Below are positions 1 to 64,000 of a stretch of DNA of 64,000 nucleotides, one piece after another; position 1 is the stretch's first letter; each line of letters starts with the position of its first letter. The position numbers were made by a program, and so were the translations under genes. The DNA comes from Candidatus Protoclostridium gallicola (GTDB lineage: Bacteria > Bacillota > Clostridia > Christensenellales > Pumilibacteraceae). The notes under the pieces are model-generated. The model did not search any database. It was not told the DNA's origin and saw nothing but the letters and a program-made list of their open reading frames with translations. The stretch spans positions 21,309-85,308 of the forward strand of contig CAJFLE010000005.1 in NCBI GenBank assembly GCA_904387375.1, read 5' to 3'.

Positions 1-118
1 TCTATTACTTTGCTTTCAAGACATCCGCATTTGTTGCACTTCATCGGGATTCTCCTTCCGCATAGCATTGTAGCATTTTGCCCCGCTGTTGTCAAGCGCG
101 GAAGGGCGCGGCCCGAAG

Positions 119-427
119 TCAATCGTACAATTTGCAGTTGTCCGCGCACGGCGGACCGCCCGGACCGGGACGTCCCGGCATTTCCCCGCCCGGAGCCATG
201 TCGATGAGGATGACGTCGGCGCCTATCTTGACGATGCACGACAGCGGTATGAACAGGTTCTGTTCCTTGGCGAAAAAGCCGCTGCGCTTCACGGGCGCGA
301 CTATACCGAGCGCGGTTTTGGTTTCCACGGATATTATCATATCCACTATATGGCCGAGGCGGGTGCCGTCCGCCGCGTTGACCACTTCTTTTTTGCGCAG
401 TTCGCAAAACGAAATCTCGCCGTCCAT
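119..427 (-). CDS. YlmC/YmxH-type PRC-barrel sporulation protein
   Basis: 102 aa PRC-barrel-like sequence (LRKKEVVNAADGTRLGHIVDMIISVET...IPLSCIVKIGADVILID) next to sigG; Pro/Gly-rich tail with CADNC. Confidence 0.8.
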   Translation of the reverse strand: MDGEISFCELRKKEVVNAADGTRLGHIVDMIISVETKTALGIVAPVKRSGFFAKEQNLFIPLSCIVKIGADVILIDMAPGGEMPGRPGPGGPPCADNCKLYD

Positions 428-564
428 AATAACGTATATATGCGGCGGAGCGCGGATACGTTACAGCGAAAATAAATGCGCAAAGCCGCGAAAAAGCACT
501 AATCGGGGCGGGACGGAATACGCGGCGGCAAACGGCGCAAAATACCGTAGAAGAGGTACCGAAG

Positions 565-1338
565 ATGAAAACGAGAGTAGAAATCAGCGGCATAGACACG
601 TCGCGGCTGCCCACGCTCACGCACGAGGAGGCGATGGATCTGCTGAAACGCGCGCAGAGCGGCGACAAAGCCGCGCACGAGAAGTTCGTGACCGCAAACC
701 TGCGGCTGGTGCTGTCCATAGTGCAGCGATTTTACGGGCGCAGGCAGTCGGCGGACGACATATTCCAGGTGGGATGCGTGGGGCTGATAAAAGCGATGAA
801 CAACTTCAATACCGAGTACAATCTGCGCTTCTCCACGTATGCGGTGCCCATGATCATAGGCGAGATACGGCGTTTCCTGCGCGACTCCTCCGCCCTGCGC
901 GTTTCGCGTTCCATACGCGACACGGCGTATAAGGCGCTGCAGGTGCGGCACGACCTGGAAACCACGAGCGACCGCGAAGCCACGCACGAGGAGATCGCCG
1001 CCTGCATGGAGCTGCCCGTGTCCGCGGTCACCTATGCGCTGGACGCCATATCCGACCCGGTGTCGCTGTACGACCCTGTGTATCACGACGGCGACGAAAC
1101 GGTCATGGTCATGGATCAGATCGCCGACGACAAGTACGATTCGGAAAGGTGGATAAAAAACGTCGCCATAAGCGACGCAATGAGCAAGCTGAGCGAGCGC
1201 GAGCGGCAGATACTGACGCTGCGGTTCTACGAAGGCAAAACTCAGATGGAAGTGTCGGGCGAAATCGGCATTTCGCAGGCGCAGGTATCGAGGCTGGAAA
1301 AATCCGCCATCAAGGAACTGGGCAGGCTCATATCGTAA
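565..1338 (+). CDS. sigG: RNA polymerase sporulation sigma factor SigG
   Basis: Strong similarity to SigG (KVEISGIDTS-like start, FQVGCVGLIKAMNNF, FSTYAVPMIIGEIRRFLRD, GKTQMEVSGEIGISQAQVSRLEKSAIK); SD agaggt upstream. Confidence 0.93.
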   Translation: MKTRVEISGIDTSRLPTLTHEEAMDLLKRAQSGDKAAHEKFVTANLRLVLSIVQRFYGRRQSADDIFQVGCVGLIKAMNNFNTEYNLRFSTYAVPMIIGEIRRFLRDSSALRVSRSIRDTAYKALQVRHDLETTSDREATHEEIAACMELPVSAVTYALDAISDPVSLYDPVYHDGDETVMVMDQIADDKYDSERWIKNVAISDAMSKLSERERQILTLRFYEGKTQMEVSGEIGISQAQVSRLEKSAIKELGRLIS

Positions 1339-1344
1339 TATGCG

Positions 1345-1380
1345 AAGCGCCGCGGCAGGCAGCCGCGGCGCTTGTTTATT
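1345..1380 (+). terminator. Intrinsic terminator downstream of sigG
   Basis: AAGCGCCGCGGC-AGGCA-GCCGCGGCGCTT followed by a T-rich tract. Confidence 0.75.
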
Positions 1381-2017
1381 TAAGCATATCGTTGTCGCGC
1401 CAGTAAGCGCCGTCGAGAGTGTCGGCGGAGTCGCGGGAGTGCGCGCGGCGGCCGGCGGCGAAACGGCGGCGCATCGCGAACGTAACGCGGGCGGGCACGT
1501 CGTAATCGATGCCGGCAAATTCCAGACCGAGCAGGCGCGCGCCGGTCAGCGAGGCGGCGTCCGTGCCGGAGCGCACGAGCACGCGCACGCTTCCTATTCC
1601 CCACATGCGCAGCACGTCAGCGGCGTACTTCGCCGCGCCCTTGGCTCCGTCGCCCGAGCACAGAACGACGGCGCGCTTGCCGCGCATCGCGGGCCGGGGA
1701 CGGTGCGCCATCGACGCCCAGCGCAGATGGTCGAACAGATTCTGCACCGACGCGGGCACGCCGGCGAAATATACGTCGAACGCCAGCACTATGACGTCGG
1801 AGGTTTCCATGCTTTTCCACACCGGCATGACGCTGCGGGAGGCGCGGCACTTGGTTTCGCCCTCGCGCACGCAGATTTCGCAGCCTGTGCAGTATTCGGT
1901 CAGCGCCGACGACATGTTCCACACCTTTATTTCCGCGGAAGCAAGCGGCGCGGTAAAAGCCCCGACCAGCTCGCTTACCGCTTTTTCGTCCGAACTCGTT
2001 ATAACAGTCGCTCTCAT
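1376..2017 (-). CDS. NAD(P)H-dependent FMN reductase / flavodoxin family protein
   Basis: MRATVITSS...CTGCEICVREGETKCR; start moved to MRAT at 2017; near-leaderless promoter. Confidence 0.8.
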   Translation of the reverse strand: MRATVITSSDEKAVSELVGAFTAPLASAEIKVWNMSSALTEYCTGCEICVREGETKCRASRSVMPVWKSMETSDVIVLAFDVYFAGVPASVQNLFDHLRWASMAHRPRPAMRGKRAVVLCSGDGAKGAAKYAADVLRMWGIGSVRVLVRSGTDAASLTGARLLGLEFAGIDYDVPARVTFAMRRRFAAGRRAHSRDSADTLDGAYWRDNDMLK

Positions 2018-2027
2018 AGTATTATAA

Positions 2028-2056
2028 AGTATAGCAGACAGCGCGGATTTTGTCAA
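2028..2056 (-). promoter_or_regulatory. sigmaA promoter of the flavodoxin gene, near-leaderless
   Basis: TTGACA (2056-2051), 17 bp, TATACT (2033-2028), then 10 nt to ATG 2017. Confidence 0.7.
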
Positions 2057-2107
2057 TACGGACAAAAGAAAGGACGCCCCGTAAGGACGTCCGTTTTTTG
2101 CGAAAGC

Positions 2108-2374
2108 GCCGTGCATCCGCCGTTGTCGCAGACCGCCGAAGAGTCTCGCGGGCAGTTAACTCGCTCAAAGCTCACTTGTGGCACACGCAAAGATCTGCTT
2201 AGTGCTGCTGCGGTCAGGCCCTGACACGGTTCACAGTAGAGCGTTGCACAAGACCCTGAGGTCAACGTCACTTACACGCAACTTGCCTTCCACGACCTGC
2301 GCCGAAGGCGGCGTTCGGTCCTGCTGTAGCGGATTGCAGGTGCAGGGCACCGCTGGCTCCCCACCTAGCACGGC
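2108..2374 (-). ncRNA. ffs: Signal recognition particle RNA, long Bacillus-type (scRNA)
   Basis: Minus strand GCCGTGCTAGGTGGGGAGCCAGCGGTGCCCTGCACCTGCAATCCGCTACAGCAGG...GTGTTGACCTCAGGGTCTTGTGCAACG...GAACCGTGTCAGG...AGCAGCACTAAG...GCACGGC; ends pair; promoter TTGCGA-17-TATAAT. Confidence 0.93.
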
Positions 2375-2380
2375 TTTATG

Positions 2381-2409
2381 ATTATATCATTCCCGCCGAA
2401 AAATCGCAA
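2381..2409 (-). promoter_or_regulatory. Promoter of the SRP RNA
   Basis: -35 TTGCGA (2409-2404), 17 bp, -10 TATAAT (2386-2381); predicted TSS about 2374. Confidence 0.75.
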
Positions 2410-3119
2410 GCGTTTTGGCGGTCATTTTCACAGGCAGATACGAACGCTCCGAAAAGCGCGAGCGACGCCGGATCCGATTCGTACGACAGCTCGGGATGCC
2501 ACTGCACGCCGACGAAAAACTTCTTCCCCGGCATATACGCGCCCTCGACGATGCCGTCGTCCGAAACGGCCGCGGCGCGAAGGCGGGGCGACAGCGTCTT
2601 CACCGCCTGGTGATGATAGCTGTTCACTCCCAGTCTGCCGCCGCCGACTATGCGGGCGAGCGGAGTGCCGGGCAGGATATCCACGGAATGAAACACGCGG
2701 TCGTACGGCGGCTTCATGCAGTGATCGGCGCCCGTTTCGCCCGGCAGATCGATATGCAGCGTGCCTCCGAAACGCACGTTCATTATTTGAATGCCGCGGC
2801 AGATTCCGAAGGCCGGAATGTCGAGGCGCTCGCACAGCGAAAGGAGCGCGAAGTCCATGGCGTCGCGCTCGCGGCACGGCCTGCCGCAGAGCGGCGAAAG
2901 TTTTTCTCCGTACAGCGCGGGATCGACGTCCTGCCCGCCGGTAAACAAAAAGCCCGCGCATACGCCGGCGGCGCGGGCGAGCGCGTCCGGATCCGACGAA
3001 AGCGGGAGCATTACGGGCAGCGCGCCGCATTTCTCCAGCGCGCGCATATAGCCGGGAATCATCCAATAACTGCCGCGCTCCTCGTCGACGAGGGGCGTCA
3101 CTCCGATAACGGGTTTCAT
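2382..3119 (-). CDS. Gamma-glutamyl-gamma-aminobutyrate hydrolase family protein (peptidase C26)
   Basis: Class I amidotransferase-like; AFGICRGIQIMNV nucleophile elbow, VQWHPE; promoter TTGACA-17-TATAAT at 3161-3189. Confidence 0.9.
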   Translation of the reverse strand: MKPVIGVTPLVDEERGSYWMIPGYMRALEKCGALPVMLPLSSDPDALARAAGVCAGFLFTGGQDVDPALYGEKLSPLCGRPCRERDAMDFALLSLCERLDIPAFGICRGIQIMNVRFGGTLHIDLPGETGADHCMKPPYDRVFHSVDILPGTPLARIVGGGRLGVNSYHHQAVKTLSPRLRAAAVSDDGIVEGAYMPGKKFFVGVQWHPELSYESDPASLALFGAFVSACENDRQNACDFSAGMI

Positions 3120-3268
3120 CTGCCTGGCTCCTGAGGATTATTTCCCTTTATTCCGCGTCTATTATACTCCCGGCGCGTCCCGTTGTCAAGCGCTGACATT
3201 TATTTCCGTACTCCCCGCGCGGATAACGACATTTTTTGCGCCCAAACTACGGAATAGAGGAAGATTTT

Positions 3269-3487
3269 ATGGTAATAATCCAACTTGAAGTCGGAGAGCT
3301 CGAGGAAATACTCGCGGCTCTCGCGGAGACCAGAGGTATAACAATGGACAGGCTGGTCAGCGAAATCGTGAACAAATACTTTCCCGCGCCGCATAGTATA
3401 GATAAGAGCGGCATGGCGGAAGGCTATAAGGAGATGGGAGAAATAAACCTCTCGATTGCTGATGGAATTGACGATAAAAAGAGGTGA
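3269..3487 (+). CDS. EndoAI/MazE-type antitoxin
   Basis: Small RHH-like ORF directly upstream of maz[18 protein letters not shown] resembles EndoAI RRGYMEMAKINLNIA; SD gaggaag. Confidence 0.8.
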
Positions 3488-3812
3488 TATTTTTTATGCG
3501 GATTTAAGTCCGGTCGTGGGCAGCGAACAGGGCGGCGTGCGCCCCATTCTCATAGTGCAGAACAACGTCGGCAACAAATATTCGCCCACCATAATCGCCA
3601 GCGCGATAACGAGCCAGCTGACAAAAGCAAAACTGCCCACCCACATCGAAGTCGCGAGCGGACAGTTCGGTCTGCCGAAGGACAGCGTGATACTGCTCGA
3701 ACAGATAAGGACGCTCGACAAGCGGCGGCTGAAAACCAAAATAGGCAGTCTGGACGAACGGACGATGGACCGTGTCAACCGCGCGATACTTATTTCTCTC
3801 GGCTTCGTATGA
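3456..3812 (+). CDS. ndoA: MazF/EndoA-type endoribonuclease toxin
   Basis: [45 protein letters not shown]; exact start (3456, 3462 or TTG 3468) ambiguous. Confidence 0.92.
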
Positions 3813-3817
3813 AGCGA

Positions 3818-3853
3818 AAAACAGCCCGAAAATCATTGAAATCGGGCTGTTTT
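3818..3853. terminator. Bidirectional terminator between mazF and nnr
   Basis: AAACAGCCCGA...TCGGGCTGTTTT. Confidence 0.75.
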
Positions 3854-3873
3854 ACATATTATGTCAGACATAA

Positions 3874-5334
3874 TCAACCAAAAATGCGCGAAGTTTCCAC
3901 GATAATATCCGAAGCGAGGATACTCGTTTCGCTGCGGAGAGAGGCGGCGCGCTCGCCTGCTTTGCCGAACCAGTAGCACGCGCGCACGGCGGCGTCAAAA
4001 GGGTCGAGCCGGGCGGCAAACGCCGCGGTCATGCCCGCGAGCACGTCCCCGCTTCCCGCCTTCGCCATGGCGGGAGTGCCGGTAAGATTAAGGTAGATCC
4101 GCTTGCCGTCGCTGATCACGGTGGTGGCGCTCTTCATGGCGACGACTGCGTCCAGTTTTTCGGCGAATGCGCGGGTGCGCTCGGTGTCGGGCAACGCGTC
4201 GTCCTCGCCCGCCAGCCGGGCGAATTCGCGCACGTGCGGGGTCAGTATAAGGCGGCAGACATGGCCTTTCACCGCATCCGGATCAGCGGCGAGAGCGTTC
4301 AGCCCGTCGCCGTCTATAACGAGAGCGCCGGCAAATCTGCGCGCGATATATGCGATTATTTTAAGTAAATCGGGATTTTTCCCCAGACCCATGCCTATCA
4401 CGATACTCGGCGTTTTTTCCATAATTTTATCCAGAACAGGCTCATTATACGTTATTTTACCTGCTATGTCAGGCATAAAATACAGCATTTCCTCTTTAAT
4501 ACGGCTCTGATACGCCGTTTGCAGGCTTTCGGGCACGCACAACACGGCGTAGCCCGCCCCGGAGCGGAGCGCGGCGGAGGCGGACTCGTGAGCGAGCAGC
4601 GACGCGCCCATCATGGTCGGAGAGCCGGCGATTATTTTCACGCTGCCGTAGTTGCCCTTATTGGACACGGTGCGGCGGGGCGGCATTGCGGCGTCTTCCT
4701 TTTCGGTGACGCGCATGCGCGGCTCGCCCAAAGGTATGCCTATTTCGGCGACCTCCGCCCTGCCCGTGCAGTTCCTGCCGCCGCCGAGCAGCAGCCCCTG
4801 CTTGAGCGCGGAAAAAGTGACGGTGACATCGGCTTCGACCGCCTCGCCCATTATTCTGCCGGTGTCCGCGTTGAGACCGCTGGGCACATCGACGGACAGC
4901 ACGGATGCGGACGACGCGTTGACCGCCCGTATTATTTCAGCGGCGCGGCCGGTCACGTCGCGGGACAGGCCTATGCCGAATATGCCGTCTATGACGAGAT
5001 CGTTTTTTTCAAGCGCGGGCATTTCCGCAGAGACCGGCACGCCCGCGGCCGCAAGCGCTTCCAGCCTGGAGGAGACGTAGGCATTGCGCTTTTCCGAGCA
5101 TATAACGACGGCGGTTTCCCTGCCCGCCTCGTGAAGCAGCAGCGCGAGCGACAGCGCGTCGCTGCCGTTATTGCCTCCTCCCGCCAGCACGACGGCGCGG
5201 CGGAAACCGAAACCGAGCGCGGCGTCGAAAAGTTTGCCTGCGGCGCGGCCGATGAGCTCGTCCTCGCTCACGCCGGCGTCCATTACCGCGCGCTCGGCGG
5301 CGCGGATTTCGTTTACGGAATATACTCCGGTCAT
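3874..5334 (-). CDS. nnr: Bifunctional NAD(P)H-hydrate epimerase / ADP-dependent dehydratase
   Basis: YjeF_N (GGGNNGSDAL) plus carbohydrate-kinase-like dehydratase (NLTGTPAMAKAGSGDVLAGM); start at MTGVYSVNEIRAAE. Confidence 0.92.
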   Translation of the reverse strand: MTGVYSVNEIRAAERAVMDAGVSEDELIGRAAGKLFDAALGFGFRRAVVLAGGGNNGSDALSLALLLHEAGRETAVVICSEKRNAYVSSRLEALAAAGVPVSAEMPALEKNDLVIDGIFGIGLSRDVTGRAAEIIRAVNASSASVLSVDVPSGLNADTGRIMGEAVEADVTVTFSALKQGLLLGGGRNCTGRAEVAEIGIPLGEPRMRVTEKEDAAMPPRRTVSNKGNYGSVKIIAGSPTMMGASLLAHESASAALRSGAGYAVLCVPESLQTAYQSRIKEEMLYFMPDIAGKITYNEPVLDKIMEKTPSIVIGMGLGKNPDLLKIIAYIARRFAGALVIDGDGLNALAADPDAVKGHVCRLILTPHVREFARLAGEDDALPDTERTRAFAEKLDAVVAMKSATTVISDGKRIYLNLTGTPAMAKAGSGDVLAGMTAAFAARLDPFDAAVRACYWFGKAGERAASLRSETSILASDIIVETSRIFG

Positions 5335-5939
5335 TCTTCCTCCTTTCCGCCGCAGACGCGGACGGCATGCTCTATGTCCTCCCACTCGAAGCCCCTGGAC
5401 GCGAGATGGGCGGACAGTTTGCGCGCGTCGAAAGCGCGCGTGCGCAGATATTTTTCGGCCGCGGCGACGGCGGCCTCGCGCTGGTCGCCCAGTCCGGCAA
5501 CCGCTTCTTCGATCAGCCTGCGGTCCGCCCCGCGCATGCCGAGATCGCGCGCCAGCCGTTTTTTGCCGCGGCGGGACGCGTACGTTTCCATATACGTCTG
5601 CACGAATCCCGCGTCGTCCACGTAGCCGTATTCTTTGAGTTTTGCAATCGCGGCGTCGGCAGCCTCGGGCGGATAGTCTTTGCCCGCGAGGTACGTCCGC
5701 AGCTCCTTTTCGGTACGCATGCGGCGGGAAATATAATCCGCGGCGCGGGCGAACGCCGCCTCCGCGTCGCTGTCCTTTTTCAGGGCGAGCAGCACTTCCC
5801 TCGTGGTTTCGCCGCCCGTTCTCAGCCCCGCGGACAGCGCGGTGACCGCCTCGAGCGACAGCGCGAATTCTCCGTCGAGATATATGTTCACGCGCCGTTT
5901 GTTGCGCTTCTGCGCGCTCATTTCCGTAATCTTCGCCAT
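5331..5939 (-). CDS. recX: Regulatory protein RecX
   Basis: RecX repeats (YISRRMRTEKELRTYLAGK, KLKEYGYVDDAGFVQTYMETYASRRGKKRLARDL); start MAKITEM at 5939. Confidence 0.9.
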   Translation of the reverse strand: MAKITEMSAQKRNKRRVNIYLDGEFALSLEAVTALSAGLRTGGETTREVLLALKKDSDAEAAFARAADYISRRMRTEKELRTYLAGKDYPPEAADAAIAKLKEYGYVDDAGFVQTYMETYASRRGKKRLARDLGMRGADRRLIEEAVAGLGDQREAAVAAAEKYLRTRAFDARKLSAHLASRGFEWEDIEHAVRVCGGKEEE

Positions 5940-5945
5940 AAACGC

Positions 5946-5974
5946 ATTATAACGCTTCCGCGCGGTTTTGTCAA
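5946..5974 (-). promoter_or_regulatory. recX promoter, leaderless geometry
   Basis: TTGACA (5974-5969), 17 bp, TATAAT (5951-5946), 6 nt, ATG 5939. Confidence 0.8.
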
Positions 5975-5991
5975 TAACAGGCGCAATTCGA

Positions 5992-6020
5992 TTGACAATC
6001 GGCGGCAAAAAAACGATAAT
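5992..6020 (+). promoter_or_regulatory. ilvA-ridA promoter
   Basis: TTGACA, 17 bp, GATAAT; -35 overlaps perfect inverted repeat CGATTG-A-CAATCG (5989-6001). Confidence 0.65.
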
Positions 6021-6055
6021 ATATACGAACGTAAATTTTATTCGGGAACACTCAA

Positions 6056-7255
6056 ATGACATTCGAAAAAATTCTGGAAGCAAAGAAAAGACTGGAGCCC
6101 GTGGTACAGAGAAAGCCGCTCGATTATTCGACGACTTTTTCGGCAATGACGGGCGGGCACGTTTACCTCAAATGCGAGAACATGCAGAAGACCGGCTCGT
6201 TCAAGGTGCGCGGCGCGTATAACAAAATCGCCAAGCTGCACGAAAGCGGCACGCTCAAAGCCATAGTGGCGTCGAGCGCGGGCAATCACGCCCAGGGCTG
6301 TGCATACGCCGCGACCTCGATGGGAGTCAAGGCGACGATAGTCATGCCCAAGACCACCCCCATCGCCAAAATAGTGGCCACGGAGGGCTACGGCGCGAAC
6401 GTCGAGCTTTACGGCGACTATTACGACGACAGCTACCGCCGCGCGAGAGAGATCGAACGCGAGGAGGGCGCGGTGTTCATCCATCCCTTCGACGACGAGG
6501 ACGTCATCGCCGGACAGGGCACGATAGGCATAGAGATGCTGGAGGACGTGCCCGACCTCGACGTGGTCATCGTACCCGCGGGCGGCGGCGGACTGCTCTC
6601 CGGCGTGGCGTGCGCCGTCAAATCCATCAATCCCAAGTGCAGCGTCATCGGCGTGCAGGCGGAGGGCGCGCCCGCAATCGCGCTGTCGTTCAGGGAAAAG
6701 AAGCACATCGAGCTGGATTACATTCACACGATAGCCGACGGCATCGCCGTCAAAAATCCCGGAAACATCACGATGAAGCTCATCGACAGATACGTCGACG
6801 ACGTCATGACCGTGAGCGACGGAGATATAGCGTCCGCGATCATACACCTTATCGAGCGCACGAAAATGGTCGTCGAGCCGGCGGGAGCGACGACGCTCGC
6901 GCTCATACTGTCGGGCAAGCTCAACGTGCGCGGCAAAAAGGTCGCCTGCCTGCTGTCCGGCGGCAACATCGACGTGTCCACCATCGGCAAGATAATCGAA
7001 CAGGGTCTCGTCAAGCGCGGCCGCAAGATCGAATTCTCCATACAGCTCCAGGACAAGCCGGGCATGCTGGAAAAAGTGTCGCACATTCTCGCGAGCGAGG
7101 GCGCGAACGTCATATCGATCACATACGACCGCACGCACGCCGACCTCGAGCTCAACGAAACCATTCTTCACATCGGCTGCGAAGTCGGAGGCAAGGAACA
7201 CAGCGAACGCGTCGCCAACGCGCTGGTATCTAACGGACTGAAAGTTCTCAAATAA
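6056..7255 (+). CDS. ilvA: Threonine ammonia-lyase (PLP-dependent, C-terminal ACT-like domain)
   Basis: GSFKVRGAYNKI, SAGNHAQG, PAGGGGLLSG; ACT-like C-terminus IQLQDKPGMLEKVSHIL. Confidence 0.92.
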   Translation: MTFEKILEAKKRLEPVVQRKPLDYSTTFSAMTGGHVYLKCENMQKTGSFKVRGAYNKIAKLHESGTLKAIVASSAGNHAQGCAYAATSMGVKATIVMPKTTPIAKIVATEGYGANVELYGDYYDDSYRRAREIEREEGAVFIHPFDDEDVIAGQGTIGIEMLEDVPDLDVVIVPAGGGGLLSGVACAVKSINPKCSVIGVQAEGAPAIALSFREKKHIELDYIHTIADGIAVKNPGNITMKLIDRYVDDVMTVSDGDIASAIIHLIERTKMVVEPAGATTLALILSGKLNVRGKKVACLLSGGNIDVSTIGKIIEQGLVKRGRKIEFSIQLQDKPGMLEKVSHILASEGANVISITYDRTHADLELNETILHIGCEVGGKEHSERVANALVSNGLKVLK

Positions 7256-7266
7256 GGAGCCATATC

Positions 7267-7644
7267 ATGAAAAAAATCATTCTCACGGACAAGGCGCCCG
7301 CGCCCATCGGGCCGTACAGCCAGGGCGTGGAAATCAACGGACTGCTGTTCTTTTCCGGACAGATAGCCATAGACCCCGCCGAGGGCAGGATCGTCGCAAC
7401 CGACGTCGAAGGCCAGACCAGACAGGTGCTCGCAAATATTGCCGCGCTGCTTAAAGAGGCCGGCCTGACCGCGGAAAACGTAGCCAAGACCACGGTGTTC
7501 ATCAAGAACATTGCCGACTTTTCCAAAGTCAACGCGCTGTATGCCGGCATGTTCGGAGGCGACACGCCCGCGCGGTCGTGCGTGGAAGTGTCCAATCTCC
7601 CTGCCGGCGCGCTCGTGGAGATAGAAATCGTCGCCGCAAGATAA
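7267..7644 (+). CDS. ridA: RidA family reactive intermediate/imine deaminase
   Basis: GPYSQGVEINGLLFFSGQIAIDP...PARSCVEVSNLPAGALVEIEIVA; 11 nt after ilvA. Confidence 0.93.
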   Translation: MKKIILTDKAPAPIGPYSQGVEINGLLFFSGQIAIDPAEGRIVATDVEGQTRQVLANIAALLKEAGLTAENVAKTTVFIKNIADFSKVNALYAGMFGGDTPARSCVEVSNLPAGALVEIEIVAAR

Positions 7645-7650
7645 AAACGC

Positions 7651-7679
7651 TTGACTTCCGGCGCGGCGTCGGATATAAT
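7651..7679 (+). promoter_or_regulatory. pnuC promoter
   Basis: TTGACT, 17 bp, TATAAT; start codon about 115 nt downstream of predicted TSS. Confidence 0.8.
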
Positions 7680-7800
7680 AGCGGAAAATGCGAATAAATG
7701 ATTGCCACCGGGTAATCGAAAATGCAGATAAAGCATTCGTTTGCGTATCGTCAGGTCTTAGCAGATGCGCGCGCGGATGCTTATTTTTTTGAGGTGTTTC

Positions 7801-8499
7801 ATGGAAACGAAAAGAAAACGGTATTTTACCGCCTTCGAACTGGCGCTGTGGCTGGGGTCCGCCGCCGTGATTGCGGCTGCGTTCGCCGCCTTCGACCGCG
7901 AGAATTATCTGACGCTCGCGGCATCGCTCATCGGCGTGACATCTCTCATATTCTGCGCCAAGGGCAACCCGATCGGGCAGGCGCTCATGATCGCGTTCAG
8001 CATCATCTACGGCGTCATCTCCTTCTCTTTCGCATATTACGGAGAGATGATAACCTATCTCGGCATGACCATGCCAATGGCGATTTTCGCGCTCGTGTCG
8101 TGGCTGCGCAATCCGTACGGCGGCAGAAAAACCGAAGTAAAGGTGAACAGAATAAGCAAAAAAGAAACCGCGCTGATGTTCGTTCTCGCGGCCGCGGTCA
8201 CTTTCGGGTTCTATTTCATTCTGTCGGCATTTAACACCGCAAACATAGTGCCGAGCACGATTTCGGTCACCACGAGCTTCCTAGGCGTGTATCTGACGTT
8301 CAGGCGCAGTCCGTACTTCGCTCTCGGCTATGCTGCGAACGACGTCGTACTCATAGTGCTGTGGTCGCTTGCGACGGCCTCGGACATGTCGTACGTATCC
8401 GTTCTCGTATGCTTCTCCGCCTTTCTCATAAACGATATTTACGGTTTCGTAAACTGGCACAGAATGGAAAAGCGTCAGCGCCTCGGCGCGGCGTCATGA
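7801..8499 (+). CDS. pnuC: PnuC family nicotinamide riboside transporter
   Basis: Multi-TM PnuC-like protein (LIGVTSLIFCAKGNPIGQ, ANDVVLIVLWSLA, LINDIYGFVNWHRM); start METKRKRYF at 7801. Confidence 0.85.
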   Translation: METKRKRYFTAFELALWLGSAAVIAAAFAAFDRENYLTLAASLIGVTSLIFCAKGNPIGQALMIAFSIIYGVISFSFAYYGEMITYLGMTMPMAIFALVSWLRNPYGGRKTEVKVNRISKKETALMFVLAAAVTFGFYFILSAFNTANIVPSTISVTTSFLGVYLTFRRSPYFALGYAANDVVLIVLWSLATASDMSYVSVLVCFSAFLINDIYGFVNWHRMEKRQRLGAAS

Positions 8500-9318
8500 A
8501 AGTCGCCGGATGCGGTCGCATACGTCGCCGGCGAAACGCATAACGGCCGCCGAAGCATACTCCGCCGGATCTCCGCCCGACATCAGCGGCGTCATGTCCA
8601 TTGCGAGAGAAAGCGCCGACGCTCCGTCGCACGCGTGCGATTCGGAGAAAGTCGCATGCGCGGCGCGCCTGCCGAGCGCGGCCGTATCATATCTCTTGCC
8701 GCCGGCTATCTGACTGTCATAAACGGTCAGAAGAGCGCGTGCAAGACCGGGCCTCGCGCTTACATCGAAAGCCACTCGCTCTTTCCCCGTCAGCCAGTCG
8801 AGATCGCGCCAGACTTCGCAGCCGTAAAGGACCGAAGGACGCTTATCCGCAGGCAGGCGCCGCAGTGCGGCGATCAGTCTGAGAGCAACAGCGACATGCG
8901 TATCGTGCCTGTCCGTAAGCGCGTGCGTGTACACGACGCGCGGGCGCATGACAAGAAGCAGACGCACGTACTCGTCGGTTATGCCGGAAAGCGAAGGATT
9001 CCTGATTTCGCACGACGGCCGGCCGAGCAGAACAAGCGAAGAATACTTTCCGACATCAGCGGCACGCTTCTGTTCGGTTATGCGGACGGCGGCCATTTCT
9101 CCGTCCGACATCAAAGCGTAATCCCCTCTTCTCGGACTTCCGGCTCCGTCAGCCGTTACTATCGCAGAGAAATAATTGTCCGGTTTTCCGTAACAGTCGA
9201 GTATGCCCGGGTACGCCATTATCTCGGTATCGTCCTGATGCGCGGACACAGCAAGATGCGTCGTGCGCCGAAGTCCCTCGCTTTCTTCCGCGCCGTCCGG
9301 AATGTAAATTTCGGTCAT
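8494..9318 (-). CDS. PIG-L/LmbE family deacetylase
   Basis: AHQDDTE and HDTH metal-binding motifs. Confidence 0.87.
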   Translation of the reverse strand: MTEIYIPDGAEESEGLRRTTHLAVSAHQDDTEIMAYPGILDCYGKPDNYFSAIVTADGAGSPRRGDYALMSDGEMAAVRITEQKRAADVGKYSSLVLLGRPSCEIRNPSLSGITDEYVRLLLVMRPRVVYTHALTDRHDTHVAVALRLIAALRRLPADKRPSVLYGCEVWRDLDWLTGKERVAFDVSARPGLARALLTVYDSQIAGGKRYDTAALGRRAAHATFSESHACDGASALSLAMDMTPLMSGGDPAEYASAAVMRFAGDVCDRIRRLS

Positions 9319-9779
9319 TTCTTTTTCTCCATTACTTCATACGACATTACGCTGCCGCCGCATGTTATACATTCGGTACGGACGCGCGCATATCCACGCC
9401 CGGCATATACGGAAACCGCGGGCGCGGAAGCGTCGCAAATCGCGCAGTCGTGCTCGGAAAAAATCATCTCTTCCGCGCGATCCATCAGCGCGGAACCTAT
9501 GCCGCGCCGCATGTAACGAGGCGACACGAAAAGCCTCTTCACGGTATTCCCGCAGACGGTAACGGTGCCGACGACCAGCCCGTCCAGCCTCACACAATAT
9601 ACTATGCGTGACATAATATCGGATAAAACCGCAGATTTTTCATGCAAAGACAGAAAAAAGTCCACGAATTCACCGGTATAATACAGCGGATAAACCGTGC
9701 GCACGGAATCGCCGATGACAGCGCAAATACCGTCAAGATCCGCGGGCGACGCAAGTTCTATACAAAATCCGTCGTTCAT
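9315..9779 (-). CDS. GNAT family N-acetyltransferase
   Basis: VKRLFVSPRYMRRGIGSALMDRAEE acetyl-CoA motif. Confidence 0.85.
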   Translation of the reverse strand: MNDGFCIELASPADLDGICAVIGDSVRTVYPLYYTGEFVDFFLSLHEKSAVLSDIMSRIVYCVRLDGLVVGTVTVCGNTVKRLFVSPRYMRRGIGSALMDRAEEMIFSEHDCAICDASAPAVSVYAGRGYARVRTECITCGGSVMSYEVMEKKK

Positions 9780-9796
9780 AATAGCTACATACGATA

Positions 9797-9838
9797 AAGC
9801 CCCGGCCGCGTGAGCAGACGCGCCGGGGCTGTTTTGTT
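9797..9838 (-). terminator. Terminator-like hairpin between the GNAT gene and guaA
   Basis: AGCCCCGGC...GCCGGGGCT, weak T-tract. Confidence 0.45.
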
Positions 9839-11366
9839 ATTCCCACTCTATGGTTGCGGGCGGCTTGGACGTAATGTCGTACGCCACGCGGTTTATCCCC
9901 TTCACTTCGTTGACGATGCGTGAGGAGATGGTTTCGAGCACGTCGTACGGAATGCGCGCCCAGTCCGCGGTCATGCCGTCCACGCTCGTCACCGCGCGCA
10001 GGCCGCACACGCGGTCGTACGTGCGCTCGTCGCCCATGACGCCTACCGTCTGCACGTTGGTGAGCACCGCAAAATACTGCCATATCTCTTTGTCCAGTCC
10101 CGCCTTCGCGATCTCCTCGCGGTATATGTAATCGGCCTCCTGGAGCACCTTCACCTTTTCTGCGGTGACCTCGCCTATTATCCTTATGCCGAGGCCGGGG
10201 CCCGGGAACGGCTGGCGGAGCACTATGGACGCGGGCAGTCCGATTTCGAAGCCGCAGGCGCGCACTTCGTCCTTGAACAGGTCGCGCAGAGGCTCGACTA
10301 TTTCCTTGAAATCCACCACGTCGGGCAGTCCGCCCACGTTGTGGTGGCTCTTTATTTTCGCGCTCGCACCCAAACCGCTTTCGATGACGTCGGGATATAT
10401 CGTGCCCTGCACGAGGTAGTCCACCGCGCCTATCTTCTTCGCCTCTTCCTCGAACACCTTGATGAACTCGGCGCCGATGATCTTGCGTTTCTTCTCCGGT
10501 TCGGTCACGCCCGCGAGCTTGGAGAGGAAACGCTCGCCCGCGTCGACGGCGATGAGGTTCATGCCCTGCTCGTCGCGGAACACGCGCACGATCTCTTCGG
10601 TTTCGTTCTTGCGCATGAGGCCGTGGTCGACGTACACGCAGACGAGGTTGGGGCACGCCTTATGCACGAGCGTGGCCGCGACGGCGGAATCCACGCCGCC
10701 GGACAGCGCGCACAGCACCTTTTTGTTTCCGATCTTCTTTCTGAGCGCGTCTATGGTCATGGACGCGAAGTTGCCCATCGTCCAGTCCCCTTTCGCGCCG
10801 CAGACGTTGTAAAGGAAATTGCGGAGTATCTTTTCGCCTTCTTCGGTGTGCATGACCTCGGGGTGGAACTGCACGCCGTAAAGGCCGCGCTCCGCGCATT
10901 CCATAGCAGCGACCGGACAGGTCGGAGTGGATGCGGTGGCTCGGAAACCCGCGGGCAGCTTCTCCACGTAATTGGAATGGCTCATCCAGCACAGCGACTG
11001 CTTTTTCACGCCTTCGAACAGCGCGCTGCTCTCCACGGTCAGCGTCTGCCTGCCGTATTCGCGGGGGCCCTGCCCCACGACGCCGCCCGTCATATCCGCG
11101 ATGAGCTGGCAGCCGTAGCAGATGCCGAGCACGGGCACGCCCGACTCGATGAGCGCGCGCTCCACCTTGGGCGCGTTTTCGTCGAACGTATTGCTCGGCC
11201 CGCCCGTAAAGATTATGCCTATCGGCTTTTTGGCGAGCAGCTTATCCGTCGGCGTCGTGTAAGGCAGCAGTTCGCAGTATACGTTATGCTCGCGAACGCG
11301 GCGCGCTATGAGCTGATTGTACTGTCCTCCGAAGTCGAGGACGATCATAGTCTGGCGTGAATCCAT
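9837..11366 (-). CDS. guaA: GMP synthase (glutamine-hydrolyzing)
   Basis: GATase ([15 protein letters not shown]), [19 protein letters not shown]-terminal [27 protein letters not shown]. Confidence 0.98.
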
Positions 11367-11380
11367 TTATTTACTCCTTG

Positions 11381-12106
11381 TCAAATCGTAATCGGTTTGT
11401 TGAAATCGGCTTTTGTCATCTCGTACAGGCCTATCGCCACCGCCTGCGGCAGATTGAGCGAGTCTATCTCGCGCGAGTGACGTATGACTACGGGCGTGCC
11501 CGCTTCCGCAAGTCCGGGCGGCAGGCCTGAGCCTTCGTTGCCGAACACGTATGCACGCTCGCCCGCGCGCGGTTTTACGTCCGTAAGCGACACGCTGCGG
11601 CCGTCCAGCATGAACAGATATTTGTCCTCGTCATGCGCGGCGGCATAAGTTTCCCAGTCCGGGAAAAGCGCTATGTCCAGCGCGAACACCGCGCCCATGG
11701 AAGCGCGCACGGTGCGCGGATCGTAGACGTCGGCGGCGTCGCCCGCCACCGCGAGGGCGGTCACTCCGAAGCCGAGCATGGTGCGCATTATGGTACCGAG
11801 ATTGCCCGCGTCCGAGGGGCGCACGAGGCAGACGTGCGTGCGGCGGCCGAACGGGAAAAAGCGTTTGCGGAAGGCGCCGACGACGAAGGTATTGCCCTTC
11901 TTCGCCACGCGCTCGACGTCGCGGTCGCTGACGTATACCCTGTCCCGCACAGGCGACAGCGCCTCCTCCACCTCTTCCGTCATTCTGAACTTGGAGTGCA
12001 GTGCGACGGCGACAACGTCGTCCGGGCGGCGGCGAACCAGCTCTACGGTCGGAAAAGCGCCGAGAGCATACGAGATATCACCTGCCTTGTCGTACGCGCG
12101 GAACAT
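11381..12106 (-). CDS. TrmH/SpoU family RNA methyltransferase
   Basis: RPSDAGNLGTIMRTMLGFG, VFGNEGSGLP, IDSLNLPQAVAIGLYE; start MFRAYD at 12106. Confidence 0.9.
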   Translation of the reverse strand: MFRAYDKAGDISYALGAFPTVELVRRRPDDVVAVALHSKFRMTEEVEEALSPVRDRVYVSDRDVERVAKKGNTFVVGAFRKRFFPFGRRTHVCLVRPSDAGNLGTIMRTMLGFGVTALAVAGDAADVYDPRTVRASMGAVFALDIALFPDWETYAAAHDEDKYLFMLDGRSVSLTDVKPRAGERAYVFGNEGSGLPPGLAEAGTPVVIRHSREIDSLNLPQAVAIGLYEMTKADFNKPITI

Positions 12107-12113
12107 ACTGTCA

Positions 12114-12142
12114 AGTATAAGGGAAACGCCGCGCTTTGTCAA
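12114..12142 (-). promoter_or_regulatory. trmH-like gene promoter, leaderless geometry
   Basis: TTGACA (12142-12137), 17 bp, TATACT (12119-12114), 7 nt, ATG 12106. Confidence 0.8.
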
Positions 12143-12167
12143 GTTATTTGCGGCGGCGACGAAAAGC

Positions 12168-12205
12168 GGAGCCGCGGCATGCGATAAACGCACGCGCGGC
12201 TCCGA
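12168..12205 (-). terminator. Terminator downstream of the P-type ATPase
   Basis: CGGAGCCGCG...CGCGGCTCCG followed by CTTTTCG. Confidence 0.55.
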
Positions 12206-12231
12206 AAGATGAATACAGTATGATAATTATA

Positions 12232-12263
12232 TATCGGCTTTATCTGTTATCGGCTTTATCTGT
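12232..12263. repeat. Perfect 16-bp tandem duplication at the ATPase stop codon
   Basis: TATCGGCTTTATCTGT x2 (12232-12247, 12248-12263). Confidence 0.9.
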
Positions 12264-14913
12264 ATGTGCCGACGCGGTTCTTTTCGGCGGTGCGGGATTT
12301 GATCGCGTCCCAGAACTTGCCGTATTCGGCGATGATCGTGGGCGCGAGAGTGAGCCCTATGACGACCAGCCACTGCAAACCGCCCAGAGTGCCGAGGCCG
12401 AGGGCGTTCGCCACGGGAGGCACTGCGGCGAGGAATGCGAACACCGCGAGCATTGCGGCGCAGCTGATATAAAGCTGAGGATTGTCCTTCACGCGGTATT
12501 TGTACATATTGCTGCGGCTGCGCACCGTCAGCACGTGGAGTATGGACGTCCAGCCGGTGACGAGGAACGCCATCGTCCTGCCCGTTTCCACCGACGTACC
12601 GTTGCCGAAGTCCACATGCATGCCGATGTAGAACGCGGCGAGCGACACTATTGCGAACACGCACGTTTGGCGTATTATGACTTCCATGAGTCCGCCGCCG
12701 AAGAAACTTTCGGTGCGGGCGATGGGACGGCGCTTCATTATGCGTTTATCCGATTCCTCCTTCGCGAGCGCCATGCCGGGAATACCGTCGCCGAGCACGT
12801 TGATTATGAGCAGCATGAGCGGCGTGAGCGGAAGATCCCAGTTCATGAACTGCGCGAACAGCATGACGATAATCTCGGAGATGTTGCACACGAGCAGGAA
12901 GTATACGAGTTTGCGTATGTTGGAGAAGATGTTGCGGCCTTCGGCGACGGCTTCTATTATGGTGGAGAACTTGTCGTCGGTAAGGATCATCTTGGCGGCG
13001 CTCTTGGCGACCTCGGTGCCGTTCACGCCCATGGCCACGCCGACGTCGGCGGCTTTGAGCGCGGGCGCGTCGTTGACTCCGTCGCCCGTCATCGCGACGA
13101 CGTCTCCCCTCGCCTGCCACGCCTTGACGATGCGTATCTTGTCCTCGGGCGACACGCGGGCGTAGACCGAATAAAATTCTATGCTGTCGGCGAGTTCCTC
13201 GTCGGACAGTTTTGCAAGCTCGGTGCCCGTTATGACGCCCTCGTTCGCGGTTATTATGCCCAGCTCGCGCGCTATCGCGGCGGCGGTAGCGGCGTGGTCG
13301 CCCGTTATCATTATCGTGCGTATGCCCGCCACTTTCGCCTTGGCTATCGCGGCGGCGGCTTCGGGGCGCGGCGGATCTATGATGCCGACGAAGCCCTCGA
13401 AAGTCAGGTCGCGTTCCAGTTCGGTCAGATCCTCCGGCAGTTTATCCACGCGGCGGCTGGCAAGCGCGATGACGCGGAGAGCGTCGGACGCGAACGCGTC
13501 GTGCGTCTGTTCGAGCGTGCGCATATAGTTATAATCGTCGCGGCGGAAAGGCAGGCGGTCGAAAGCGCCCTTGGTGAGCACGAGCCAGCCGCCCTCCGGC
13601 AGTTCGACGACGTTGGTCATCATCTTGCGCGACGACGAGAACGGGATCTCGCCGGCTTTCTTATACTTCTCGCCCAGATGCTCATAATCTATGCCCTTTT
13701 CCTTTGCGAGGCGGACGATGGCGGTTTCGGTGGGGTCGCCGAATATCTTCTCGTTGCCGTCGTCGTCCGTACCCACGGTGGCGGCGCAGGCGAGCGACAG
13801 TTTTTCGAGGAAGGACATCTGCGCCTCGCCGAACTCGGCGTCCTCGGCGACCGGGTCGCTGCCGTACACCCACAGGCGTTTGACGGTCATCTTGTTCATC
13901 GTCAGCGTGCCCGTTTTGTCCGAGCATATAACGGACGTGCTGCCCAGCGTCTCCACCGCCTGCATCTGGCGGACGAGCGCGTTCTTGGCCGCCATCTTCT
14001 TGGCGCCCTGCGTCAGTATGAGCGTGACGATGAGCGACAGCGTTTCGGGCACCGCGGCGACGGCGAGAGTGACGGCGACGAGCGCCATCTCCCATATACC
14101 GTGCCCCTGAACCAAGCCGACGACGAGCATGGCGATCGCCGACATGACGGCGACGCCGCTTATGACCTTTCCCACCTTGTCGAGACGGGTCTGGAGCGGG
14201 GTCTTCTGCTGTTTCGTATCTTTAAGGAACTGCGCGATCCTGCCTATCTGGGTGTTCATGCCCGTGCCGGTGACGATTGCCACGGCGGTGCCGGCAGTCA
14301 CGAGACAGCCGGAAAAAACGACGTTGACCCGGTCTCCGAGCGGCACGTCGCCGGACAGAACGGCGGAAGCGTCCTTTTCGGCGGGGACGCTCTCGCCCGT
14401 CAGCGACGATTCGTCCACGGCAAGGCTCTCGCACGTTATGAGGCGGGCGTCCGCGGGAACGAGGTCGCCCGTTTTCAGCATGATTATGTCGCCGGGAACG
14501 AGCAGCGCCGGATCAAGCTCGCGCACTTCCCCGCCGCGCAGCACGCGGCATATCGGCGACGACAGGCTTTTGAGCGCTTCCAGCGCGTTTTCGGCGCTGC
14601 GCTCCTGCGTCACCGCAAGGACGATGTTCATGACGATTACGGCGAACACGACGATCGGCTCTACGAAACTGCCGCCTTCGACTATGGACATGACGAGGCT
14701 GAGCACGCCGGCGATGAGCAGTATGATGACGGAAACGTCCTTAAACTGCGCGAGGATCTTGTAGATCAGTTTCTGTCTTTTGTGTGCCTCGAATACGTTT
14801 CTGCCGTACTCGGCGAGGCGCGCTTCCGCAGTTTCCTGCGACAGACCGCTCTCCGCGGTCACGCCGCTTTCACGCAGCAGCTCTTCGGGCGTTTTTTCGT
14901 AATTGCGCTCCAT
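12256..14913 (-). CDS. Cation-translocating P-type ATPase (P2-type, Ca2+-ATPase-like)
   Basis: DKTGTLT phosphorylation motif, MTGDGVNDAPALKAADVGVAMG, N-terminal cation ATPase domain. Confidence 0.93.
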   Translation of the reverse strand: MERNYEKTPEELLRESGVTAESGLSQETAEARLAEYGRNVFEAHKRQKLIYKILAQFKDVSVIILLIAGVLSLVMSIVEGGSFVEPIVVFAVIVMNIVLAVTQERSAENALEALKSLSSPICRVLRGGEVRELDPALLVPGDIIMLKTGDLVPADARLITCESLAVDESSLTGESVPAEKDASAVLSGDVPLGDRVNVVFSGCLVTAGTAVAIVTGTGMNTQIGRIAQFLKDTKQQKTPLQTRLDKVGKVISGVAVMSAIAMLVVGLVQGHGIWEMALVAVTLAVAAVPETLSLIVTLILTQGAKKMAAKNALVRQMQAVETLGSTSVICSDKTGTLTMNKMTVKRLWVYGSDPVAEDAEFGEAQMSFLEKLSLACAATVGTDDDGNEKIFGDPTETAIVRLAKEKGIDYEHLGEKYKKAGEIPFSSSRKMMTNVVELPEGGWLVLTKGAFDRLPFRRDDYNYMRTLEQTHDAFASDALRVIALASRRVDKLPEDLTELERDLTFEGFVGIIDPPRPEAAAAIAKAKVAGIRTIMITGDHAATAAAIARELGIITANEGVITGTELAKLSDEELADSIEFYSVYARVSPEDKIRIVKAWQARGDVVAMTGDGVNDAPALKAADVGVAMGVNGTEVAKSAAKMILTDDKFSTIIEAVAEGRNIFSNIRKLVYFLLVCNISEIIVMLFAQFMNWDLPLTPLMLLIINVLGDGIPGMALAKEESDKRIMKRRPIARTESFFGGGLMEVIIRQTCVFAIVSLAAFYIGMHVDFGNGTSVETGRTMAFLVTGWTSILHVLTVRSRSNMYKYRVKDNPQLYISCAAMLAVFAFLAAVPPVANALGLGTLGGLQWLVVIGLTLAPTIIAEYGKFWDAIKSRTAEKNRVGTYR

Positions 14914-15013
14914 ACCGTACGCTCCTTAAGTGTGATTTGCTCCCTTTATATTATCCCTCCGAGGGCGATGCGTTATTATACACCGCGCCGATTGAAATAA
15001 CATTAAAAATCTT

Positions 15014-15835
15014 TCAGCGTTTTACGTTTCTGTTATAGTGGTATATGTACTGCTGAGCAAGGCCGGAGAGACCGCCGTAGCGCGCGAGGTAGTGCGCGCG
15101 GATTTTGGCGTTGGTATCCAGCTCGTCGGTGCCGAGCGCCTGTTCCATCCACGTGTCCACGGGAAAGGTGTCGCCGCGCCCCAGCCCGAACAGCATGATG
15201 CAGTCGGCGACCTTGGGCCCCACGCCCTTGACGCCGAGCAGTTTTTTCATCGCCGAGGCGGTGTCCGACGCCTTTACGTCGGCTATGAACCCGTCGGTGA
15301 CGGTGCGGGCGGCTTCGTATAAGTACGGAGCGCGGTACCCGGCGCCGAGGCGGGCGAAATCTTCGGTCGTGAGCGCGCAAAGCTCTTCGCGCGTCGGGAA
15401 AGCATGGCCGCTCGGGATCCGGCGGCCGGCGGCTTCGCATATACGGGAAATTATGCCCTTTATGCGCGGGATATTGTTGTTCGCCGAAATGATGAAAGAG
15501 ATTATCATTTCGAAGGGATCCTGGCGGAGCAGGCGCACGCCGCGCGACGCGTCAGCGGCTTCCGTCAGTTCGGGAAACGCGCGCAGCTTCGCGTAAAGCG
15601 CGCCGTAGTCGACGTCGAGCGCGAAGTAGTCCGCGAAATAGTCGGGGTCGTCCGTTTCCACGGTTATCTCCTCCCCGCGCTGGCGGGCGCGGCAGTATTT
15701 GTCCTTCGACCACACCGAGTACCCGTCTCCGTCGGCAGCGAAGCGGAACATCTGTCCGCATTCCAGCGTGTCGGCGAGCGAGAAGCATTCCGCGTCCGCT
15801 ATTTTAAGTCCGTAGGCTTCTTTCGTTATGAGCAT
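15014..15835 (-). CDS. 8-oxoguanine DNA glycosylase (OGG1-like, HhH-GPD)
   Basis: TLECGQMFRF, IISANNNIPRIKGIISRI, LLGVKGVGPKVADCIMLF, FPVDTW. Confidence 0.9.
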   Translation of the reverse strand: MLITKEAYGLKIADAECFSLADTLECGQMFRFAADGDGYSVWSKDKYCRARQRGEEITVETDDPDYFADYFALDVDYGALYAKLRAFPELTEAADASRGVRLLRQDPFEMIISFIISANNNIPRIKGIISRICEAAGRRIPSGHAFPTREELCALTTEDFARLGAGYRAPYLYEAARTVTDGFIADVKASDTASAMKKLLGVKGVGPKVADCIMLFGLGRGDTFPVDTWMEQALGTDELDTNAKIRAHYLARYGGLSGLAQQYIYHYNRNVKR

Positions 15836-15934
15836 AATGAATCTCCGCGCATGTTATTGTTTTTTCGGGAAAGAAAAAAGAAAAACGGAAGCGGCGAAAA
15901 AAACAACCCCTTCCGTTCCTTTTCCTGCGTCCGA

Positions 15935-16207
15935 TCAACCGGCCGCTTCGGTCTTGACCTTCTCGTACTCGGCGAGAACGCGTTTGCCGAGCATTTCCCT
16001 GGTCTCGGTGTTGAGAGGATGAACGATGTCTTTATACTCGCCATCCGGTGTCTTCTTCGACGGCATCGCTATAAAACAACCTTCGCCGCCCTCGATGATC
16101 TTGACGTCGTGAACGACGAAACAGTCGTCGATCGTTACGGACGCAACGGCTTTGAGTTTGCCCTCGTCCTTTTTGATGAGTCTTACTCGTACTTCGGTGA
16201 TGTTCAT
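15935..16207 (-). CDS. spoVG: Septation/sporulation regulator SpoVG
   Basis: [13 protein letters not shown]...[21 protein letters not shown]...[26 protein letters not shown]. Confidence 0.96.
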
Positions 16208-16252
16208 TTTTCCCTTCCTGTATCTGGTTTGGCAGATCTTAGCTGCATATTG

Positions 16253-16281
16253 ATTATAACATATATTTTACCGTTTTGCAA
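16253..16281 (-). promoter_or_regulatory. spoVG promoter
   Basis: TTGCAA, 17 bp, TATAAT on the minus strand. Confidence 0.7.
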
Positions 16282-16299
16282 TACCTTTTGGAAAAAAAC

Positions 16300-16328
16300 T
16301 TGACTAAAAGACGCGGTTATTATATAAT
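16300..16328 (+). promoter_or_regulatory. Promoter of the wHTH-cysE-cysS operon, near-leaderless
   Basis: TTGACT (16300-16305), 17 bp, TATAAT (16323-16328), 10 nt, ATG 16339. Confidence 0.75.
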
Positions 16329-16338
16329 TACTTTTGAT

Positions 16339-16746
16339 ATGTACGAATTAGGGGAAAAACTCATAGAGCTGAGAATAGCCACGCGCGGCGCGTGCAACTT
16401 CGAACGCGGCAAAGGCTGCGCCGTCACGCTGCGCACGAAGGCGCTCTATCTGCTTTCCTTAAAGCCGCGCTCGCCCATCGATCTTATGGAACAGCTGTGC
16501 ATGGTCAAAAGCAACCTCGCCCTGCTGTGCAACAAACTCGTGGAGGACGGCGCCGTGGTCAAAGTCAAGAACTCGGAAGACAAACGCGTCATATCATACC
16601 ATATAACGGAAAAAGGCGAAAAGGAACTCGCCGAAGTGCTGGAAAAGCTGGAAGAAAAATTCAAGGGCGTTTTTTCGAATAAAAAGGAGTACGACGAGGG
16701 CGTGAAAAAGTTCGCCGACCTGCTCGACCTGCTCTCGTTCATCTGA
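16339..16746 (+). CDS. MarR-like winged-helix transcriptional regulator
   Basis: wHTH-like (IDLMEQLCMVKSNLALLCNKLVEDGAVVKVKNSEDKRVISYHITEKGEKEL); start MYELGEK. Confidence 0.7.
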   Translation: MYELGEKLIELRIATRGACNFERGKGCAVTLRTKALYLLSLKPRSPIDLMEQLCMVKSNLALLCNKLVEDGAVVKVKNSEDKRVISYHITEKGEKELAEVLEKLEEKFKGVFSNKKEYDEGVKKFADLLDLLSFI

Positions 16747-16759
16747 TACCAAGCCGGAC

Positions 16760-17421
16760 ATGAAAAGAAAAGTCAACAAAATAAAAGCGGATCTCCGTGC
16801 GGCGCTCGAACACGACCCCGCGGCCAAAAACGCGCTGGAAATCGTGCTCACGTACAACGGATTTCACGCGCTCGTACTTTACCGTGCGGCGCATTTTCTC
16901 CATGTCCGCGGTTTCAGACTGCTCGCGCGCATGATTTCGGCGTTCGGGCGGTTCGCCACCGGCATCGAGATACATCCGGGCGCCAGGATAGGCCACGGCG
17001 TGTTCATCGACCACGGCACCGGCGTCGTCATCGGAGAAACGACGGAGATCGGCAACAACGTCACGATTTATCAGGGCGCGACGCTGGGCGGCACGGGCAA
17101 GGACACGGGCAAGCGCCACCCCACCGTCGAGAACGGCGTCATGATCAGCGCGGGCGCGAAAGTGCTCGGCCCCATAACGATAGGGCGCAACGCCAAGATA
17201 GGCGCGGGCAGCGTGGTGCTTACGGACGTGCCCGCGAACGCGACCGTCGTCGGCGTACCCGGCGTCGTCGTCAGGCTGAACGGCGAGAGGCTGGACGACC
17301 TCGATCAGTGCCTCCCCGACCCCGTCGAGGACAAAATCTGCGCGCTGGAAAAGCGTATCGCGGAGCTGGAAAAACTGGTCGCGGCGACAGGCCTGCCGAA
17401 TAGCGAAAATAGTGAAGATTT

Positions 17422-17425
<4 letters not shown>
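16760..17425 (+). CDS. cysE: Serine O-acetyltransferase
   Basis: Left-handed beta-helix hexapeptides; TGIEIHPGARIGHGVFIDHGTGVVIGETTEIGNNVTIYQGATLGGTG. Confidence 0.96.
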
Positions 17426-18804
<1,379 letters not shown>

Positions 18805-18828
18805 AAAAACGTTTATGCTCAAATATTC

Positions 18829-18862
18829 AAAGGCGCGGCATTGCCGCGCCTTTTGCTTTTTT
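18829..18862. terminator. Bidirectional terminator between cysS and sbcC
   Basis: AAAGGCGCGGCATTGCCGCGCCTTTTGCTTTTTT. Confidence 0.75.
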
Positions 18863-18865
18863 CGG

Positions 18866-21622
18866 TTATACGATGATTTCGGCGCGGCTGCCGCCGGCGC
18901 GGTCTTTGGTAACGACTATCTGTTTGTCTATCTTCTCTTTGAGTTCGGCGACGTGGGATATGATGCCGACGAGGCGGTCGCCTTCGGTCAGCGAGCCGAG
19001 CGCGCCGATCGCCTGGCGCAGCGAATCCTCGTCCAGCGAGCCGAACCCCTCATCCACGAACATCGTGTCCAGCCGTATGCCGCCAGCCGACGACTGTATC
19101 TCGTCGGACAGGCCGAGCGCGAGGGACAGCGAGGCTTTGAACGATTCGCCGCCGGACAGCGAGCGCACGTCGCGCTCGGAGCCGTTGTAATGATCGGTGA
19201 CGTTGAGTTCCAGTCCGGTCTGGCTGCGCACGTTGTCCGCCTCTTTGCGGCGTACCAGCTCGTACTGCCCGCCCGACATGGCGAGAAGGCGGGTATTGGC
19301 GCGCGCGATTATGCGGTCGAAAAACGTCGTCTGCACGTACGTTTCCAGCATGATTTTTTCCTTGCCCGGAAGATTGCCGTTCGCGGTGGACGACAGCGCG
19401 CGCAGCCACGACAGCCGGTGGTCGGCGGAGGCAAGCTCGCCGTATTTTTTCGCGGCGCCGTTAAGGGCGCTGCCGTTCGCCTGCAGGCGGGCGTTCACGT
19501 CCTTCTGCCCGGCGGTCAGCGCCTCCTTATCCGCGGCAAGTGCGCTGCGCTTTGCGCGAAGGGACGCGATGTCGGGCACGCCGCCCTCCGTCTGTTTTTC
19601 CAATGAGGCGACGGAACTTTTCAGCGCGGCGACGGCCTCCGCACGCTTTTTGTCCTCTTCAGCGGCGGCGTCCAGCGCCTTTTTCATGTCCCCCGCTCCG
19701 GCGAGATAGGCGTTCCTGGCGGCGAGCGCCGCGGCCTTGCTCTCGTAGTTCAGTTTGCTTCCGAGCGCCGAAACACGGTCGCACAGCTGCGCGACGCGTG
19801 TTTCTTCCGCCGTCGCTTTGTCGCGCATGTCGGACAGCGCTTTGTCGAGCGCGGCGCGGCGGGATTCCATTTCGGGCACGGCTTTGTCGAGCGCGGCTTT
19901 GCGCTCCGCGTCCGCCTTCGCTTTGGCCGCAGCCGTCTCGTTTGCTTTCAGCTCGTCAGTTGTTTTTTTATAAAGATCGTTGAGCAGGGCGCGTGACTTT
20001 TCTTCGTCCGTCTCTCCGACAAGCGCAGCGGACTGCGCCGCAAATGCCTTTTTCGCCTGCTCGCACACGCCTTTCAGTCTGCCCGCCTCGCCGCTTGCCT
20101 TGCGGTCGTCGCCGTCGGCGGCCTCGGAAGCGAGGCGCAGCTTTTCCAGTTCCGCTTCCGTCGGCACGTCGGCCGCGGGGCGCGCGGGATGAGGATGAGT
20201 AGTCGAACCGCACACGGGGCAAGGCTCCCCCTCTTTCAGCGAGGCGGCGAGCACGCCCGCCCGTCCGTCGAGAAAGGCGCGGTTGGCAATGTTGTAAGCG
20301 TTTTTCGCGCTCTCTGCGCGCGACGCGGCCGCGCGGTACTTATCCAGTGCGGCGGCGTAATCTTTCGCCGCTCCGTCTGCCGTATGTTTGGCTTTCTGCA
20401 GCTCGGACAGCGAATCCATGACCCGGTTCAGTTCGGCGCGGCGCGATTCCAGCCTGGCGACCTCGGCGGTGGCGTCCGCCAGCGCCGCGGCTTCCTTTTT
20501 CGCCGCGGCGAGTTTTACGTCCGCAGCCGCGAGGGCTTCGGCGCTCTCGCGCGCGCGTTTGCCGAGCTCTTCGGCAGCGGACTGAGCTTTTTTCAGTTCG
20601 CCGGTCAGTCCGTCGAGCTCGTCGTAATCGGGCAGACGGGAGCCTATTTCCGCCGCGAGCTTCTCCGCGTTTTCGCGCTCGCCCGCGCGGGCGCGTTCGG
20701 CTTCCAGCGCGGCCGCCGCGTCGGCTTTCGCCTTTTCCGCCGCGGCAAGTTTAGCGCGCTCGTCCGCAAGTTCCTTTGCGCGAGCTTCCGCCTTTTCCGC
20801 CGCCGCGACCGCAACGTCCGCCGCGGATATTTCCGCTTCGAGCGCCTTTATTTTCGCCGTCAGCTCCGCGTCCTTTTCCCTGTCCGACGCGACCAGGCGG
20901 CGCAGCAGTTCCGTCACGCCGTCGGGCGTAAGTCCGCCGCTCTTCGCCTTTTCCAGTTCTTCGGCGTACTCTTCGCCGGCGCGCGCTCCGCTCACGTACT
21001 GCTCCGCTGCGGCGCGCAGTTCTTTGCACCTGTCCGAAGCGTCGGATAAGTCGGCTTTGAGTTTATCCTGCAGGGCGCGGAAACGGTCGGTCTTGAATAT
21101 CCTGCGGAATATGGCTTTGCGCTCGTCCGTCGTGGCGTTGAGCAGTTTGAGGAAGTCGCCCTGCGCTATCATGGCGATCTGCGAAAACTGTTTGCGGTCG
21201 ATGCCTATGACCCCGACCACCGCCGCGTTTACCTCGCCCAGTTTGGTCACGCGTCTGCCGTCGGGATATATAAACTCGGCGTTCGCCTTCTCAGTGGTGG
21301 TGCCGCCGCCCCGGCGCGCCGGGCGTTCGTATTCGGGATTGCGGAGCACGGTGTATTCCTTGCCCGCGTACTCGAAAGTCAGCTCCACTCCGGTGGGAGT
21401 TTCGGGCGCGGCGTATTTGGAGCGGAACATGGACGGGGCGCGGTTGTCGCCGCTCGCCTCGCCGTACAGCGCGTAGGTTATGGCGTCGAAAATGGTTGTC
21501 TTGCCCGCGCCGGTGTCTCCGGTGATGAGATAAAGTCCGCTCCTGCCCAGTTTGCCGAGATCCAGTTCCGCCCTGCCGGCGTACGGTCCGAAAGCGGACA
21601 TGACAAGTCTTACGGGTCTCAT
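18866..21622 (-). CDS. sbcC: Exonuclease SbcC
   Basis: ITGDTGAGKTTIFDAI Walker A, zinc hook CPVCGSTTHP, LSGGESFKASLSLALGLSD, VDEGFGSLDE; start MRPVRLVMSAFGP, ATGA overlap with sbcD. Confidence 0.95.
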   Translation of the reverse strand: MRPVRLVMSAFGPYAGRAELDLGKLGRSGLYLITGDTGAGKTTIFDAITYALYGEASGDNRAPSMFRSKYAAPETPTGVELTFEYAGKEYTVLRNPEYERPARRGGGTTTEKANAEFIYPDGRRVTKLGEVNAAVVGVIGIDRKQFSQIAMIAQGDFLKLLNATTDERKAIFRRIFKTDRFRALQDKLKADLSDASDRCKELRAAAEQYVSGARAGEEYAEELEKAKSGGLTPDGVTELLRRLVASDREKDAELTAKIKALEAEISAADVAVAAAEKAEARAKELADERAKLAAAEKAKADAAAALEAERARAGERENAEKLAAEIGSRLPDYDELDGLTGELKKAQSAAEELGKRARESAEALAAADVKLAAAKKEAAALADATAEVARLESRRAELNRVMDSLSELQKAKHTADGAAKDYAAALDKYRAAASRAESAKNAYNIANRAFLDGRAGVLAASLKEGEPCPVCGSTTHPHPARPAADVPTEAELEKLRLASEAADGDDRKASGEAGRLKGVCEQAKKAFAAQSAALVGETDEEKSRALLNDLYKKTTDELKANETAAAKAKADAERKAALDKAVPEMESRRAALDKALSDMRDKATAEETRVAQLCDRVSALGSKLNYESKAAALAARNAYLAGAGDMKKALDAAAEEDKKRAEAVAALKSSVASLEKQTEGGVPDIASLRAKRSALAADKEALTAGQKDVNARLQANGSALNGAAKKYGELASADHRLSWLRALSSTANGNLPGKEKIMLETYVQTTFFDRIIARANTRLLAMSGGQYELVRRKEADNVRSQTGLELNVTDHYNGSERDVRSLSGGESFKASLSLALGLSDEIQSSAGGIRLDTMFVDEGFGSLDEDSLRQAIGALGSLTEGDRLVGIISHVAELKEKIDKQIVVTKDRAGGSRAEIIV

Positions 21623-22749
21623 TGCTCCTCCCAGATTTTTTCTATGACGGAGCGCATACACTCCTCCTGCTCCGCGCTCATGGGCGAGCCGTTCTGCTTT
21701 TCGTAAAAGTCGGAGAACAGTTCGAGCGGAGAAACGGTGTCTATGCCGCCGGCGGCAAGCTCGGGCGCGGCGGCGCGCGTGCGGGCGTTGTCGTAGTCCA
21801 GCTTCATGAGGTTGCGGTATACGACGCGCAGCTTGCGCACGGCGTCGGGTATGTCCTCTTCGTCCGTCAGCGTTATGTGCATGTAATCTTCGCCGTACGA
21901 GGTGTTTTCGTAATAGCTTTTCAGCATCAGGTCGGCGTATCTGCCCTTTATCTCTCGCATTTCGCGCAGAGGGACGAGGGGCACGGTGCGCACGGTCACG
22001 CTGCCCTTTTCGCGCAGTTCGACGACCGTGACGGACTTGTCCTGCTTCGCCTCGGAAAAGGAATATTTCAGCGGCGTGCCGCAGTAGCGCATGTTTTTCC
22101 CAACGTTCTGCGGGCGGTGTATGTGCCCGAGCGCGACGTAGTCGAAGCCGGCGAAGGCGGACGCGTCCACGTTGTCCGAACCGCCCACGGAAATGTCCTC
22201 CGACTCCGAACGCTCGGCTCCCGTGACGAACTGGTGCGTGACGAGCACCTTTCTTTCCGCGTCCGTCGGAGCCGCGTGAGCGAGGGCTACGCGCACGGCG
22301 TCGGTATACGTTTCTATGCCGTCGTCGGGATAGTATCTGCGCACGTGGGTGGGCTTTATGAAAGGCAGCATATAGAACGCGACCTCTCCCCACTCGTCGC
22401 TAAGAGTCACGGGGTCGAGAGCGCCCGAATAGACGGGCGACATATACACGCCCTCCGCCGCCATGAGTCTGCCGCCGAAAGCGATGCGCTCGGGCGAATC
22501 GTGATTGCCGCTGATGACGAAAACACGGCACAGCGACGAGAGCGAGACGAGAAAGTCGTCGAAAAGCTCGACGGCCTCGGCGCTCGGCACCGACTTGTCG
22601 TAGACGTCGCCGGCAATGACCGCGGCGTCCGGCCGCTCCGACTGCACTATGCCTAGCACGGACGAGAGTATGTATTTCTGGTCTTCGAGCATGGAGAACT
22701 CGCCGACGCGTTTGCCGAGGTGAAGATCGGACAGATGTACGAGTTTCAT
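21619..22749 (-). CDS. sbcD: Exonuclease SbcD
   Basis: MKLVHLSDLHLGKRV, ISGNHDSPER, ALGHIHRPQ. Confidence 0.96.
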   Translation of the reverse strand: MKLVHLSDLHLGKRVGEFSMLEDQKYILSSVLGIVQSERPDAAVIAGDVYDKSVPSAEAVELFDDFLVSLSSLCRVFVISGNHDSPERIAFGGRLMAAEGVYMSPVYSGALDPVTLSDEWGEVAFYMLPFIKPTHVRRYYPDDGIETYTDAVRVALAHAAPTDAERKVLVTHQFVTGAERSESEDISVGGSDNVDASAFAGFDYVALGHIHRPQNVGKNMRYCGTPLKYSFSEAKQDKSVTVVELREKGSVTVRTVPLVPLREMREIKGRYADLMLKSYYENTSYGEDYMHITLTDEEDIPDAVRKLRVVYRNLMKLDYDNARTRAAAPELAAGGIDTVSPLELFSDFYEKQNGSPMSAEQEECMRSVIEKIWEEQ

Positions 22750-22916
22750 ACCCGCCCCCTTGAAAATTTCATGCAATATCTCCTTATTCGCTTGTGCTGC
22801 GGCCGCCTTTTGTGCTATCATGTAACAATCGGACCGCAGCAGCGCTTTATAAGTATTATAGCAGACGGGCGGAAAATAATCAAGAGCCGGAAGGCAGAAA
22901 AACGGGAGAGGAAAGA

Positions 22917-24299
22917 ATGGGCTTCACAAGACTCAGCAGCGAACTGTCGGCAAAGCAGAGCATAGAACTCGACAACATTTTCGTGCTCGAGCTTATGCCG
23001 TTTGCTCCCGAGGGATATACCAAGGTATACATTTACGGAAAAATGCTCGCCGAGGGCAACGGCAGCGCGGATAATTCCGCCGAGCGCATGGCAAAACTTC
23101 TTGGTATGACAGAGGACGAGGTCATGGACGCGTTCAGGTACTGGGAGAGCCGCGGGCTGGTGCGCATCTCCGCCGTGCCGCCGTATGAGGTGGAATACAC
23201 GCCGGTGCGCTACGTGCGCCCGTCGCAGAAGACGTATTCCAAGAAGAAATACGCGCACTTCAACGAGATGCTCATGCGCATGCTCCCCAACCGCGAGTTT
23301 CTGCCCAGCGAGCTCAACGAATACTATGCGGCGATCGAGGACTACGGTTTCGACGTGGACGCCATGCTCGCGGTCATAGCGTACTGCGTGCGGCTCAAAG
23401 GCAAATCGGTGCACTGGAAGTACATCGTCACGGTGGCGCGCAACCTCGCGAAAGAGGGCTGCCGCACCGCGCCCGAAGTGGAAACCAAGCTGTCCGCATA
23501 CGACATACTGTCCGGCGACGTCGCGAAGCTGTTCAAGGTTCTTAAAATCCGCCGCGCGCAGGACTACGACGACGTGCGGCTGTACCGCAAATGGACGGAA
23601 GAAATGGGCTTCAAGCCGGGCACCGTGCTCGCCGTCGCGGCGGGCGTGTACGGCGAGATGAAGGGGCTGGACACCGTGCTCACCCGCTATCACGCGGATG
23701 GGCTCATAGAGCTGAAAGACATCGAGGAGTACAGGCGCAACCGCGAAAACCTGCTGTCGCTCACAAAAGAGCTGCTCATCAAGCTGGACGTGCGGTTCAA
23801 CCACCTCGATTATTATGCCGAAACGTACGTCAAGGAATGGCTCAAACTCGGCTTCGACGGCGATTCGCTGCGGCTGGTCGCGGACTACTGTTTCCGCCAC
23901 GACAAGAAGTCGTGCGACAAGATGACCGCGCTGCTCGAAGAATGCGCAGCCGAGGGCGTGACGAGCTACGATTCGGTCAAGGCGCGGTTTTCCGCGGAAG
24001 GACGGTACGACGCGGAGATACGCAGGCTGCTCTCCCTCGCAGGCATTTCCGGCGACGTCACCAGCCGCGACCGCGACAGCTATAACATCTGGACGAATTA
24101 CTGGAACGTGCCGCAGGGCGTGCTGGAGGACGCGGCGTCGCGCAGCATGGGCGAAGCCAATCCGCGCGTCAGGATGCACGCGCTCGTCAAGGCATACCAC
24201 GAAAAAGGCAGCATGACTTCCTCGCCCGCCGCCATGAGCGAGAGCGAGGCCGACAGGCTCAACGAAAAAATACGCAGCATTTCGGCGGAGGATATCTGA
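22917..24299 (+). CDS. DnaD domain protein (replication initiation)
   Basis: Tandem DnaD-like domains, followed directly by a dnaC-like gene; SD gggagagg. Confidence 0.85.
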   Translation: MGFTRLSSELSAKQSIELDNIFVLELMPFAPEGYTKVYIYGKMLAEGNGSADNSAERMAKLLGMTEDEVMDAFRYWESRGLVRISAVPPYEVEYTPVRYVRPSQKTYSKKKYAHFNEMLMRMLPNREFLPSELNEYYAAIEDYGFDVDAMLAVIAYCVRLKGKSVHWKYIVTVARNLAKEGCRTAPEVETKLSAYDILSGDVAKLFKVLKIRRAQDYDDVRLYRKWTEEMGFKPGTVLAVAAGVYGEMKGLDTVLTRYHADGLIELKDIEEYRRNRENLLSLTKELLIKLDVRFNHLDYYAETYVKEWLKLGFDGDSLRLVADYCFRHDKKSCDKMTALLEECAAEGVTSYDSVKARFSAEGRYDAEIRRLLSLAGISGDVTSRDRDSYNIWTNYWNVPQGVLEDAASRSMGEANPRVRMHALVKAYHEKGSMTSSPAAMSESEADRLNEKIRSISAEDI

Positions 24300-25162
24300 T
24301 GAATCTGAGATCGGCCGCAAATCTTATACGAAACGAATACCGCGAGCGGCAGACCGCCGCCGACGAAGCGTACCGCAGGGCGATGGAAGCACACCCCGAG
24401 CTTTACGCCGCCGAAAAGGCGGTGCGCGCGGCCGTGCTGGACGGCGCGGACAACGTCGCCGAGCTGGAACGGCGCAGGGATAAACTTGCCGCAGGGTTCG
24501 GCGTGAAGCGCGCGGCGCCGCGGTGCGCGAAGTGCGGCGACACCGGCGTGGTCGGAAACGAATACTGCGACTGCGTGCGCAGGCGCGCGGCGAGAGAGAC
24601 CGTGGGCTTCTCCGCCCCGCCGTTTGCGTTCGGCGACGGCGACACCGACGTGTTCGAGGGCGAGGACAAGGCGATTGCCGACGCGGCGTACCGCGGCATG
24701 CGCATATTCTGCGAGAAGTTCCCGGACACCAAGAACGTCAACGTGCTGCTCATGGGGCGCGCGGGTACGGGCAAGACGTACCTCGCCGCCTGCATAGCCA
24801 ACGAGCTGGAACGGCGCGGCTTCGGCACGCTGTTTCTGACGGCGTTCCGCTTCAACGATATATGCCTGAAATATCATACGTCCTTCGACGCGGGACGGGC
24901 GGACGGACTCAACGCCCTGCTCGGCGCCGATCTGCTCGTCATCGACGACCTCGGCAGCGAGAGCATACTCAAAAACGTAACGCTGGAATATCTGTTCACC
25001 GTCATAAGCGAACGCATGAACGCCGGGCGGCATACCGTGATAACGACAAACCTTACGAGCGCGCAGCTGGAAAACAGATACGGCGAGCGCACCGCTTCGC
25101 GGCTGTTCTCGGGGCGGGTATGCCTGACCGTCGCGCTTAACGGAAAGGATCTGAGAAGATGA
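24299..25162 (+). CDS. DnaC/DnaI-type ATPase (helicase loader)
   Basis: LLMGRAGTGKTYLAACIANEL, LLVIDDLGSE, N-terminal Cys-rich zinc motif CAKCGDTGVVGNEYCDC. Confidence 0.9.
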   Translation: MNLRSAANLIRNEYRERQTAADEAYRRAMEAHPELYAAEKAVRAAVLDGADNVAELERRRDKLAAGFGVKRAAPRCAKCGDTGVVGNEYCDCVRRRAARETVGFSAPPFAFGDGDTDVFEGEDKAIADAAYRGMRIFCEKFPDTKNVNVLLMGRAGTGKTYLAACIANELERRGFGTLFLTAFRFNDICLKYHTSFDAGRADGLNALLGADLLVIDDLGSESILKNVTLEYLFTVISERMNAGRHTVITTNLTSAQLENRYGERTASRLFSGRVCLTVALNGKDLRR

Positions 25163-25977
25163 GAATAGACTGTCACAATCACGCGAACTACTCCCCCGAC
25201 GCGTCGCAGACGCTGGAAGAGCTGGCGGAAACCGCCGTGCGCGCCGGCGCAGGCTATCTGGCGGTGACCGAGCACATGGATCTCGGTTTCCCCAACGACA
25301 AGCGGCCGGAGGGAGAACTTATATTCGACTACCGCGTCAACGAACGGTATTTTTCCGACATCGGGGCGCTGCGGGAAAAGTATGCGGGCAGACTGGAAAT
25401 CGTAGCGGGCATAGAAGCAGGCTTCACGCCCGAGGACACGGCGAGGACGGCGGCGGAGCTGGCGAAGTACCCCTTCGGCTACGTAATCAACTCGGTGCAC
25501 ATCTGCCACGGGCTGGACTGCTACTGGCCGGGATATTTCGACGGCTACGACAAAGAGCGCGCTTACGGCGAATATCTGGATGCGGTCAGGGCGAGCCTGG
25601 ACGCGCCGTACCGCTACGACGCGATTGGTCACCTCGGCTATATCTCCCGCTCCGCGCCTTATGCGGATAAGCGCATGCTTTACGCGGACTATGCGGACAG
25701 ACTGGACGACATACTGAGCGAGATCATAAGGCGGGACAAAATACTCGAAGTGAACTCGTCGGCGGGCGCGAGCGGTTCGCTCTGCCTGCCCGACCCGAGC
25801 ATAATAAAGAGATACCGCGAGCTGGGCGGAAAGCTGATCAATTTCGGCAGCGATTCGCACAGGACGGAGCGGTTCAATTACAACTACGACGCCGTCGCGG
25901 GCATGCTCGAAGCGCTGGGCTTCAAGGAATGGGCGGTCGTGCGCGGCGGAAAAATCCGAACGGAGGCTATCGGCTGA
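25159..25977 (+). CDS. PHP domain protein, histidinol-phosphatase HisK-like
   Basis: MRIDCHNHANYSPDA, VTEHMDLGFPND, NFGSDSHRTE. Confidence 0.85.
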   Translation: MRIDCHNHANYSPDASQTLEELAETAVRAGAGYLAVTEHMDLGFPNDKRPEGELIFDYRVNERYFSDIGALREKYAGRLEIVAGIEAGFTPEDTARTAAELAKYPFGYVINSVHICHGLDCYWPGYFDGYDKERAYGEYLDAVRASLDAPYRYDAIGHLGYISRSAPYADKRMLYADYADRLDDILSEIIRRDKILEVNSSAGASGSLCLPDPSIIKRYRELGGKLINFGSDSHRTERFNYNYDAVAGMLEALGFKEWAVVRGGKIRTEAIG

Positions 25978-26180
25978 TGGCGCTTTTGACTTACGTCTGC
26001 ACGAAATGCGGACACAGACAGGAAGAACTCGTGGGGCCGTCTTCGCCCGCCCCGCGCTGCGAGGTGTGCGGCGGAGAAACGAAGCAATGTTTTTCGGGCA
26101 AATGCTACGGCTCGATAGGCGGCACGGGCGGAGGAGAGTGCACGCACAACTGCGCTACCTGCCCCGGCTGCAAACACTGA
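25977..26180 (+). CDS. FmdB-like zinc-ribbon small protein
   Basis: YVCTKCGHRQEELV...CEVCGGE...CTHNCATCPGCKH. Confidence 0.75.
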   Translation: MALLTYVCTKCGHRQEELVGPSSPAPRCEVCGGETKQCFSGKCYGSIGGTGGGECTHNCATCPGCKH

Positions 26181-26195
26181 AAAAGGGAGGAATTT

Positions 26196-26747
26196 ATGGA
26201 CGCAATCGAATGCATTATGACGCGCAGGACGACGAGGAGTTTCAAACCCGACATGCCGACGGACGAGGAGATCGGGACGGTCGTCGAGGCCGCGAGGTAC
26301 GCGCCGAGCGGCATGAGCAGGCAGACGTGGCACTTCACGGTCATAAGAAACGCCGGCTGGCTGCGGCGCATGAACGAGCGGGTGTACTCGTACGTCAACG
26401 CCGAATCCAAAGGCAGCAATCTCGACCGCAACGGAGCGAAGGGATACTCGTGCAACTATCACTCGCCCGTGTTCATCGTCATTTCCGCAGATCCGCAGTA
26501 TGCCACCAGCCGCGACGACTGCGCATGCGCCGCGGAGAACATGTTCCTCGCCGCTCACGCCATAGGGCTGGGCGCGTGCTGGATCAATCAGCTGGGGCGC
26601 GAAAACTGCGAAAAGGTACGCGACCTGCTGACCGAAGCGGGCGTGCCGGAAACGGATACGGTATACGCCTGCTGCGCGCTCGGCTACCCCGACGCGCCGC
26701 CCGCGCCGAGAAAGCCGCGCAGCGACAGCGTCAGGTATTACGACTGA
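26196..26747 (+). CDS. Nitroreductase family protein
   Basis: MTRRTTRSFKPDMPTDEEI, YAPSGMSRQTWHF, LGACWINQL. Confidence 0.92.
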   Translation: MDAIECIMTRRTTRSFKPDMPTDEEIGTVVEAARYAPSGMSRQTWHFTVIRNAGWLRRMNERVYSYVNAESKGSNLDRNGAKGYSCNYHSPVFIVISADPQYATSRDDCACAAENMFLAAHAIGLGACWINQLGRENCEKVRDLLTEAGVPETDTVYACCALGYPDAPPAPRKPRSDSVRYYD

Positions 26748-26763
26748 TTATGATAATTTGACG

Positions 26764-26800
26764 AAAACCCGAAGGATTCAGCCTTCGGGTTTTTCGTTTG
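26764..26800. terminator. Bidirectional terminator between the nitroreductase gene and ypeB
   Basis: AAAACCCGAAGG-ATTCAG-CCTTCGGGTTTTT. Confidence 0.85.
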
Positions 26801-26823
26801 CAAGATCGTATAAGTTGTGAACT

Positions 26824-28146
26824 TTATGCGACGAGTTTGCCCTGTTCGTCGTCTATGACGCGGAGGATGTCCACCTGCGTGCCGTCGCAGGCGTCGACGT
26901 ATACGAAATAATCAAGCCCCTTATACGTGCCGGCGACTTCGTAGCAGAGGCGTTCGGACGAGCCTTTCGGGATGACGGCGAGGCGCACGTTCGTGACCGT
27001 CAGGCGGGAGGAAACGCACTTTTCGGCGGAAGCCGGGGTCATGCGCGCGGGCGGATAAGCGCGCTCGCAGTGGTTGGCGCAGTATCCGCACGCCTCGGCG
27101 CCAAGCAGCGCGCCGTCGGTCAGCGACACCTTAATTTTGACGAGGTCGGGATAATATATTATTCCGTCCGACTCGGGCGCGAGATTTATAACCGCCGCGG
27201 AGCCGCTCTCGTTGTACCACACGGGAGTGAGGCAGCCGCAGTAGCCGAGCGCTTCGGCATATTCGAGCGCTTTTTCCGCCGCCTCATCCTCGCCGAGTCT
27301 GCCCTTGCCTTCTGTTTCCCTGCCTATCGCCGCGGAAGCTATCATGCCGCCGCATTTCGTGACGCTCGCGTATGCGTCGGCGCCGCCGGCGGTACCTTCG
27401 ATCTCGTACATGACCGCGGCGCCCGTGCTTATGCCGACGATCTTGCCGCCCTCTATGCCGAGTTTGTCGCGCGCGACCGCGAGCGCCTGCTCCTCGCTTA
27501 TTTCGGGCAGGCCGTCCAGCCCTTTCCACGACGATTCGTTATCCGCGTCGGAGAACGGTCCGTCGTATATGATGCTGGGATATTCGATAACCGCCTCGCC
27601 CACGCCGACGGAGATATTCAGGCCGGCGTCTATATCGTTTATGACCGAATAGCCGTCGGTGCCTATCCTGCCCGCCGCCTCGGCGAGCTGGCGGCGCACT
27701 TCCGCCGCGGCGGAGTGTATATCGTCGAACTGTTCTTCGTATGCGGATACGTCCGCGCCGCTGCCCGCGCTGCGGATATAGCTTGCGGCGAAGTCGCCCA
27801 CCTGATTGAGAAACTTCTGCAGGCCGGTATGTTCGTACATATCCACGGGCAGGCGGCCGACCACTTCGGCGGCTGCCGCGGCGTCCTTGTATACGTCGGC
27901 GGCGATCGACATGTTTTCGGCGCGCGAACCGGACACGAGCAGTTTTGCGAGGCTGTTTTCCATCTCGCTCACCGAGTCGAGGCTGTCGTGCAGCGCGTTT
28001 TCGTACACGTACTCCATCTGCATACGCGCGTTGTCGGCGCGCATGCGTTCGCCGTACAGCCACACGGACAGCCATACGACGACGCCTATGAGCGCCGCGA
28101 CGAGCATTACCGTCATTATTATCCAGATTTTATGCGAAACTTTCAT
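26824..28146 (-). CDS. ypeB: Germination protein YpeB
   Basis: N-terminal TM, PepSY-like repeats, directly downstream of sleB. Confidence 0.88.
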   Translation of the reverse strand: MKVSHKIWIIMTVMLVAALIGVVVWLSVWLYGERMRADNARMQMEYVYENALHDSLDSVSEMENSLAKLLVSGSRAENMSIAADVYKDAAAAAEVVGRLPVDMYEHTGLQKFLNQVGDFAASYIRSAGSGADVSAYEEQFDDIHSAAAEVRRQLAEAAGRIGTDGYSVINDIDAGLNISVGVGEAVIEYPSIIYDGPFSDADNESSWKGLDGLPEISEEQALAVARDKLGIEGGKIVGISTGAAVMYEIEGTAGGADAYASVTKCGGMIASAAIGRETEGKGRLGEDEAAEKALEYAEALGYCGCLTPVWYNESGSAAVINLAPESDGIIYYPDLVKIKVSLTDGALLGAEACGYCANHCERAYPPARMTPASAEKCVSSRLTVTNVRLAVIPKGSSERLCYEVAGTYKGLDYFVYVDACDGTQVDILRVIDDEQGKLVA

Positions 28147-28264
28147 AAATAAACTCCATTATAAATATTTTTATCTTACCGTTCGCGCCGACACAAGCGG
28201 TAAAACTCCATGGAGTTTTGCCGCGCAATGTCGCAACCGGCGCGAATCATCGGCGCGAAACACA

Positions 28265-28975
28265 TCATGCCCGTGCGAAAGAGTGGCGGCCGATCGTCAG
28301 CTCGACTTTCAGCGACCATATCCACTTGCTCGTCGCCGTTGCGGGGTTGTAGTAGTACAGACAGCCGTTGGTGGGATCCCAGCCGTTGACCGCGTCGCGG
28401 GCGGCGTTTCTGGCCGTTTCGTTGGGCGTGTAGTTGATCTGTCCGTCGGCAACGCAGGTGAACGCGTTGTTCTGGTAGATGACGCCGGAGATCGTGTTCG
28501 GGAACTTGGACGAGCGCACGCGGTTTAGCACGACCGCGGCGACGGCCACCTGTCCGGTGTATGGTTCGCCGCGCGCTTCGGCGTACACGCACCTGGCGAG
28601 CAGATTCATGTCGCTGGTCGAATAGCCGCCGGTAGCGCCGGACGACGAGGACGAGCTCAGCGTTATGCCGAGCGCCTTTTCCGTGCGGGAGCCTACGATG
28701 CCGTCCTGCGTCAGGCCGTAGTCGCGCTGGAACGCGATGACGGCGGCGCGGGTCTTGGGGCCCCATATTCCGTCCACGGCTATTTTGTAATAGCCGAGTT
28801 CTTTGAGTCTCTGCTGCACTTTCTTTATGTTCGCGGCGGTGTCGCCCTTGACTATATTGGCGGCGACGGCCGTGATGGAGACGCCGGGTTCATACCGTCC
28901 GACCGCCTCCCCGGCGATACCGACGAAGCACAGCGTCAGCGCGAGCGCAAGGCAGAGGACTTTGAGTTTCTTCAT
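28265..28975 (-). CDS. sleB: Spore cortex-lytic enzyme SleB
   Basis: Signal peptide, PG-binding domain (VQQRLKELGYYKIAVDGIWGPKTRAAVIAFQ), hydrolase_2 (LLARCVYAEARGEPYTGQVAVAAVVLNRV). Confidence 0.93.
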   Translation of the reverse strand: MKKLKVLCLALALTLCFVGIAGEAVGRYEPGVSITAVAANIVKGDTAANIKKVQQRLKELGYYKIAVDGIWGPKTRAAVIAFQRDYGLTQDGIVGSRTEKALGITLSSSSSSGATGGYSTSDMNLLARCVYAEARGEPYTGQVAVAAVVLNRVRSSKFPNTISGVIYQNNAFTCVADGQINYTPNETARNAARDAVNGWDPTNGCLYYYNPATATSKWIWSLKVELTIGRHSFARA

Positions 28976-29059
28976 AATCAGCCTCCTTATCGCAAATTAA
29001 GACAAAATAAGTATGCGCCGCGCGTTGTGAAAATATTTGCCGCGGGAAAAATTCCGCGT

Positions 29060-29569
29060 ATGAAAAAGTATATCGCAATCGTAATTTCGCTGCTGCTCGC
29101 GCTCGCCGTACTGCCGGCGGCAAGCAGCTGCGCCTCGTCCGACAGCCCGATACGCATACATATCCGCGCCAACTCGGACGGCGAAAAGGATCAGGCTGTC
29201 AAATACATCGTCCGCGACGAGATTGTGGACTACCTTTCTGCTCCGCTCGCCGCGGCGCGCGGACGCGAGGACGCATACCGCATAATCTCTTCGCGGCTGG
29301 ACGGCATAAAAAATACCGCCGCGGACAAACTGTCCGAATGCGGTTTCTCTTACGGCGCGAACGCCTATATGTCTTACGAATATTTCCCCGACCGCGACTA
29401 CGGCGACGTCACCTATCCCGCGGGATATTACGACGCGCTCATCGTCGAGCTGGGAACGGGTACGGGCGGAAACTGGTGGTGCGTCGCATACCCGCCCCTG
29501 TGTTTCTACGGCGACGACGGCGAGGAGTTCGGTTATTCGAGCATAATCGCCGAGCTGCTCGGGCTGTAA
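29060..29569 (+). CDS. spoIIR: Stage II sporulation protein R
   Basis: IRIHIRANSDGEKDQAVKYIVRDEI, YPAGYYDALIVELGTGTGGNWWCVAYPPLCF. Confidence 0.95.
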   Translation: MKKYIAIVISLLLALAVLPAASSCASSDSPIRIHIRANSDGEKDQAVKYIVRDEIVDYLSAPLAAARGREDAYRIISSRLDGIKNTAADKLSECGFSYGANAYMSYEYFPDRDYGDVTYPAGYYDALIVELGTGTGGNWWCVAYPPLCFYGDDGEEFGYSSIIAELLGL

Positions 29570-29573
29570 AGCC

Positions 29574-30383
29574 TCATATCTCTTCCACGCCTGCGGGTGC
29601 GCAGCGGACGGCGAAACAGCCGAAGCCGTGCGAGCGGAGCAGTTTTTCCTCCTTTTCTCCTCCGCCGAGCGCGTACAGACAGCCGCCGCTGCCCGTCAGG
29701 TGCGGGGTCAGCCCCGCGCTTTCCATAAGCTCCGCCGCCGCCTTTATGCGCGGGTTGAGCAGGGCAGCCGCGGGCGCGAGGTCGTTGATAAGTTCCTCTT
29801 CGGGCACGGAGCCGAGAGCGAGGGCGCGCACGAGCGCGTCGCTGCAGCCGCCGGAACCGCCGCCCAGACGGTCGAACGCTTCGTAGCAGGCCGCGGTGCC
29901 GACCGCTCCGCAATCGGCCACGAGCGCCGAAAAGGAGGCCGACGAGGGCACGGATTCGGTCGCGTCGCCGGTGCCGGTCACGCGCGCCGTGCCGCCGCGT
30001 ATCATGAACAGTACGTCGCTCCCTATGCGGGGAGCGAGTTTTTTTACATCGACGCCTGCGAGCTTCTCCGCCGCCCACAGCACCGCCGCGGCGTCGGCGG
30101 ACGAGCCGCCCATGCCTCCGCCCACGGGTATGCCCTTCTTCACCGTGACCGACAGGCGCAGGCCGCACTCCTTTTCCACGAGCGCGGCAGCCGAAAGCGC
30201 GGTGTTGCGTTCGGGATTCACGGAAGCATTGAGAAAACGCACCCGCGTCCGGTCGGACGGGAGAATTTCCGCCTCGTCGAAAACGGTCACCGAGGTCATC
30301 ACGCTGTCCAGCGTATGCAGTCTGCCCCGCCTGCCCGTTATGTATAGGGAAAGATTGAGTTTGCCGTATGCCCTGACTTTCAT
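29574..30383 (-). CDS. ispE: 4-(cytidine 5'-diphospho)-2-C-methyl-D-erythritol kinase
   Basis: AYGKLNLSLYITGRR, IPVGGGMGGSSADAAAVL, LTGSGGCLYAL; start MKVRAYGK at 30383. Confidence 0.93.
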   Translation of the reverse strand: MKVRAYGKLNLSLYITGRRGRLHTLDSVMTSVTVFDEAEILPSDRTRVRFLNASVNPERNTALSAAALVEKECGLRLSVTVKKGIPVGGGMGGSSADAAAVLWAAEKLAGVDVKKLAPRIGSDVLFMIRGGTARVTGTGDATESVPSSASFSALVADCGAVGTAACYEAFDRLGGGSGGCSDALVRALALGSVPEEELINDLAPAAALLNPRIKAAAELMESAGLTPHLTGSGGCLYALGGGEKEEKLLRSHGFGCFAVRCAPAGVEEI

Positions 30384-30389
30384 GATAAT

Positions 30390-30417
30390 ATTATAAATCA
30401 AAAAGGCGTTTCCGCAA
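30390..30417 (-). promoter_or_regulatory. ispE promoter, leaderless geometry
   Basis: TTGCGG (30417-30412), 16 bp, TATAAT (30395-30390), 6 nt, ATG 30383. Confidence 0.6.
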
Positions 30418-30429
30418 AGGAAACGCCTT
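30396..30429 (-). terminator. Terminator downstream of the sipL-like gene
   Basis: AAGGCGTTTCC-TTTGC-GGAAACGCCTTTTTGATTT on minus strand. Confidence 0.8.
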
Positions 30430-30458
30430 GACGAATTTTGTCGTATTTTGTCGATTGA

Positions 30459-31931
30459 TCATTTTGTGCGGAAAACGAATACCTTGTCGCCCCGGCTCAG
30501 AGGAAAATCGAGCTCGTCGTTCTGCATGAGCACGGTTTCGGGCGTGACCCGGAGTTCCCTGGCGCTGTCCCACAGCGTTTCGCCGCCCGACGCCACATAT
30601 ACCGAGATCATGCCCTTGCGATCGGGGTACGGTTCGCCGCACACAGCCGCCGTAACGGCTTCGGCCTTCACCTCTTTCGCCGTCTGCAGGCAGAAGTGCA
30701 GTTCGCACCTGACGTTAAGCTCGCCCAGCCGCGACGGCCGCACGCTTATCTTGCCCACCGCGCCCGTCACGTCGAACAGCGTATCGTCGTCCGCCTCCAC
30801 GTCGGTGACGACCTTGAACGGTATTTCGGCGGCGCAGGAGCTTTTGCGTCCCGCTTCGGCGTCGGCATAGATGATCGTTCCGGTAACCGCTCCCTCGATG
30901 ACCGCCCTGCCGTATTCGCAATACGCCGACAGCGGCTGAGCCGCGAAGCAGCACAGCGCGAGCACTCTGTCCGCGTTCTCGCCCTCTGGCAGCGTTACGG
31001 CGCCTTCGGCCTGGCCGGATACGCAGTGCTCGCCCGTCACCGCCACGCCGCGCACCGGAGTGCGGGTCAGGGTCAGTTCGCAGTCGGGGCTGAACGCGTC
31101 CACGGCGCAGCTTGCAGCGAGTTCGGAGTATACCGCGCCGGTAAGGTCGACGGTCACTATAAAGGTTATGCCCTCTTCGCTCTCCTCCGCCGCCACGGTC
31201 GCGCATACCGCGCGCATCTGTACGAGATCGCCGCGGCGCGCGCCTTCGGCCGCGAGTTCCTCGCTGAAAGGCAGTACGAGCGCGAAGGGCTGCAAAGCGC
31301 CGTCCGCCGTCAGTCCCATGCCGTCGATGCAGACGTCGCCGCTCACGGTCACCGAGTCGAGCCCGGCCTCCGCGCCGCTTATGCAGGTGCGGGCGTCGGC
31401 GCAGACGTAGCGCGCCAGTTCCACTTTATTTTCGGAGCGCACTTCCGCCTTGCCCGTCACTTTCGCGACGAGACGGGAAAACGTCATGCGGCTGTCGCCG
31501 GTGAACACGCCGTCGCTCTGCGGCAGCGGCTCGGGAATCACCGAACGTTCCTCGGCGTACAGCGTTATTTCTATGACGGAAGCGAGCGTGACGCTGTCGT
31601 TTTCCACCGAAACCACGTCGGTGTCGAGCACTCTGCCCACCGCCGTGACCGAGGACGAGGGAGTTATGCCGTCCAGCTCCGCGCGGTCTGTGAATTCCGT
31701 CCAGCCGCTTTCGCGCGACAGGCCGTCGCCGGACGACGCCACGATGTCGACGGTTTCCCTGCCCGCCAGACGCACCTCGCCCGTCAGCGTTTCGCTCACG
31801 CGGACGTAGCAGGAAGCGCACGCCGAAAGCACCTTCGTCACGCCGCCGCACCTGATGTGCGTCTGAGCTATCGTCTGTATTTTTCCTATCTGCCTGATGT
31901 ATCCGGCTATTGCGTTTTCGGTCGAGTCCAT
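30459..31931 (-). CDS. DUF3794 + C-terminal LysM protein, SipL-like spore envelope protein
   Basis: Repeated DUF3794-like modules and LysM-like end (ISVYVASGGETLWDSARELRVTPETVLMQND...LSRGDKVFVFR). Confidence 0.8.
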   Translation of the reverse strand: MDSTENAIAGYIRQIGKIQTIAQTHIRCGGVTKVLSACASCYVRVSETLTGEVRLAGRETVDIVASSGDGLSRESGWTEFTDRAELDGITPSSSVTAVGRVLDTDVVSVENDSVTLASVIEITLYAEERSVIPEPLPQSDGVFTGDSRMTFSRLVAKVTGKAEVRSENKVELARYVCADARTCISGAEAGLDSVTVSGDVCIDGMGLTADGALQPFALVLPFSEELAAEGARRGDLVQMRAVCATVAAEESEEGITFIVTVDLTGAVYSELAASCAVDAFSPDCELTLTRTPVRGVAVTGEHCVSGQAEGAVTLPEGENADRVLALCCFAAQPLSAYCEYGRAVIEGAVTGTIIYADAEAGRKSSCAAEIPFKVVTDVEADDDTLFDVTGAVGKISVRPSRLGELNVRCELHFCLQTAKEVKAEAVTAAVCGEPYPDRKGMISVYVASGGETLWDSARELRVTPETVLMQNDELDFPLSRGDKVFVFRTK

Positions 31932-32022
31932 TTGTTCCTCCTTGCTGTCCGTATAATCTATGCCCGGCCGCGCGCGTATATTCCAAAAAAAAGTCCCGGG
32001 TCTGTGCCCGGGACTCCGTCCG

Positions 32023-32484
32023 TCAGAATGTGAATCCGTCGTCCTCGTCTTCGTCGTCGTCCTCGCCGTCGTCGGCGAAGTCGTCGGGATTGATATATTC
32101 GAAATCGTCCTCTTTGGGTCCGACGGGTTCCTCTTCCTCCTCTTCTTCCTGCTCTTCCTCGTCGTCGAGCACCACGAGAGGCAGATCGTCCTCGTCGTCG
32201 AGATCGGAAACTTCCTCGTCGTCCACCCATTCGTCCGATTCGCTTTCTTCCGTTTTTTCCTTGGCGGCCTGCTCCTTCTTGCACTCTATGCACATATCCT
32301 CGCCTTCTTCGCAGTAGTTGGTATGGCATATAGGGCAGAGCCTGCCCTCCGCTTCGTCCTCGTCGGGAAGCAGAAAATTCGCTTCCATAAGGCCGAGTTC
32401 GGCCTTGCAGACGTCGCAATACTGTTCGCCCACGGGCATGTAGTTAAGTTCGCATCTCGGGCACAGCGTGTACTTTCTTTCCAT
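32023..32484 (-). CDS. Double zinc-ribbon protein with hyperacidic C-terminus, unknown function
   Basis: CPRCELNYMPVGEQYCDVC and CPICHTNYCEEGEDMCIEC followed by a D/E-rich tail; SD aggaga. Confidence 0.8.
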   Translation of the reverse strand: MERKYTLCPRCELNYMPVGEQYCDVCKAELGLMEANFLLPDEDEAEGRLCPICHTNYCEEGEDMCIECKKEQAAKEKTEESESDEWVDDEEVSDLDDEDDLPLVVLDDEEEQEEEEEEEPVGPKEDDFEYINPDDFADDGEDDDEDEDDGFTF

Positions 32485-32545
32485 AATACAGACTTCTCCT
32501 GTCCAGTTTATGTAATATGATTTTATTGCGCGATCCGCGTTTGTG

Positions 32546-33034
32546 TTACTGCGGGCGCGTAAGATCTATTATACGCTTTTTCTTTTTTTCGGCATACGCG
32601 CGCGTATTCACGGTGCCGCCGGCGTCGGCATAGTTTACGACGAGCACGACGTCGGACTTGTCCACCATGTATTTGTTGCGCTTGTTCATGCAGTATTTGC
32701 TGTACGCGTTGGAAACATACGTCACCTCGGCGCACGCGGCGAGAATTTTGTCGTAGCGGAAGCGATCCGCCGCGGCGAGTCTGTCGCTCTGCCCTATATA
32801 CGGCACGGCCGCCTCCAATTCGATATCCGGATATACGTCCTTTAAGTCGAGGACGCACTCCGCGAACCAGGTGTCCGCACCGAGAGCCATGCCCGTTATA
32901 AAGCGGGTATAGCCTTCTTCGATAAGCTGCACGACCGCGGCGCGCATGCGCTCCATCAGTTCGGCGTGCTGCCTGCTGCCTTCCGCGAAAGGTATTTTCT
33001 GCGGACGGTTGCCTGTCAAACATACTGCGTTCAT
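32546..33034 (-). CDS. SLOG/YpsA-like (DUF1273-type) family protein
   Basis: MNAVCLTGNRPQKIPF, RFITGMALGADTWFAE, KSDVVLVVNYADAGGTVNT. Confidence 0.8.
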   Translation of the reverse strand: MNAVCLTGNRPQKIPFAEGSRQHAELMERMRAAVVQLIEEGYTRFITGMALGADTWFAECVLDLKDVYPDIELEAAVPYIGQSDRLAAADRFRYDKILAACAEVTYVSNAYSKYCMNKRNKYMVDKSDVVLVVNYADAGGTVNTRAYAEKKKKRIIDLTRPQ

Positions 33035-33041
33035 ACCGCAT

Positions 33042-33070
33042 ATTATACACACCGACTCCCGCCTTGTCAA
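33042..33070 (-). promoter_or_regulatory. SLOG gene promoter, leaderless geometry
   Basis: TTGACA (33070-33065), 17 bp, TATAAT (33047-33042), 7 nt, ATG 33034. Confidence 0.8.
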
Positions 33071-33088
33071 TAAGTTTTCGCAAAAATC

Positions 33089-33117
33089 TTGACTTTATTT
33101 TCAAAACGAAATATACT
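33089..33117 (+). promoter_or_regulatory. M20 dipeptidase promoter, leaderless geometry
   Basis: TTGACT (33089-33094), 17 bp, TATACT (33112-33117), 6 nt, ATG 33124. Confidence 0.8.
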
Positions 33118-33123
33118 ACTTAT

Positions 33124-34509
33124 ATGTTAAACGATCTCGCGGAATTCATAGAAATAGAAAGCGTGCTCGGGGAGCCGGAGGAAAACGCTCCGTTCGGCAG
33201 AGAAAACGCGCGCGCACTCGCCCTGTTTCTGGAAAAAGCCGCCGCTTACGGGCTGAAAACGGGCAGCGACGGCGGTTATGCGGGCTGGGCGGAATACGGC
33301 GATGGAGAGACGCTTATCGGCGTGCTCGCCCATCTCGACGTCGTGCCCGCAGGCGGGGGCTGGTCGTACGATCCGTTCAGACTGACGGTGAAGGACGGGA
33401 ATATGTACGGCCGCGGCGTGAGCGACGACAAGGGGCCGCTCGTGGCCTGCCTGCATGCGCTCGCGCGGCTGAGGCGGGAGAACGCCGATCTCGGCTGCCG
33501 GGTTCGGCTCATAGCGGGCTGCAACGAGGAAACGGGCAGCGAGTGCATAAAGCATTACGTCAGGCACTGCGAGATCCCAAAGGCTTCTTTCACGCCCGAC
33601 GCTGACTTCCCCGTCGTCGCGAGCGAGAAAGGCATCGCGCATCTGAAAATAACCTTCCCGCGCTCCGAGGCGCTTGCCGAAGGCAAAATAACGGCGCAGG
33701 CGGGCACGCGCCCCAACGTGGTGCCCAACGCGGCGACTCTGCTCATCGGACGCGGCTCCCCGCTCTTCGATGCGCTGGCGGCCGAATTCAGGGACGTGAG
33801 CGGCCTGCCGCATGCGGAAAGGATTGCGGGAGTATTGAAAGATTACGGCTGCGATCCCGCCGATTTCGCGTGCGAGATGACGGACGACGGACTGCGCGTT
33901 ACGGCGCGCGGCATCGCGGCGCACGGCTCGACGCCCGAAAAGGGCGACAACGCGGCGGCGAAAATACTGTTCATGCTCCTCGCGCTGACGGGCGACGAAA
34001 GCGTCGCGGCGGCGTGCGAATACCTCGCGCCGAGGGACGCCGCAGAACGTCTGGGCATTGCCGCGGAGGACGCGACCGGCGCGCTGACGATGAACCTCGG
34101 CGTATTGTCCGCCGTCGGCGGAGTGCTGTCGCTCACCGTGGACATAAGGACGCCGGCTTGTTCGGACTACGCGGACATAAAGCGCAGGCTCGCGGAGGCG
34201 CTGACGGGCGCGGAGATAACCGAGCTGCACCGCTCCGAGCCGCTGGCGTTCGACGAAAACGATACGCTCGTATCAACGCTGCTCGGCGTATACCGCAAGG
34301 TCACGGGCGACACGGCTTCGCGGCCGCTGCACATCGGCGGAGGGACGTACGCCAAGGAGCTGCCCAACTGCGTGGGCTTCGGCGCCGTCTTCCCCGGCAC
34401 GGACACGCGCATGCACGAGCCGGACGAGTTCTACCCCGTCGCGGCGTTCGAAAAGCTGGAAACGATATATTACGAGGCGATAAAAGCGCTGTGCGCGGCG
34501 TACAGATAA
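33124..34509 (+). CDS. M20 family dipeptidase (PepV/Sapep-like)
   Basis: VLAHLDVVPAGGGWSYDPF, YGRGVSDDKGPLVACLHAL, GCNEETGSECIKHY. Confidence 0.9.
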   Translation: MLNDLAEFIEIESVLGEPEENAPFGRENARALALFLEKAAAYGLKTGSDGGYAGWAEYGDGETLIGVLAHLDVVPAGGGWSYDPFRLTVKDGNMYGRGVSDDKGPLVACLHALARLRRENADLGCRVRLIAGCNEETGSECIKHYVRHCEIPKASFTPDADFPVVASEKGIAHLKITFPRSEALAEGKITAQAGTRPNVVPNAATLLIGRGSPLFDALAAEFRDVSGLPHAERIAGVLKDYGCDPADFACEMTDDGLRVTARGIAAHGSTPEKGDNAAAKILFMLLALTGDESVAAACEYLAPRDAAERLGIAAEDATGALTMNLGVLSAVGGVLSLTVDIRTPACSDYADIKRRLAEALTGAEITELHRSEPLAFDENDTLVSTLLGVYRKVTGDTASRPLHIGGGTYAKELPNCVGFGAVFPGTDTRMHEPDEFYPVAAFEKLETIYYEAIKALCAAYR

Positions 34510-34548
34510 CGCGCGCGGCAATAGGAACATAAAATCAGAAGTATGCGA

Positions 34549-34582
34549 AAAACCGCGGGAGTACCCGCGGTTTTCGTGTTTT
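34549..34582. terminator. Bidirectional terminator between the dipeptidase and ROK kinase genes
   Basis: AAAACCGCGGG-AGTA-CCCGCGGTTTT. Confidence 0.75.
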
Positions 34583-34592
34583 TTGGTTATGT

Positions 34593-35534
34593 TCAGTTAT
34601 TGAGCCATGCAACGAGCGCAGCCGCGCCGATGATGCCGGCGTCGTTTTTGAGCGTCGCTATGTGCAGGCCGACGTGAGGGCCTTCGCCGAACGAATATTC
34701 GGCCACGTATTTCTTGAGCGGAACGAGCAGAACGTCGCCCTGCGCGCACACGCCGCCGCCGAGAATGATCGCTTCGGGACGGAGCGCGTTGACGATATTG
34801 ACGAGACCTTCGCCGAGCATGGTTATGTAATGCTCGAACACGGATTTGGCCGCTTTGTCGTTCAGCAGCATGCCGTCGAACACCGTCTTGCCGTTTACTT
34901 TCTCTATATCCGGGCAGACCTCCCACAGCTTGCTGTGCGGATTTTTCATCATCGCGCGCTTGGTGTCGCGTATGAGCGCGGTGGCGGAGGAATATGCCTC
35001 GAAGCAGCCGCGGCGGCCGCAGGTACAGGGCTCGCCGCCCGACTTTATGACCACGTGGCCTATTTCGGCGCCCTTGGACTGATTGCCTTCGAACAGGCGG
35101 CCGTCTATGATTATGCCGCTGCCGATGCCCGTGCCTATCGTGATGAACACGCTGGAATTATACGCCTTGCCCGCGCCGTATTTGGCTTCGCCGAGCGCGG
35201 CGGCGTTGGCGTCGTTGCAGACGCGGGTGGGATAGCCCGTCAGTTTCTGCATTTTCTCGCCGAGGGGAACGTAGTCCCATTTGAGGTTATACGCATGGTC
35301 GACCATTCCCGTGCAGGAGTTCACGGCGCCGGGGCAGCCTATGCCCACGCCCGTGATTATCTTGTCGCCCGCTTCGTCTTTGAGTTCGTTGACCATGCCC
35401 GCGATGTCGGCTATGATCTTGTCCGCCCCCGCTTCGGTGTCCGTCACGACGGAGCGCCACGAGATTATGCGCCCCTCCTTGACCAATCCGGCCTTTATCG
35501 ACGTGCCGCCGATATCGATTCCGATCTGATACAT
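34593..35534 (-). CDS. glcK: ROK family glucokinase
   Basis: IGIDIGGTSIKAGLV, GCPGAVNS, GGEPCTCGRRGCFEAYSS. Confidence 0.93.
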   Translation of the reverse strand: MYQIGIDIGGTSIKAGLVKEGRIISWRSVVTDTEAGADKIIADIAGMVNELKDEAGDKIITGVGIGCPGAVNSCTGMVDHAYNLKWDYVPLGEKMQKLTGYPTRVCNDANAAALGEAKYGAGKAYNSSVFITIGTGIGSGIIIDGRLFEGNQSKGAEIGHVVIKSGGEPCTCGRRGCFEAYSSATALIRDTKRAMMKNPHSKLWEVCPDIEKVNGKTVFDGMLLNDKAAKSVFEHYITMLGEGLVNIVNALRPEAIILGGGVCAQGDVLLVPLKKYVAEYSFGEGPHVGLHIATLKNDAGIIGAAALVAWLNN

Positions 35535-35559
35535 TTCCTTTTCTTCACCTTTTTTGCTT

Positions 35560-36795
35560 TTATTTTATTATTATCTTGCCGATGGAGCCGGACAGCTTGT
35601 CACGTTCGTCCTTCTCCTTGTCGTTGAGATAATTGTTGAACATATTGACCACGTTCATGCGGTTGGTTATGACGAGTTTGCGCGTGACGGGCAGAGGCGG
35701 CATTTTGAATGCCAGTTTCTCTCCGCCTTCCGCGGCGGGCGGCGCCTCCTTTTCGGCGGCGACGTTCTCGCTCTGCATCTTTTTCTTTTCGGGAAGCTGC
35801 ACGGCGGACGAATAGGTCTTGTCGGACACGTTGCCGCCCAGGCGGGATACTTCCACGTAGTCGGAGAACACGCGCGGCTGAGGCGTCTGTGCGGCCGTAT
35901 GAGCCGCTGCTGCCGCGGCGGGCTGAGCCTTTTCTTCTCCGATTTTCTGTTTCGTCGGCTCTGCGGCCGGTTCGGAAGCGGCGGACTTTTCCGCGGCGGG
36001 CGCTGCCTGCTCCTCTTCGTGCGTTTCTTCTGCCGCGGGCGCCGACGGTACGGTTTCCGTCACCGGCGCGGGACGCTGCTCCGCGGGCTCGGTTCCGGCC
36101 GCGGGAACTTCCTCTTTCACCGGCTCTTCGGCAGGCTGTGCGGCCACTGCCGGCTCTTCCGGAACGGTTTCGGCAGTCACCGGCTGCCCGGTCTCTGCGG
36201 GTTCGGGCGCCGTTTCGGCCGCGGGAGCGGGCTGCGCTTCGACAGGCCGAGCGTCCGGAGTTACCGCAACCGGCGTTTCGGTCGGCGCGGGCTGCGCGAC
36301 TTCGGGCGCCGCGGGAGCCTGCTCAGCTTCCGGCGCGTATGGCACGCGCTCCGTCCCGATATTCTCGCCCGTTATAACCGCAACGTATACTCCGCTGCGG
36401 CGTCTTGCGAAAGCGAGCACGAGATCGACGACGGCGAGCAGCGACAGCAGCGCGGCCAGTCCGGTGCCGAGTACGGTTCCGAACACGCCTACTGCTCCGC
36501 CCAGCATGGGCACCGCAAACAGCTCGGTATCGTTATTCATAAACGCCAGGCTACCGTCGGCGTCGGTTACGGACAAGCCGAACAGACTCGTTTTCGTCAG
36601 GACGTACACGCACCACACGGCGATCATGACCACGATCAGCACGATGTCGATGACGCGGAAAAACACCGTTCCGGATGTGGACGGCTTCCCCGCTGCGGCA
36701 AGGCGCACGAGCGCGATGAGCATGAGCAGGGAGAGCGCTCCGAAAACGGCCGTGTATACTATTCCGAAAGTGTCGAACTCATATAATAACGGCAT
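35560..36795 (-). CDS. Membrane protein, N-terminal TM helices plus long Pro/Ala/Glu-rich linker and conserved-looking C-terminal segment, unknown function
   Basis: Hydrophobic helices in the first about 140 aa, low-complexity PAE region, C-terminal VTRKLVITNRMNVVNMFNNYLNDKEKDERDKLSGSIGKIIIK. Confidence 0.75.
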   Translation of the reverse strand: MPLLYEFDTFGIVYTAVFGALSLLMLIALVRLAAAGKPSTSGTVFFRVIDIVLIVVMIAVWCVYVLTKTSLFGLSVTDADGSLAFMNNDTELFAVPMLGGAVGVFGTVLGTGLAALLSLLAVVDLVLAFARRRSGVYVAVITGENIGTERVPYAPEAEQAPAAPEVAQPAPTETPVAVTPDARPVEAQPAPAAETAPEPAETGQPVTAETVPEEPAVAAQPAEEPVKEEVPAAGTEPAEQRPAPVTETVPSAPAAEETHEEEQAAPAAEKSAASEPAAEPTKQKIGEEKAQPAAAAAAHTAAQTPQPRVFSDYVEVSRLGGNVSDKTYSSAVQLPEKKKMQSENVAAEKEAPPAAEGGEKLAFKMPPLPVTRKLVITNRMNVVNMFNNYLNDKEKDERDKLSGSIGKIIIK

Positions 36796-36801
36796 AATAG
36801 A

Positions 36802-36830
36802 ATTATATATAAAACGACGCGTTTTGTCAA
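36802..36830 (-). promoter_or_regulatory. Promoter of the 35560-36795 gene, leaderless geometry
   Basis: TTGACA (36830-36825), 17 bp, TATAAT (36807-36802), 6 nt, ATG 36795. Confidence 0.8.
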
Positions 36831-38383
36831 TACTTTTTGGATTTTTTAACGCCCGCTGCGGCGTTTATTTTTACGGAGCGCGACAAAAGCTCGCGCGGGT
36901 GCAGCACTCCAGCGGCCGCGAGCGCGGCAAGGTACACCGTTCCGAACGCGGCGAGCGCGGTCAGCGTGGCGGCGACAGGCGGCAGAGGCAGCATGAGAAC
37001 GGCTCCGCCGGCAAGACATGCTGCCGCGGCGGAAAGCGCGCACACCGCAAACGGCCGCGCGGGAATGCCGCGCAGACCGTCCAGGGCGGCGGCAGCGTCG
37101 AGCGCGAAGGTCACGGCGTACGCGGCGACGGAAGCGGCGGCGCTGCCCGTCATGCCGGCGAGAGGAAGCAGCAGCGCGGTCAGGACGGCTTTGAGCGCGC
37201 CGCCGATAAGCAGATTGACGGCGGGCACGTACGCCCTGCCGGCCGCCTGCAGATAAGTCGTCGCTATCTGCATATAGCAGACGTACAGCACGCTCACGGA
37301 CGACACGCGGAGCACGGACGCCGCGACTTCGGTCAGCGCGGGAGTAAGGCCGGAGGAATACAGCAGCGTCACGAGCGGCCGGGCGAACAGGCAGAGCGCC
37401 GCGCTGCCGCCGAGACCGACGACGTGGGCGTATTTCATTCCCTCGGCGACGTATCCGTCCGCACGTTCTCCCCGCTTCAGCGCCGCGGAAAACCTCGGCA
37501 CGAGCGCGGCCGCAACCGCAGAGGTCACCACCGCGGGCAGATTGACTATCGCCGACACGGGCGCGCCGGCGGCGCCGTACAGCGACGTGGCTTCCGTCAC
37601 CGGCATGCCGCCCGCGACGAGGATATTGACTATCATTACGCTGTCGATGAGCTGCAGCAGCGGGAGCACGAGCGAGCCGAAGGATATGGGCAGCGCGCTC
37701 CCGTACACGTCGGCGAGGACGGCGCGCACGGGCGGCGCGGCGCCTTCCGGAGTTTCGTTTCTCCGCCGAGCGAGCAGACCGACGGCAAGCGCGAGAAGCG
37801 CAAGCGCTTCGCTCGCCGTTATGCCGATGGCGGCGCCGGCGACGCCGCACTCAACGCCGTAAGGCATGAGCGCCGCGGCGAAGAACAGTCCGGCGCCCAG
37901 CTTCACGACCTGCTCGACGAGCTGACTGGCCGCCGTCGGGAACATATTGTTCCTGCCCTGCCACCACCCGCGCAGCGCGGCGAGGAGGGACACGAACAGC
38001 ACGGACGGGGCGAGCGCGACGTATGCGGCCGCGGCGAGAGGATTGCCCTGCAGACGGGCGAAAAACGCGCCTCCCAGCGCCATTATAAGACTGCCCGCCA
38101 GTCCCGCAGCGGCAAGGGAAAGTACGCTCACGGTAAGAATGCGCCTGCTCTCGCGCGTGTTTCCGACGGCGAGCGCACGCGCGGTGCTGCGCGACACCGC
38201 CTGAGGAATGCCGCCGCTCGACAGCGCGAGCAGCGTCGTATATGCGGGAAACACAAGCTGGTATATGCCCATGCCTTCGGCGCCGAGCACGGTGACGAGC
38301 GGGATTTTATACAGCGCGCCTATGACCTTGGCGACAAGTCCGGCGGCGGCGAGGAACGCGGCTGAACGGAAAAAGTTTTTCAT
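36827..38383 (-). CDS. spoVB: Stage V sporulation protein B (MOP flippase family)
   Basis: Polytopic; LVAKVIGALYKIPLVTVLGAEGMGIYQLVFPAYTTLLALSSGGIPQAVSR. Confidence 0.85.
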   Translation of the reverse strand: MKNFFRSAAFLAAAGLVAKVIGALYKIPLVTVLGAEGMGIYQLVFPAYTTLLALSSGGIPQAVSRSTARALAVGNTRESRRILTVSVLSLAAAGLAGSLIMALGGAFFARLQGNPLAAAAYVALAPSVLFVSLLAALRGWWQGRNNMFPTAASQLVEQVVKLGAGLFFAAALMPYGVECGVAGAAIGITASEALALLALAVGLLARRRNETPEGAAPPVRAVLADVYGSALPISFGSLVLPLLQLIDSVMIVNILVAGGMPVTEATSLYGAAGAPVSAIVNLPAVVTSAVAAALVPRFSAALKRGERADGYVAEGMKYAHVVGLGGSAALCLFARPLVTLLYSSGLTPALTEVAASVLRVSSVSVLYVCYMQIATTYLQAAGRAYVPAVNLLIGGALKAVLTALLLPLAGMTGSAAASVAAYAVTFALDAAAALDGLRGIPARPFAVCALSAAAACLAGGAVLMLPLPPVAATLTALAAFGTVYLAALAAAGVLHPRELLSRSVKINAAAGVKKSKKY

Positions 38384-38451
38384 CCGTATTATTATGCGTA
38401 TCCCGGCGCGCAAAATTCGCCTTCTGCTGCGCAGGGCGGAGAAGATACGAC

Positions 38452-38480
38452 AAAATCCCGCGGAAGATTCCGCGGGATCT
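38452..38480 (-). terminator. Terminator downstream of rpsI
   Basis: ATCCCGCGGAA-TC-TTCCGCGGGATTTTG on minus strand. Confidence 0.7.
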
Positions 38481-38502
38481 GCGTTGCGTAAAGAAATAAC
38501 GA

Positions 38503-38913
38503 TTATCTCTTCGAGAACTGAGGCGCTTTGCGCGCTTTCTTGAGACCGTACTTTTTGCGCTCCTTCATGCGGGGGTCGCGCGTAAGGAAGCCGGCCTTTT
38601 TGAGGGGCGCTTTGTTCGCTTCGTCGAGTTCGACGAGGGCGCGGGCGATGCCGTGGCGCACTGCGCCTGCCTGACCAGTATAGCCGCCGCCGCGGACGTT
38701 GACGAATATGTCGAGCTTGCCTGCCGTTTCGGTAAGCACGAGGGGCTGGTTGACGATGAGTTTGAGCGTTTCGAGACCGAAGTAGTCGTCGATGGAGCGC
38801 TTATTGATCTGGAAAGCGCCGCTGCCCGGCATGATGCGCACGCGGGCGACCGCCTTCTTGCGTCTTCCGGTTCCCCAGAACTGAAGTTTTTTCTTGGAAT
38901 TCTTTGTAGCCAT
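38503..38913 (-). CDS. rpsI: 30S ribosomal protein S9
   Basis: [14 protein letters not shown]...[19 protein letters not shown]...[28 protein letters not shown]. Confidence 0.98.
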
Positions 38914-38924
38914 GGGGTACCTCC

Positions 38925-39431
38925 TTATTTAACCAGCGTAAGGACTTCGGGCTTCTGTGCCTCGTGTCCGTGCTCCGCTCCCTTATAGACGCGAAGCTTT
39001 TTGAGCATCTGTCTGCCGAGAGAGTTCTTCGGAAGCATGCCCTTTACTGCGTCGTAAACGGCCTTGTCCGAATCGTTCTTCATATACTCTTTGTAAGGCT
39101 TCTCTTTAAGTCCGCCCATGTAGCCGGAGTGCGTACGCTTCATCTTCTGCTCCATCTTCTTGCCGGTAAGCACGACTTTGTCGCAGTTGATGACGATGAC
39201 GTGATCGCCGCAGTCCACGTTGGGAGTGAACACGGGCTTGTTCTTGCCGCGCAGCACCGCAGCCACCTGGCTTGCCAGTCTGCCGAGGGGCATTCCCTCG
39301 CCGTCGGCGACGTACCACTTGCTTTCGACGTACTCGGGCGCGCCTTTCTTTGCGGCGTCTTTGGTCGCCATGACCGTTCTGCCCGGACGTGCGCCGCTCT
39401 TAACGGGCGCGTTCTTCGTTTTTTCTTCCAT
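38925..39431 (-). CDS. rplM: 50S ribosomal protein L13, N-terminally extended
   Basis: [29 protein letters not shown]...[18 protein letters not shown]. Confidence 0.97.
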
Positions 39432-39519
39432 TTTATCCTCTTGTCGCCCGGGCGCATTTCACGCTACGCCCGCGCATAAGGCCTCTTCCGGCGGGGCATG
39501 CCGGTTTCGGCGCAAAATC
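39432..39519 (-). ncRNA. Candidate L13-type ribosomal protein leader
   Basis: Structured 5'UTR of rplM: hairpins CCGGC-ATGCCC-GCCGG and GGGCGTA-GCGTGAAA-TGCGCCC; promoter TTGACA-18-TATATT upstream. Confidence 0.5.
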
Positions 39520-39596
39520 CTTAATAATATATTATAAATTATACGGTTTTGTCAAGCAAATCGCGGCATTTTTTATGCCTTCGTATTTTTTATCGA

Positions 39597-41591
39597 TTAA
39601 GCCGTCGTGCCGGTATCCGTTCCCGTGCCGGTGTCGGTACCCTCTTCCTCGTCGGTGCCGAAGTTCTCCCAGCTCGAGTGGTCGTGGTGCCAGTCGATGC
39701 AGTCGGTGTCGTGGCAGACGATCTGGGTGCGCTCGTATTCGGGCACATAGCCGAGCTTGACGCCGTACAGGCTGCTGTCGTCGAACATACCGGATATCTT
39801 GTTGATATACATGTAGTTCTGAGCCGTCGAGGTGTAAGCGCTGAAATACGAGACGTAGGTCTCCGTCGTCGTCACCTTTTCGCCGTTGTCTGCGGTTGCG
39901 TCAAGCGTGACGGAGAAGAAATCGATGCCGAAATTGTCGGTAACGGGAGTGAAGCCGGAAGCGTGAAGTTCGGCGGTCTGATTGGAGTAGTCCTCGTATG
40001 CGGAGCAGGAGAAGAACACGCTGGAAGTCGTGGTCTCTTCACCCGTTTCATCGTCGGGTTTTGTGGTCTCCATGAGTCCGTACGCGCGGCCGCTGTAATA
40101 GCCGAGCAGCGTGACGCCCGATCCGTCGTAGATCTTAACCGAAATAACATCGTCGCCGTTGCCGGACTCGTAACGGTAGAAGCCGTCCGACGTCGAAGCG
40201 ATCACGCAGGGCGCGACGCTGTATTCGCCGTCGCCGGACACCGAACCGCCCGAAGATTCCACGGAATTATCGACGGGAATTATCGTCGTAAGCGACGAAG
40301 TATCCTCGACGAGCACGGGATTGAGTTTGCCGAGGTCGGAAGTGATCGCGTTCGCGGCGTCTTCGCCTTCCCTGTCTTCGACGTACTGTCTGCGCTGAGC
40401 GCAGCAGTCGGTGACATTCAGGCTCGTTCTGCCGTCGGCACTTGTGTTGGTGAAGTACAGATAATTGCCCGCGACTCCGGTTATGGAAATGGCGCCGTCG
40501 GTGACGGTGTTGTTGGTGATCTCCTGTCTGTTGCCGGCAAAGTCGGTCATCTCGAGGATCACGCCGTTCGCCTTCTCGCTGCTGGAAGCGGTGCGCGTGA
40601 AGTAGATATAGTCGGAAACGGTGTCGTAACCGGTTTCTTTGTCCGTACTCGCGTCATACGTGGTCTTTTCCGGGAAATATACGCTGTCTACGCCGCTGAC
40701 TATTTCTTCGGTGCCCGTGCGCACGCCGTTGTGTATGGTGGTGCACACGATGAAGCCCGTCGTGATGCCGTCCTGCTCGTCCTCGGAATTCGCGTAATAC
40801 GATTCGAACGTGACGAGATATACGTTATCGTTCTGCTTATAGAACGCATACGGAACGGAAGCATTCACTTCCGTCGCGGTATAAAGCTGAGTAAGCGAAC
40901 CGGTATTGAGGTTATAGCTGTAGAACTCGGCGCGTTCGTACTGAACGTTGCCTTCGCTGTCGCGATCGGTGTCGGGCGAAGCGAAGTACACGATGTCGTC
41001 GAAGATCCAGAAGCCGCCGTCATAGCCGGACGTGCCGATCTTCTTGCTTATGACCTGTTCGACTTCGATGGAATAAGCGGACTGCTCTCCGTTTGTGGCC
41101 ACTTTGTTCTGCACCCAGTTGCCGTTTTCGTCGAGCACCTGCGCGTCCTCGTTGTTGTCGGGGTCGCCTATCTGATATTCGCCGAGGTCGACGTAGTCCA
41201 GCTTTTCGTATTCGAAATCGAGCACCGTTTTGAGCTGGCTGTCGTCCTTGATGTTGTGGTCGACGCGGCCGTCTTCCGTCAGATTGCCCTCGGCCGATTC
41301 CGCTGCGGAAAGCGTGGGACGTTCGTCCACTATCTTCGCGCGGTACAGGCCGCCTTTCATAACGCTGCCGGTGCGGTTTGTTTCGCCGCTGTCGTCGGTG
41401 TATTCGGGCACGCCGTTGATGAAGTAGACGTAATCGCCGTACCGGACGGTGGTGCCGCCGTTGGAATATACGACGGGCAGAGATTCGTCCCCGTTATCCC
41501 CCGGCTCGCAGGCCGTGAGGAAAGCAAACGCGGACAGGCACAGCGCCGCGCTGAGCAGCACCGCGAGCAATTTTTTGATTCCGTTTTTCAT
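39597..41591 (-). CDS. Secreted lipoprotein with beta-propeller-like repeats (DUF5050-like), unknown function
   Basis: Lipobox LSAFAFLTAC; repeated YxDYVYFINxxP-like segments; T/G-rich tail. Confidence 0.75.
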   Translation of the reverse strand: MKNGIKKLLAVLLSAALCLSAFAFLTACEPGDNGDESLPVVYSNGGTTVRYGDYVYFINGVPEYTDDSGETNRTGSVMKGGLYRAKIVDERPTLSAAESAEGNLTEDGRVDHNIKDDSQLKTVLDFEYEKLDYVDLGEYQIGDPDNNEDAQVLDENGNWVQNKVATNGEQSAYSIEVEQVISKKIGTSGYDGGFWIFDDIVYFASPDTDRDSEGNVQYERAEFYSYNLNTGSLTQLYTATEVNASVPYAFYKQNDNVYLVTFESYYANSEDEQDGITTGFIVCTTIHNGVRTGTEEIVSGVDSVYFPEKTTYDASTDKETGYDTVSDYIYFTRTASSSEKANGVILEMTDFAGNRQEITNNTVTDGAISITGVAGNYLYFTNTSADGRTSLNVTDCCAQRRQYVEDREGEDAANAITSDLGKLNPVLVEDTSSLTTIIPVDNSVESSGGSVSGDGEYSVAPCVIASTSDGFYRYESGNGDDVISVKIYDGSGVTLLGYYSGRAYGLMETTKPDDETGEETTTSSVFFSCSAYEDYSNQTAELHASGFTPVTDNFGIDFFSVTLDATADNGEKVTTTETYVSYFSAYTSTAQNYMYINKISGMFDDSSLYGVKLGYVPEYERTQIVCHDTDCIDWHHDHSSWENFGTDEEEGTDTGTGTDTGTTA

Positions 41592-41622
41592 TTATGTCTG
41601 TTCTCCGATGTTTTCCGAGTAG

Positions 41623-43728
41623 TCATTCTTTTATCTTTATCGTCACGCTGCCGCGGAGCAGTCCGGCGCTCTTTGCGCGCACGGTCATCTTGCCTTCGCG
41701 CAGGCCGCGCACTACCGCGACCGCATGTCCGTCCGTAGAGGAGACGGCGCCGCTCATGAGCGAGGGCCCGAAGCCGTTGCCGAGCGCGACGATTTCGCCG
41801 TCGCCTTCGACCGTAAATTCGATGTCGCAGGCCGCGCCGGTCTGGCGACCCTCTTTATCGAGGATCCATGCGTCCACGAACGCGATTCCTCCGGCGGAAG
41901 CGCTTACCCTCTTCGAACCGGTCAGCAGTTTGACCGAGCGGGGCGCGCCCGTCGTTTCCAGCGACGCGCGGCATATCTCCCTGCCGCGGCTGAAGCATAC
42001 CGCTTCCAGCACGCCGGGTGCGAAATCGGCCGTGAACGTCGCTATGTATCTGTTCAGTCTGCCCGCGAGCTTCCTGCCCACGATGCGGCCGTTAAGATAC
42101 AGCGCAACGACGTCGCCGACGGTAAACACGTTTATATCCACGCGGCTGCCCTCTTCGAAATTCCAGCTCACCGAGCCGGACATCGCGGGAGCGCCGTGAG
42201 GGCAGGCGGTGATGAACGCCGACGGATTGCCGAGCAGTACGGAGCGGTACAGTCCTGTCATGCGCGGCAGGCACGTGGAGTCGATGTCGCCGAGAGCGAA
42301 CGCGCCGCTCTCGCCCGTGTCCATGCCGCAGTCGGACAGATCGCCTATATGCGCGCCGTTGCGGCTCATATCCGTGACGGCGTCGAAGTAATGTTCGGGC
42401 GGGGTCGCCAGCCCGATGAACGGTTTATCCGCATGAGGGTACGACGGAGAGTATCCGGCGTAACCGTAAACGTCGAGAGGAGCGACGAACGCCTCCGTAC
42501 GTTTTGCGTACAGCCCCACCCGTCTGCCGAGAGATACGAGCCCCTCGTCGTTGACGCATTCGGCAATCTCCGAGCGGGTAACGCCTTCTTCGGCAAGTTC
42601 GCTCGCGAGAGGGACGAGTTCGGCCAGCGCGGCGGTGACGGGACGGGAATCGTCCATTGCGCGCACCGTCGCTATCAGCGCGCTTTCCCTGTCCGCGCCC
42701 GATCTGCCGTAGCTCTCTTCGGGAGCGTTGCCTATCGAATATATCGCGACGGAAGGATGATTGCGCAGCGTGCGCACGGCTATTGCCGCGGCCGCCTGCC
42801 AGTCCGAAGCGAATCCGGTATGGTCGCCGCCCTGTCTCGGCCACGACCAGCCGTCGAAGATATCCACTATGACGCGCATGCCGAGCTCGTCGGTCACGCG
42901 CAGTACGTTGTCCGAGGGACAGCCGACGAATCTCACGGTATTATAGCCGAGGTCGCGGAGCGCGGAAAGCCTGCGCATCTCGCCTTCGGGAATGCTGAGG
43001 CTGCCGAGCATGCCGCCGGTATGGGACAGCGTGCAGCCCACCAGCTTGTCCGCGGCGGAATATCTGCCGTGACCGCATACGCCGAACTTCGTTTCGGCAC
43101 GGTCGAGCACGTTGCCGTCCGCGTCCATTATGACCGCGGACATCGTGTACATAAACGGCGATTCGGGAAGGTATTCCTTTGCCCTGCGCATACGCACGGG
43201 CACGGAAACCGTCCTGTCGCCGGGCATGAACGTGAAATATTTTCTCTTGCCCGCGACGCGTCGGCCGTTGGGCATCAGAACGTCGAACTGCACGCCCAGC
43301 CTGCGCTTCGCGCCGTCGTTGCGCACGTCGGCGGTGACGGTCAGCTCCGCGCCGCCGTCCGCTATCGAATCGGTGCGCACGAACACGCCGTAAGGCAGGA
43401 CGTATACGTCCGAATCGGTCACGTGAAGCCTTACCGAGCGGGTAATCCCGCCGCCCAGCCCCAGACCGAGGCGGAGTTCGGCGCCCTTGCCGAGGTATTT
43501 CGTTATGTCGATGAGAGCGCGGGTTTTTCCAGCCCTGCCGGCGTACTGCCCTCCGGCATATACGTCCGCGCCGCGTTCGGCGCCGTCCACGTCGACGACC
43601 GCCCTGCCGGAGGATACGGGCAGCTTTGCCGATATATCGGACTCGGCGGCGGAAAGTATGCAGGGCAGCCCGACGATACCGTCCGTGCCGCGCACGCGCC
43701 AATCTTTTGAGATTTCGATTACGTTCAT
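41623..43728 (-). CDS. Glycoside hydrolase family 2-like protein, predicted catalytically impaired
   Basis: GH2 architecture; LRNHPSVAIYSIGNAPEES and PFIGLATPPEHYFDAV; start MNVIEISKDWRV with SD gaggt. Confidence 0.85.
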   Translation of the reverse strand: MNVIEISKDWRVRGTDGIVGLPCILSAAESDISAKLPVSSGRAVVDVDGAERGADVYAGGQYAGRAGKTRALIDITKYLGKGAELRLGLGLGGGITRSVRLHVTDSDVYVLPYGVFVRTDSIADGGAELTVTADVRNDGAKRRLGVQFDVLMPNGRRVAGKRKYFTFMPGDRTVSVPVRMRRAKEYLPESPFMYTMSAVIMDADGNVLDRAETKFGVCGHGRYSAADKLVGCTLSHTGGMLGSLSIPEGEMRRLSALRDLGYNTVRFVGCPSDNVLRVTDELGMRVIVDIFDGWSWPRQGGDHTGFASDWQAAAAIAVRTLRNHPSVAIYSIGNAPEESYGRSGADRESALIATVRAMDDSRPVTAALAELVPLASELAEEGVTRSEIAECVNDEGLVSLGRRVGLYAKRTEAFVAPLDVYGYAGYSPSYPHADKPFIGLATPPEHYFDAVTDMSRNGAHIGDLSDCGMDTGESGAFALGDIDSTCLPRMTGLYRSVLLGNPSAFITACPHGAPAMSGSVSWNFEEGSRVDINVFTVGDVVALYLNGRIVGRKLAGRLNRYIATFTADFAPGVLEAVCFSRGREICRASLETTGAPRSVKLLTGSKRVSASAGGIAFVDAWILDKEGRQTGAACDIEFTVEGDGEIVALGNGFGPSLMSGAVSSTDGHAVAVVRGLREGKMTVRAKSAGLLRGSVTIKIKE

Positions 43729-43776
43729 CGGTCTACCTCGCTTCCGTGTTCCGCGCAACGCCCGCGCGGTAAAAAC

Positions 43777-43798
43777 CCGGGTGTACGCTATACACCGG
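43777..43798. promoter_or_regulatory. Operator-like inverted repeat at the predicted GH2 TSS
   Basis: CCGGGTGTA-CGCTA-TACACCGG directly downstream of -10 TATAAT (43806-43801); -35 TTGACG (43830-43825). Confidence 0.6.
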
Positions 43799-43888
43799 TT
43801 ATTATACAATAAAACGCCGATTAACGTCAAGTATTATGCAAACTCGTTGCGCGCTTTTTTTGCTCATTTTACCGAAAAAGGCAGAGGA

Positions 43889-43911
43889 AAAGGCGGGCGC
43901 CGCCCGCCTTA
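43889..43911 (-). terminator. Terminator downstream of the 43920-44918 gene
   Basis: AAGGCGGGCGGCGCCCGCCTTTTCC on minus strand. Confidence 0.6.
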
Positions 43912-43919
43912 GGTTATCG

Positions 43920-44918
43920 TCACAGCACCGACCTGCCCGTGACGCCGTCCTGATACATTATCCAGAAGCCTTTGCCCGCCGGGTCGCCGGGATCGAGCGC
44001 GAGCCACTGGCAGTAGCCCACGAGATCGGGCGGCGGATCGGGCGAATATTCGCCGGGCACGCCGTAGCACAGGTAGCGCACGGGATCGCCTATGACGCCG
44101 ACGAGGTAATACTTCCCCGTCGAATTGTAGTTCACCTTTATCCAGCGCGAGTCGGGCAGCAGCCGTTCGAGCGCTTCGTACCGTTCGTTGTTCGCGAACA
44201 GCCGCTCCACCTGGTCTTTCACGCTCTCGTAGAAGGACACGGGCTTAAGTTCGGGCACGGCGCGGGCGGCGGAATACTCCGCGTCGGCGAGCGGCGGTTC
44301 GGTTTCGTCGGCCACCGAGGCCGCGACCTCGTCCGGAGCAGACGCGGGAGATCCGGGCGGCGGCTCCGGAGCCGCGCTCTTTTCCGGCGCGATTTTTTCC
44401 GCGGGCGCGGGAGGGTCGAACGAGGGCGGCGTGAGCGTATCGGCGAATTCCGGTTCGCTGTCCGCCGTCAGGTTGGATTTGTAATAGTTCACTTCCGCGA
44501 CGCGCGTGTCGTCGTAATCGGAAGGAATGATGTCGAGGAAAAAGTCGTTTATGTCGCGGACGTTCTTCTTTTCTATGCCGAGGCGGCGGAGGGCGAGGCG
44601 CACGTCGTCTTCGAGGTTGCCGCGCCATGGCATGGGACGGCGGAAGCCGCCGTACATTACGAGACTGCCGGACAGATCGCCCACCGCGGCGACGAGACTG
44701 TCGATATTCACCCCGCCGGGCAGGCTGAATCTGTACGGCGAGCCGAGATTGAAGTCGCCGAAACACAGAAAATTCGCCTCGTCTTTGATGACGAGCACGC
44801 AGTCGCACTTCACGCTGCCCGTCAGATAGCACCGGAAGGAGTTATCCGTCTTTTCCAGCCGCAGGCAGCCGCTTGCCGTTCCGCCGCCGAGAACGAGCAG
44901 TCTTTTTTCGTAGATCAT
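43920..44918 (-). CDS. Uncharacterised two-domain protein with central Pro/Ala/Glu-rich linker
   Basis: SD gcggagg; N-terminal beta-rich module, C-terminal VNYNSTGKYYLVGVIGDPVRYLCYGVPG...GFWIMYQDGVTG. Confidence 0.75.
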   Translation of the reverse strand: MIYEKRLLVLGGGTASGCLRLEKTDNSFRCYLTGSVKCDCVLVIKDEANFLCFGDFNLGSPYRFSLPGGVNIDSLVAAVGDLSGSLVMYGGFRRPMPWRGNLEDDVRLALRRLGIEKKNVRDINDFFLDIIPSDYDDTRVAEVNYYKSNLTADSEPEFADTLTPPSFDPPAPAEKIAPEKSAAPEPPPGSPASAPDEVAASVADETEPPLADAEYSAARAVPELKPVSFYESVKDQVERLFANNERYEALERLLPDSRWIKVNYNSTGKYYLVGVIGDPVRYLCYGVPGEYSPDPPPDLVGYCQWLALDPGDPAGKGFWIMYQDGVTGRSVL

Positions 44919-45068
44919 CGAAAACCTCCGCTTTACGTCCGGCTCCTTTCCGGACGCGCTATTACATTATATATGACGCGCGGCGGCGGATTTTGACGGT
45001 TTTTGCGAAAGAAACTCAAAGTTTGCCGCACCGTTTGAACGGGCGCAAACGCGGCAATAATACGCGTT

Positions 45069-45581
45069 ATGGAATACGCAGCGAAAGAGAGCGACCGCAT
45101 CGCGCGCACGGTGGCGGCGCTCGTGGGAGAAAGAGAAGCCGTCGTGCTCGCCGTCGGCAGCGACAGAGTCACGGGAGACTGCCTGGGTCCGCTCGTCGGG
45201 CACATGCTGGCCGGCAGCGGCGCGGCGGTATACGGCACGCTGACCGCGCCCGTGACGGCGCTGTCGGTCACCGAAACGTACGAGACGATAAAAAAACGCC
45301 ACCCGGGGGCGGCGGTGGTTGCCGTCGACTCCGCGGTGGGAAGCGACGGCGAGGTAGGTCGTATAAAGATATTTCCGCGAGGCATACGTCCCGCGGCGGC
45401 GGTGGGAAGAACGCTGCCCGGCGTCGGCGACATATCCGTCGTCGGCGTGGTATGCCCCAAACGCGAGGGAGCGAAGGCGCTCGGCTCGGTCAGGCTGGGC
45501 GAAGTGTATACGCTGGCGCGGACGATTGCGGACGGTCTGGAACGGGCGCTGCTGCGCGCACGGGCGCGGGCGGCGCGGTGA
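45069..45581 (+). CDS. yyaC: YyaC-type putative spore protease
   Basis: VVLAVGSDRVTGDCLGPLVGHML, VVAVDSAVGSDGEVGRIKI. Confidence 0.88.
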   Translation: MEYAAKESDRIARTVAALVGEREAVVLAVGSDRVTGDCLGPLVGHMLAGSGAAVYGTLTAPVTALSVTETYETIKKRHPGAAVVAVDSAVGSDGEVGRIKIFPRGIRPAAAVGRTLPGVGDISVVGVVCPKREGAKALGSVRLGEVYTLARTIADGLERALLRARARAAR

Positions 45582-46646
45582 TCACTGTCCGGTTATTTCG
45601 GCGCAGGCGCGTACGAAAGCGTCCATATCCTCCTCCGTGCCTATCGTGATGCGGAGGAAATCTTTTATGCGGGGGGAATCGAAACGGCGCACGATTATGC
45701 CGCGGGCGCGCAGCTCCGACTGCAGCTCTTCCCCGCTCATGCCCGGATATTCGGCGAACAGGAAGTTGGCGCCGCTGTCCGTCATGCGGAAACCGATGCC
45801 GCGGAGCGCGGCGGCGGTCTTTTCCCGCGTCGCCTTGATTTTTCCGACGCAGTCCGCGAAGTATTCCGCGTCGAGCACGGCCTCGCGCGCGGCGGCGGCG
45901 GTGAGCGCGTTTACGGTATAGCTGTTGAAACAGTTCTTTACCGTGCGCAGCGTGCGTATGAGCGAAGCGTCGCCTATGGCGTAGCCGCACCGTCCCCCGG
46001 CGAGGCTGCGGCTCTTGGAAAACGTCTTGACCACGAGCAGATTGGAGTACTCCGCCGTCAGCACCGCGAGCGAAGGCAGCGGCGAAAAATCGACGTAAGC
46101 CTCGTCGGCGATTATAACTTTGTCGGGATACGCCGCGCACAGCGCGCGGAAGGCGCCGGAGGGCAGGCTGAGCCCGGTGGGCGCGTTGGGATTGGCGAGC
46201 ACTATGCCCGACGTTTCCCTGCAGAGATAATCGTTTACGCGCACCGCGAATCCGCCGTCAGTCCGCACCTCCTCGAAGTTAATGCGGTACAGCGCGCAGA
46301 ACACTTTATAGAACGAATAGGTCACGTCGGGAAAGAGCACGGGCGCGGACGCGTCGTCGAAGAACGCGGCGAACGCGAGCGAAAGCACCTCGTCGCTGCC
46401 GTTGCCGACGAATACGTTTTCCTCGCGCACTCCTTCCGCGTCGGCGAGTGCGGCGCGCAGGGCGTCGGCGGTCGGGTCGGGATAGAGGCGCAGACGGGAC
46501 GTATCGAAAGAGGCTATCGCGGCGGCGGCGCGCGGCGAAGGCGGATACGGATTCTCGTTGGTATTGAGTTTTATTACTTTCCCGCCCTTGGGCTGTTCGC
46601 CCGGCGTGTACGGAACGAGCCCGGACGCGAGTCTGGACATAAGCAT
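45582..46646 (-). CDS. hisC: Histidinol-phosphate aminotransferase
   Basis: KLNTNENPYPPSP, NPNAPTG, IADEAYVDF, VVKTFSKSRSLAGGRCGYAIG. Confidence 0.92.
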   Translation of the reverse strand: MLMSRLASGLVPYTPGEQPKGGKVIKLNTNENPYPPSPRAAAAIASFDTSRLRLYPDPTADALRAALADAEGVREENVFVGNGSDEVLSLAFAAFFDDASAPVLFPDVTYSFYKVFCALYRINFEEVRTDGGFAVRVNDYLCRETSGIVLANPNAPTGLSLPSGAFRALCAAYPDKVIIADEAYVDFSPLPSLAVLTAEYSNLLVVKTFSKSRSLAGGRCGYAIGDASLIRTLRTVKNCFNSYTVNALTAAAAREAVLDAEYFADCVGKIKATREKTAAALRGIGFRMTDSGANFLFAEYPGMSGEELQSELRARGIIVRRFDSPRIKDFLRITIGTEEDMDAFVRACAEITGQ

Positions 46647-46664
46647 GATCGTTACCTCTCAAAA

Positions 46665-46696
46665 AGCAAGGGACGGCCGCCGGCCGCCCCTTTAAG
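46665..46696 (-). terminator. Terminator downstream of the PPIase-like lipoprotein gene
   Basis: AAAGGGGCGGCCGGCGGCCGTCCCTTGCTTTTTG on minus strand. Confidence 0.55.
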
Positions 46697-46714
46697 TCGT
46701 TATAGGTTTGTCTG

Positions 46715-49183
46715 TCAGCCGCTCACGGTAGTGCCCGAACCGGAAGAAGTCGAACCCGAGGTCGAGCCGGACGTAGAGCCGGAGGTCGAGCCGTCGGTCG
46801 ATTCCTCGTCGTCCGTCGTATCGTCGGTGACGTACAGACTGTCTTCGTAATCATCGAGACGGGACTGGAATCTGTCCTTATGGACAACGATCACGCCGTC
46901 GGTATCGGCATACTTCGAAGCGGTGGTTTCCTGCCACGTCGTGTAAGCGTTGTCCACGCGCGTGGACACGAGATCCTGATTGAGTTCGTCGTATATCGTC
47001 GTATCGCTGCCCGGCGTCAGCTTCTCGTTAAGCTGGCGGGTATAGCCTGCGGTGGGAACGTAGCAAAGATACATGATGTGCCAGCCGTAATCGGTGAGCA
47101 CCGGAGCGGAGATGCTGCCGATTTCCACCTCGTCGTTGCAATCCTGTCTGCACAGTCTGTCGCCGAGGCTGTCGTACGTGGTGATGAATTTGCCGCTTGC
47201 GAGCTTATACTCGGACAGAGACTGATCGTTACGGTACGCGTTGTAAAGATCGCGGGACTCGCGCGCGAACTCGATCATATACTGCTCGGTCTGGCCGCCT
47301 TCGGCCTCTGGCGTTACCGCAACGGCGTAGCCCATGGCGCTGTCGAAGATGCCGGGGTCGGTATTGTACGTATAGATAAGCTCTGTGAACTTCTGTTCCG
47401 CGGCGTAAGGATCGGAAGCGACCGCGCGCATCTGTGCGCTGATGTCCGCATACGCCTGCTCGATAGTGTACGAACGCGACGTATCGTCCTCGCCGTCCAC
47501 GTGCTTATATACGACGACCTGTCTGCCCAGCTCCTCGCGTTTTTTCGCCACGGCGGCGTCGGTATTGCCGTCAGCTTTAAAAGCTTCCAGCGCAGCCGTC
47601 TGTTCGTCGGAGAACGGAATGAGGATGTGCTTGACCCAGAAATACTCGGCGTCGGCAAAATACAGGATGGTGTCGCCGTTCGTCACTGCCGAATAGTAGT
47701 TGGAGATATCGCTCGTGAAGTCGGCCATCTGCTGAGCGAGCTGCTCGTCGTACGCCGCTTTTACGTCGGATTCGGTCGTAAGGTCGAGGTGACGGGAAAC
47801 GGTGAGATAGTCCTTGTAGCCGTTTTCTTTGAGCGTGTATTCCTCGCTCTCGCCGTACATATATCTTACGAGATCGTAAGTGTAAAGGTCGAGATAAAGT
47901 TCGTCGATGCCCGCGGTCGTTTCGCAGCGCGTGCGCATGTCGGCGATCTCGGCCTCGTATTTCGCGCGGTCGGTATCGGACAGCGCGTAGTTATCGTCGA
48001 GCGTGTCCTCGAAGTAATCGACGAGGCGGCGTACGCCCTCGCGCTGAACCGAGTTGATCATGGGATCGTCGGAATGCCCTACGCAGCGGTCGGGTTCCTG
48101 AGAAACGTGCCAGACTTCGTAATCCTCGTCGTACGCGGGATCGGTATCCTCGTCGGGCGGCGTGGGATAGGTCGTTTCGGAATCGCTTTCGCTGCCCACG
48201 CTCGGATAAGTCTGACCGAAGTCATCCGCAATTTCCGAGTAAAGCGTGGAAAGCTGGGAATCTATGCTGTCGTATATGGCTTTGTTGACCTCGTTGATTT
48301 CGGTCACGCCCCACTTGACGCTGCCTGCCGCGGTCGCCGCGTCGAGTTCGGCGCGCGTCAGCGCGGAAGTATAGAATTGGCGCATAAAATAATCGAACGC
48401 TTCGTCCACCGTATAGCCCTGGTTCTGCACGAGGTCGGCGGCGTAGTTTTCGAAATAATTTATGAGCGTGACTTTGAAGAACTCATACTTTTCCGACGTA
48501 TAGGTAGCCGTTTCGTAAACGGGCGTACGTTTTTCCCAGGTAAAGTTGACTTCGGAAGAAGCATTGTATGCTTCATAATATATTACGGGAAGCGCGGTGT
48601 CTATAAGATCGTCGGTATCGGGCGCGGGCGGAACGTAATTTTCGTTCGTCGGCTGCGAATTCATATATGACAGCGGGCCGTAATGCGTTTCGCCGGTCAC
48701 GACGTCATGCCAGAGCGCGGCCCTGACCGAGCCGTTCTCGCCTATTCTTATAAATCCGTCGTAGCGGTATTCCGCCGCGGTGACTTCGTCGTTGCTGCCG
48801 ACGCGGTATACCACGGCGTAGTAATCGGAAACGGCGTTCGTTTCGTCGGTGTACTTAATCGCATGGTTTTCGACGACGGGCTTTTTGATGACAGTGCCGT
48901 CGTTGGCGTATCTGACCGTCTGCACCACACCGCTTTCGTTCGTGGGAACTTCGGCGACGTAATCGGCGTCGGCGGCGTTATTGTATACGGGATTGCCGTC
49001 GGGATCGAGATAATCGAAATACATCGGGACCTCGTACGTGATCTCGACGGGATTGACTTCGAGTATTACCTGCGAGTAATCCTTTTCTTCGCTGTACGAA
49101 ACTATACAGCCGCTCAGCACAGCCGCCGCTGCCGCGACGACCGTTAACAGCGCTATGAGTTTAATCAGACTTCTTTTTTTCAT
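46715..49183 (-). CDS. Large PrsA/SurA-like lipoprotein foldase with parvulin-like region
   Basis: Lipobox VLSGC; EYFWVKHILIPFSDEQ...DPGIFDSAMGYAV...EIGSISAPVLTDYGWHIMYL; downstream of mfd. Confidence 0.8.
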   Translation of the reverse strand: MKKRSLIKLIALLTVVAAAAAVLSGCIVSYSEEKDYSQVILEVNPVEITYEVPMYFDYLDPDGNPVYNNAADADYVAEVPTNESGVVQTVRYANDGTVIKKPVVENHAIKYTDETNAVSDYYAVVYRVGSNDEVTAAEYRYDGFIRIGENGSVRAALWHDVVTGETHYGPLSYMNSQPTNENYVPPAPDTDDLIDTALPVIYYEAYNASSEVNFTWEKRTPVYETATYTSEKYEFFKVTLINYFENYAADLVQNQGYTVDEAFDYFMRQFYTSALTRAELDAATAAGSVKWGVTEINEVNKAIYDSIDSQLSTLYSEIADDFGQTYPSVGSESDSETTYPTPPDEDTDPAYDEDYEVWHVSQEPDRCVGHSDDPMINSVQREGVRRLVDYFEDTLDDNYALSDTDRAKYEAEIADMRTRCETTAGIDELYLDLYTYDLVRYMYGESEEYTLKENGYKDYLTVSRHLDLTTESDVKAAYDEQLAQQMADFTSDISNYYSAVTNGDTILYFADAEYFWVKHILIPFSDEQTAALEAFKADGNTDAAVAKKREELGRQVVVYKHVDGEDDTSRSYTIEQAYADISAQMRAVASDPYAAEQKFTELIYTYNTDPGIFDSAMGYAVAVTPEAEGGQTEQYMIEFARESRDLYNAYRNDQSLSEYKLASGKFITTYDSLGDRLCRQDCNDEVEIGSISAPVLTDYGWHIMYLCYVPTAGYTRQLNEKLTPGSDTTIYDELNQDLVSTRVDNAYTTWQETTASKYADTDGVIVVHKDRFQSRLDDYEDSLYVTDDTTDDEESTDGSTSGSTSGSTSGSTSSGSGTTVSG

Positions 49184-49286
49184 TCGGGTCGTTCCGTTCC
49201 TGCCGCCTTGTCAAGGAGCGGCATTTTGAGTTATAGTCTTTTAGATTATACATAATCGGGAGGAAAAATGCAAACGTTTCCGCCGC

Positions 49287-52200
49287 CTAATTCCCATAAT
49301 TGCATAAAAATTTTACCATCGACCTGCCCGTCGCAAAGCACAGCGACGCCTTCTCCCCCAGCTCCATGCTCCCGCCCGCCTTTTCGGCCGCGGCGGCGAG
49401 AGAGGGAGAAACGTCGCGGGCGCGGCGGAACACGAGCGCGCTCTTGCCCCTCATCAGACGGGCTTCGTCTGCGCCGAGAACGGAGGCGCGGTTGCGCACG
49501 AGAGACACGGTGAGCAGATTGACGACTTCGGCCGGCGGCGGGCCGTACATATCCCGCATGGTGCTTTCCATGCGTTTCAGTTCCGCGGCGGAGGATATGC
49601 GGGAAATATTGCCGTACTGCCGCACCCGCCACTCCGAATCGGTGACGTAGTTTTCGGGCAGATAGGCGTTGTAATCGGTGCGGACGGTGACGTCCTTCTC
49701 CTCTTCCGCCGGCTTGCCCTGCGTTTCGTTTATCACTTCGCGCAGCAGTTTCATATACGTGTCGTAGCCCACCTGCTCCATGTGGCCGTGCTGCTCGCGG
49801 CCGAGCACGTTGCCGGCGCCGCGGATCTCGAGGTCGCGCATGGCGAGCATGAAACCGCTGCCCAGCTCCTTGCACTGCATGACGGCGTCCAGCCGCTGCA
49901 TGGCAACTTCGGTCATCTGCTTGCTCTTGTCGTATGTAAAGTAAGCGGAGGCGAGGCGGCTGCCCCGGCCTATGCGGCCGCGCAGCTGGTACATCTGGCT
50001 CAGCCCGAAGGTGTCCGAATTGACGACGACCATGGTGTTGGCGCGGGGTATGTCTATACCGTTTTCTATTATGGTGGTGGCGACGAGCACGTCCGTTTCG
50101 CCCGCGGCGAAGGCGCTGATGGCGCGCTCGGACTGCTCGGGAGCCATGCGGCCGTGGACCACGCCTATTTTCAGGTCGGGCAGCAGCTCGGCGACGTGGG
50201 CGGCGAAGGAGTCTATGCCGTGCACGCGGTTGTACACGACGAAGGACTGGCCGCCGCGGGCATATTCGCGCGTGACTGCGTCGACGAGCAGACCGTCGCT
50301 GTATTCGGCGACGAAAGTCTGCACGGGCAGCCGTTCGAAGGGCGGAGTGCCGAGCATGGAGATGTCGCGTATGCCGGTCAGGCTCATGTGCAGCGTGCGC
50401 GGTATGGGCGTGGCGGACATGGTCAGCACGTTGACGTTGGTGCGCATCTGTTTGAGCTGCTCTTTATGCTGGACGCCGAAGCGCTGCTCCTCGTCGAGTA
50501 TGAGCAGGCCGAGGTCGGCGAACTTTATGCCCTTGCCCAGCAGTTTGTGCGTGCCGCACACGAGATCGATCTCGCCGCTTTCCAGCTTTTTCAGAGTGTC
50601 CTTCACCTCTTCGGGTTTGCTCAGGCGCGACAGCATGGCGACGCGCACGCCGAAGCTCTCCATGCGCTTTTTCGCCGTCTTGTAATGCTGGAGGGCGAGC
50701 AGCGTGGTCGGGCAAAGGAAAGCGACCTGCTTGCGCTCGGCAACCACGCGGTAGGCCGCGCGCAGCGCCACTTCGGTCTTGCCGAAACCGACGTCGCCGC
50801 AGATCAGACGGTCCATTATCTTGCCGAGGGCGAGGTCGTTGAGCACGTCCTCGGTGGCGGCGGCCTGGTCGTCGGTATCCACGTGCGGGAAGGCGGCGAT
50901 GAAATCGGCCATGAGCGCGGGCTCTGGCGCATAGACGTGGCCGCGGCCGGCGGCGCGCTTGCCGTACAGCTCGACGAGGTTGACGGCCATCTCGCGTATG
51001 GAGTTTTTGACGCGCTCCTTGACGCGGGCGAACTGGCCGCCGCCCAGACGGCTGAGCTTGGGCTCCTCGCCCGAATACGAGTAGCGGGACAGACTGCCGA
51101 GGTTTTCCACGGGCAGGTACAGCTTGTCTCCGCCCGCGTAGCCGATGATGACGTAGTCGTGCATGGCGCCGCTGAAATCCAGCTTTTCGATGGCGAGGCA
51201 TCTGCCCACGCCGTGCGTGCTGTGCACGACGTAATCCCCCACGCCGGGCAGCGGCATGACCTCGCGCCGCTTTCTGCCCGCGCGCACCGAGGACTTGGGA
51301 ACCACCGAGCGCGTGCCTATGAATACGTGCCTGCACTCGTGGAGCAGGAAGCTCGCGGGGAGCAGGCCGTCGATGAGGTTGACCGGACCGCCGCCGTAGG
51401 ACACGCGCACGCCCGCGGAGGACAGATAGTCGCCTATGGAGCGCACGGCGTCCTCGGAGCCGGCGAATATGTCCACGGTGTAGCCGCGGCTCACCCAGTT
51501 CTTTATATCGGCGGCGAGCAGGTCGTAGTCGCGGGAGTAGTCGGGCAGGTCGGCGTCGGTGAGTTCGTAAAGTTTGTCGGGGTCGTAGAACCTGTTCTGA
51601 GACAGGCCGGTGTGAAAGGTCACGCGGCCGGAGGAAAACGCGAAGGCGTCTTCGATTTTCGCGATCTGGCGCACGCCCGACGGCAGCGCGTCGCCCGATT
51701 CGACGAGTATTTTTATGCGGTTGAGGTGCTCTTTCAGCACGAGACCGGCGGTGTCGTAGCACAGCTTGGCGTCGCCTATGAACGCCTCGTAGCCTTCGGC
51801 GAACGCGGCGAAGGGCGCGCCGGACGGCAGGTACGGCATGAGCATGGGTATGTCCAGCCTGCGGGCGGACGTGCGCAGTTCCAGCTCGCCGAGCAGGCCG
51901 CCGAAATGCGCCGCGGCGTCGGGCGGCAGCTTTGCGGCCTCGGCGCGGATCTCCGCCATAGCTTCGTCGCACTCTTCGGGCGTGTAATACGCTTCGCCGA
52001 AAGGCGCGACGGTCACCGAATCGGTTTTCTTTATCGTGATCTGCTCTTCGGGGTCGAGCAGTTTGATGCTCTCAATGGCGTCGAAATCGAGGACTATTCT
52101 GTAATACTCCTCGCTGCCGGCGGGCGCGACGTCCACTATGTCGCCGCGCACGGCGTACTCGCCCTTACCGCCCAGCTGCTCCACCCTGCGATAGCCCGCC

Positions 52201-52628
52201 GCGGACAGCTTTGCGGACAGCGACTGCGGGTCGCACGAGTCGCCGACGCCGACGGTCACGACGCGTTCCGCCACGCGGCGGCGGTCGGGATAAAGCTGCA
52301 TGGCCGCCTCGACGTACGTCACCACCTTGCGGCAGCCGCGCGCGATCGCGGCGATCGCTTCGGCGCGGTCGAAGTCCAGCCTGCCGAAACGTTCGAGAGA
52401 AAAGCCCACGCTGTCGCTGCGCGCGGGAAGGAACACGACGTCGCAGAAAGACGAGCAGAAGTCGCACGCTTCTTTGGCGCGTATGTAATCGTTTTCGACG
52501 AGCACCGCTTTTTCGGACATGCAAAAAACCGCCCAGCGGGCGTACTTGCGCAGTCCCGTCACGGAAACGGAACCGCCCGCGGCCGCGGCCGCGAGCAGTT
52601 CTGCGATTTTTCCTTCCGGTTCAAGCAT
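49287..52628 (-). CDS. mfd: Transcription-repair coupling factor
   Basis: CarD-interaction region, DRLICGDVGFGKTEVALRAA, DEEQRFGVQHKEQLK, C-terminal TRCF. Confidence 0.97.
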   Translation of the reverse strand: MLEPEGKIAELLAAAAAGGSVSVTGLRKYARWAVFCMSEKAVLVENDYIRAKEACDFCSSFCDVVFLPARSDSVGFSLERFGRLDFDRAEAIAAIARGCRKVVTYVEAAMQLYPDRRRVAERVVTVGVGDSCDPQSLSAKLSAAGYRRVEQLGGKGEYAVRGDIVDVAPAGSEEYYRIVLDFDAIESIKLLDPEEQITIKKTDSVTVAPFGEAYYTPEECDEAMAEIRAEAAKLPPDAAAHFGGLLGELELRTSARRLDIPMLMPYLPSGAPFAAFAEGYEAFIGDAKLCYDTAGLVLKEHLNRIKILVESGDALPSGVRQIAKIEDAFAFSSGRVTFHTGLSQNRFYDPDKLYELTDADLPDYSRDYDLLAADIKNWVSRGYTVDIFAGSEDAVRSIGDYLSSAGVRVSYGGGPVNLIDGLLPASFLLHECRHVFIGTRSVVPKSSVRAGRKRREVMPLPGVGDYVVHSTHGVGRCLAIEKLDFSGAMHDYVIIGYAGGDKLYLPVENLGSLSRYSYSGEEPKLSRLGGGQFARVKERVKNSIREMAVNLVELYGKRAAGRGHVYAPEPALMADFIAAFPHVDTDDQAAATEDVLNDLALGKIMDRLICGDVGFGKTEVALRAAYRVVAERKQVAFLCPTTLLALQHYKTAKKRMESFGVRVAMLSRLSKPEEVKDTLKKLESGEIDLVCGTHKLLGKGIKFADLGLLILDEEQRFGVQHKEQLKQMRTNVNVLTMSATPIPRTLHMSLTGIRDISMLGTPPFERLPVQTFVAEYSDGLLVDAVTREYARGGQSFVVYNRVHGIDSFAAHVAELLPDLKIGVVHGRMAPEQSERAISAFAAGETDVLVATTIIENGIDIPRANTMVVVNSDTFGLSQMYQLRGRIGRGSRLASAYFTYDKSKQMTEVAMQRLDAVMQCKELGSGFMLAMRDLEIRGAGNVLGREQHGHMEQVGYDTYMKLLREVINETQGKPAEEEKDVTVRTDYNAYLPENYVTDSEWRVRQYGNISRISSAAELKRMESTMRDMYGPPPAEVVNLLTVSLVRNRASVLGADEARLMRGKSALVFRRARDVSPSLAAAAEKAGGSMELGEKASLCFATGRSMVKFLCNYGN

Positions 52629-53154
52629 TCTCTTTTGCGAGTTCCTCCAGTTTGTCCGCCGCGGCTTTCACTCCGTCCGCGACGAGACGGCGTTCGCCGT
52701 CGGGAATGGTCATGAGAACGTACGACACGAGGGGTATGTTCTCGGGCACGGGACCGGTGCCCACGCGCACGCGGCGGAATTCGCCCGTGCCTATTTTCGC
52801 GATGATATCGCGCATGCCGTTGTGCGTGCCCGCGCTGCCGCGCTCGCGGAACCTGAACGTACCCTTTTCTATGTCTATGTCGTCGTATACGACCACGAGG
52901 TCGGACGGCTGCGCCTTATAGCGGCCGAGCAGCTGTTTCACCCCGTCGCCGCTCAGGTTCATGTAAGTGAGCGGTTTGGCGAGCACGATCTTTTCCCCGC
53001 CCACCGATTTGACTCCGGTCAGGCAGGAACACTCGCGCGTGTTCAGCTTTATGCCGAGGCGATCCGCGAGCACGTCGAGCGTCAGCCATCCGACGTTGTG
53101 ATAAGTATATTCGTACTTATCCCCCGGATTGCCCAGTCCGACGAATATTTTCAT
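52621..53154 (-). CDS. pth: Peptidyl-tRNA hydrolase
   Basis: MKIFVGLGNPGDKYEYTYHNVGW, LAKPLTYMNLSG, DDIDIEKGTFRFRERGSAGTHNGMRDI. Confidence 0.97.
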   Translation of the reverse strand: MKIFVGLGNPGDKYEYTYHNVGWLTLDVLADRLGIKLNTRECSCLTGVKSVGGEKIVLAKPLTYMNLSGDGVKQLLGRYKAQPSDLVVVYDDIDIEKGTFRFRERGSAGTHNGMRDIIAKIGTGEFRRVRVGTGPVPENIPLVSYVLMTIPDGERRLVADGVKAAADKLEELAKENA

Positions 53155-53342
53155 TATTCCGCCTTGTTGAGCGCCTCGATGAGAGCGTCGACGTCGATGC
53201 CGTGCACTTCGGCCGCCTGCTCCACGGTCTCGCCGTGAGCGATGGCGCAGCCGAGGCAGTGCATGCCGAACTGCATGAATACGGGCGCGCAGTTTTCGTT
53301 CTCTTCGAGCACCTGAGCTATGGTCATATCTTTGGTTATCAT
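53154..53342 (-). CDS. DUF1858 domain small redox-like protein
   Basis: MITKDMTIAQVLEENENCAPVFMQFGMHCLGCAIAHGETVEQAAEVHGID; promoter TTGACA-17-TATAAT upstream. Confidence 0.88.
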   Translation of the reverse strand: MITKDMTIAQVLEENENCAPVFMQFGMHCLGCAIAHGETVEQAAEVHGIDVDALIEALNKAE

Positions 53343-53498
53343 TATTATAATTCCTCCGTTAATTTATTTTGCGCTTGCGCATAACGAATTATAATATGCG
53401 GGCGCGTTTTTGTCAAGCGGATAATGCTCGGACAAAGCTGACATATTCCGGCCGGCTCCGGCATACGTATAACGTAGGATTAAACCGGAGGCACTGCT

Positions 53499-54176
53499 AT
53501 GAAAGCAAGCGAACTGATAGGAAGCCAGGTGCTCGCGCTCGCGTCCGCGTCCATGTGCGGCACCGTCTGCGGAGTGATACCTTCCGCCGACTGCAAAAAG
53601 ATCAAAGCGCTCGAAGTCTTTATGAACGACGAGGACGACTGCGAAAAAAAGATTCTCGAAACGTCGAAAATAACGGCGTGCGAAAGCGGCACGGTCACCG
53701 TCAGATACGCCGACGCGCTCGTCATGTGCTATCCGGCGCAGGCGGTTTCGCCCATAAATCTGCCCGCTTACAGCGAAAAAGGCGAGAATTTCGGGCATAT
53801 TACAGACATAATACTCGACGATAAGTTCAATATTCTCTCCGTAGTCGCGGGAAAACGCGAGTTTGCGCTCGGAGAAATTCTTTCGCGGTCGGACGACCTC
53901 ATAGTGTTCCGCCTGCCCGGCAGCAAAACGCGCCTGCCCAAAGCAAAAAAGAAAAAGGTGCCCGTCCCCGCACCCGCGCCCGAAAAAAGAGATACGACGG
54001 TGCGCATAACGGGAGCGCGGCGGTACTCTTTCCTCATGGGACGGAAGCTGACGGAGGACGTGCGCGACACGGAGGGACTGCCCGTCGCGGCAAAAGGCGA
54101 AACCGTCACCGACGAGCTTATAAATCTTGCCAGGGAAAAGGGCGCGATCGTGCGCCTCACCATGGCTGCAATGTAA
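53499..54176 (+). CDS. PRC-barrel domain protein, unknown function
   Basis: PRC-barrel-like repeats (YSEKGENFGHITDIILDDKFNILSVVAGKREFALGEI); SD ccggagg. Confidence 0.7.
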   Translation: MKASELIGSQVLALASASMCGTVCGVIPSADCKKIKALEVFMNDEDDCEKKILETSKITACESGTVTVRYADALVMCYPAQAVSPINLPAYSEKGENFGHITDIILDDKFNILSVVAGKREFALGEILSRSDDLIVFRLPGSKTRLPKAKKKKVPVPAPAPEKRDTTVRITGARRYSFLMGRKLTEDVRDTEGLPVAAKGETVTDELINLAREKGAIVRLTMAAM

Positions 54177-54177
54177 A

Positions 54178-54900
54178 TTATTCCTTATCTTCTTTCGGGC
54201 GGCGCACCGACATCACTATCGTCTGCTGCGCCTCCATGAGCGCGCGGCGGCGCGCGTAGGCCGCGTTCTCGGGCAGCAGTTTGAGCTTGCTGATCGCGTT
54301 GACGAGTTTTTTCGCCTCACCTAAAGATATGCCGCTCTCGGCGCATTCCCCGGCGCGGGCGATCACTTCGTCGTAACTCACCTCGGGAACGGCGGACTGC
54401 GGAAGTTCTATGACAGACAGAGGAGTTGCGGAAATCACCTCGTCTTCCCCGGTTTCGGGCAGATCTTCGGCCAGAAAAGCGACTTCCGCCTGCGGTTCGG
54501 GTTCTTTTTCCTCGGGCGCGGGCGAAGCGTCGGGTTCGGGCTGCGGCGCGGCCGGTCCGGGCTGAGGCTCCGATGCGGGAGCGGACATGCCGGCCGGCTT
54601 ATCCGTCTTGGCGAACGCGCCGGCGGCTGCGGACAAGGCGGCGAGCAGTCCCCCGGCGGCGATTATAACCGCGGCGCCTGCGGGAGCGTAGCGTGCGTCG
54701 TCGGTGCACAGCGCGGAGAAATAATACAGCAGGCCGCATATCAGCGCGGCAGCGGCGGTCACTCTTCCCAGCGGCAGCGCGCGGAAGCGCGAGAATTTAA
54801 GCGCGAGCGAAAAAACGAAGGTCGCGCCCAAAGCCACGGCGCCGATGACGAAGCACGCCGCGCCGCCGAGATTGCCGAAAAATTCGTACAGTTCTTTCAT
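54178..54900 (-). CDS. Membrane protein with Pro/Glu-rich linker, unknown function
   Basis: Three hydrophobic helices, PEP-rich linker, C-terminal alpha-helical region; SD aaggggt. Confidence 0.7.
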   Translation of the reverse strand: MKELYEFFGNLGGAACFVIGAVALGATFVFSLALKFSRFRALPLGRVTAAAALICGLLYYFSALCTDDARYAPAGAAVIIAAGGLLAALSAAAGAFAKTDKPAGMSAPASEPQPGPAAPQPEPDASPAPEEKEPEPQAEVAFLAEDLPETGEDEVISATPLSVIELPQSAVPEVSYDEVIARAGECAESGISLGEAKKLVNAISKLKLLPENAAYARRRALMEAQQTIVMSVRRPKEDKE

Positions 54901-54978
54901 AAACTTTACCCCTTATTTATTGTATCACAAACGCGGATTTACGTCCACGGAATACGCGGATTTTTTCCGCGTTTTTTG

Positions 54979-57900
54979 TCACATAAACCGCTTCCCGTCG
55001 ATAAGATATATGCGGCGGCGGGTCACTTTAAGACCGAGCACGCTCTCCACCGCGGCGGCGTAGACATCCAGCTGCCGGCGGTATTTTTCCGCGCGCGCCC
55101 CGGTGACGAAACCCGTCTTGTAGTCTATTATTTCCGCTTCGCCGCCGCGCACGGCGAGCAGGTCGATAACGCCCTGCAGTATAACGCCGTCGGCGGCTCC
55201 GGGCACGCCGCGCGCCTTGAACACGAAGGGCTGTTCGCGGTACAGCACGGCGTCCGCCACTTCCCCGCCCACGAGCGCGTGAGCGGCTTCGAGCTTGTCG
55301 GCGCTGACGAGAGAGAAGCCGGGCAGCGCGGACAGCGCGGCGAGCTGGCCGGAAAAAGGCGCGGAGAAATCCAGCTTTTCCAGGCAGGCGTGGAAAGCGG
55401 TGCCGCGGGCGAGCGCGTCCGCACCCGATCCGTCGTCCGGATCGTCGGGAAACAGCGGCTCGGCGGACGCGAAGTCCTCGAACTCCGCCGTTTCGGCGAG
55501 AAGTCCTGTTACCGATTTTTTAATTTCCGCGGGGCTGCCGGAGAAGTCGAATTCCATCGCTTTTTTCAGTTTTCCGAGCGCGGCGGGATTGACTTCCGGC
55601 TGCAGCGCCGCCGAAGGAGAGAGTACGCCGGGCTCGGGCGGGTCGGTCATGCCGTACGCTTCCGCGGTCGGGAGCAGCCATTCGGCGTAGCACGAGCAGT
55701 CCTCGGGCGGCTTGCCGCCTTTCGTGCGCCCGGGCATGAACAGCACGAGCTTGTCGCGGGCGCGGGTCAGGGCGACGTAGAGTATGCGCATTTCCTCTTC
55801 CAGCTCGGAGCGGCGTTTGCGTTCGCGCGCGGCGAGAAGCACCGCGGACGGGTACGTCCTGCCCGTTTCGGGCACGCGGGAGTCTATGCCGAAGCCGAAT
55901 TCGCCGTCGGCGACGGCGGCGCCGTTTTCCAGGCGGAAGCGGCCGCCCAGCCCGCACATGAGCACGACGGGAAATTCCAGCCCCTTGGACGCGTGCACCG
56001 TCATTATGCGCACGCTGCCCGGCTGGGGCGGCGCGTCGGAAGCGGGATCATATTCGTCTATGTATTCCAGATATTCGGAAAGCGTGCCGCCGAACGCGTT
56101 CATTCCGTCCAGCAGCCTGCCGAGAGCGTCCGCTTTGGCGGCGCCCAGTTCCTCGCCTATTGCGGTGCGGAACAGCTTTTTGTCCGACGTTATGCGCCCG
56201 GCGAGTTCGCCCACCGTGCACACGCCGGCAAGCTCGGTATATTTCGCGACGTCGGCGAGGAAATCCGACGTTTTTTTATCTTTTTCCCCATATTCCGTCA
56301 CGCATTCGTAAAAGTTCGTCCTGTCGGGATACGCGGCGCGCATGGCGGACAGTTCGGCGTCGGAAAAACCGCCCATGCCGCGCATCACGGCGGCGAGGGA
56401 CACGTCGTCGCGGAAGTTGTCGAGCAGGCGCATGAAGGACAGCAGCTGGCCGTTCACCCTGCCGCCGGACACGCCCAGGCGGCTGCTGACGGACACCGGC
56501 ACGCCGACGGCGCGCAGGCTGCGGGCAAGCATATCGGACACGCCGCCGCGCGAGCGCACGAGCACCACGATATCGCCATGGGTATATCCCGCCTTTTTGT
56601 CGGCGAGCAGGCTGATCACCTTCTTCGTCACGGCGTCGGCCTCCTCTTCGGCTGCGGAGCGGCGGGCGGCGTCGGCATGGCCGCGCACGCTGTATACCTC
56701 GGAAAAGTCCTCTTTGTCTGTATTACGCTCCGGCGCGGGCACTTTTATTATCTCCACGCTGCCGTCGCCCGCGGGCGGATCGTCGACGGCAAAGCTGCCG
56801 CTGCCCGCGTAATCCACGCGGCCGAAGCTTTCCGTCATCAGGCGGGAGAACACCGCGTTGCAGAAGCGCAGTATGCCGGGACGGGAGCGGTAGTTGCGGT
56901 TGAGTTCCACCGTGCTTCCGCCGCAGGCGAGCTCGTCGCGCTTCCTCGCGAAGGCGTCGGGCGTGCAGCTGCGGAAGGCGTATATGCTCTGCTTTATATC
57001 GCCCACGAAGAACAGATTGCCGCGGCCTGCGAGGTTGATTATGCTTTCCTGCAGCGGGTTGATGTCCTGGTATTCGTCGATGAACACGTGCGTGAGCGAG
57101 CAGCGCACCTCGTCGCCCGCCGGGGAAAGCAACACTTCGCGCGCCTTGCGTTCGAGGTCGGCGAAGTCCAGTTTGCCCTTGTCGCGCTTGGCGTCGGTGT
57201 ACAGCGCGCGGGCGCGCAGGGCGGCGGCGAGAAAGACGCGGGCGGTGCGTCCGGCCTCTTCGTCGCGCACGGAAGCGATGGAGTCGAGATATTCCGCATA
57301 GTCCTTGACGCGGCTTTTGAGCGCGTCGAATTCCGCTTTTATCGGCGTGATGCCGCGGGCGACGGAATACGTCACGTCCGCGCCGGCTATTCCCGCGCGC
57401 AGTTCGTTTATGAGCGGAACCGCCTTGTCCAGACCCAGCGACAGCGCCTGCGCTTCCAGCGCGTCCGCCTGCACGGACAGTCTGTCCCCGCGCTCACGCG
57501 CGAGCGACGCGAGAAAGTCGCGACAGGCGGCGGAAGCATAGCCGTCGGCGGCGCGGGTCAGCCACTCGTCGGCGTCGGGCTGTGAGTCGGCGAAATTCAC
57601 GAGGTACGCTATCATGCGGCGCACGGGCGCGTCGCTGCGGCGGCGGATGTAAGGAGCCGCGGCGGCCGCGAAGCCGGAACCGGGATCGGCAGACGCTTCG
57701 TCCACCGCCCTGTCGATGGCCTCGACGCGCATTGCGGCGCTCTCCGCCTCGTCGGCTATTTCGAAAGCCGGATCGTCGCCGGTGACGTAGAAATATTTGC
57801 GTATGAGTTTCTGGCACCACTTGTGCAGCGTGCAGATGTCGGCGCCGGGCAGACGGTCGTACTCTTCGAGATATTTGGAGTCTTTCGTTTGGGTATATTT

Positions 57901-58116
57901 TTCGCGCAGTTTTTCGGCGAGCTTGGCGCGCATATCCTCCGCCGCCGATACGGTGAACGTAGATATGAGCATGGTGCGCAGACTGTATCCTTCTTCGAGC
58001 AGGCGCATGACGCGGCCGAGCATGACGGTGGTCTTGCCGCTGCCCGCGCTCGCGGACACGAGCAGATCGCCGCCGTCGAAGCCGATTATTTTCCGCTGGT
58101 TTTCGTTCCACTTCAT
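54979..58116 (-). CDS. addA: ATP-dependent helicase/nuclease subunit A
   Basis: LLVSASAGSGKTTVMLGRVMRLL, FIDEYQDINPLQ, C-terminal nuclease EIIDYKTGFV. Confidence 0.96.
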   Translation of the reverse strand: MKWNENQRKIIGFDGGDLLVSASAGSGKTTVMLGRVMRLLEEGYSLRTMLISTFTVSAAEDMRAKLAEKLREKYTQTKDSKYLEEYDRLPGADICTLHKWCQKLIRKYFYVTGDDPAFEIADEAESAAMRVEAIDRAVDEASADPGSGFAAAAAPYIRRRSDAPVRRMIAYLVNFADSQPDADEWLTRAADGYASAACRDFLASLARERGDRLSVQADALEAQALSLGLDKAVPLINELRAGIAGADVTYSVARGITPIKAEFDALKSRVKDYAEYLDSIASVRDEEAGRTARVFLAAALRARALYTDAKRDKGKLDFADLERKAREVLLSPAGDEVRCSLTHVFIDEYQDINPLQESIINLAGRGNLFFVGDIKQSIYAFRSCTPDAFARKRDELACGGSTVELNRNYRSRPGILRFCNAVFSRLMTESFGRVDYAGSGSFAVDDPPAGDGSVEIIKVPAPERNTDKEDFSEVYSVRGHADAARRSAAEEEADAVTKKVISLLADKKAGYTHGDIVVLVRSRGGVSDMLARSLRAVGVPVSVSSRLGVSGGRVNGQLLSFMRLLDNFRDDVSLAAVMRGMGGFSDAELSAMRAAYPDRTNFYECVTEYGEKDKKTSDFLADVAKYTELAGVCTVGELAGRITSDKKLFRTAIGEELGAAKADALGRLLDGMNAFGGTLSEYLEYIDEYDPASDAPPQPGSVRIMTVHASKGLEFPVVLMCGLGGRFRLENGAAVADGEFGFGIDSRVPETGRTYPSAVLLAARERKRRSELEEEMRILYVALTRARDKLVLFMPGRTKGGKPPEDCSCYAEWLLPTAEAYGMTDPPEPGVLSPSAALQPEVNPAALGKLKKAMEFDFSGSPAEIKKSVTGLLAETAEFEDFASAEPLFPDDPDDGSGADALARGTAFHACLEKLDFSAPFSGQLAALSALPGFSLVSADKLEAAHALVGGEVADAVLYREQPFVFKARGVPGAADGVILQGVIDLLAVRGGEAEIIDYKTGFVTGARAEKYRRQLDVYAAAVESVLGLKVTRRRIYLIDGKRFM

Positions 58117-60995
58117 TTCGCCTGTTCCTCCCCGTCTTTCCTGAGCGCGGCGCCGGCCGGCTCGCGTTTCGCGCCCTCGTAGCCGCACACAGCCGCATAA
58201 TCGCAGCGGGCGCAGGCGTCCACGGGGCCGTACGGCGACGGCGCGATGTATCCGTCCGCAATCTCTCCCGCGGCTCCCGCGGCGGCGCGGAGAGCGTAGT
58301 CGGCGAGCATGCGCAGGTCGTTTTCGTCCGAATCCCAGCCCACGTATATCTTTTTTCCACGTTTTTTAACGTGCACGATCGCGCTCGAACCGACGTCGGC
58401 GATGCCGGGATCGGTGGCGGCGAGCACGTCTTCCCCGTTTGCGCACAGCCCCTCCATCATGAAAGGCTCCTCGTCGCCGAACTCGGACAGCGTGGGAAAG
58501 TAGAACGCGCCGGCGGGGCGGTATCCCGCTTTGACGAGCACGGCGAGGTATACGAGCAATTGCAGCTTCACGCCGCAGCGCAGATCTTTGAGATCGAACT
58601 TTACGCCGCCCGTCTTATAGTCCACGACGCGCGCCATGTCGCCCGCGACGTCCACGCGGTCTATCTTGCCGCGCACGGTTATCCGGCGGCCGCCGACTTC
58701 CAGTTCGGGCGCGGGCAGGCGGCTGCCTTCGAAGCCGAATTCCGCCTCTGTGGCGGCGGGCCGGAAGGAACCGGTCTTTATCTGGGCGAGTACGGCGCGG
58801 CACAGTCCCTCCGCCTCGCCTTCCAGCAGCGCGGCGAGGCTGCGGTTGACTTCGAGATCGGCTTTTCCGCTGGCGGCAAGCTCCTTTTCCAGCAGCATGC
58901 GCGCCGCCTCTTCGGGAGGCATATCGTCCATGAGCGGCACGTAGCCCTCCGCCACCGCGTGCAGTATGCTGCCCACGTCGAGAGGGCGCAGTTCGCCCGT
59001 TTCGGGCAGGCGGAGCCGCAGTCCGTACGACAGGAAGTGCTTCATCGGGCAGGAGAAATACGTTTCCAAGCGGCTGACCATGGTCGTATCCGCGTCCATG
59101 AGTCTGCCCGCTTCGGGCACCGACGACGGATACGGCGGCAGGCGGCGTTCGTCCGTGCCGGCGGCGAGAGCGGCGGCGTAAGGATAGAACTTCGGCGTGC
59201 CTGACGAAAGGAAGGGCCGGGCGGCGAGGTACTCCTCCACAGCCATGTTGAGCGTCGGACAGCAGCGCAGGAACGAGGCTGTGTCGGCGGCGCTCGCAAG
59301 CTCAATCATATCGTCGCCCGTGCCGCCCTCGGAGAACGAACGGGCGCGCGCTTTTATGGCGCCGAGCACCGAACCCGGCTTGTCCGTATGCACGAGCATG
59401 ATCTTCTCCGCGCCGGCAAGGAGCAGAAAGAACTCGTCGCGCGCGCGGCGGTTGACATCGGCGGTGGTCGGCGACAGCGCGGAGCCGCGGGAGCGCAGCA
59501 GCTCTATGTCGTCGTCGGAGATGAGTCCGCCGTCCTGAGTGACCGCCGGGTGGGCGTCGCCGTCGAAGTCGAGCACGTAGACGCGGGAGAAAGTGCGGGC
59601 GCGGAAGTCGCGTTCGCCGCCTATTTCCACCACGCCGCTGCGGGCGGGGCGCGCCGCAAGTTCGGCCGCCGCCATGCCCTCGGCGAAGGAGTCGGCGACC
59701 ACGCGGTCGTCGGCGCCGGGCAGCAGCGACGAGCACAGGGAAAGCAGAGCGCGCGCCTTTTCGAAAGGGTTCGCCCTGCCGTCGTCCGCCGCGGCGAGCG
59801 CGTCGGTATAGTTGTTTTCGGCGTAGTCTATGAGCGCGGCGATGCGTTCGGCCTCGCTTCCGCCGGGCAGCGACACTATGCGCGCCACAACGGCGCGGGC
59901 GCGTTCGGCGCTTTCGCGCAATGCCGCTTCCCCCTCCGTTTCCTTTGCGCCCTCCCTCGGCAAAAAGGGCGACAGGAATAGTTTATACGTTATGCCGCGG
60001 GCGGCGGCGTACCTTTCGAGCGCGTCGCTGTCCGCCTTCGCCGCACCGGAGAGCGGGTTTTTGGTCAGGCGCACGACGTCGGCTGGGCGGTAGCCTCTCC
60101 GCCCCAGCGAGAGCGCGAGGGACAGGAAACGGCCGAGCGGATGGTCGGACAGCCGCAGCGTTTCCGTCGCGGAGTACGGAATGCCGTTCTCGCCGAGTAT
60201 GCGGCAGATCTCGTCCGGCCTGCCGGCGGTCACTACGCAGATGTCGTCGTACGGCACGCCGTCGCGGGCGTCGCAGGCTATGCGGCGGGCAACGGCCTTG
60301 GCCGCGAACACGGGCGACGAGGCGGCGTAAAGCTCCGTGTCGCCGAAGGAATATTCCGGCTTGCATTCGAACACATACAGTCCGTCCGCCTTGCGTTCCA
60401 TGACCGCGAGTATGTTCTCCATCTGTTTCGTGTATGAGTCGAAGCAGGCGACGTACACCGTCGCGCCGCGCAGGAAATCGGAATTTTCCAGCCAGTCGCG
60501 CAGCAGGCGCATGCGGCCGGCGGCGTCGCAGTACATTCCGCGCGTACGGGCGAGATATTCGCCGTATACGAGCGCTATGTCGCGCGCCTTCTCCCCGCCC
60601 ACGGCGAGCACCTCCTCCGGCGTGACTTCGCATACGGCGAGCTGGCTTATGGATTCGTACAGCTTGGCGGCGAAACCGCGTGCGGACGCGCTCTTTTTAT
60701 AGCACGAGAGCTCCCTTTTCTTTTCCTCGAGTATGCCGCGCACCATCATGACGCTGCCCTGCCGGGGCAGGTGTCCGGCGGCTTCGGAGGGCGGAAGCAG
60801 GCGGCTCCACGTCGTCACTTCGGCATCGAAAGCGCCGCCCAGTCTGTCGCAGATCAGGCGTTCGGCGGTCAGGGTGCACCTGTCCGGCACTATGAGTATG
60901 TGCCGGCGGCGCAGGTCGACGGTGCGCGCGGCGAGCCGGTCGACGGCGGCGGAGAGCGCCGCGGAATATGACGTGGATTCAAAAATTTCTTTCAT
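58113..60995 (-). CDS. addB: ATP-dependent helicase/nuclease subunit B
   Basis: AddB-like; nuclease RVVDYKTGG; Fe-S cysteines ACARCDYAAVCGYE; overlaps addA. Confidence 0.92.
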   Translation of the reverse strand: MKEIFESTSYSAALSAAVDRLAARTVDLRRRHILIVPDRCTLTAERLICDRLGGAFDAEVTTWSRLLPPSEAAGHLPRQGSVMMVRGILEEKKRELSCYKKSASARGFAAKLYESISQLAVCEVTPEEVLAVGGEKARDIALVYGEYLARTRGMYCDAAGRMRLLRDWLENSDFLRGATVYVACFDSYTKQMENILAVMERKADGLYVFECKPEYSFGDTELYAASSPVFAAKAVARRIACDARDGVPYDDICVVTAGRPDEICRILGENGIPYSATETLRLSDHPLGRFLSLALSLGRRGYRPADVVRLTKNPLSGAAKADSDALERYAAARGITYKLFLSPFLPREGAKETEGEAALRESAERARAVVARIVSLPGGSEAERIAALIDYAENNYTDALAAADDGRANPFEKARALLSLCSSLLPGADDRVVADSFAEGMAAAELAARPARSGVVEIGGERDFRARTFSRVYVLDFDGDAHPAVTQDGGLISDDDIELLRSRGSALSPTTADVNRRARDEFFLLLAGAEKIMLVHTDKPGSVLGAIKARARSFSEGGTGDDMIELASAADTASFLRCCPTLNMAVEEYLAARPFLSSGTPKFYPYAAALAAGTDERRLPPYPSSVPEAGRLMDADTTMVSRLETYFSCPMKHFLSYGLRLRLPETGELRPLDVGSILHAVAEGYVPLMDDMPPEEAARMLLEKELAASGKADLEVNRSLAALLEGEAEGLCRAVLAQIKTGSFRPAATEAEFGFEGSRLPAPELEVGGRRITVRGKIDRVDVAGDMARVVDYKTGGVKFDLKDLRCGVKLQLLVYLAVLVKAGYRPAGAFYFPTLSEFGDEEPFMMEGLCANGEDVLAATDPGIADVGSSAIVHVKKRGKKIYVGWDSDENDLRMLADYALRAAAGAAGEIADGYIAPSPYGPVDACARCDYAAVCGYEGAKREPAGAALRKDGEEQAK

Positions 60996-61003
60996 ACACC
61001 AAC

Positions 61004-61032
61004 ATAATACCCGAATTAAGGTGACAAAGCAA
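61004..61032 (-). promoter_or_regulatory. addBA promoter, near-leaderless
   Basis: TTGCTT (61032-61027), 17 bp, TATTAT (61009-61004), 8 nt, ATG 60995. Confidence 0.6.
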
Positions 61033-61084
61033 GTTATTTGTGCTAAAATATACGGGTAAATTTCAGAATTTCGGAGTATAAGCA

Positions 61085-62218
61085 ATGAAAAAAGCGCTGG
61101 CGCTGATATGCCTTATAGCCGCGACGGCCGTCATGACCGGCTGCGGACTGGGCGGCTCGTTCTGCGGCGGGACTACGGTGGAACCCATTCTGTCCGATAA
61201 GCCGTGGGCGAACAGCAACAACTACGAATATATCTCTTATGACGTCACGAGATACGAGGCGGTTCTCGCCGACGACGGCGTCAATTATACTTACGGCGAT
61301 ATCGAAGCGACGGGTTCGCGTTCGGTCACGCTCGTCACCGTGGACGGCAACATCTACGATTCGGGCGAACTGGATAAAGTAAACGCTTACAGCGAGTATT
61401 TCGCTGCAAACCTCGGTTCGACGGCGAACAAGCGGCTTTCCCCCGGCGCGGACACCTATTCCGTGCTTTACAGCGAAATGACGCTGACGTATGCGGACGG
61501 ATCGGATTACGCGGGAAAGACGGACACGCTCACGAGCGTGCTCATCTTCCGCACGTCCTCCCTGCTCCCCGTGTTCTCGGAAAAACAGGCGGATTATCAG
61601 TCGTCGGGCGTGAGTTATACCGCCACCGCCGATTATATCGATTACCGCAACGTGTTTACGTCGAGCGAGGGGCATAACGTCGAAACGTCGCTGAGAAACG
61701 AAAGCACTGCGTACGACAACGAACTGCTCTATTACGTCATCCGTTCGCACTCGTCGCTGACGCCTGGCAGTTCATCGTCGGTATCCGTGCGCAATTCGGT
61801 ATATACCGGGCTGGACAACGCGGAGAACTACCGCACGATGGCGTTCGCGGTAGCAAGCGAGGAAAACGGCACTTACGGCGTGAGCGGCATCGATCCCGAC
61901 CGCGACGGATTCATTTCCAGATACTTCGACGACGGCGAAGTCGAGTACAGCGAGGAAGATGCCACGGACGAGGAGACGGGGCTGGTGACGCCGAAAGGTT
62001 ATTCCCTGCCCGCTTATTACGTCAGCCTGCAATACAGCAATAACAACCGCGGCGCGACGAAGTATCTCTATTATTCCAAAACCGGATTCGATTATATCGG
62101 GGAAACCACGGAGCGCGTGCTGCTCCAGACCCTCGATTTCGAAACCGACTCGGACGGCAATCCTTCAAGCATAACCTCGTCGCTTATAAGCGATTATAAG
62201 ACCAGCACGCTTATGTGA
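61085..62218 (+). CDS. Secreted lipoprotein, unknown function
   Basis: Lipobox AVMTGC; SD cggag; acidic Tyr/Ser/Thr-rich mature region. Confidence 0.75.
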   Translation: MKKALALICLIAATAVMTGCGLGGSFCGGTTVEPILSDKPWANSNNYEYISYDVTRYEAVLADDGVNYTYGDIEATGSRSVTLVTVDGNIYDSGELDKVNAYSEYFAANLGSTANKRLSPGADTYSVLYSEMTLTYADGSDYAGKTDTLTSVLIFRTSSLLPVFSEKQADYQSSGVSYTATADYIDYRNVFTSSEGHNVETSLRNESTAYDNELLYYVIRSHSSLTPGSSSSVSVRNSVYTGLDNAENYRTMAFAVASEENGTYGVSGIDPDRDGFISRYFDDGEVEYSEEDATDEETGLVTPKGYSLPAYYVSLQYSNNNRGATKYLYYSKTGFDYIGETTERVLLQTLDFETDSDGNPSSITSSLISDYKTSTLM

Positions 62219-62237
62219 AGCGAAAATCAAAAACATC

Positions 62238-62270
62238 AAAAGGCATAGGACTTACTCCTATGCCTTTTTT
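62238..62270. terminator. Bidirectional terminator
   Basis: AAAGGCATAGGA-CTTAC-TCCTATGCCTTTTTT. Confidence 0.85.
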
Positions 62271-62316
62271 CATACTTCCGCGCTGCGGGCAGATGCGGCG
62301 CTGTCGGCGCATGCAC

Positions 62317-64000
62317 TCATACATTTCCCCACTCCACCGTTATCGACGCTTTCGTATTGTATGTATAAGACCAGTTCCGATCCCAGCCGTCGGGTTTTTC
62401 CGAGGCCTCGCAGCGGATCGTCAGATTCACCTTATTTTGATTGAACGCAAGCTCGCCCACGGAAACGACGTTTTCCGGAATCGTTATTTCCGAGAGCGCC
62501 GCGTCCGAGAACGCTTCGCTGCCTATACTTTGCAACTGCCTGCAATCGCCGAGATTCACGGTCTTCAGGTAGGAACAAATTTTGAACGCGCCTTCGCCGA
62601 GAGTCATCAGCCCGGACGGCAGTTTCAGATCCGAAATTTTAAGACGGGCAAAACTCCTCGCGCCTATATATCTCAACGATGAGGGCAGCGACAGTTGAGA
62701 CGCTTTCTGCGCTCGCGTCGGGAAAAGCGACGTATCTTTTCCGTCCGCTACGCCGATCGTACCCTCCCGAACGGTGAATGAAGTCATGGCGACGTTTTCA
62801 ACCGCAACCAGCCAATTGCCTATGTACAGTCCGCCGTCCGTATAATTGCTTTCCGTGTCGAAGCCCGTTACTTCGAATGCCGCGTAGCCGATTGATCGCA
62901 CCGAATCCGGAATATTGATATCGGTCAGCGAAGAAAGCTTCGAAAAAGCGGACCTGCCGATGCGGTACAGGCCGTCCGGCAAGGTCATTTTTTTCAGTTT
63001 CGCAGAATAGCCCACGAGCGAGAACGCATTGTCGGCAATGACGACGGTGCCTTCTTTTACCGCATATTCAGTCAGCGAAGCGAAGTTTTTGTCAGCCTTG
63101 ATAAGATAGCCGTCCGCATACAGGACGCCGTTTTCCCAATTGGAAGGGTCGTTATAATACGCAGTCCCGTCTAACATAGTAAACGAAACAGCTATCGGGT
63201 TGTCCGGCATATCGATTTCAGCAAGCGACGCGCAGCCGTCGAATATATGATCGGACAGCCCGGTCATTTTGTCGGCCAGACGGACAGATTGCAGCGCAGT
63301 ACAGTTCTGGAACGCACCTGAACCGAGGTCGCGTACGTTTTTCAGATCGACTTTCGCAAGGTCTGCGCAATCCTTAAAAGCGTAGCCCCATATATCCGTA
63401 AGCGAATCAGGCGCAACGAACTCCGTCAATGCCGTGCCGCAGAAAGCGTCTGAACGGATTTCTTTCAGAGTGCCGGGAAAGTTTACCGTTTGCAGCGAAG
63501 AACATCCGTCAAAAGCCTCGTCGGGGATTACCGTCAGTCCGGAAGGAAGACGTACTTCACGTAAAGCCGTGCATCCGGAGCACATCCGATAGCCGAGCCT
63601 CGTCACTGAATCGGGAATAACGAGTCTTCCGATATTCGTGTTGTCTGCAAAAACTTCATTTCCGATCTCTGCGACCGTGATACCGTTGATTTCCGAAGGG
63701 ATTTCCACGGTCATGCCGCTTTCCGTCAGGCCGCTTACGCCCGTCAGCACACCGTTGCCGTCAACGGAAAACACTATTCCCTCGGGCGCATTCTTCTCCC
63801 ACTTCGCATACAATGTCTGCGCTTTCGTTACTTCGTAAGGGAAAGCCGCTTTGTCTGTGAGGCCGCTGTCCTTATACCAGCCCGCAAACGTGTATCCGGC
63901 TTTTGTCGTTACCGGCGATTCTTCTATGACAGATACGGTCATGTCGCTTACGGCCGTACCTCCGTCCGTATCGAAACGCACCGTATATTCCTGCGGGGGT
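62317..64000 (-). CDS. BspA-type leucine-rich-repeat surface protein with InlB/Listeria-Bacteroides repeat (5'-truncated by the window edge)
   Basis: Multiple LRR_5 units (IPDSVTRLGYRMCSGCTALREVRLPSGLTVIPDEAFDGCSSL...), TTKAGYTFAGWYKDSGLTDKAAFPYEVTKAQTLYAKW; reading frame stays open to the window end. Confidence 0.85.
   Translation of the reverse strand, partial: PPQEYTVRFDTDGGTAVSDMTVSVIEESPVTTKAGYTFAGWYKDSGLTDKAAFPYEVTKAQTLYAKWEKNAPEGIVFSVDGNGVLTGVSGLTESGMTVEIPSEINGITVAEIGNEVFADNTNIGRLVIPDSVTRLGYRMCSGCTALREVRLPSGLTVIPDEAFDGCSSLQTVNFPGTLKEIRSDAFCGTALTEFVAPDSLTDIWGYAFKDCADLAKVDLKNVRDLGSGAFQNCTALQSVRLADKMTGLSDHIFDGCASLAEIDMPDNPIAVSFTMLDGTAYYNDPSNWENGVLYADGYLIKADKNFASLTEYAVKEGTVVIADNAFSLVGYSAKLKKMTLPDGLYRIGRSAFSKLSSLTDINIPDSVRSIGYAAFEVTGFDTESNYTDGGLYIGNWLVAVENVAMTSFTVREGTIGVADGKDTSLFPTRAQKASQLSLPSSLRYIGARSFARLKISDLKLPSGLMTLGEGAFKICSYLKTVNLGDCRQLQSIGSEAFSDAALSEITIPENVVSVGELAFNQNKVNLTIRCEASEKPDGWDRNWSYTYNTKASITVEWGNV

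Follow-up and report, generated by a model that had tools for sequence, protein, structure and literature searches.

A GH2-fold protein of Candidatus Protoclostridium gallicola with an apparently erased active site: a probable pseudo-glycosidase in a conserved gene neighborhood

In barrels of clan GH-A, the acid/base residue is expected after strand 4 and the nucleophile after strand 7. The best-known pseudo-glycosidases with a retained function are animal proteins, and the chitinase-like protein CHI3L1 is a pseudo-glycosidase of GH18-like type. The ectodomains of 4F2hc and rBAT are GH13-like and are described, in the portion of the source cited here, as "fake or orphan" alpha-glucosidases (PMC8537225). 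For GH2, the cited sections of a 2025 survey divide the family into 23 subfamilies and describe the loop-7 nucleophile Glu as invariant (PMC12243196). According to the same sections, changes of the acid/base residue are known in GH2_16, GH2_19, and GH2_21: the residue is Asp in GH2_16, is replaced by NA, NQ or TV in GH2_19, and is replaced by Trp, Lys, Arg or Asn in GH2_21 (PMC12243196). Loss of the acid/base residue alone therefore has precedent, while clade-wide loss of the nucleophile goes unmentioned in those sections of the survey (PMC12243196). A literature search covering mostly papers free of subscription returned no description of a GH2 pseudoenzyme of the type reported here.

The window analyzed is a stretch of 64,000 nucleotides from Candidatus Protoclostridium gallicola. 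The gene under study, here called C0, lies between two neighbors called C3 and C1, and its main features are as follows.

41623..43728, minus strand: candidate pseudo-GH2 gene (C0), 701 aa, ATG start
42199..43077, minus strand: TIM barrel, residues 218-510, from Pfam and the AlphaFold model
41971..42150, minus strand: DUF4982 domain, residues 527-586, from Pfam
41644..41922, minus strand: GH2 C-terminal domain 5 (C5), residues 603-695, from Pfam

C0 is one open frame of 701 codons initiated by ATG (43728..41623, minus strand), and a GAGGT ribosome-binding site stands a few bases 5' of the start; the original prediction had described an intact frame of about 700 aa with a Shine-Dalgarno sequence, and both statements were confirmed. 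No signal peptide was visible in the C0 sequence. The Ig-like, TIM barrel, DUF4982, and C5 domains were all recognized by Pfam past their curated cut-offs, with the Ig-like domain at residues 115-217 and the PF02836 match, at residues 257-366, spanning the first half of the barrel only. PF00703 and PF02836 scored 30.5 and 29.7 bits in C0, each above its curated cut-off, and among 18 relatives of C0 they were found in 17 and 18, respectively. These results showed that C0 is a homologous member of the GH2 fold family with a complete GH2 architecture.

The positions of the two Ala residues that replace the catalytic Glu pair are central to any reading of this gene.

42724..42726, minus strand: codon of A335, acid/base position, GNE changed to GNA, from phmmer, the profile and the alignment with 18 canonical GH2 proteins
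42406..42408, minus strand: codon of A441, nucleophile position, GSE changed to GLA, from the profile and the alignment with 18 canonical GH2 proteins

Both segments on which the original prediction was built were found in the C0 translation: LRNHPSVAIYSIGNAPEES contains A335 (loop 4), and PFIGLATPPEHYFDAV contains A441 (loop 7). Four kinds of evidence bear on their placement. First, a phmmer comparison with solved GH2 structures paired the GNA of C0 (in IGNAPEES) with the GNE region. Second, a profile of the 18 relatives, when compared with 7RSK and 6B6L, placed loop 4 on GNE and GLAT on ASES, with A441 on the Glu. Third, in the alignment of C0 with canonical GH2 proteins, the acid/base and nucleophile columns are Glu in 18 of 18. 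Fourth, an AlphaFold model of C0 contains eight barrel strands and puts A335 right after strand 4 (327-331) and A441 right after strand 7 (437-439); the confidence of this model is moderate (pLDDT 77, pTM 0.78), with the loops 293-305 and 467-479 under pLDDT 50. When the model was compared with solved structures, the top matches were GH2 enzymes over the whole length, including 6B6L with a TM of 0.81 (TMq). Since the phmmer search, the profile, the alignment, and the model agree, misalignment is not the explanation of the Ala/Ala call, and a wrong alignment as its source was ruled out. The coordinates first given for the two codons were exact, the acid/base position being upheld in all four ways and the nucleophile position by the profile, the alignment, and the model. 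The structure-based comparison proposed along with them, in its strand placements and in the fold match to 6B6L, also agrees with the Ala positions.

When the source genome and 60 related genomes were searched, 11 of 13 congeners proved to have an orthologue of C0, as did members of further genera in the family. A profile search then placed the gene in 51 of 74 family genomes and in 10 of 18 genera, one copy each; the 51 are profile matches minus canonical GH2 matches, and the sample of relatives includes metagenome-assembled genomes. Clade members scored about 750-1005 bits in bulk and about 300-510 bits at their most divergent (g3, g6, and g16), and the top GH2 matches outside the family reached 415 bits (order) and 465 bits (class); those inspected in the order and class carried canonical motifs. 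A tree that included canonical GH2 proteins put all 39 full-length members on one side of a branch with support of 100/100. Collectively, these comparisons indicate that the clade is monophyletic and confined to Pumilibacteraceae, here a family of uncultured gut Clostridia. One orthologue, L091 (G035:C32, 1060-2940), lacks the part of the barrel that runs from the loop following strand 4 to roughly strand 8. This deletion is in frame, with DUF4982, C5, and the C3 and C1 neighbors retained, and it may be genuine or stem from faulty assembly.

The loss of the active site was followed through the clade by counting residues in the 39 full-length members and in 18 canonical GH2 proteins. Three further codons of C0 are listed here with these counts.

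43024..43026, minus strand: S235, in place of the active-site His (HH motif, strand 1); His in 18/18 canonical proteins and 0/39 clade members
42922..42924, minus strand: G269, in place of the loop-2 active-site His (xHNP); His in 18/18 canonical proteins and 0/39 clade members
42331..42333, minus strand: D466, in place of the loop-8 stacking Trp; Trp in 18/18 canonical proteins and 0/39 clade members

The acid/base Glu, present in 18/18 canonical proteins, is found in 0/39 clade members, whose column reads D in 22, G in 5, C in 3, A in 2, K in 2, M in 2, and other residues in the rest. The nucleophile Glu, likewise 18/18 in the canonical set, was lost in 37/39. Not one member has a carboxylate in both catalytic columns, and the 22 with an acid/base Asp all have a residue other than a carboxylate in the nucleophile column. 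The only two members with a nucleophile Glu, L007 (IESS) and L008 (SETS), both have Gly at the acid/base position. The loop-8 Glu is kept in 2/39. The strand-2 Arg, which assists the nucleophile, is present in C0 (R266) and in 26/39 of the clade. Thus, among the residues expected of a catalytically competent GH2 enzyme, C0 lacks the nucleophile, the acid/base, the loop-2 His, and the loop-8 Trp and keeps the strand-2 Arg, and the change is best described as erasure of the whole active site, beyond two point changes. Conservation of the Ala pair among homologues had also been proposed as a check. It did not hold: the pair is common only to C0 and its nearest relative L005, from a sister species, and was rejected as a conserved signature of the clade. 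It is the loss that is conserved, while the replacing residues vary.

The surroundings of C0 were compared in the same genomes.

39597..41591, minus strand: C1, 664-aa lipoprotein and candidate beta-propeller, 31 bp 3' of C0, from its lipobox and a model
43920..44918, minus strand: C3, 332-aa protein of an uncharacterized family, 5' of C0, from synteny
43801..43830, minus strand: sigma-70 promoter TTGACG-18-TATAAT of the C0-C1 unit, with like promoters in congeners
43780..43796, minus strand: inverted repeat GGTGTATAGCGTACACC just past the -10 box, a possible operator or 5' UTR stem, unconserved in sequence
43891..43905, minus strand: terminator-like hairpin 3' of C3, between C3 and the C0-C1 unit, from sequence

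The order C3, pseudo-GH2, C1 is retained over many genera, and C1 stands just 3' of C0, with a gap of 31-181 bp, at nearly every locus whose contig extends far enough to include C1; one of the exceptions is G032, in which C1 is sited elsewhere. Neither C1 nor C3 gave a Pfam or NCBIfam match or a convincing sequence relative in the PDB. The C1 members aligned carry a lipobox, and the low-confidence model of C1 (pLDDT 57) only suggests a beta-propeller. Of the 74 family genomes, 71 have C1 and 70 have C3, and C1-like matches were found in 65 of 126 genera sampled across the order. Farther along the window (46715-49183, minus strand), an 822-aa lipoprotein-like protein shows conserved synteny throughout the genus; its sole match is a weak one to rotamase near the C-terminus (PrsA-like).

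The original prediction had given C0 an operator-like promoter. The promoter part stands, as the sigma-70 promoter is conserved in ten congeners, where the pseudo-GH2 gene is preceded by a TTGACT-type promoter whose TATAAT is perfect. The operator part does not, as the inverted repeat GGTGTATAGCGTACACC varies in sequence among congeners, and a conserved operator was rejected. In genomes without the pseudo-GH2 gene, C3 and C1 are often adjacent, as in the two congeners L130 (G013) and L131 (G012), which have a like promoter directly 5' of C1 and in which a search for C0 remnants between C3 and C1 yielded just short matches at chance level. The C0 and C1 gene trees are concordant within the genus, and the C1 tree requires at least two changes in the presence of C0 on well-supported branches. 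Most simply, C3 and C1 would be an old pair, and the pseudo-GH2 gene would have been inserted between promoter and C1 and later lost in some lineages.

A gene without its catalytic residues could be a decaying one on its way out, and the absence of C0 from 23 of the 74 family genomes, including the two congeners in which C3 adjoins C1, together with the large internal deletion in one species (G035), could be taken in this sense. However, the closest usable C0 pairs gave a dN/dS of 0.083-0.123 at a dS of 0.45-0.66, compared to 0.102 for a control pair of canonical, active GH2 proteins at similar distance. This similarity argues that C0 is not decaying, and recent decay was ruled out on this ground. 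Furthermore, no stops were seen inside the clade frames among the matches listed, the promoter and the gene order over many genera are retained, and new residues specific to the clade have become conserved. We therefore consider decay most improbable. The original prediction that C0 does not look like decay, and the purifying selection in homologues that it proposed to look for, are borne out by the low dN/dS, the intact frames, the fixed gene context, and the family-wide monophyletic clade. C0 is thus an intact frame under purifying selection, as a functional pseudoenzyme should be.

Within the protein, constraint has shifted to sites other than the old catalytic residues.

42052..42069, minus strand: L554-A-G-x-x-N559 (LAGxxN) in DUF4982, conserved in the pseudo clade only, from alignment
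42703..42717, minus strand: codons of E338-R342 (E-S-Y-G-R), a clade-conserved motif; R342 in 39/39, Y340 in 38/39, E338 in 37/39
42598..42600, minus strand: codon of E377 (loop 5), 39/39 in the clade and unconserved in canonical GH2

DUF4982 is the most conserved domain of the clade, where 22 of its 69 columns reach at least 85%, compared to 9 in canonical GH2. In the barrel, D289 is found in 37/39 clade members, at a column that holds Glu in canonical GH2. The model places D289, E338, Y340, R342, and E377 after strands 3, 4, and 5, beside the old acid/base loop, where they would form a conserved cluster at the barrel mouth. Such a cluster, at the C-terminal face of barrel strands 3-5, raises the alternative of an active enzyme with relocated residues, in which D289, E338, R342, and E377 catalyze another reaction (inverting, lyase-like or other). 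The near-complete conservation of these residues is in its favor, and so is the statement, in the cited sections of the survey, that another Glu is believed to act in GH2_21 proteins without the acid/base residue (PMC12243196). The same sections, however, call the nucleophile invariant with GH2_21 included (PMC12243196), and 37/39 members of the clade have lost it. Loss, or near loss, also extends to both His residues, the loop-8 Trp, and the loop-8 Glu, and G035 keeps the gene in place with the second half of the barrel missing. In addition, E338 and the acidic residue at 289 are conserved in canonical GH2 as well and may be structural; because E338 is common there, it is no specific replacement, and another Glu as catalytic substitute was rejected. 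We regard relocated catalysis as unlikely. As for the different catalytic residue that the original prediction had allowed for, the losses speak against it, and the conserved cluster is what could still accommodate a new binding or catalytic site.

C0 might instead join an active GH2 paralogue of the same cell in a hetero-oligomer, as its regulatory or structural subunit. The source genome does encode two other GH2 proteins, G000:C8 (L001) and G000:C2 (L002). The latter (794 aa) is alike in domain type; unlike C0, it has GNE and GSET intact, lies elsewhere in the genome, and falls outside the clade. In a family-wide scan for GH2 barrels, however, a single match, fitting C0 itself, was all that the matches listed showed for about nine genomes of g18, one of g4, and two of g6, some of the g18 calls resting on the counts and E-values of the scan, and the gene is kept in these genomes. 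Among the same matches, about a dozen genomes had nothing beyond C0, or nothing at all, and g16 conserves the gene with no GH2-barrel match. Since these genomes apparently have no other GH2 barrel, partnership with an active GH2 is weakened as a general rule, and we consider it quite improbable.

The reading that we prefer is that C0 is a cytoplasmic pseudo-glycosidase, a GH2 fold that has lost the retaining reaction and is kept for a non-hydrolytic binding or scaffold role together with C1 and C3. We put its probability at about 0.7. A pseudo-glycosidase, with a possible carbohydrate-binding, sensory or scaffolding role, is also what was originally proposed, and the monophyletic family-wide clade, the purifying selection, the fixed context, and the erasure of the whole active site all favor the pseudo-glycosidase. 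On the other side, the acid/base Asp of 22/39 members is a residue also seen at that position in GH2_16, two members have a nucleophile Glu, and the confidence of the C0 model is moderate. As a pseudo-glycosidase, C0 would bind a ligand or a partner in the cytoplasm in the service of the C3/C1 system. The constraint in DUF4982, with its LAGxxN motif, may mark a protein-protein surface, and that in the barrel-mouth cluster may mark a remodeled ligand site or a structural lock. Direct contact between C0 and C1 is doubtful, as the lipobox of C1 and the lack of a signal peptide in C0 lead one to expect the two on opposite sides of the membrane; they may be co-regulated for a common process instead of touching. 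Co-conservation of neighbors is no proof that C0 interacts with C1 or C3. A fuller scenario, which is tentative and on balance doubtful, is that a GH2 gene entered between the promoter and the older C1, lost hydrolysis in the ancestor of the family, and became a working part of a three-gene system not described before, in which D289/E338/Y340/R342/E377 at the old barrel mouth would make up a new site for binding or reaction and DUF4982 would offer a surface for protein contact.

These results have several implications. First, the clade represents a vertically inherited bacterial GH2 lineage that lacks even the nucleophile, a residue held to be invariant in GH2. Second, as the nucleophile is gone, at least 51 genomes would be misannotated if the gene were called a beta-galactosidase. 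Third, the fixed operon, the congeners with and without C0, and the clade-specific residues make the new role directly testable. Fourth, the system offers a handle on C3 and C1, which are uncharacterized and near-universal in the family, with C1-like proteins extending well into the order.

Compared to the GH2 beta-galactosidases that carry DUF4982 and C5 (6B6L/7RSK, BuGH2A 5T98, Bacillus circulans 7CWD, and 4YPJ), C0 is alike in fold over its whole length (TM 0.81) and in the order of its regions. It differs from them in having lost the catalytic Glu pair, the active-site His, the Trp, and the loop-8 Glu and in the shorter N-terminal sugar-binding domain of its genus. Compared to GH2_19 and GH2_21, replacement of the acid/base residue is shared, whereas the nucleophile, which the cited sections of the survey hold to be invariant, is lost in 37/39 members of the C0 clade (PMC12243196). 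Among proteins that keep a glycosidase fold as a partner protein, 4F2hc and rBAT, as presented in the cited portion of the source, are the nearest analogy found (PMC8537225). The retention of a glycosidase fold for a binding or partner role, as in 4F2hc/rBAT and CHI3L1, is by analogy what is proposed for C0; those proteins are animal and belong to other GH families, whereas C0 is a GH2 protein that is bacterial, apparently cytoplasmic, and encoded in an operon.
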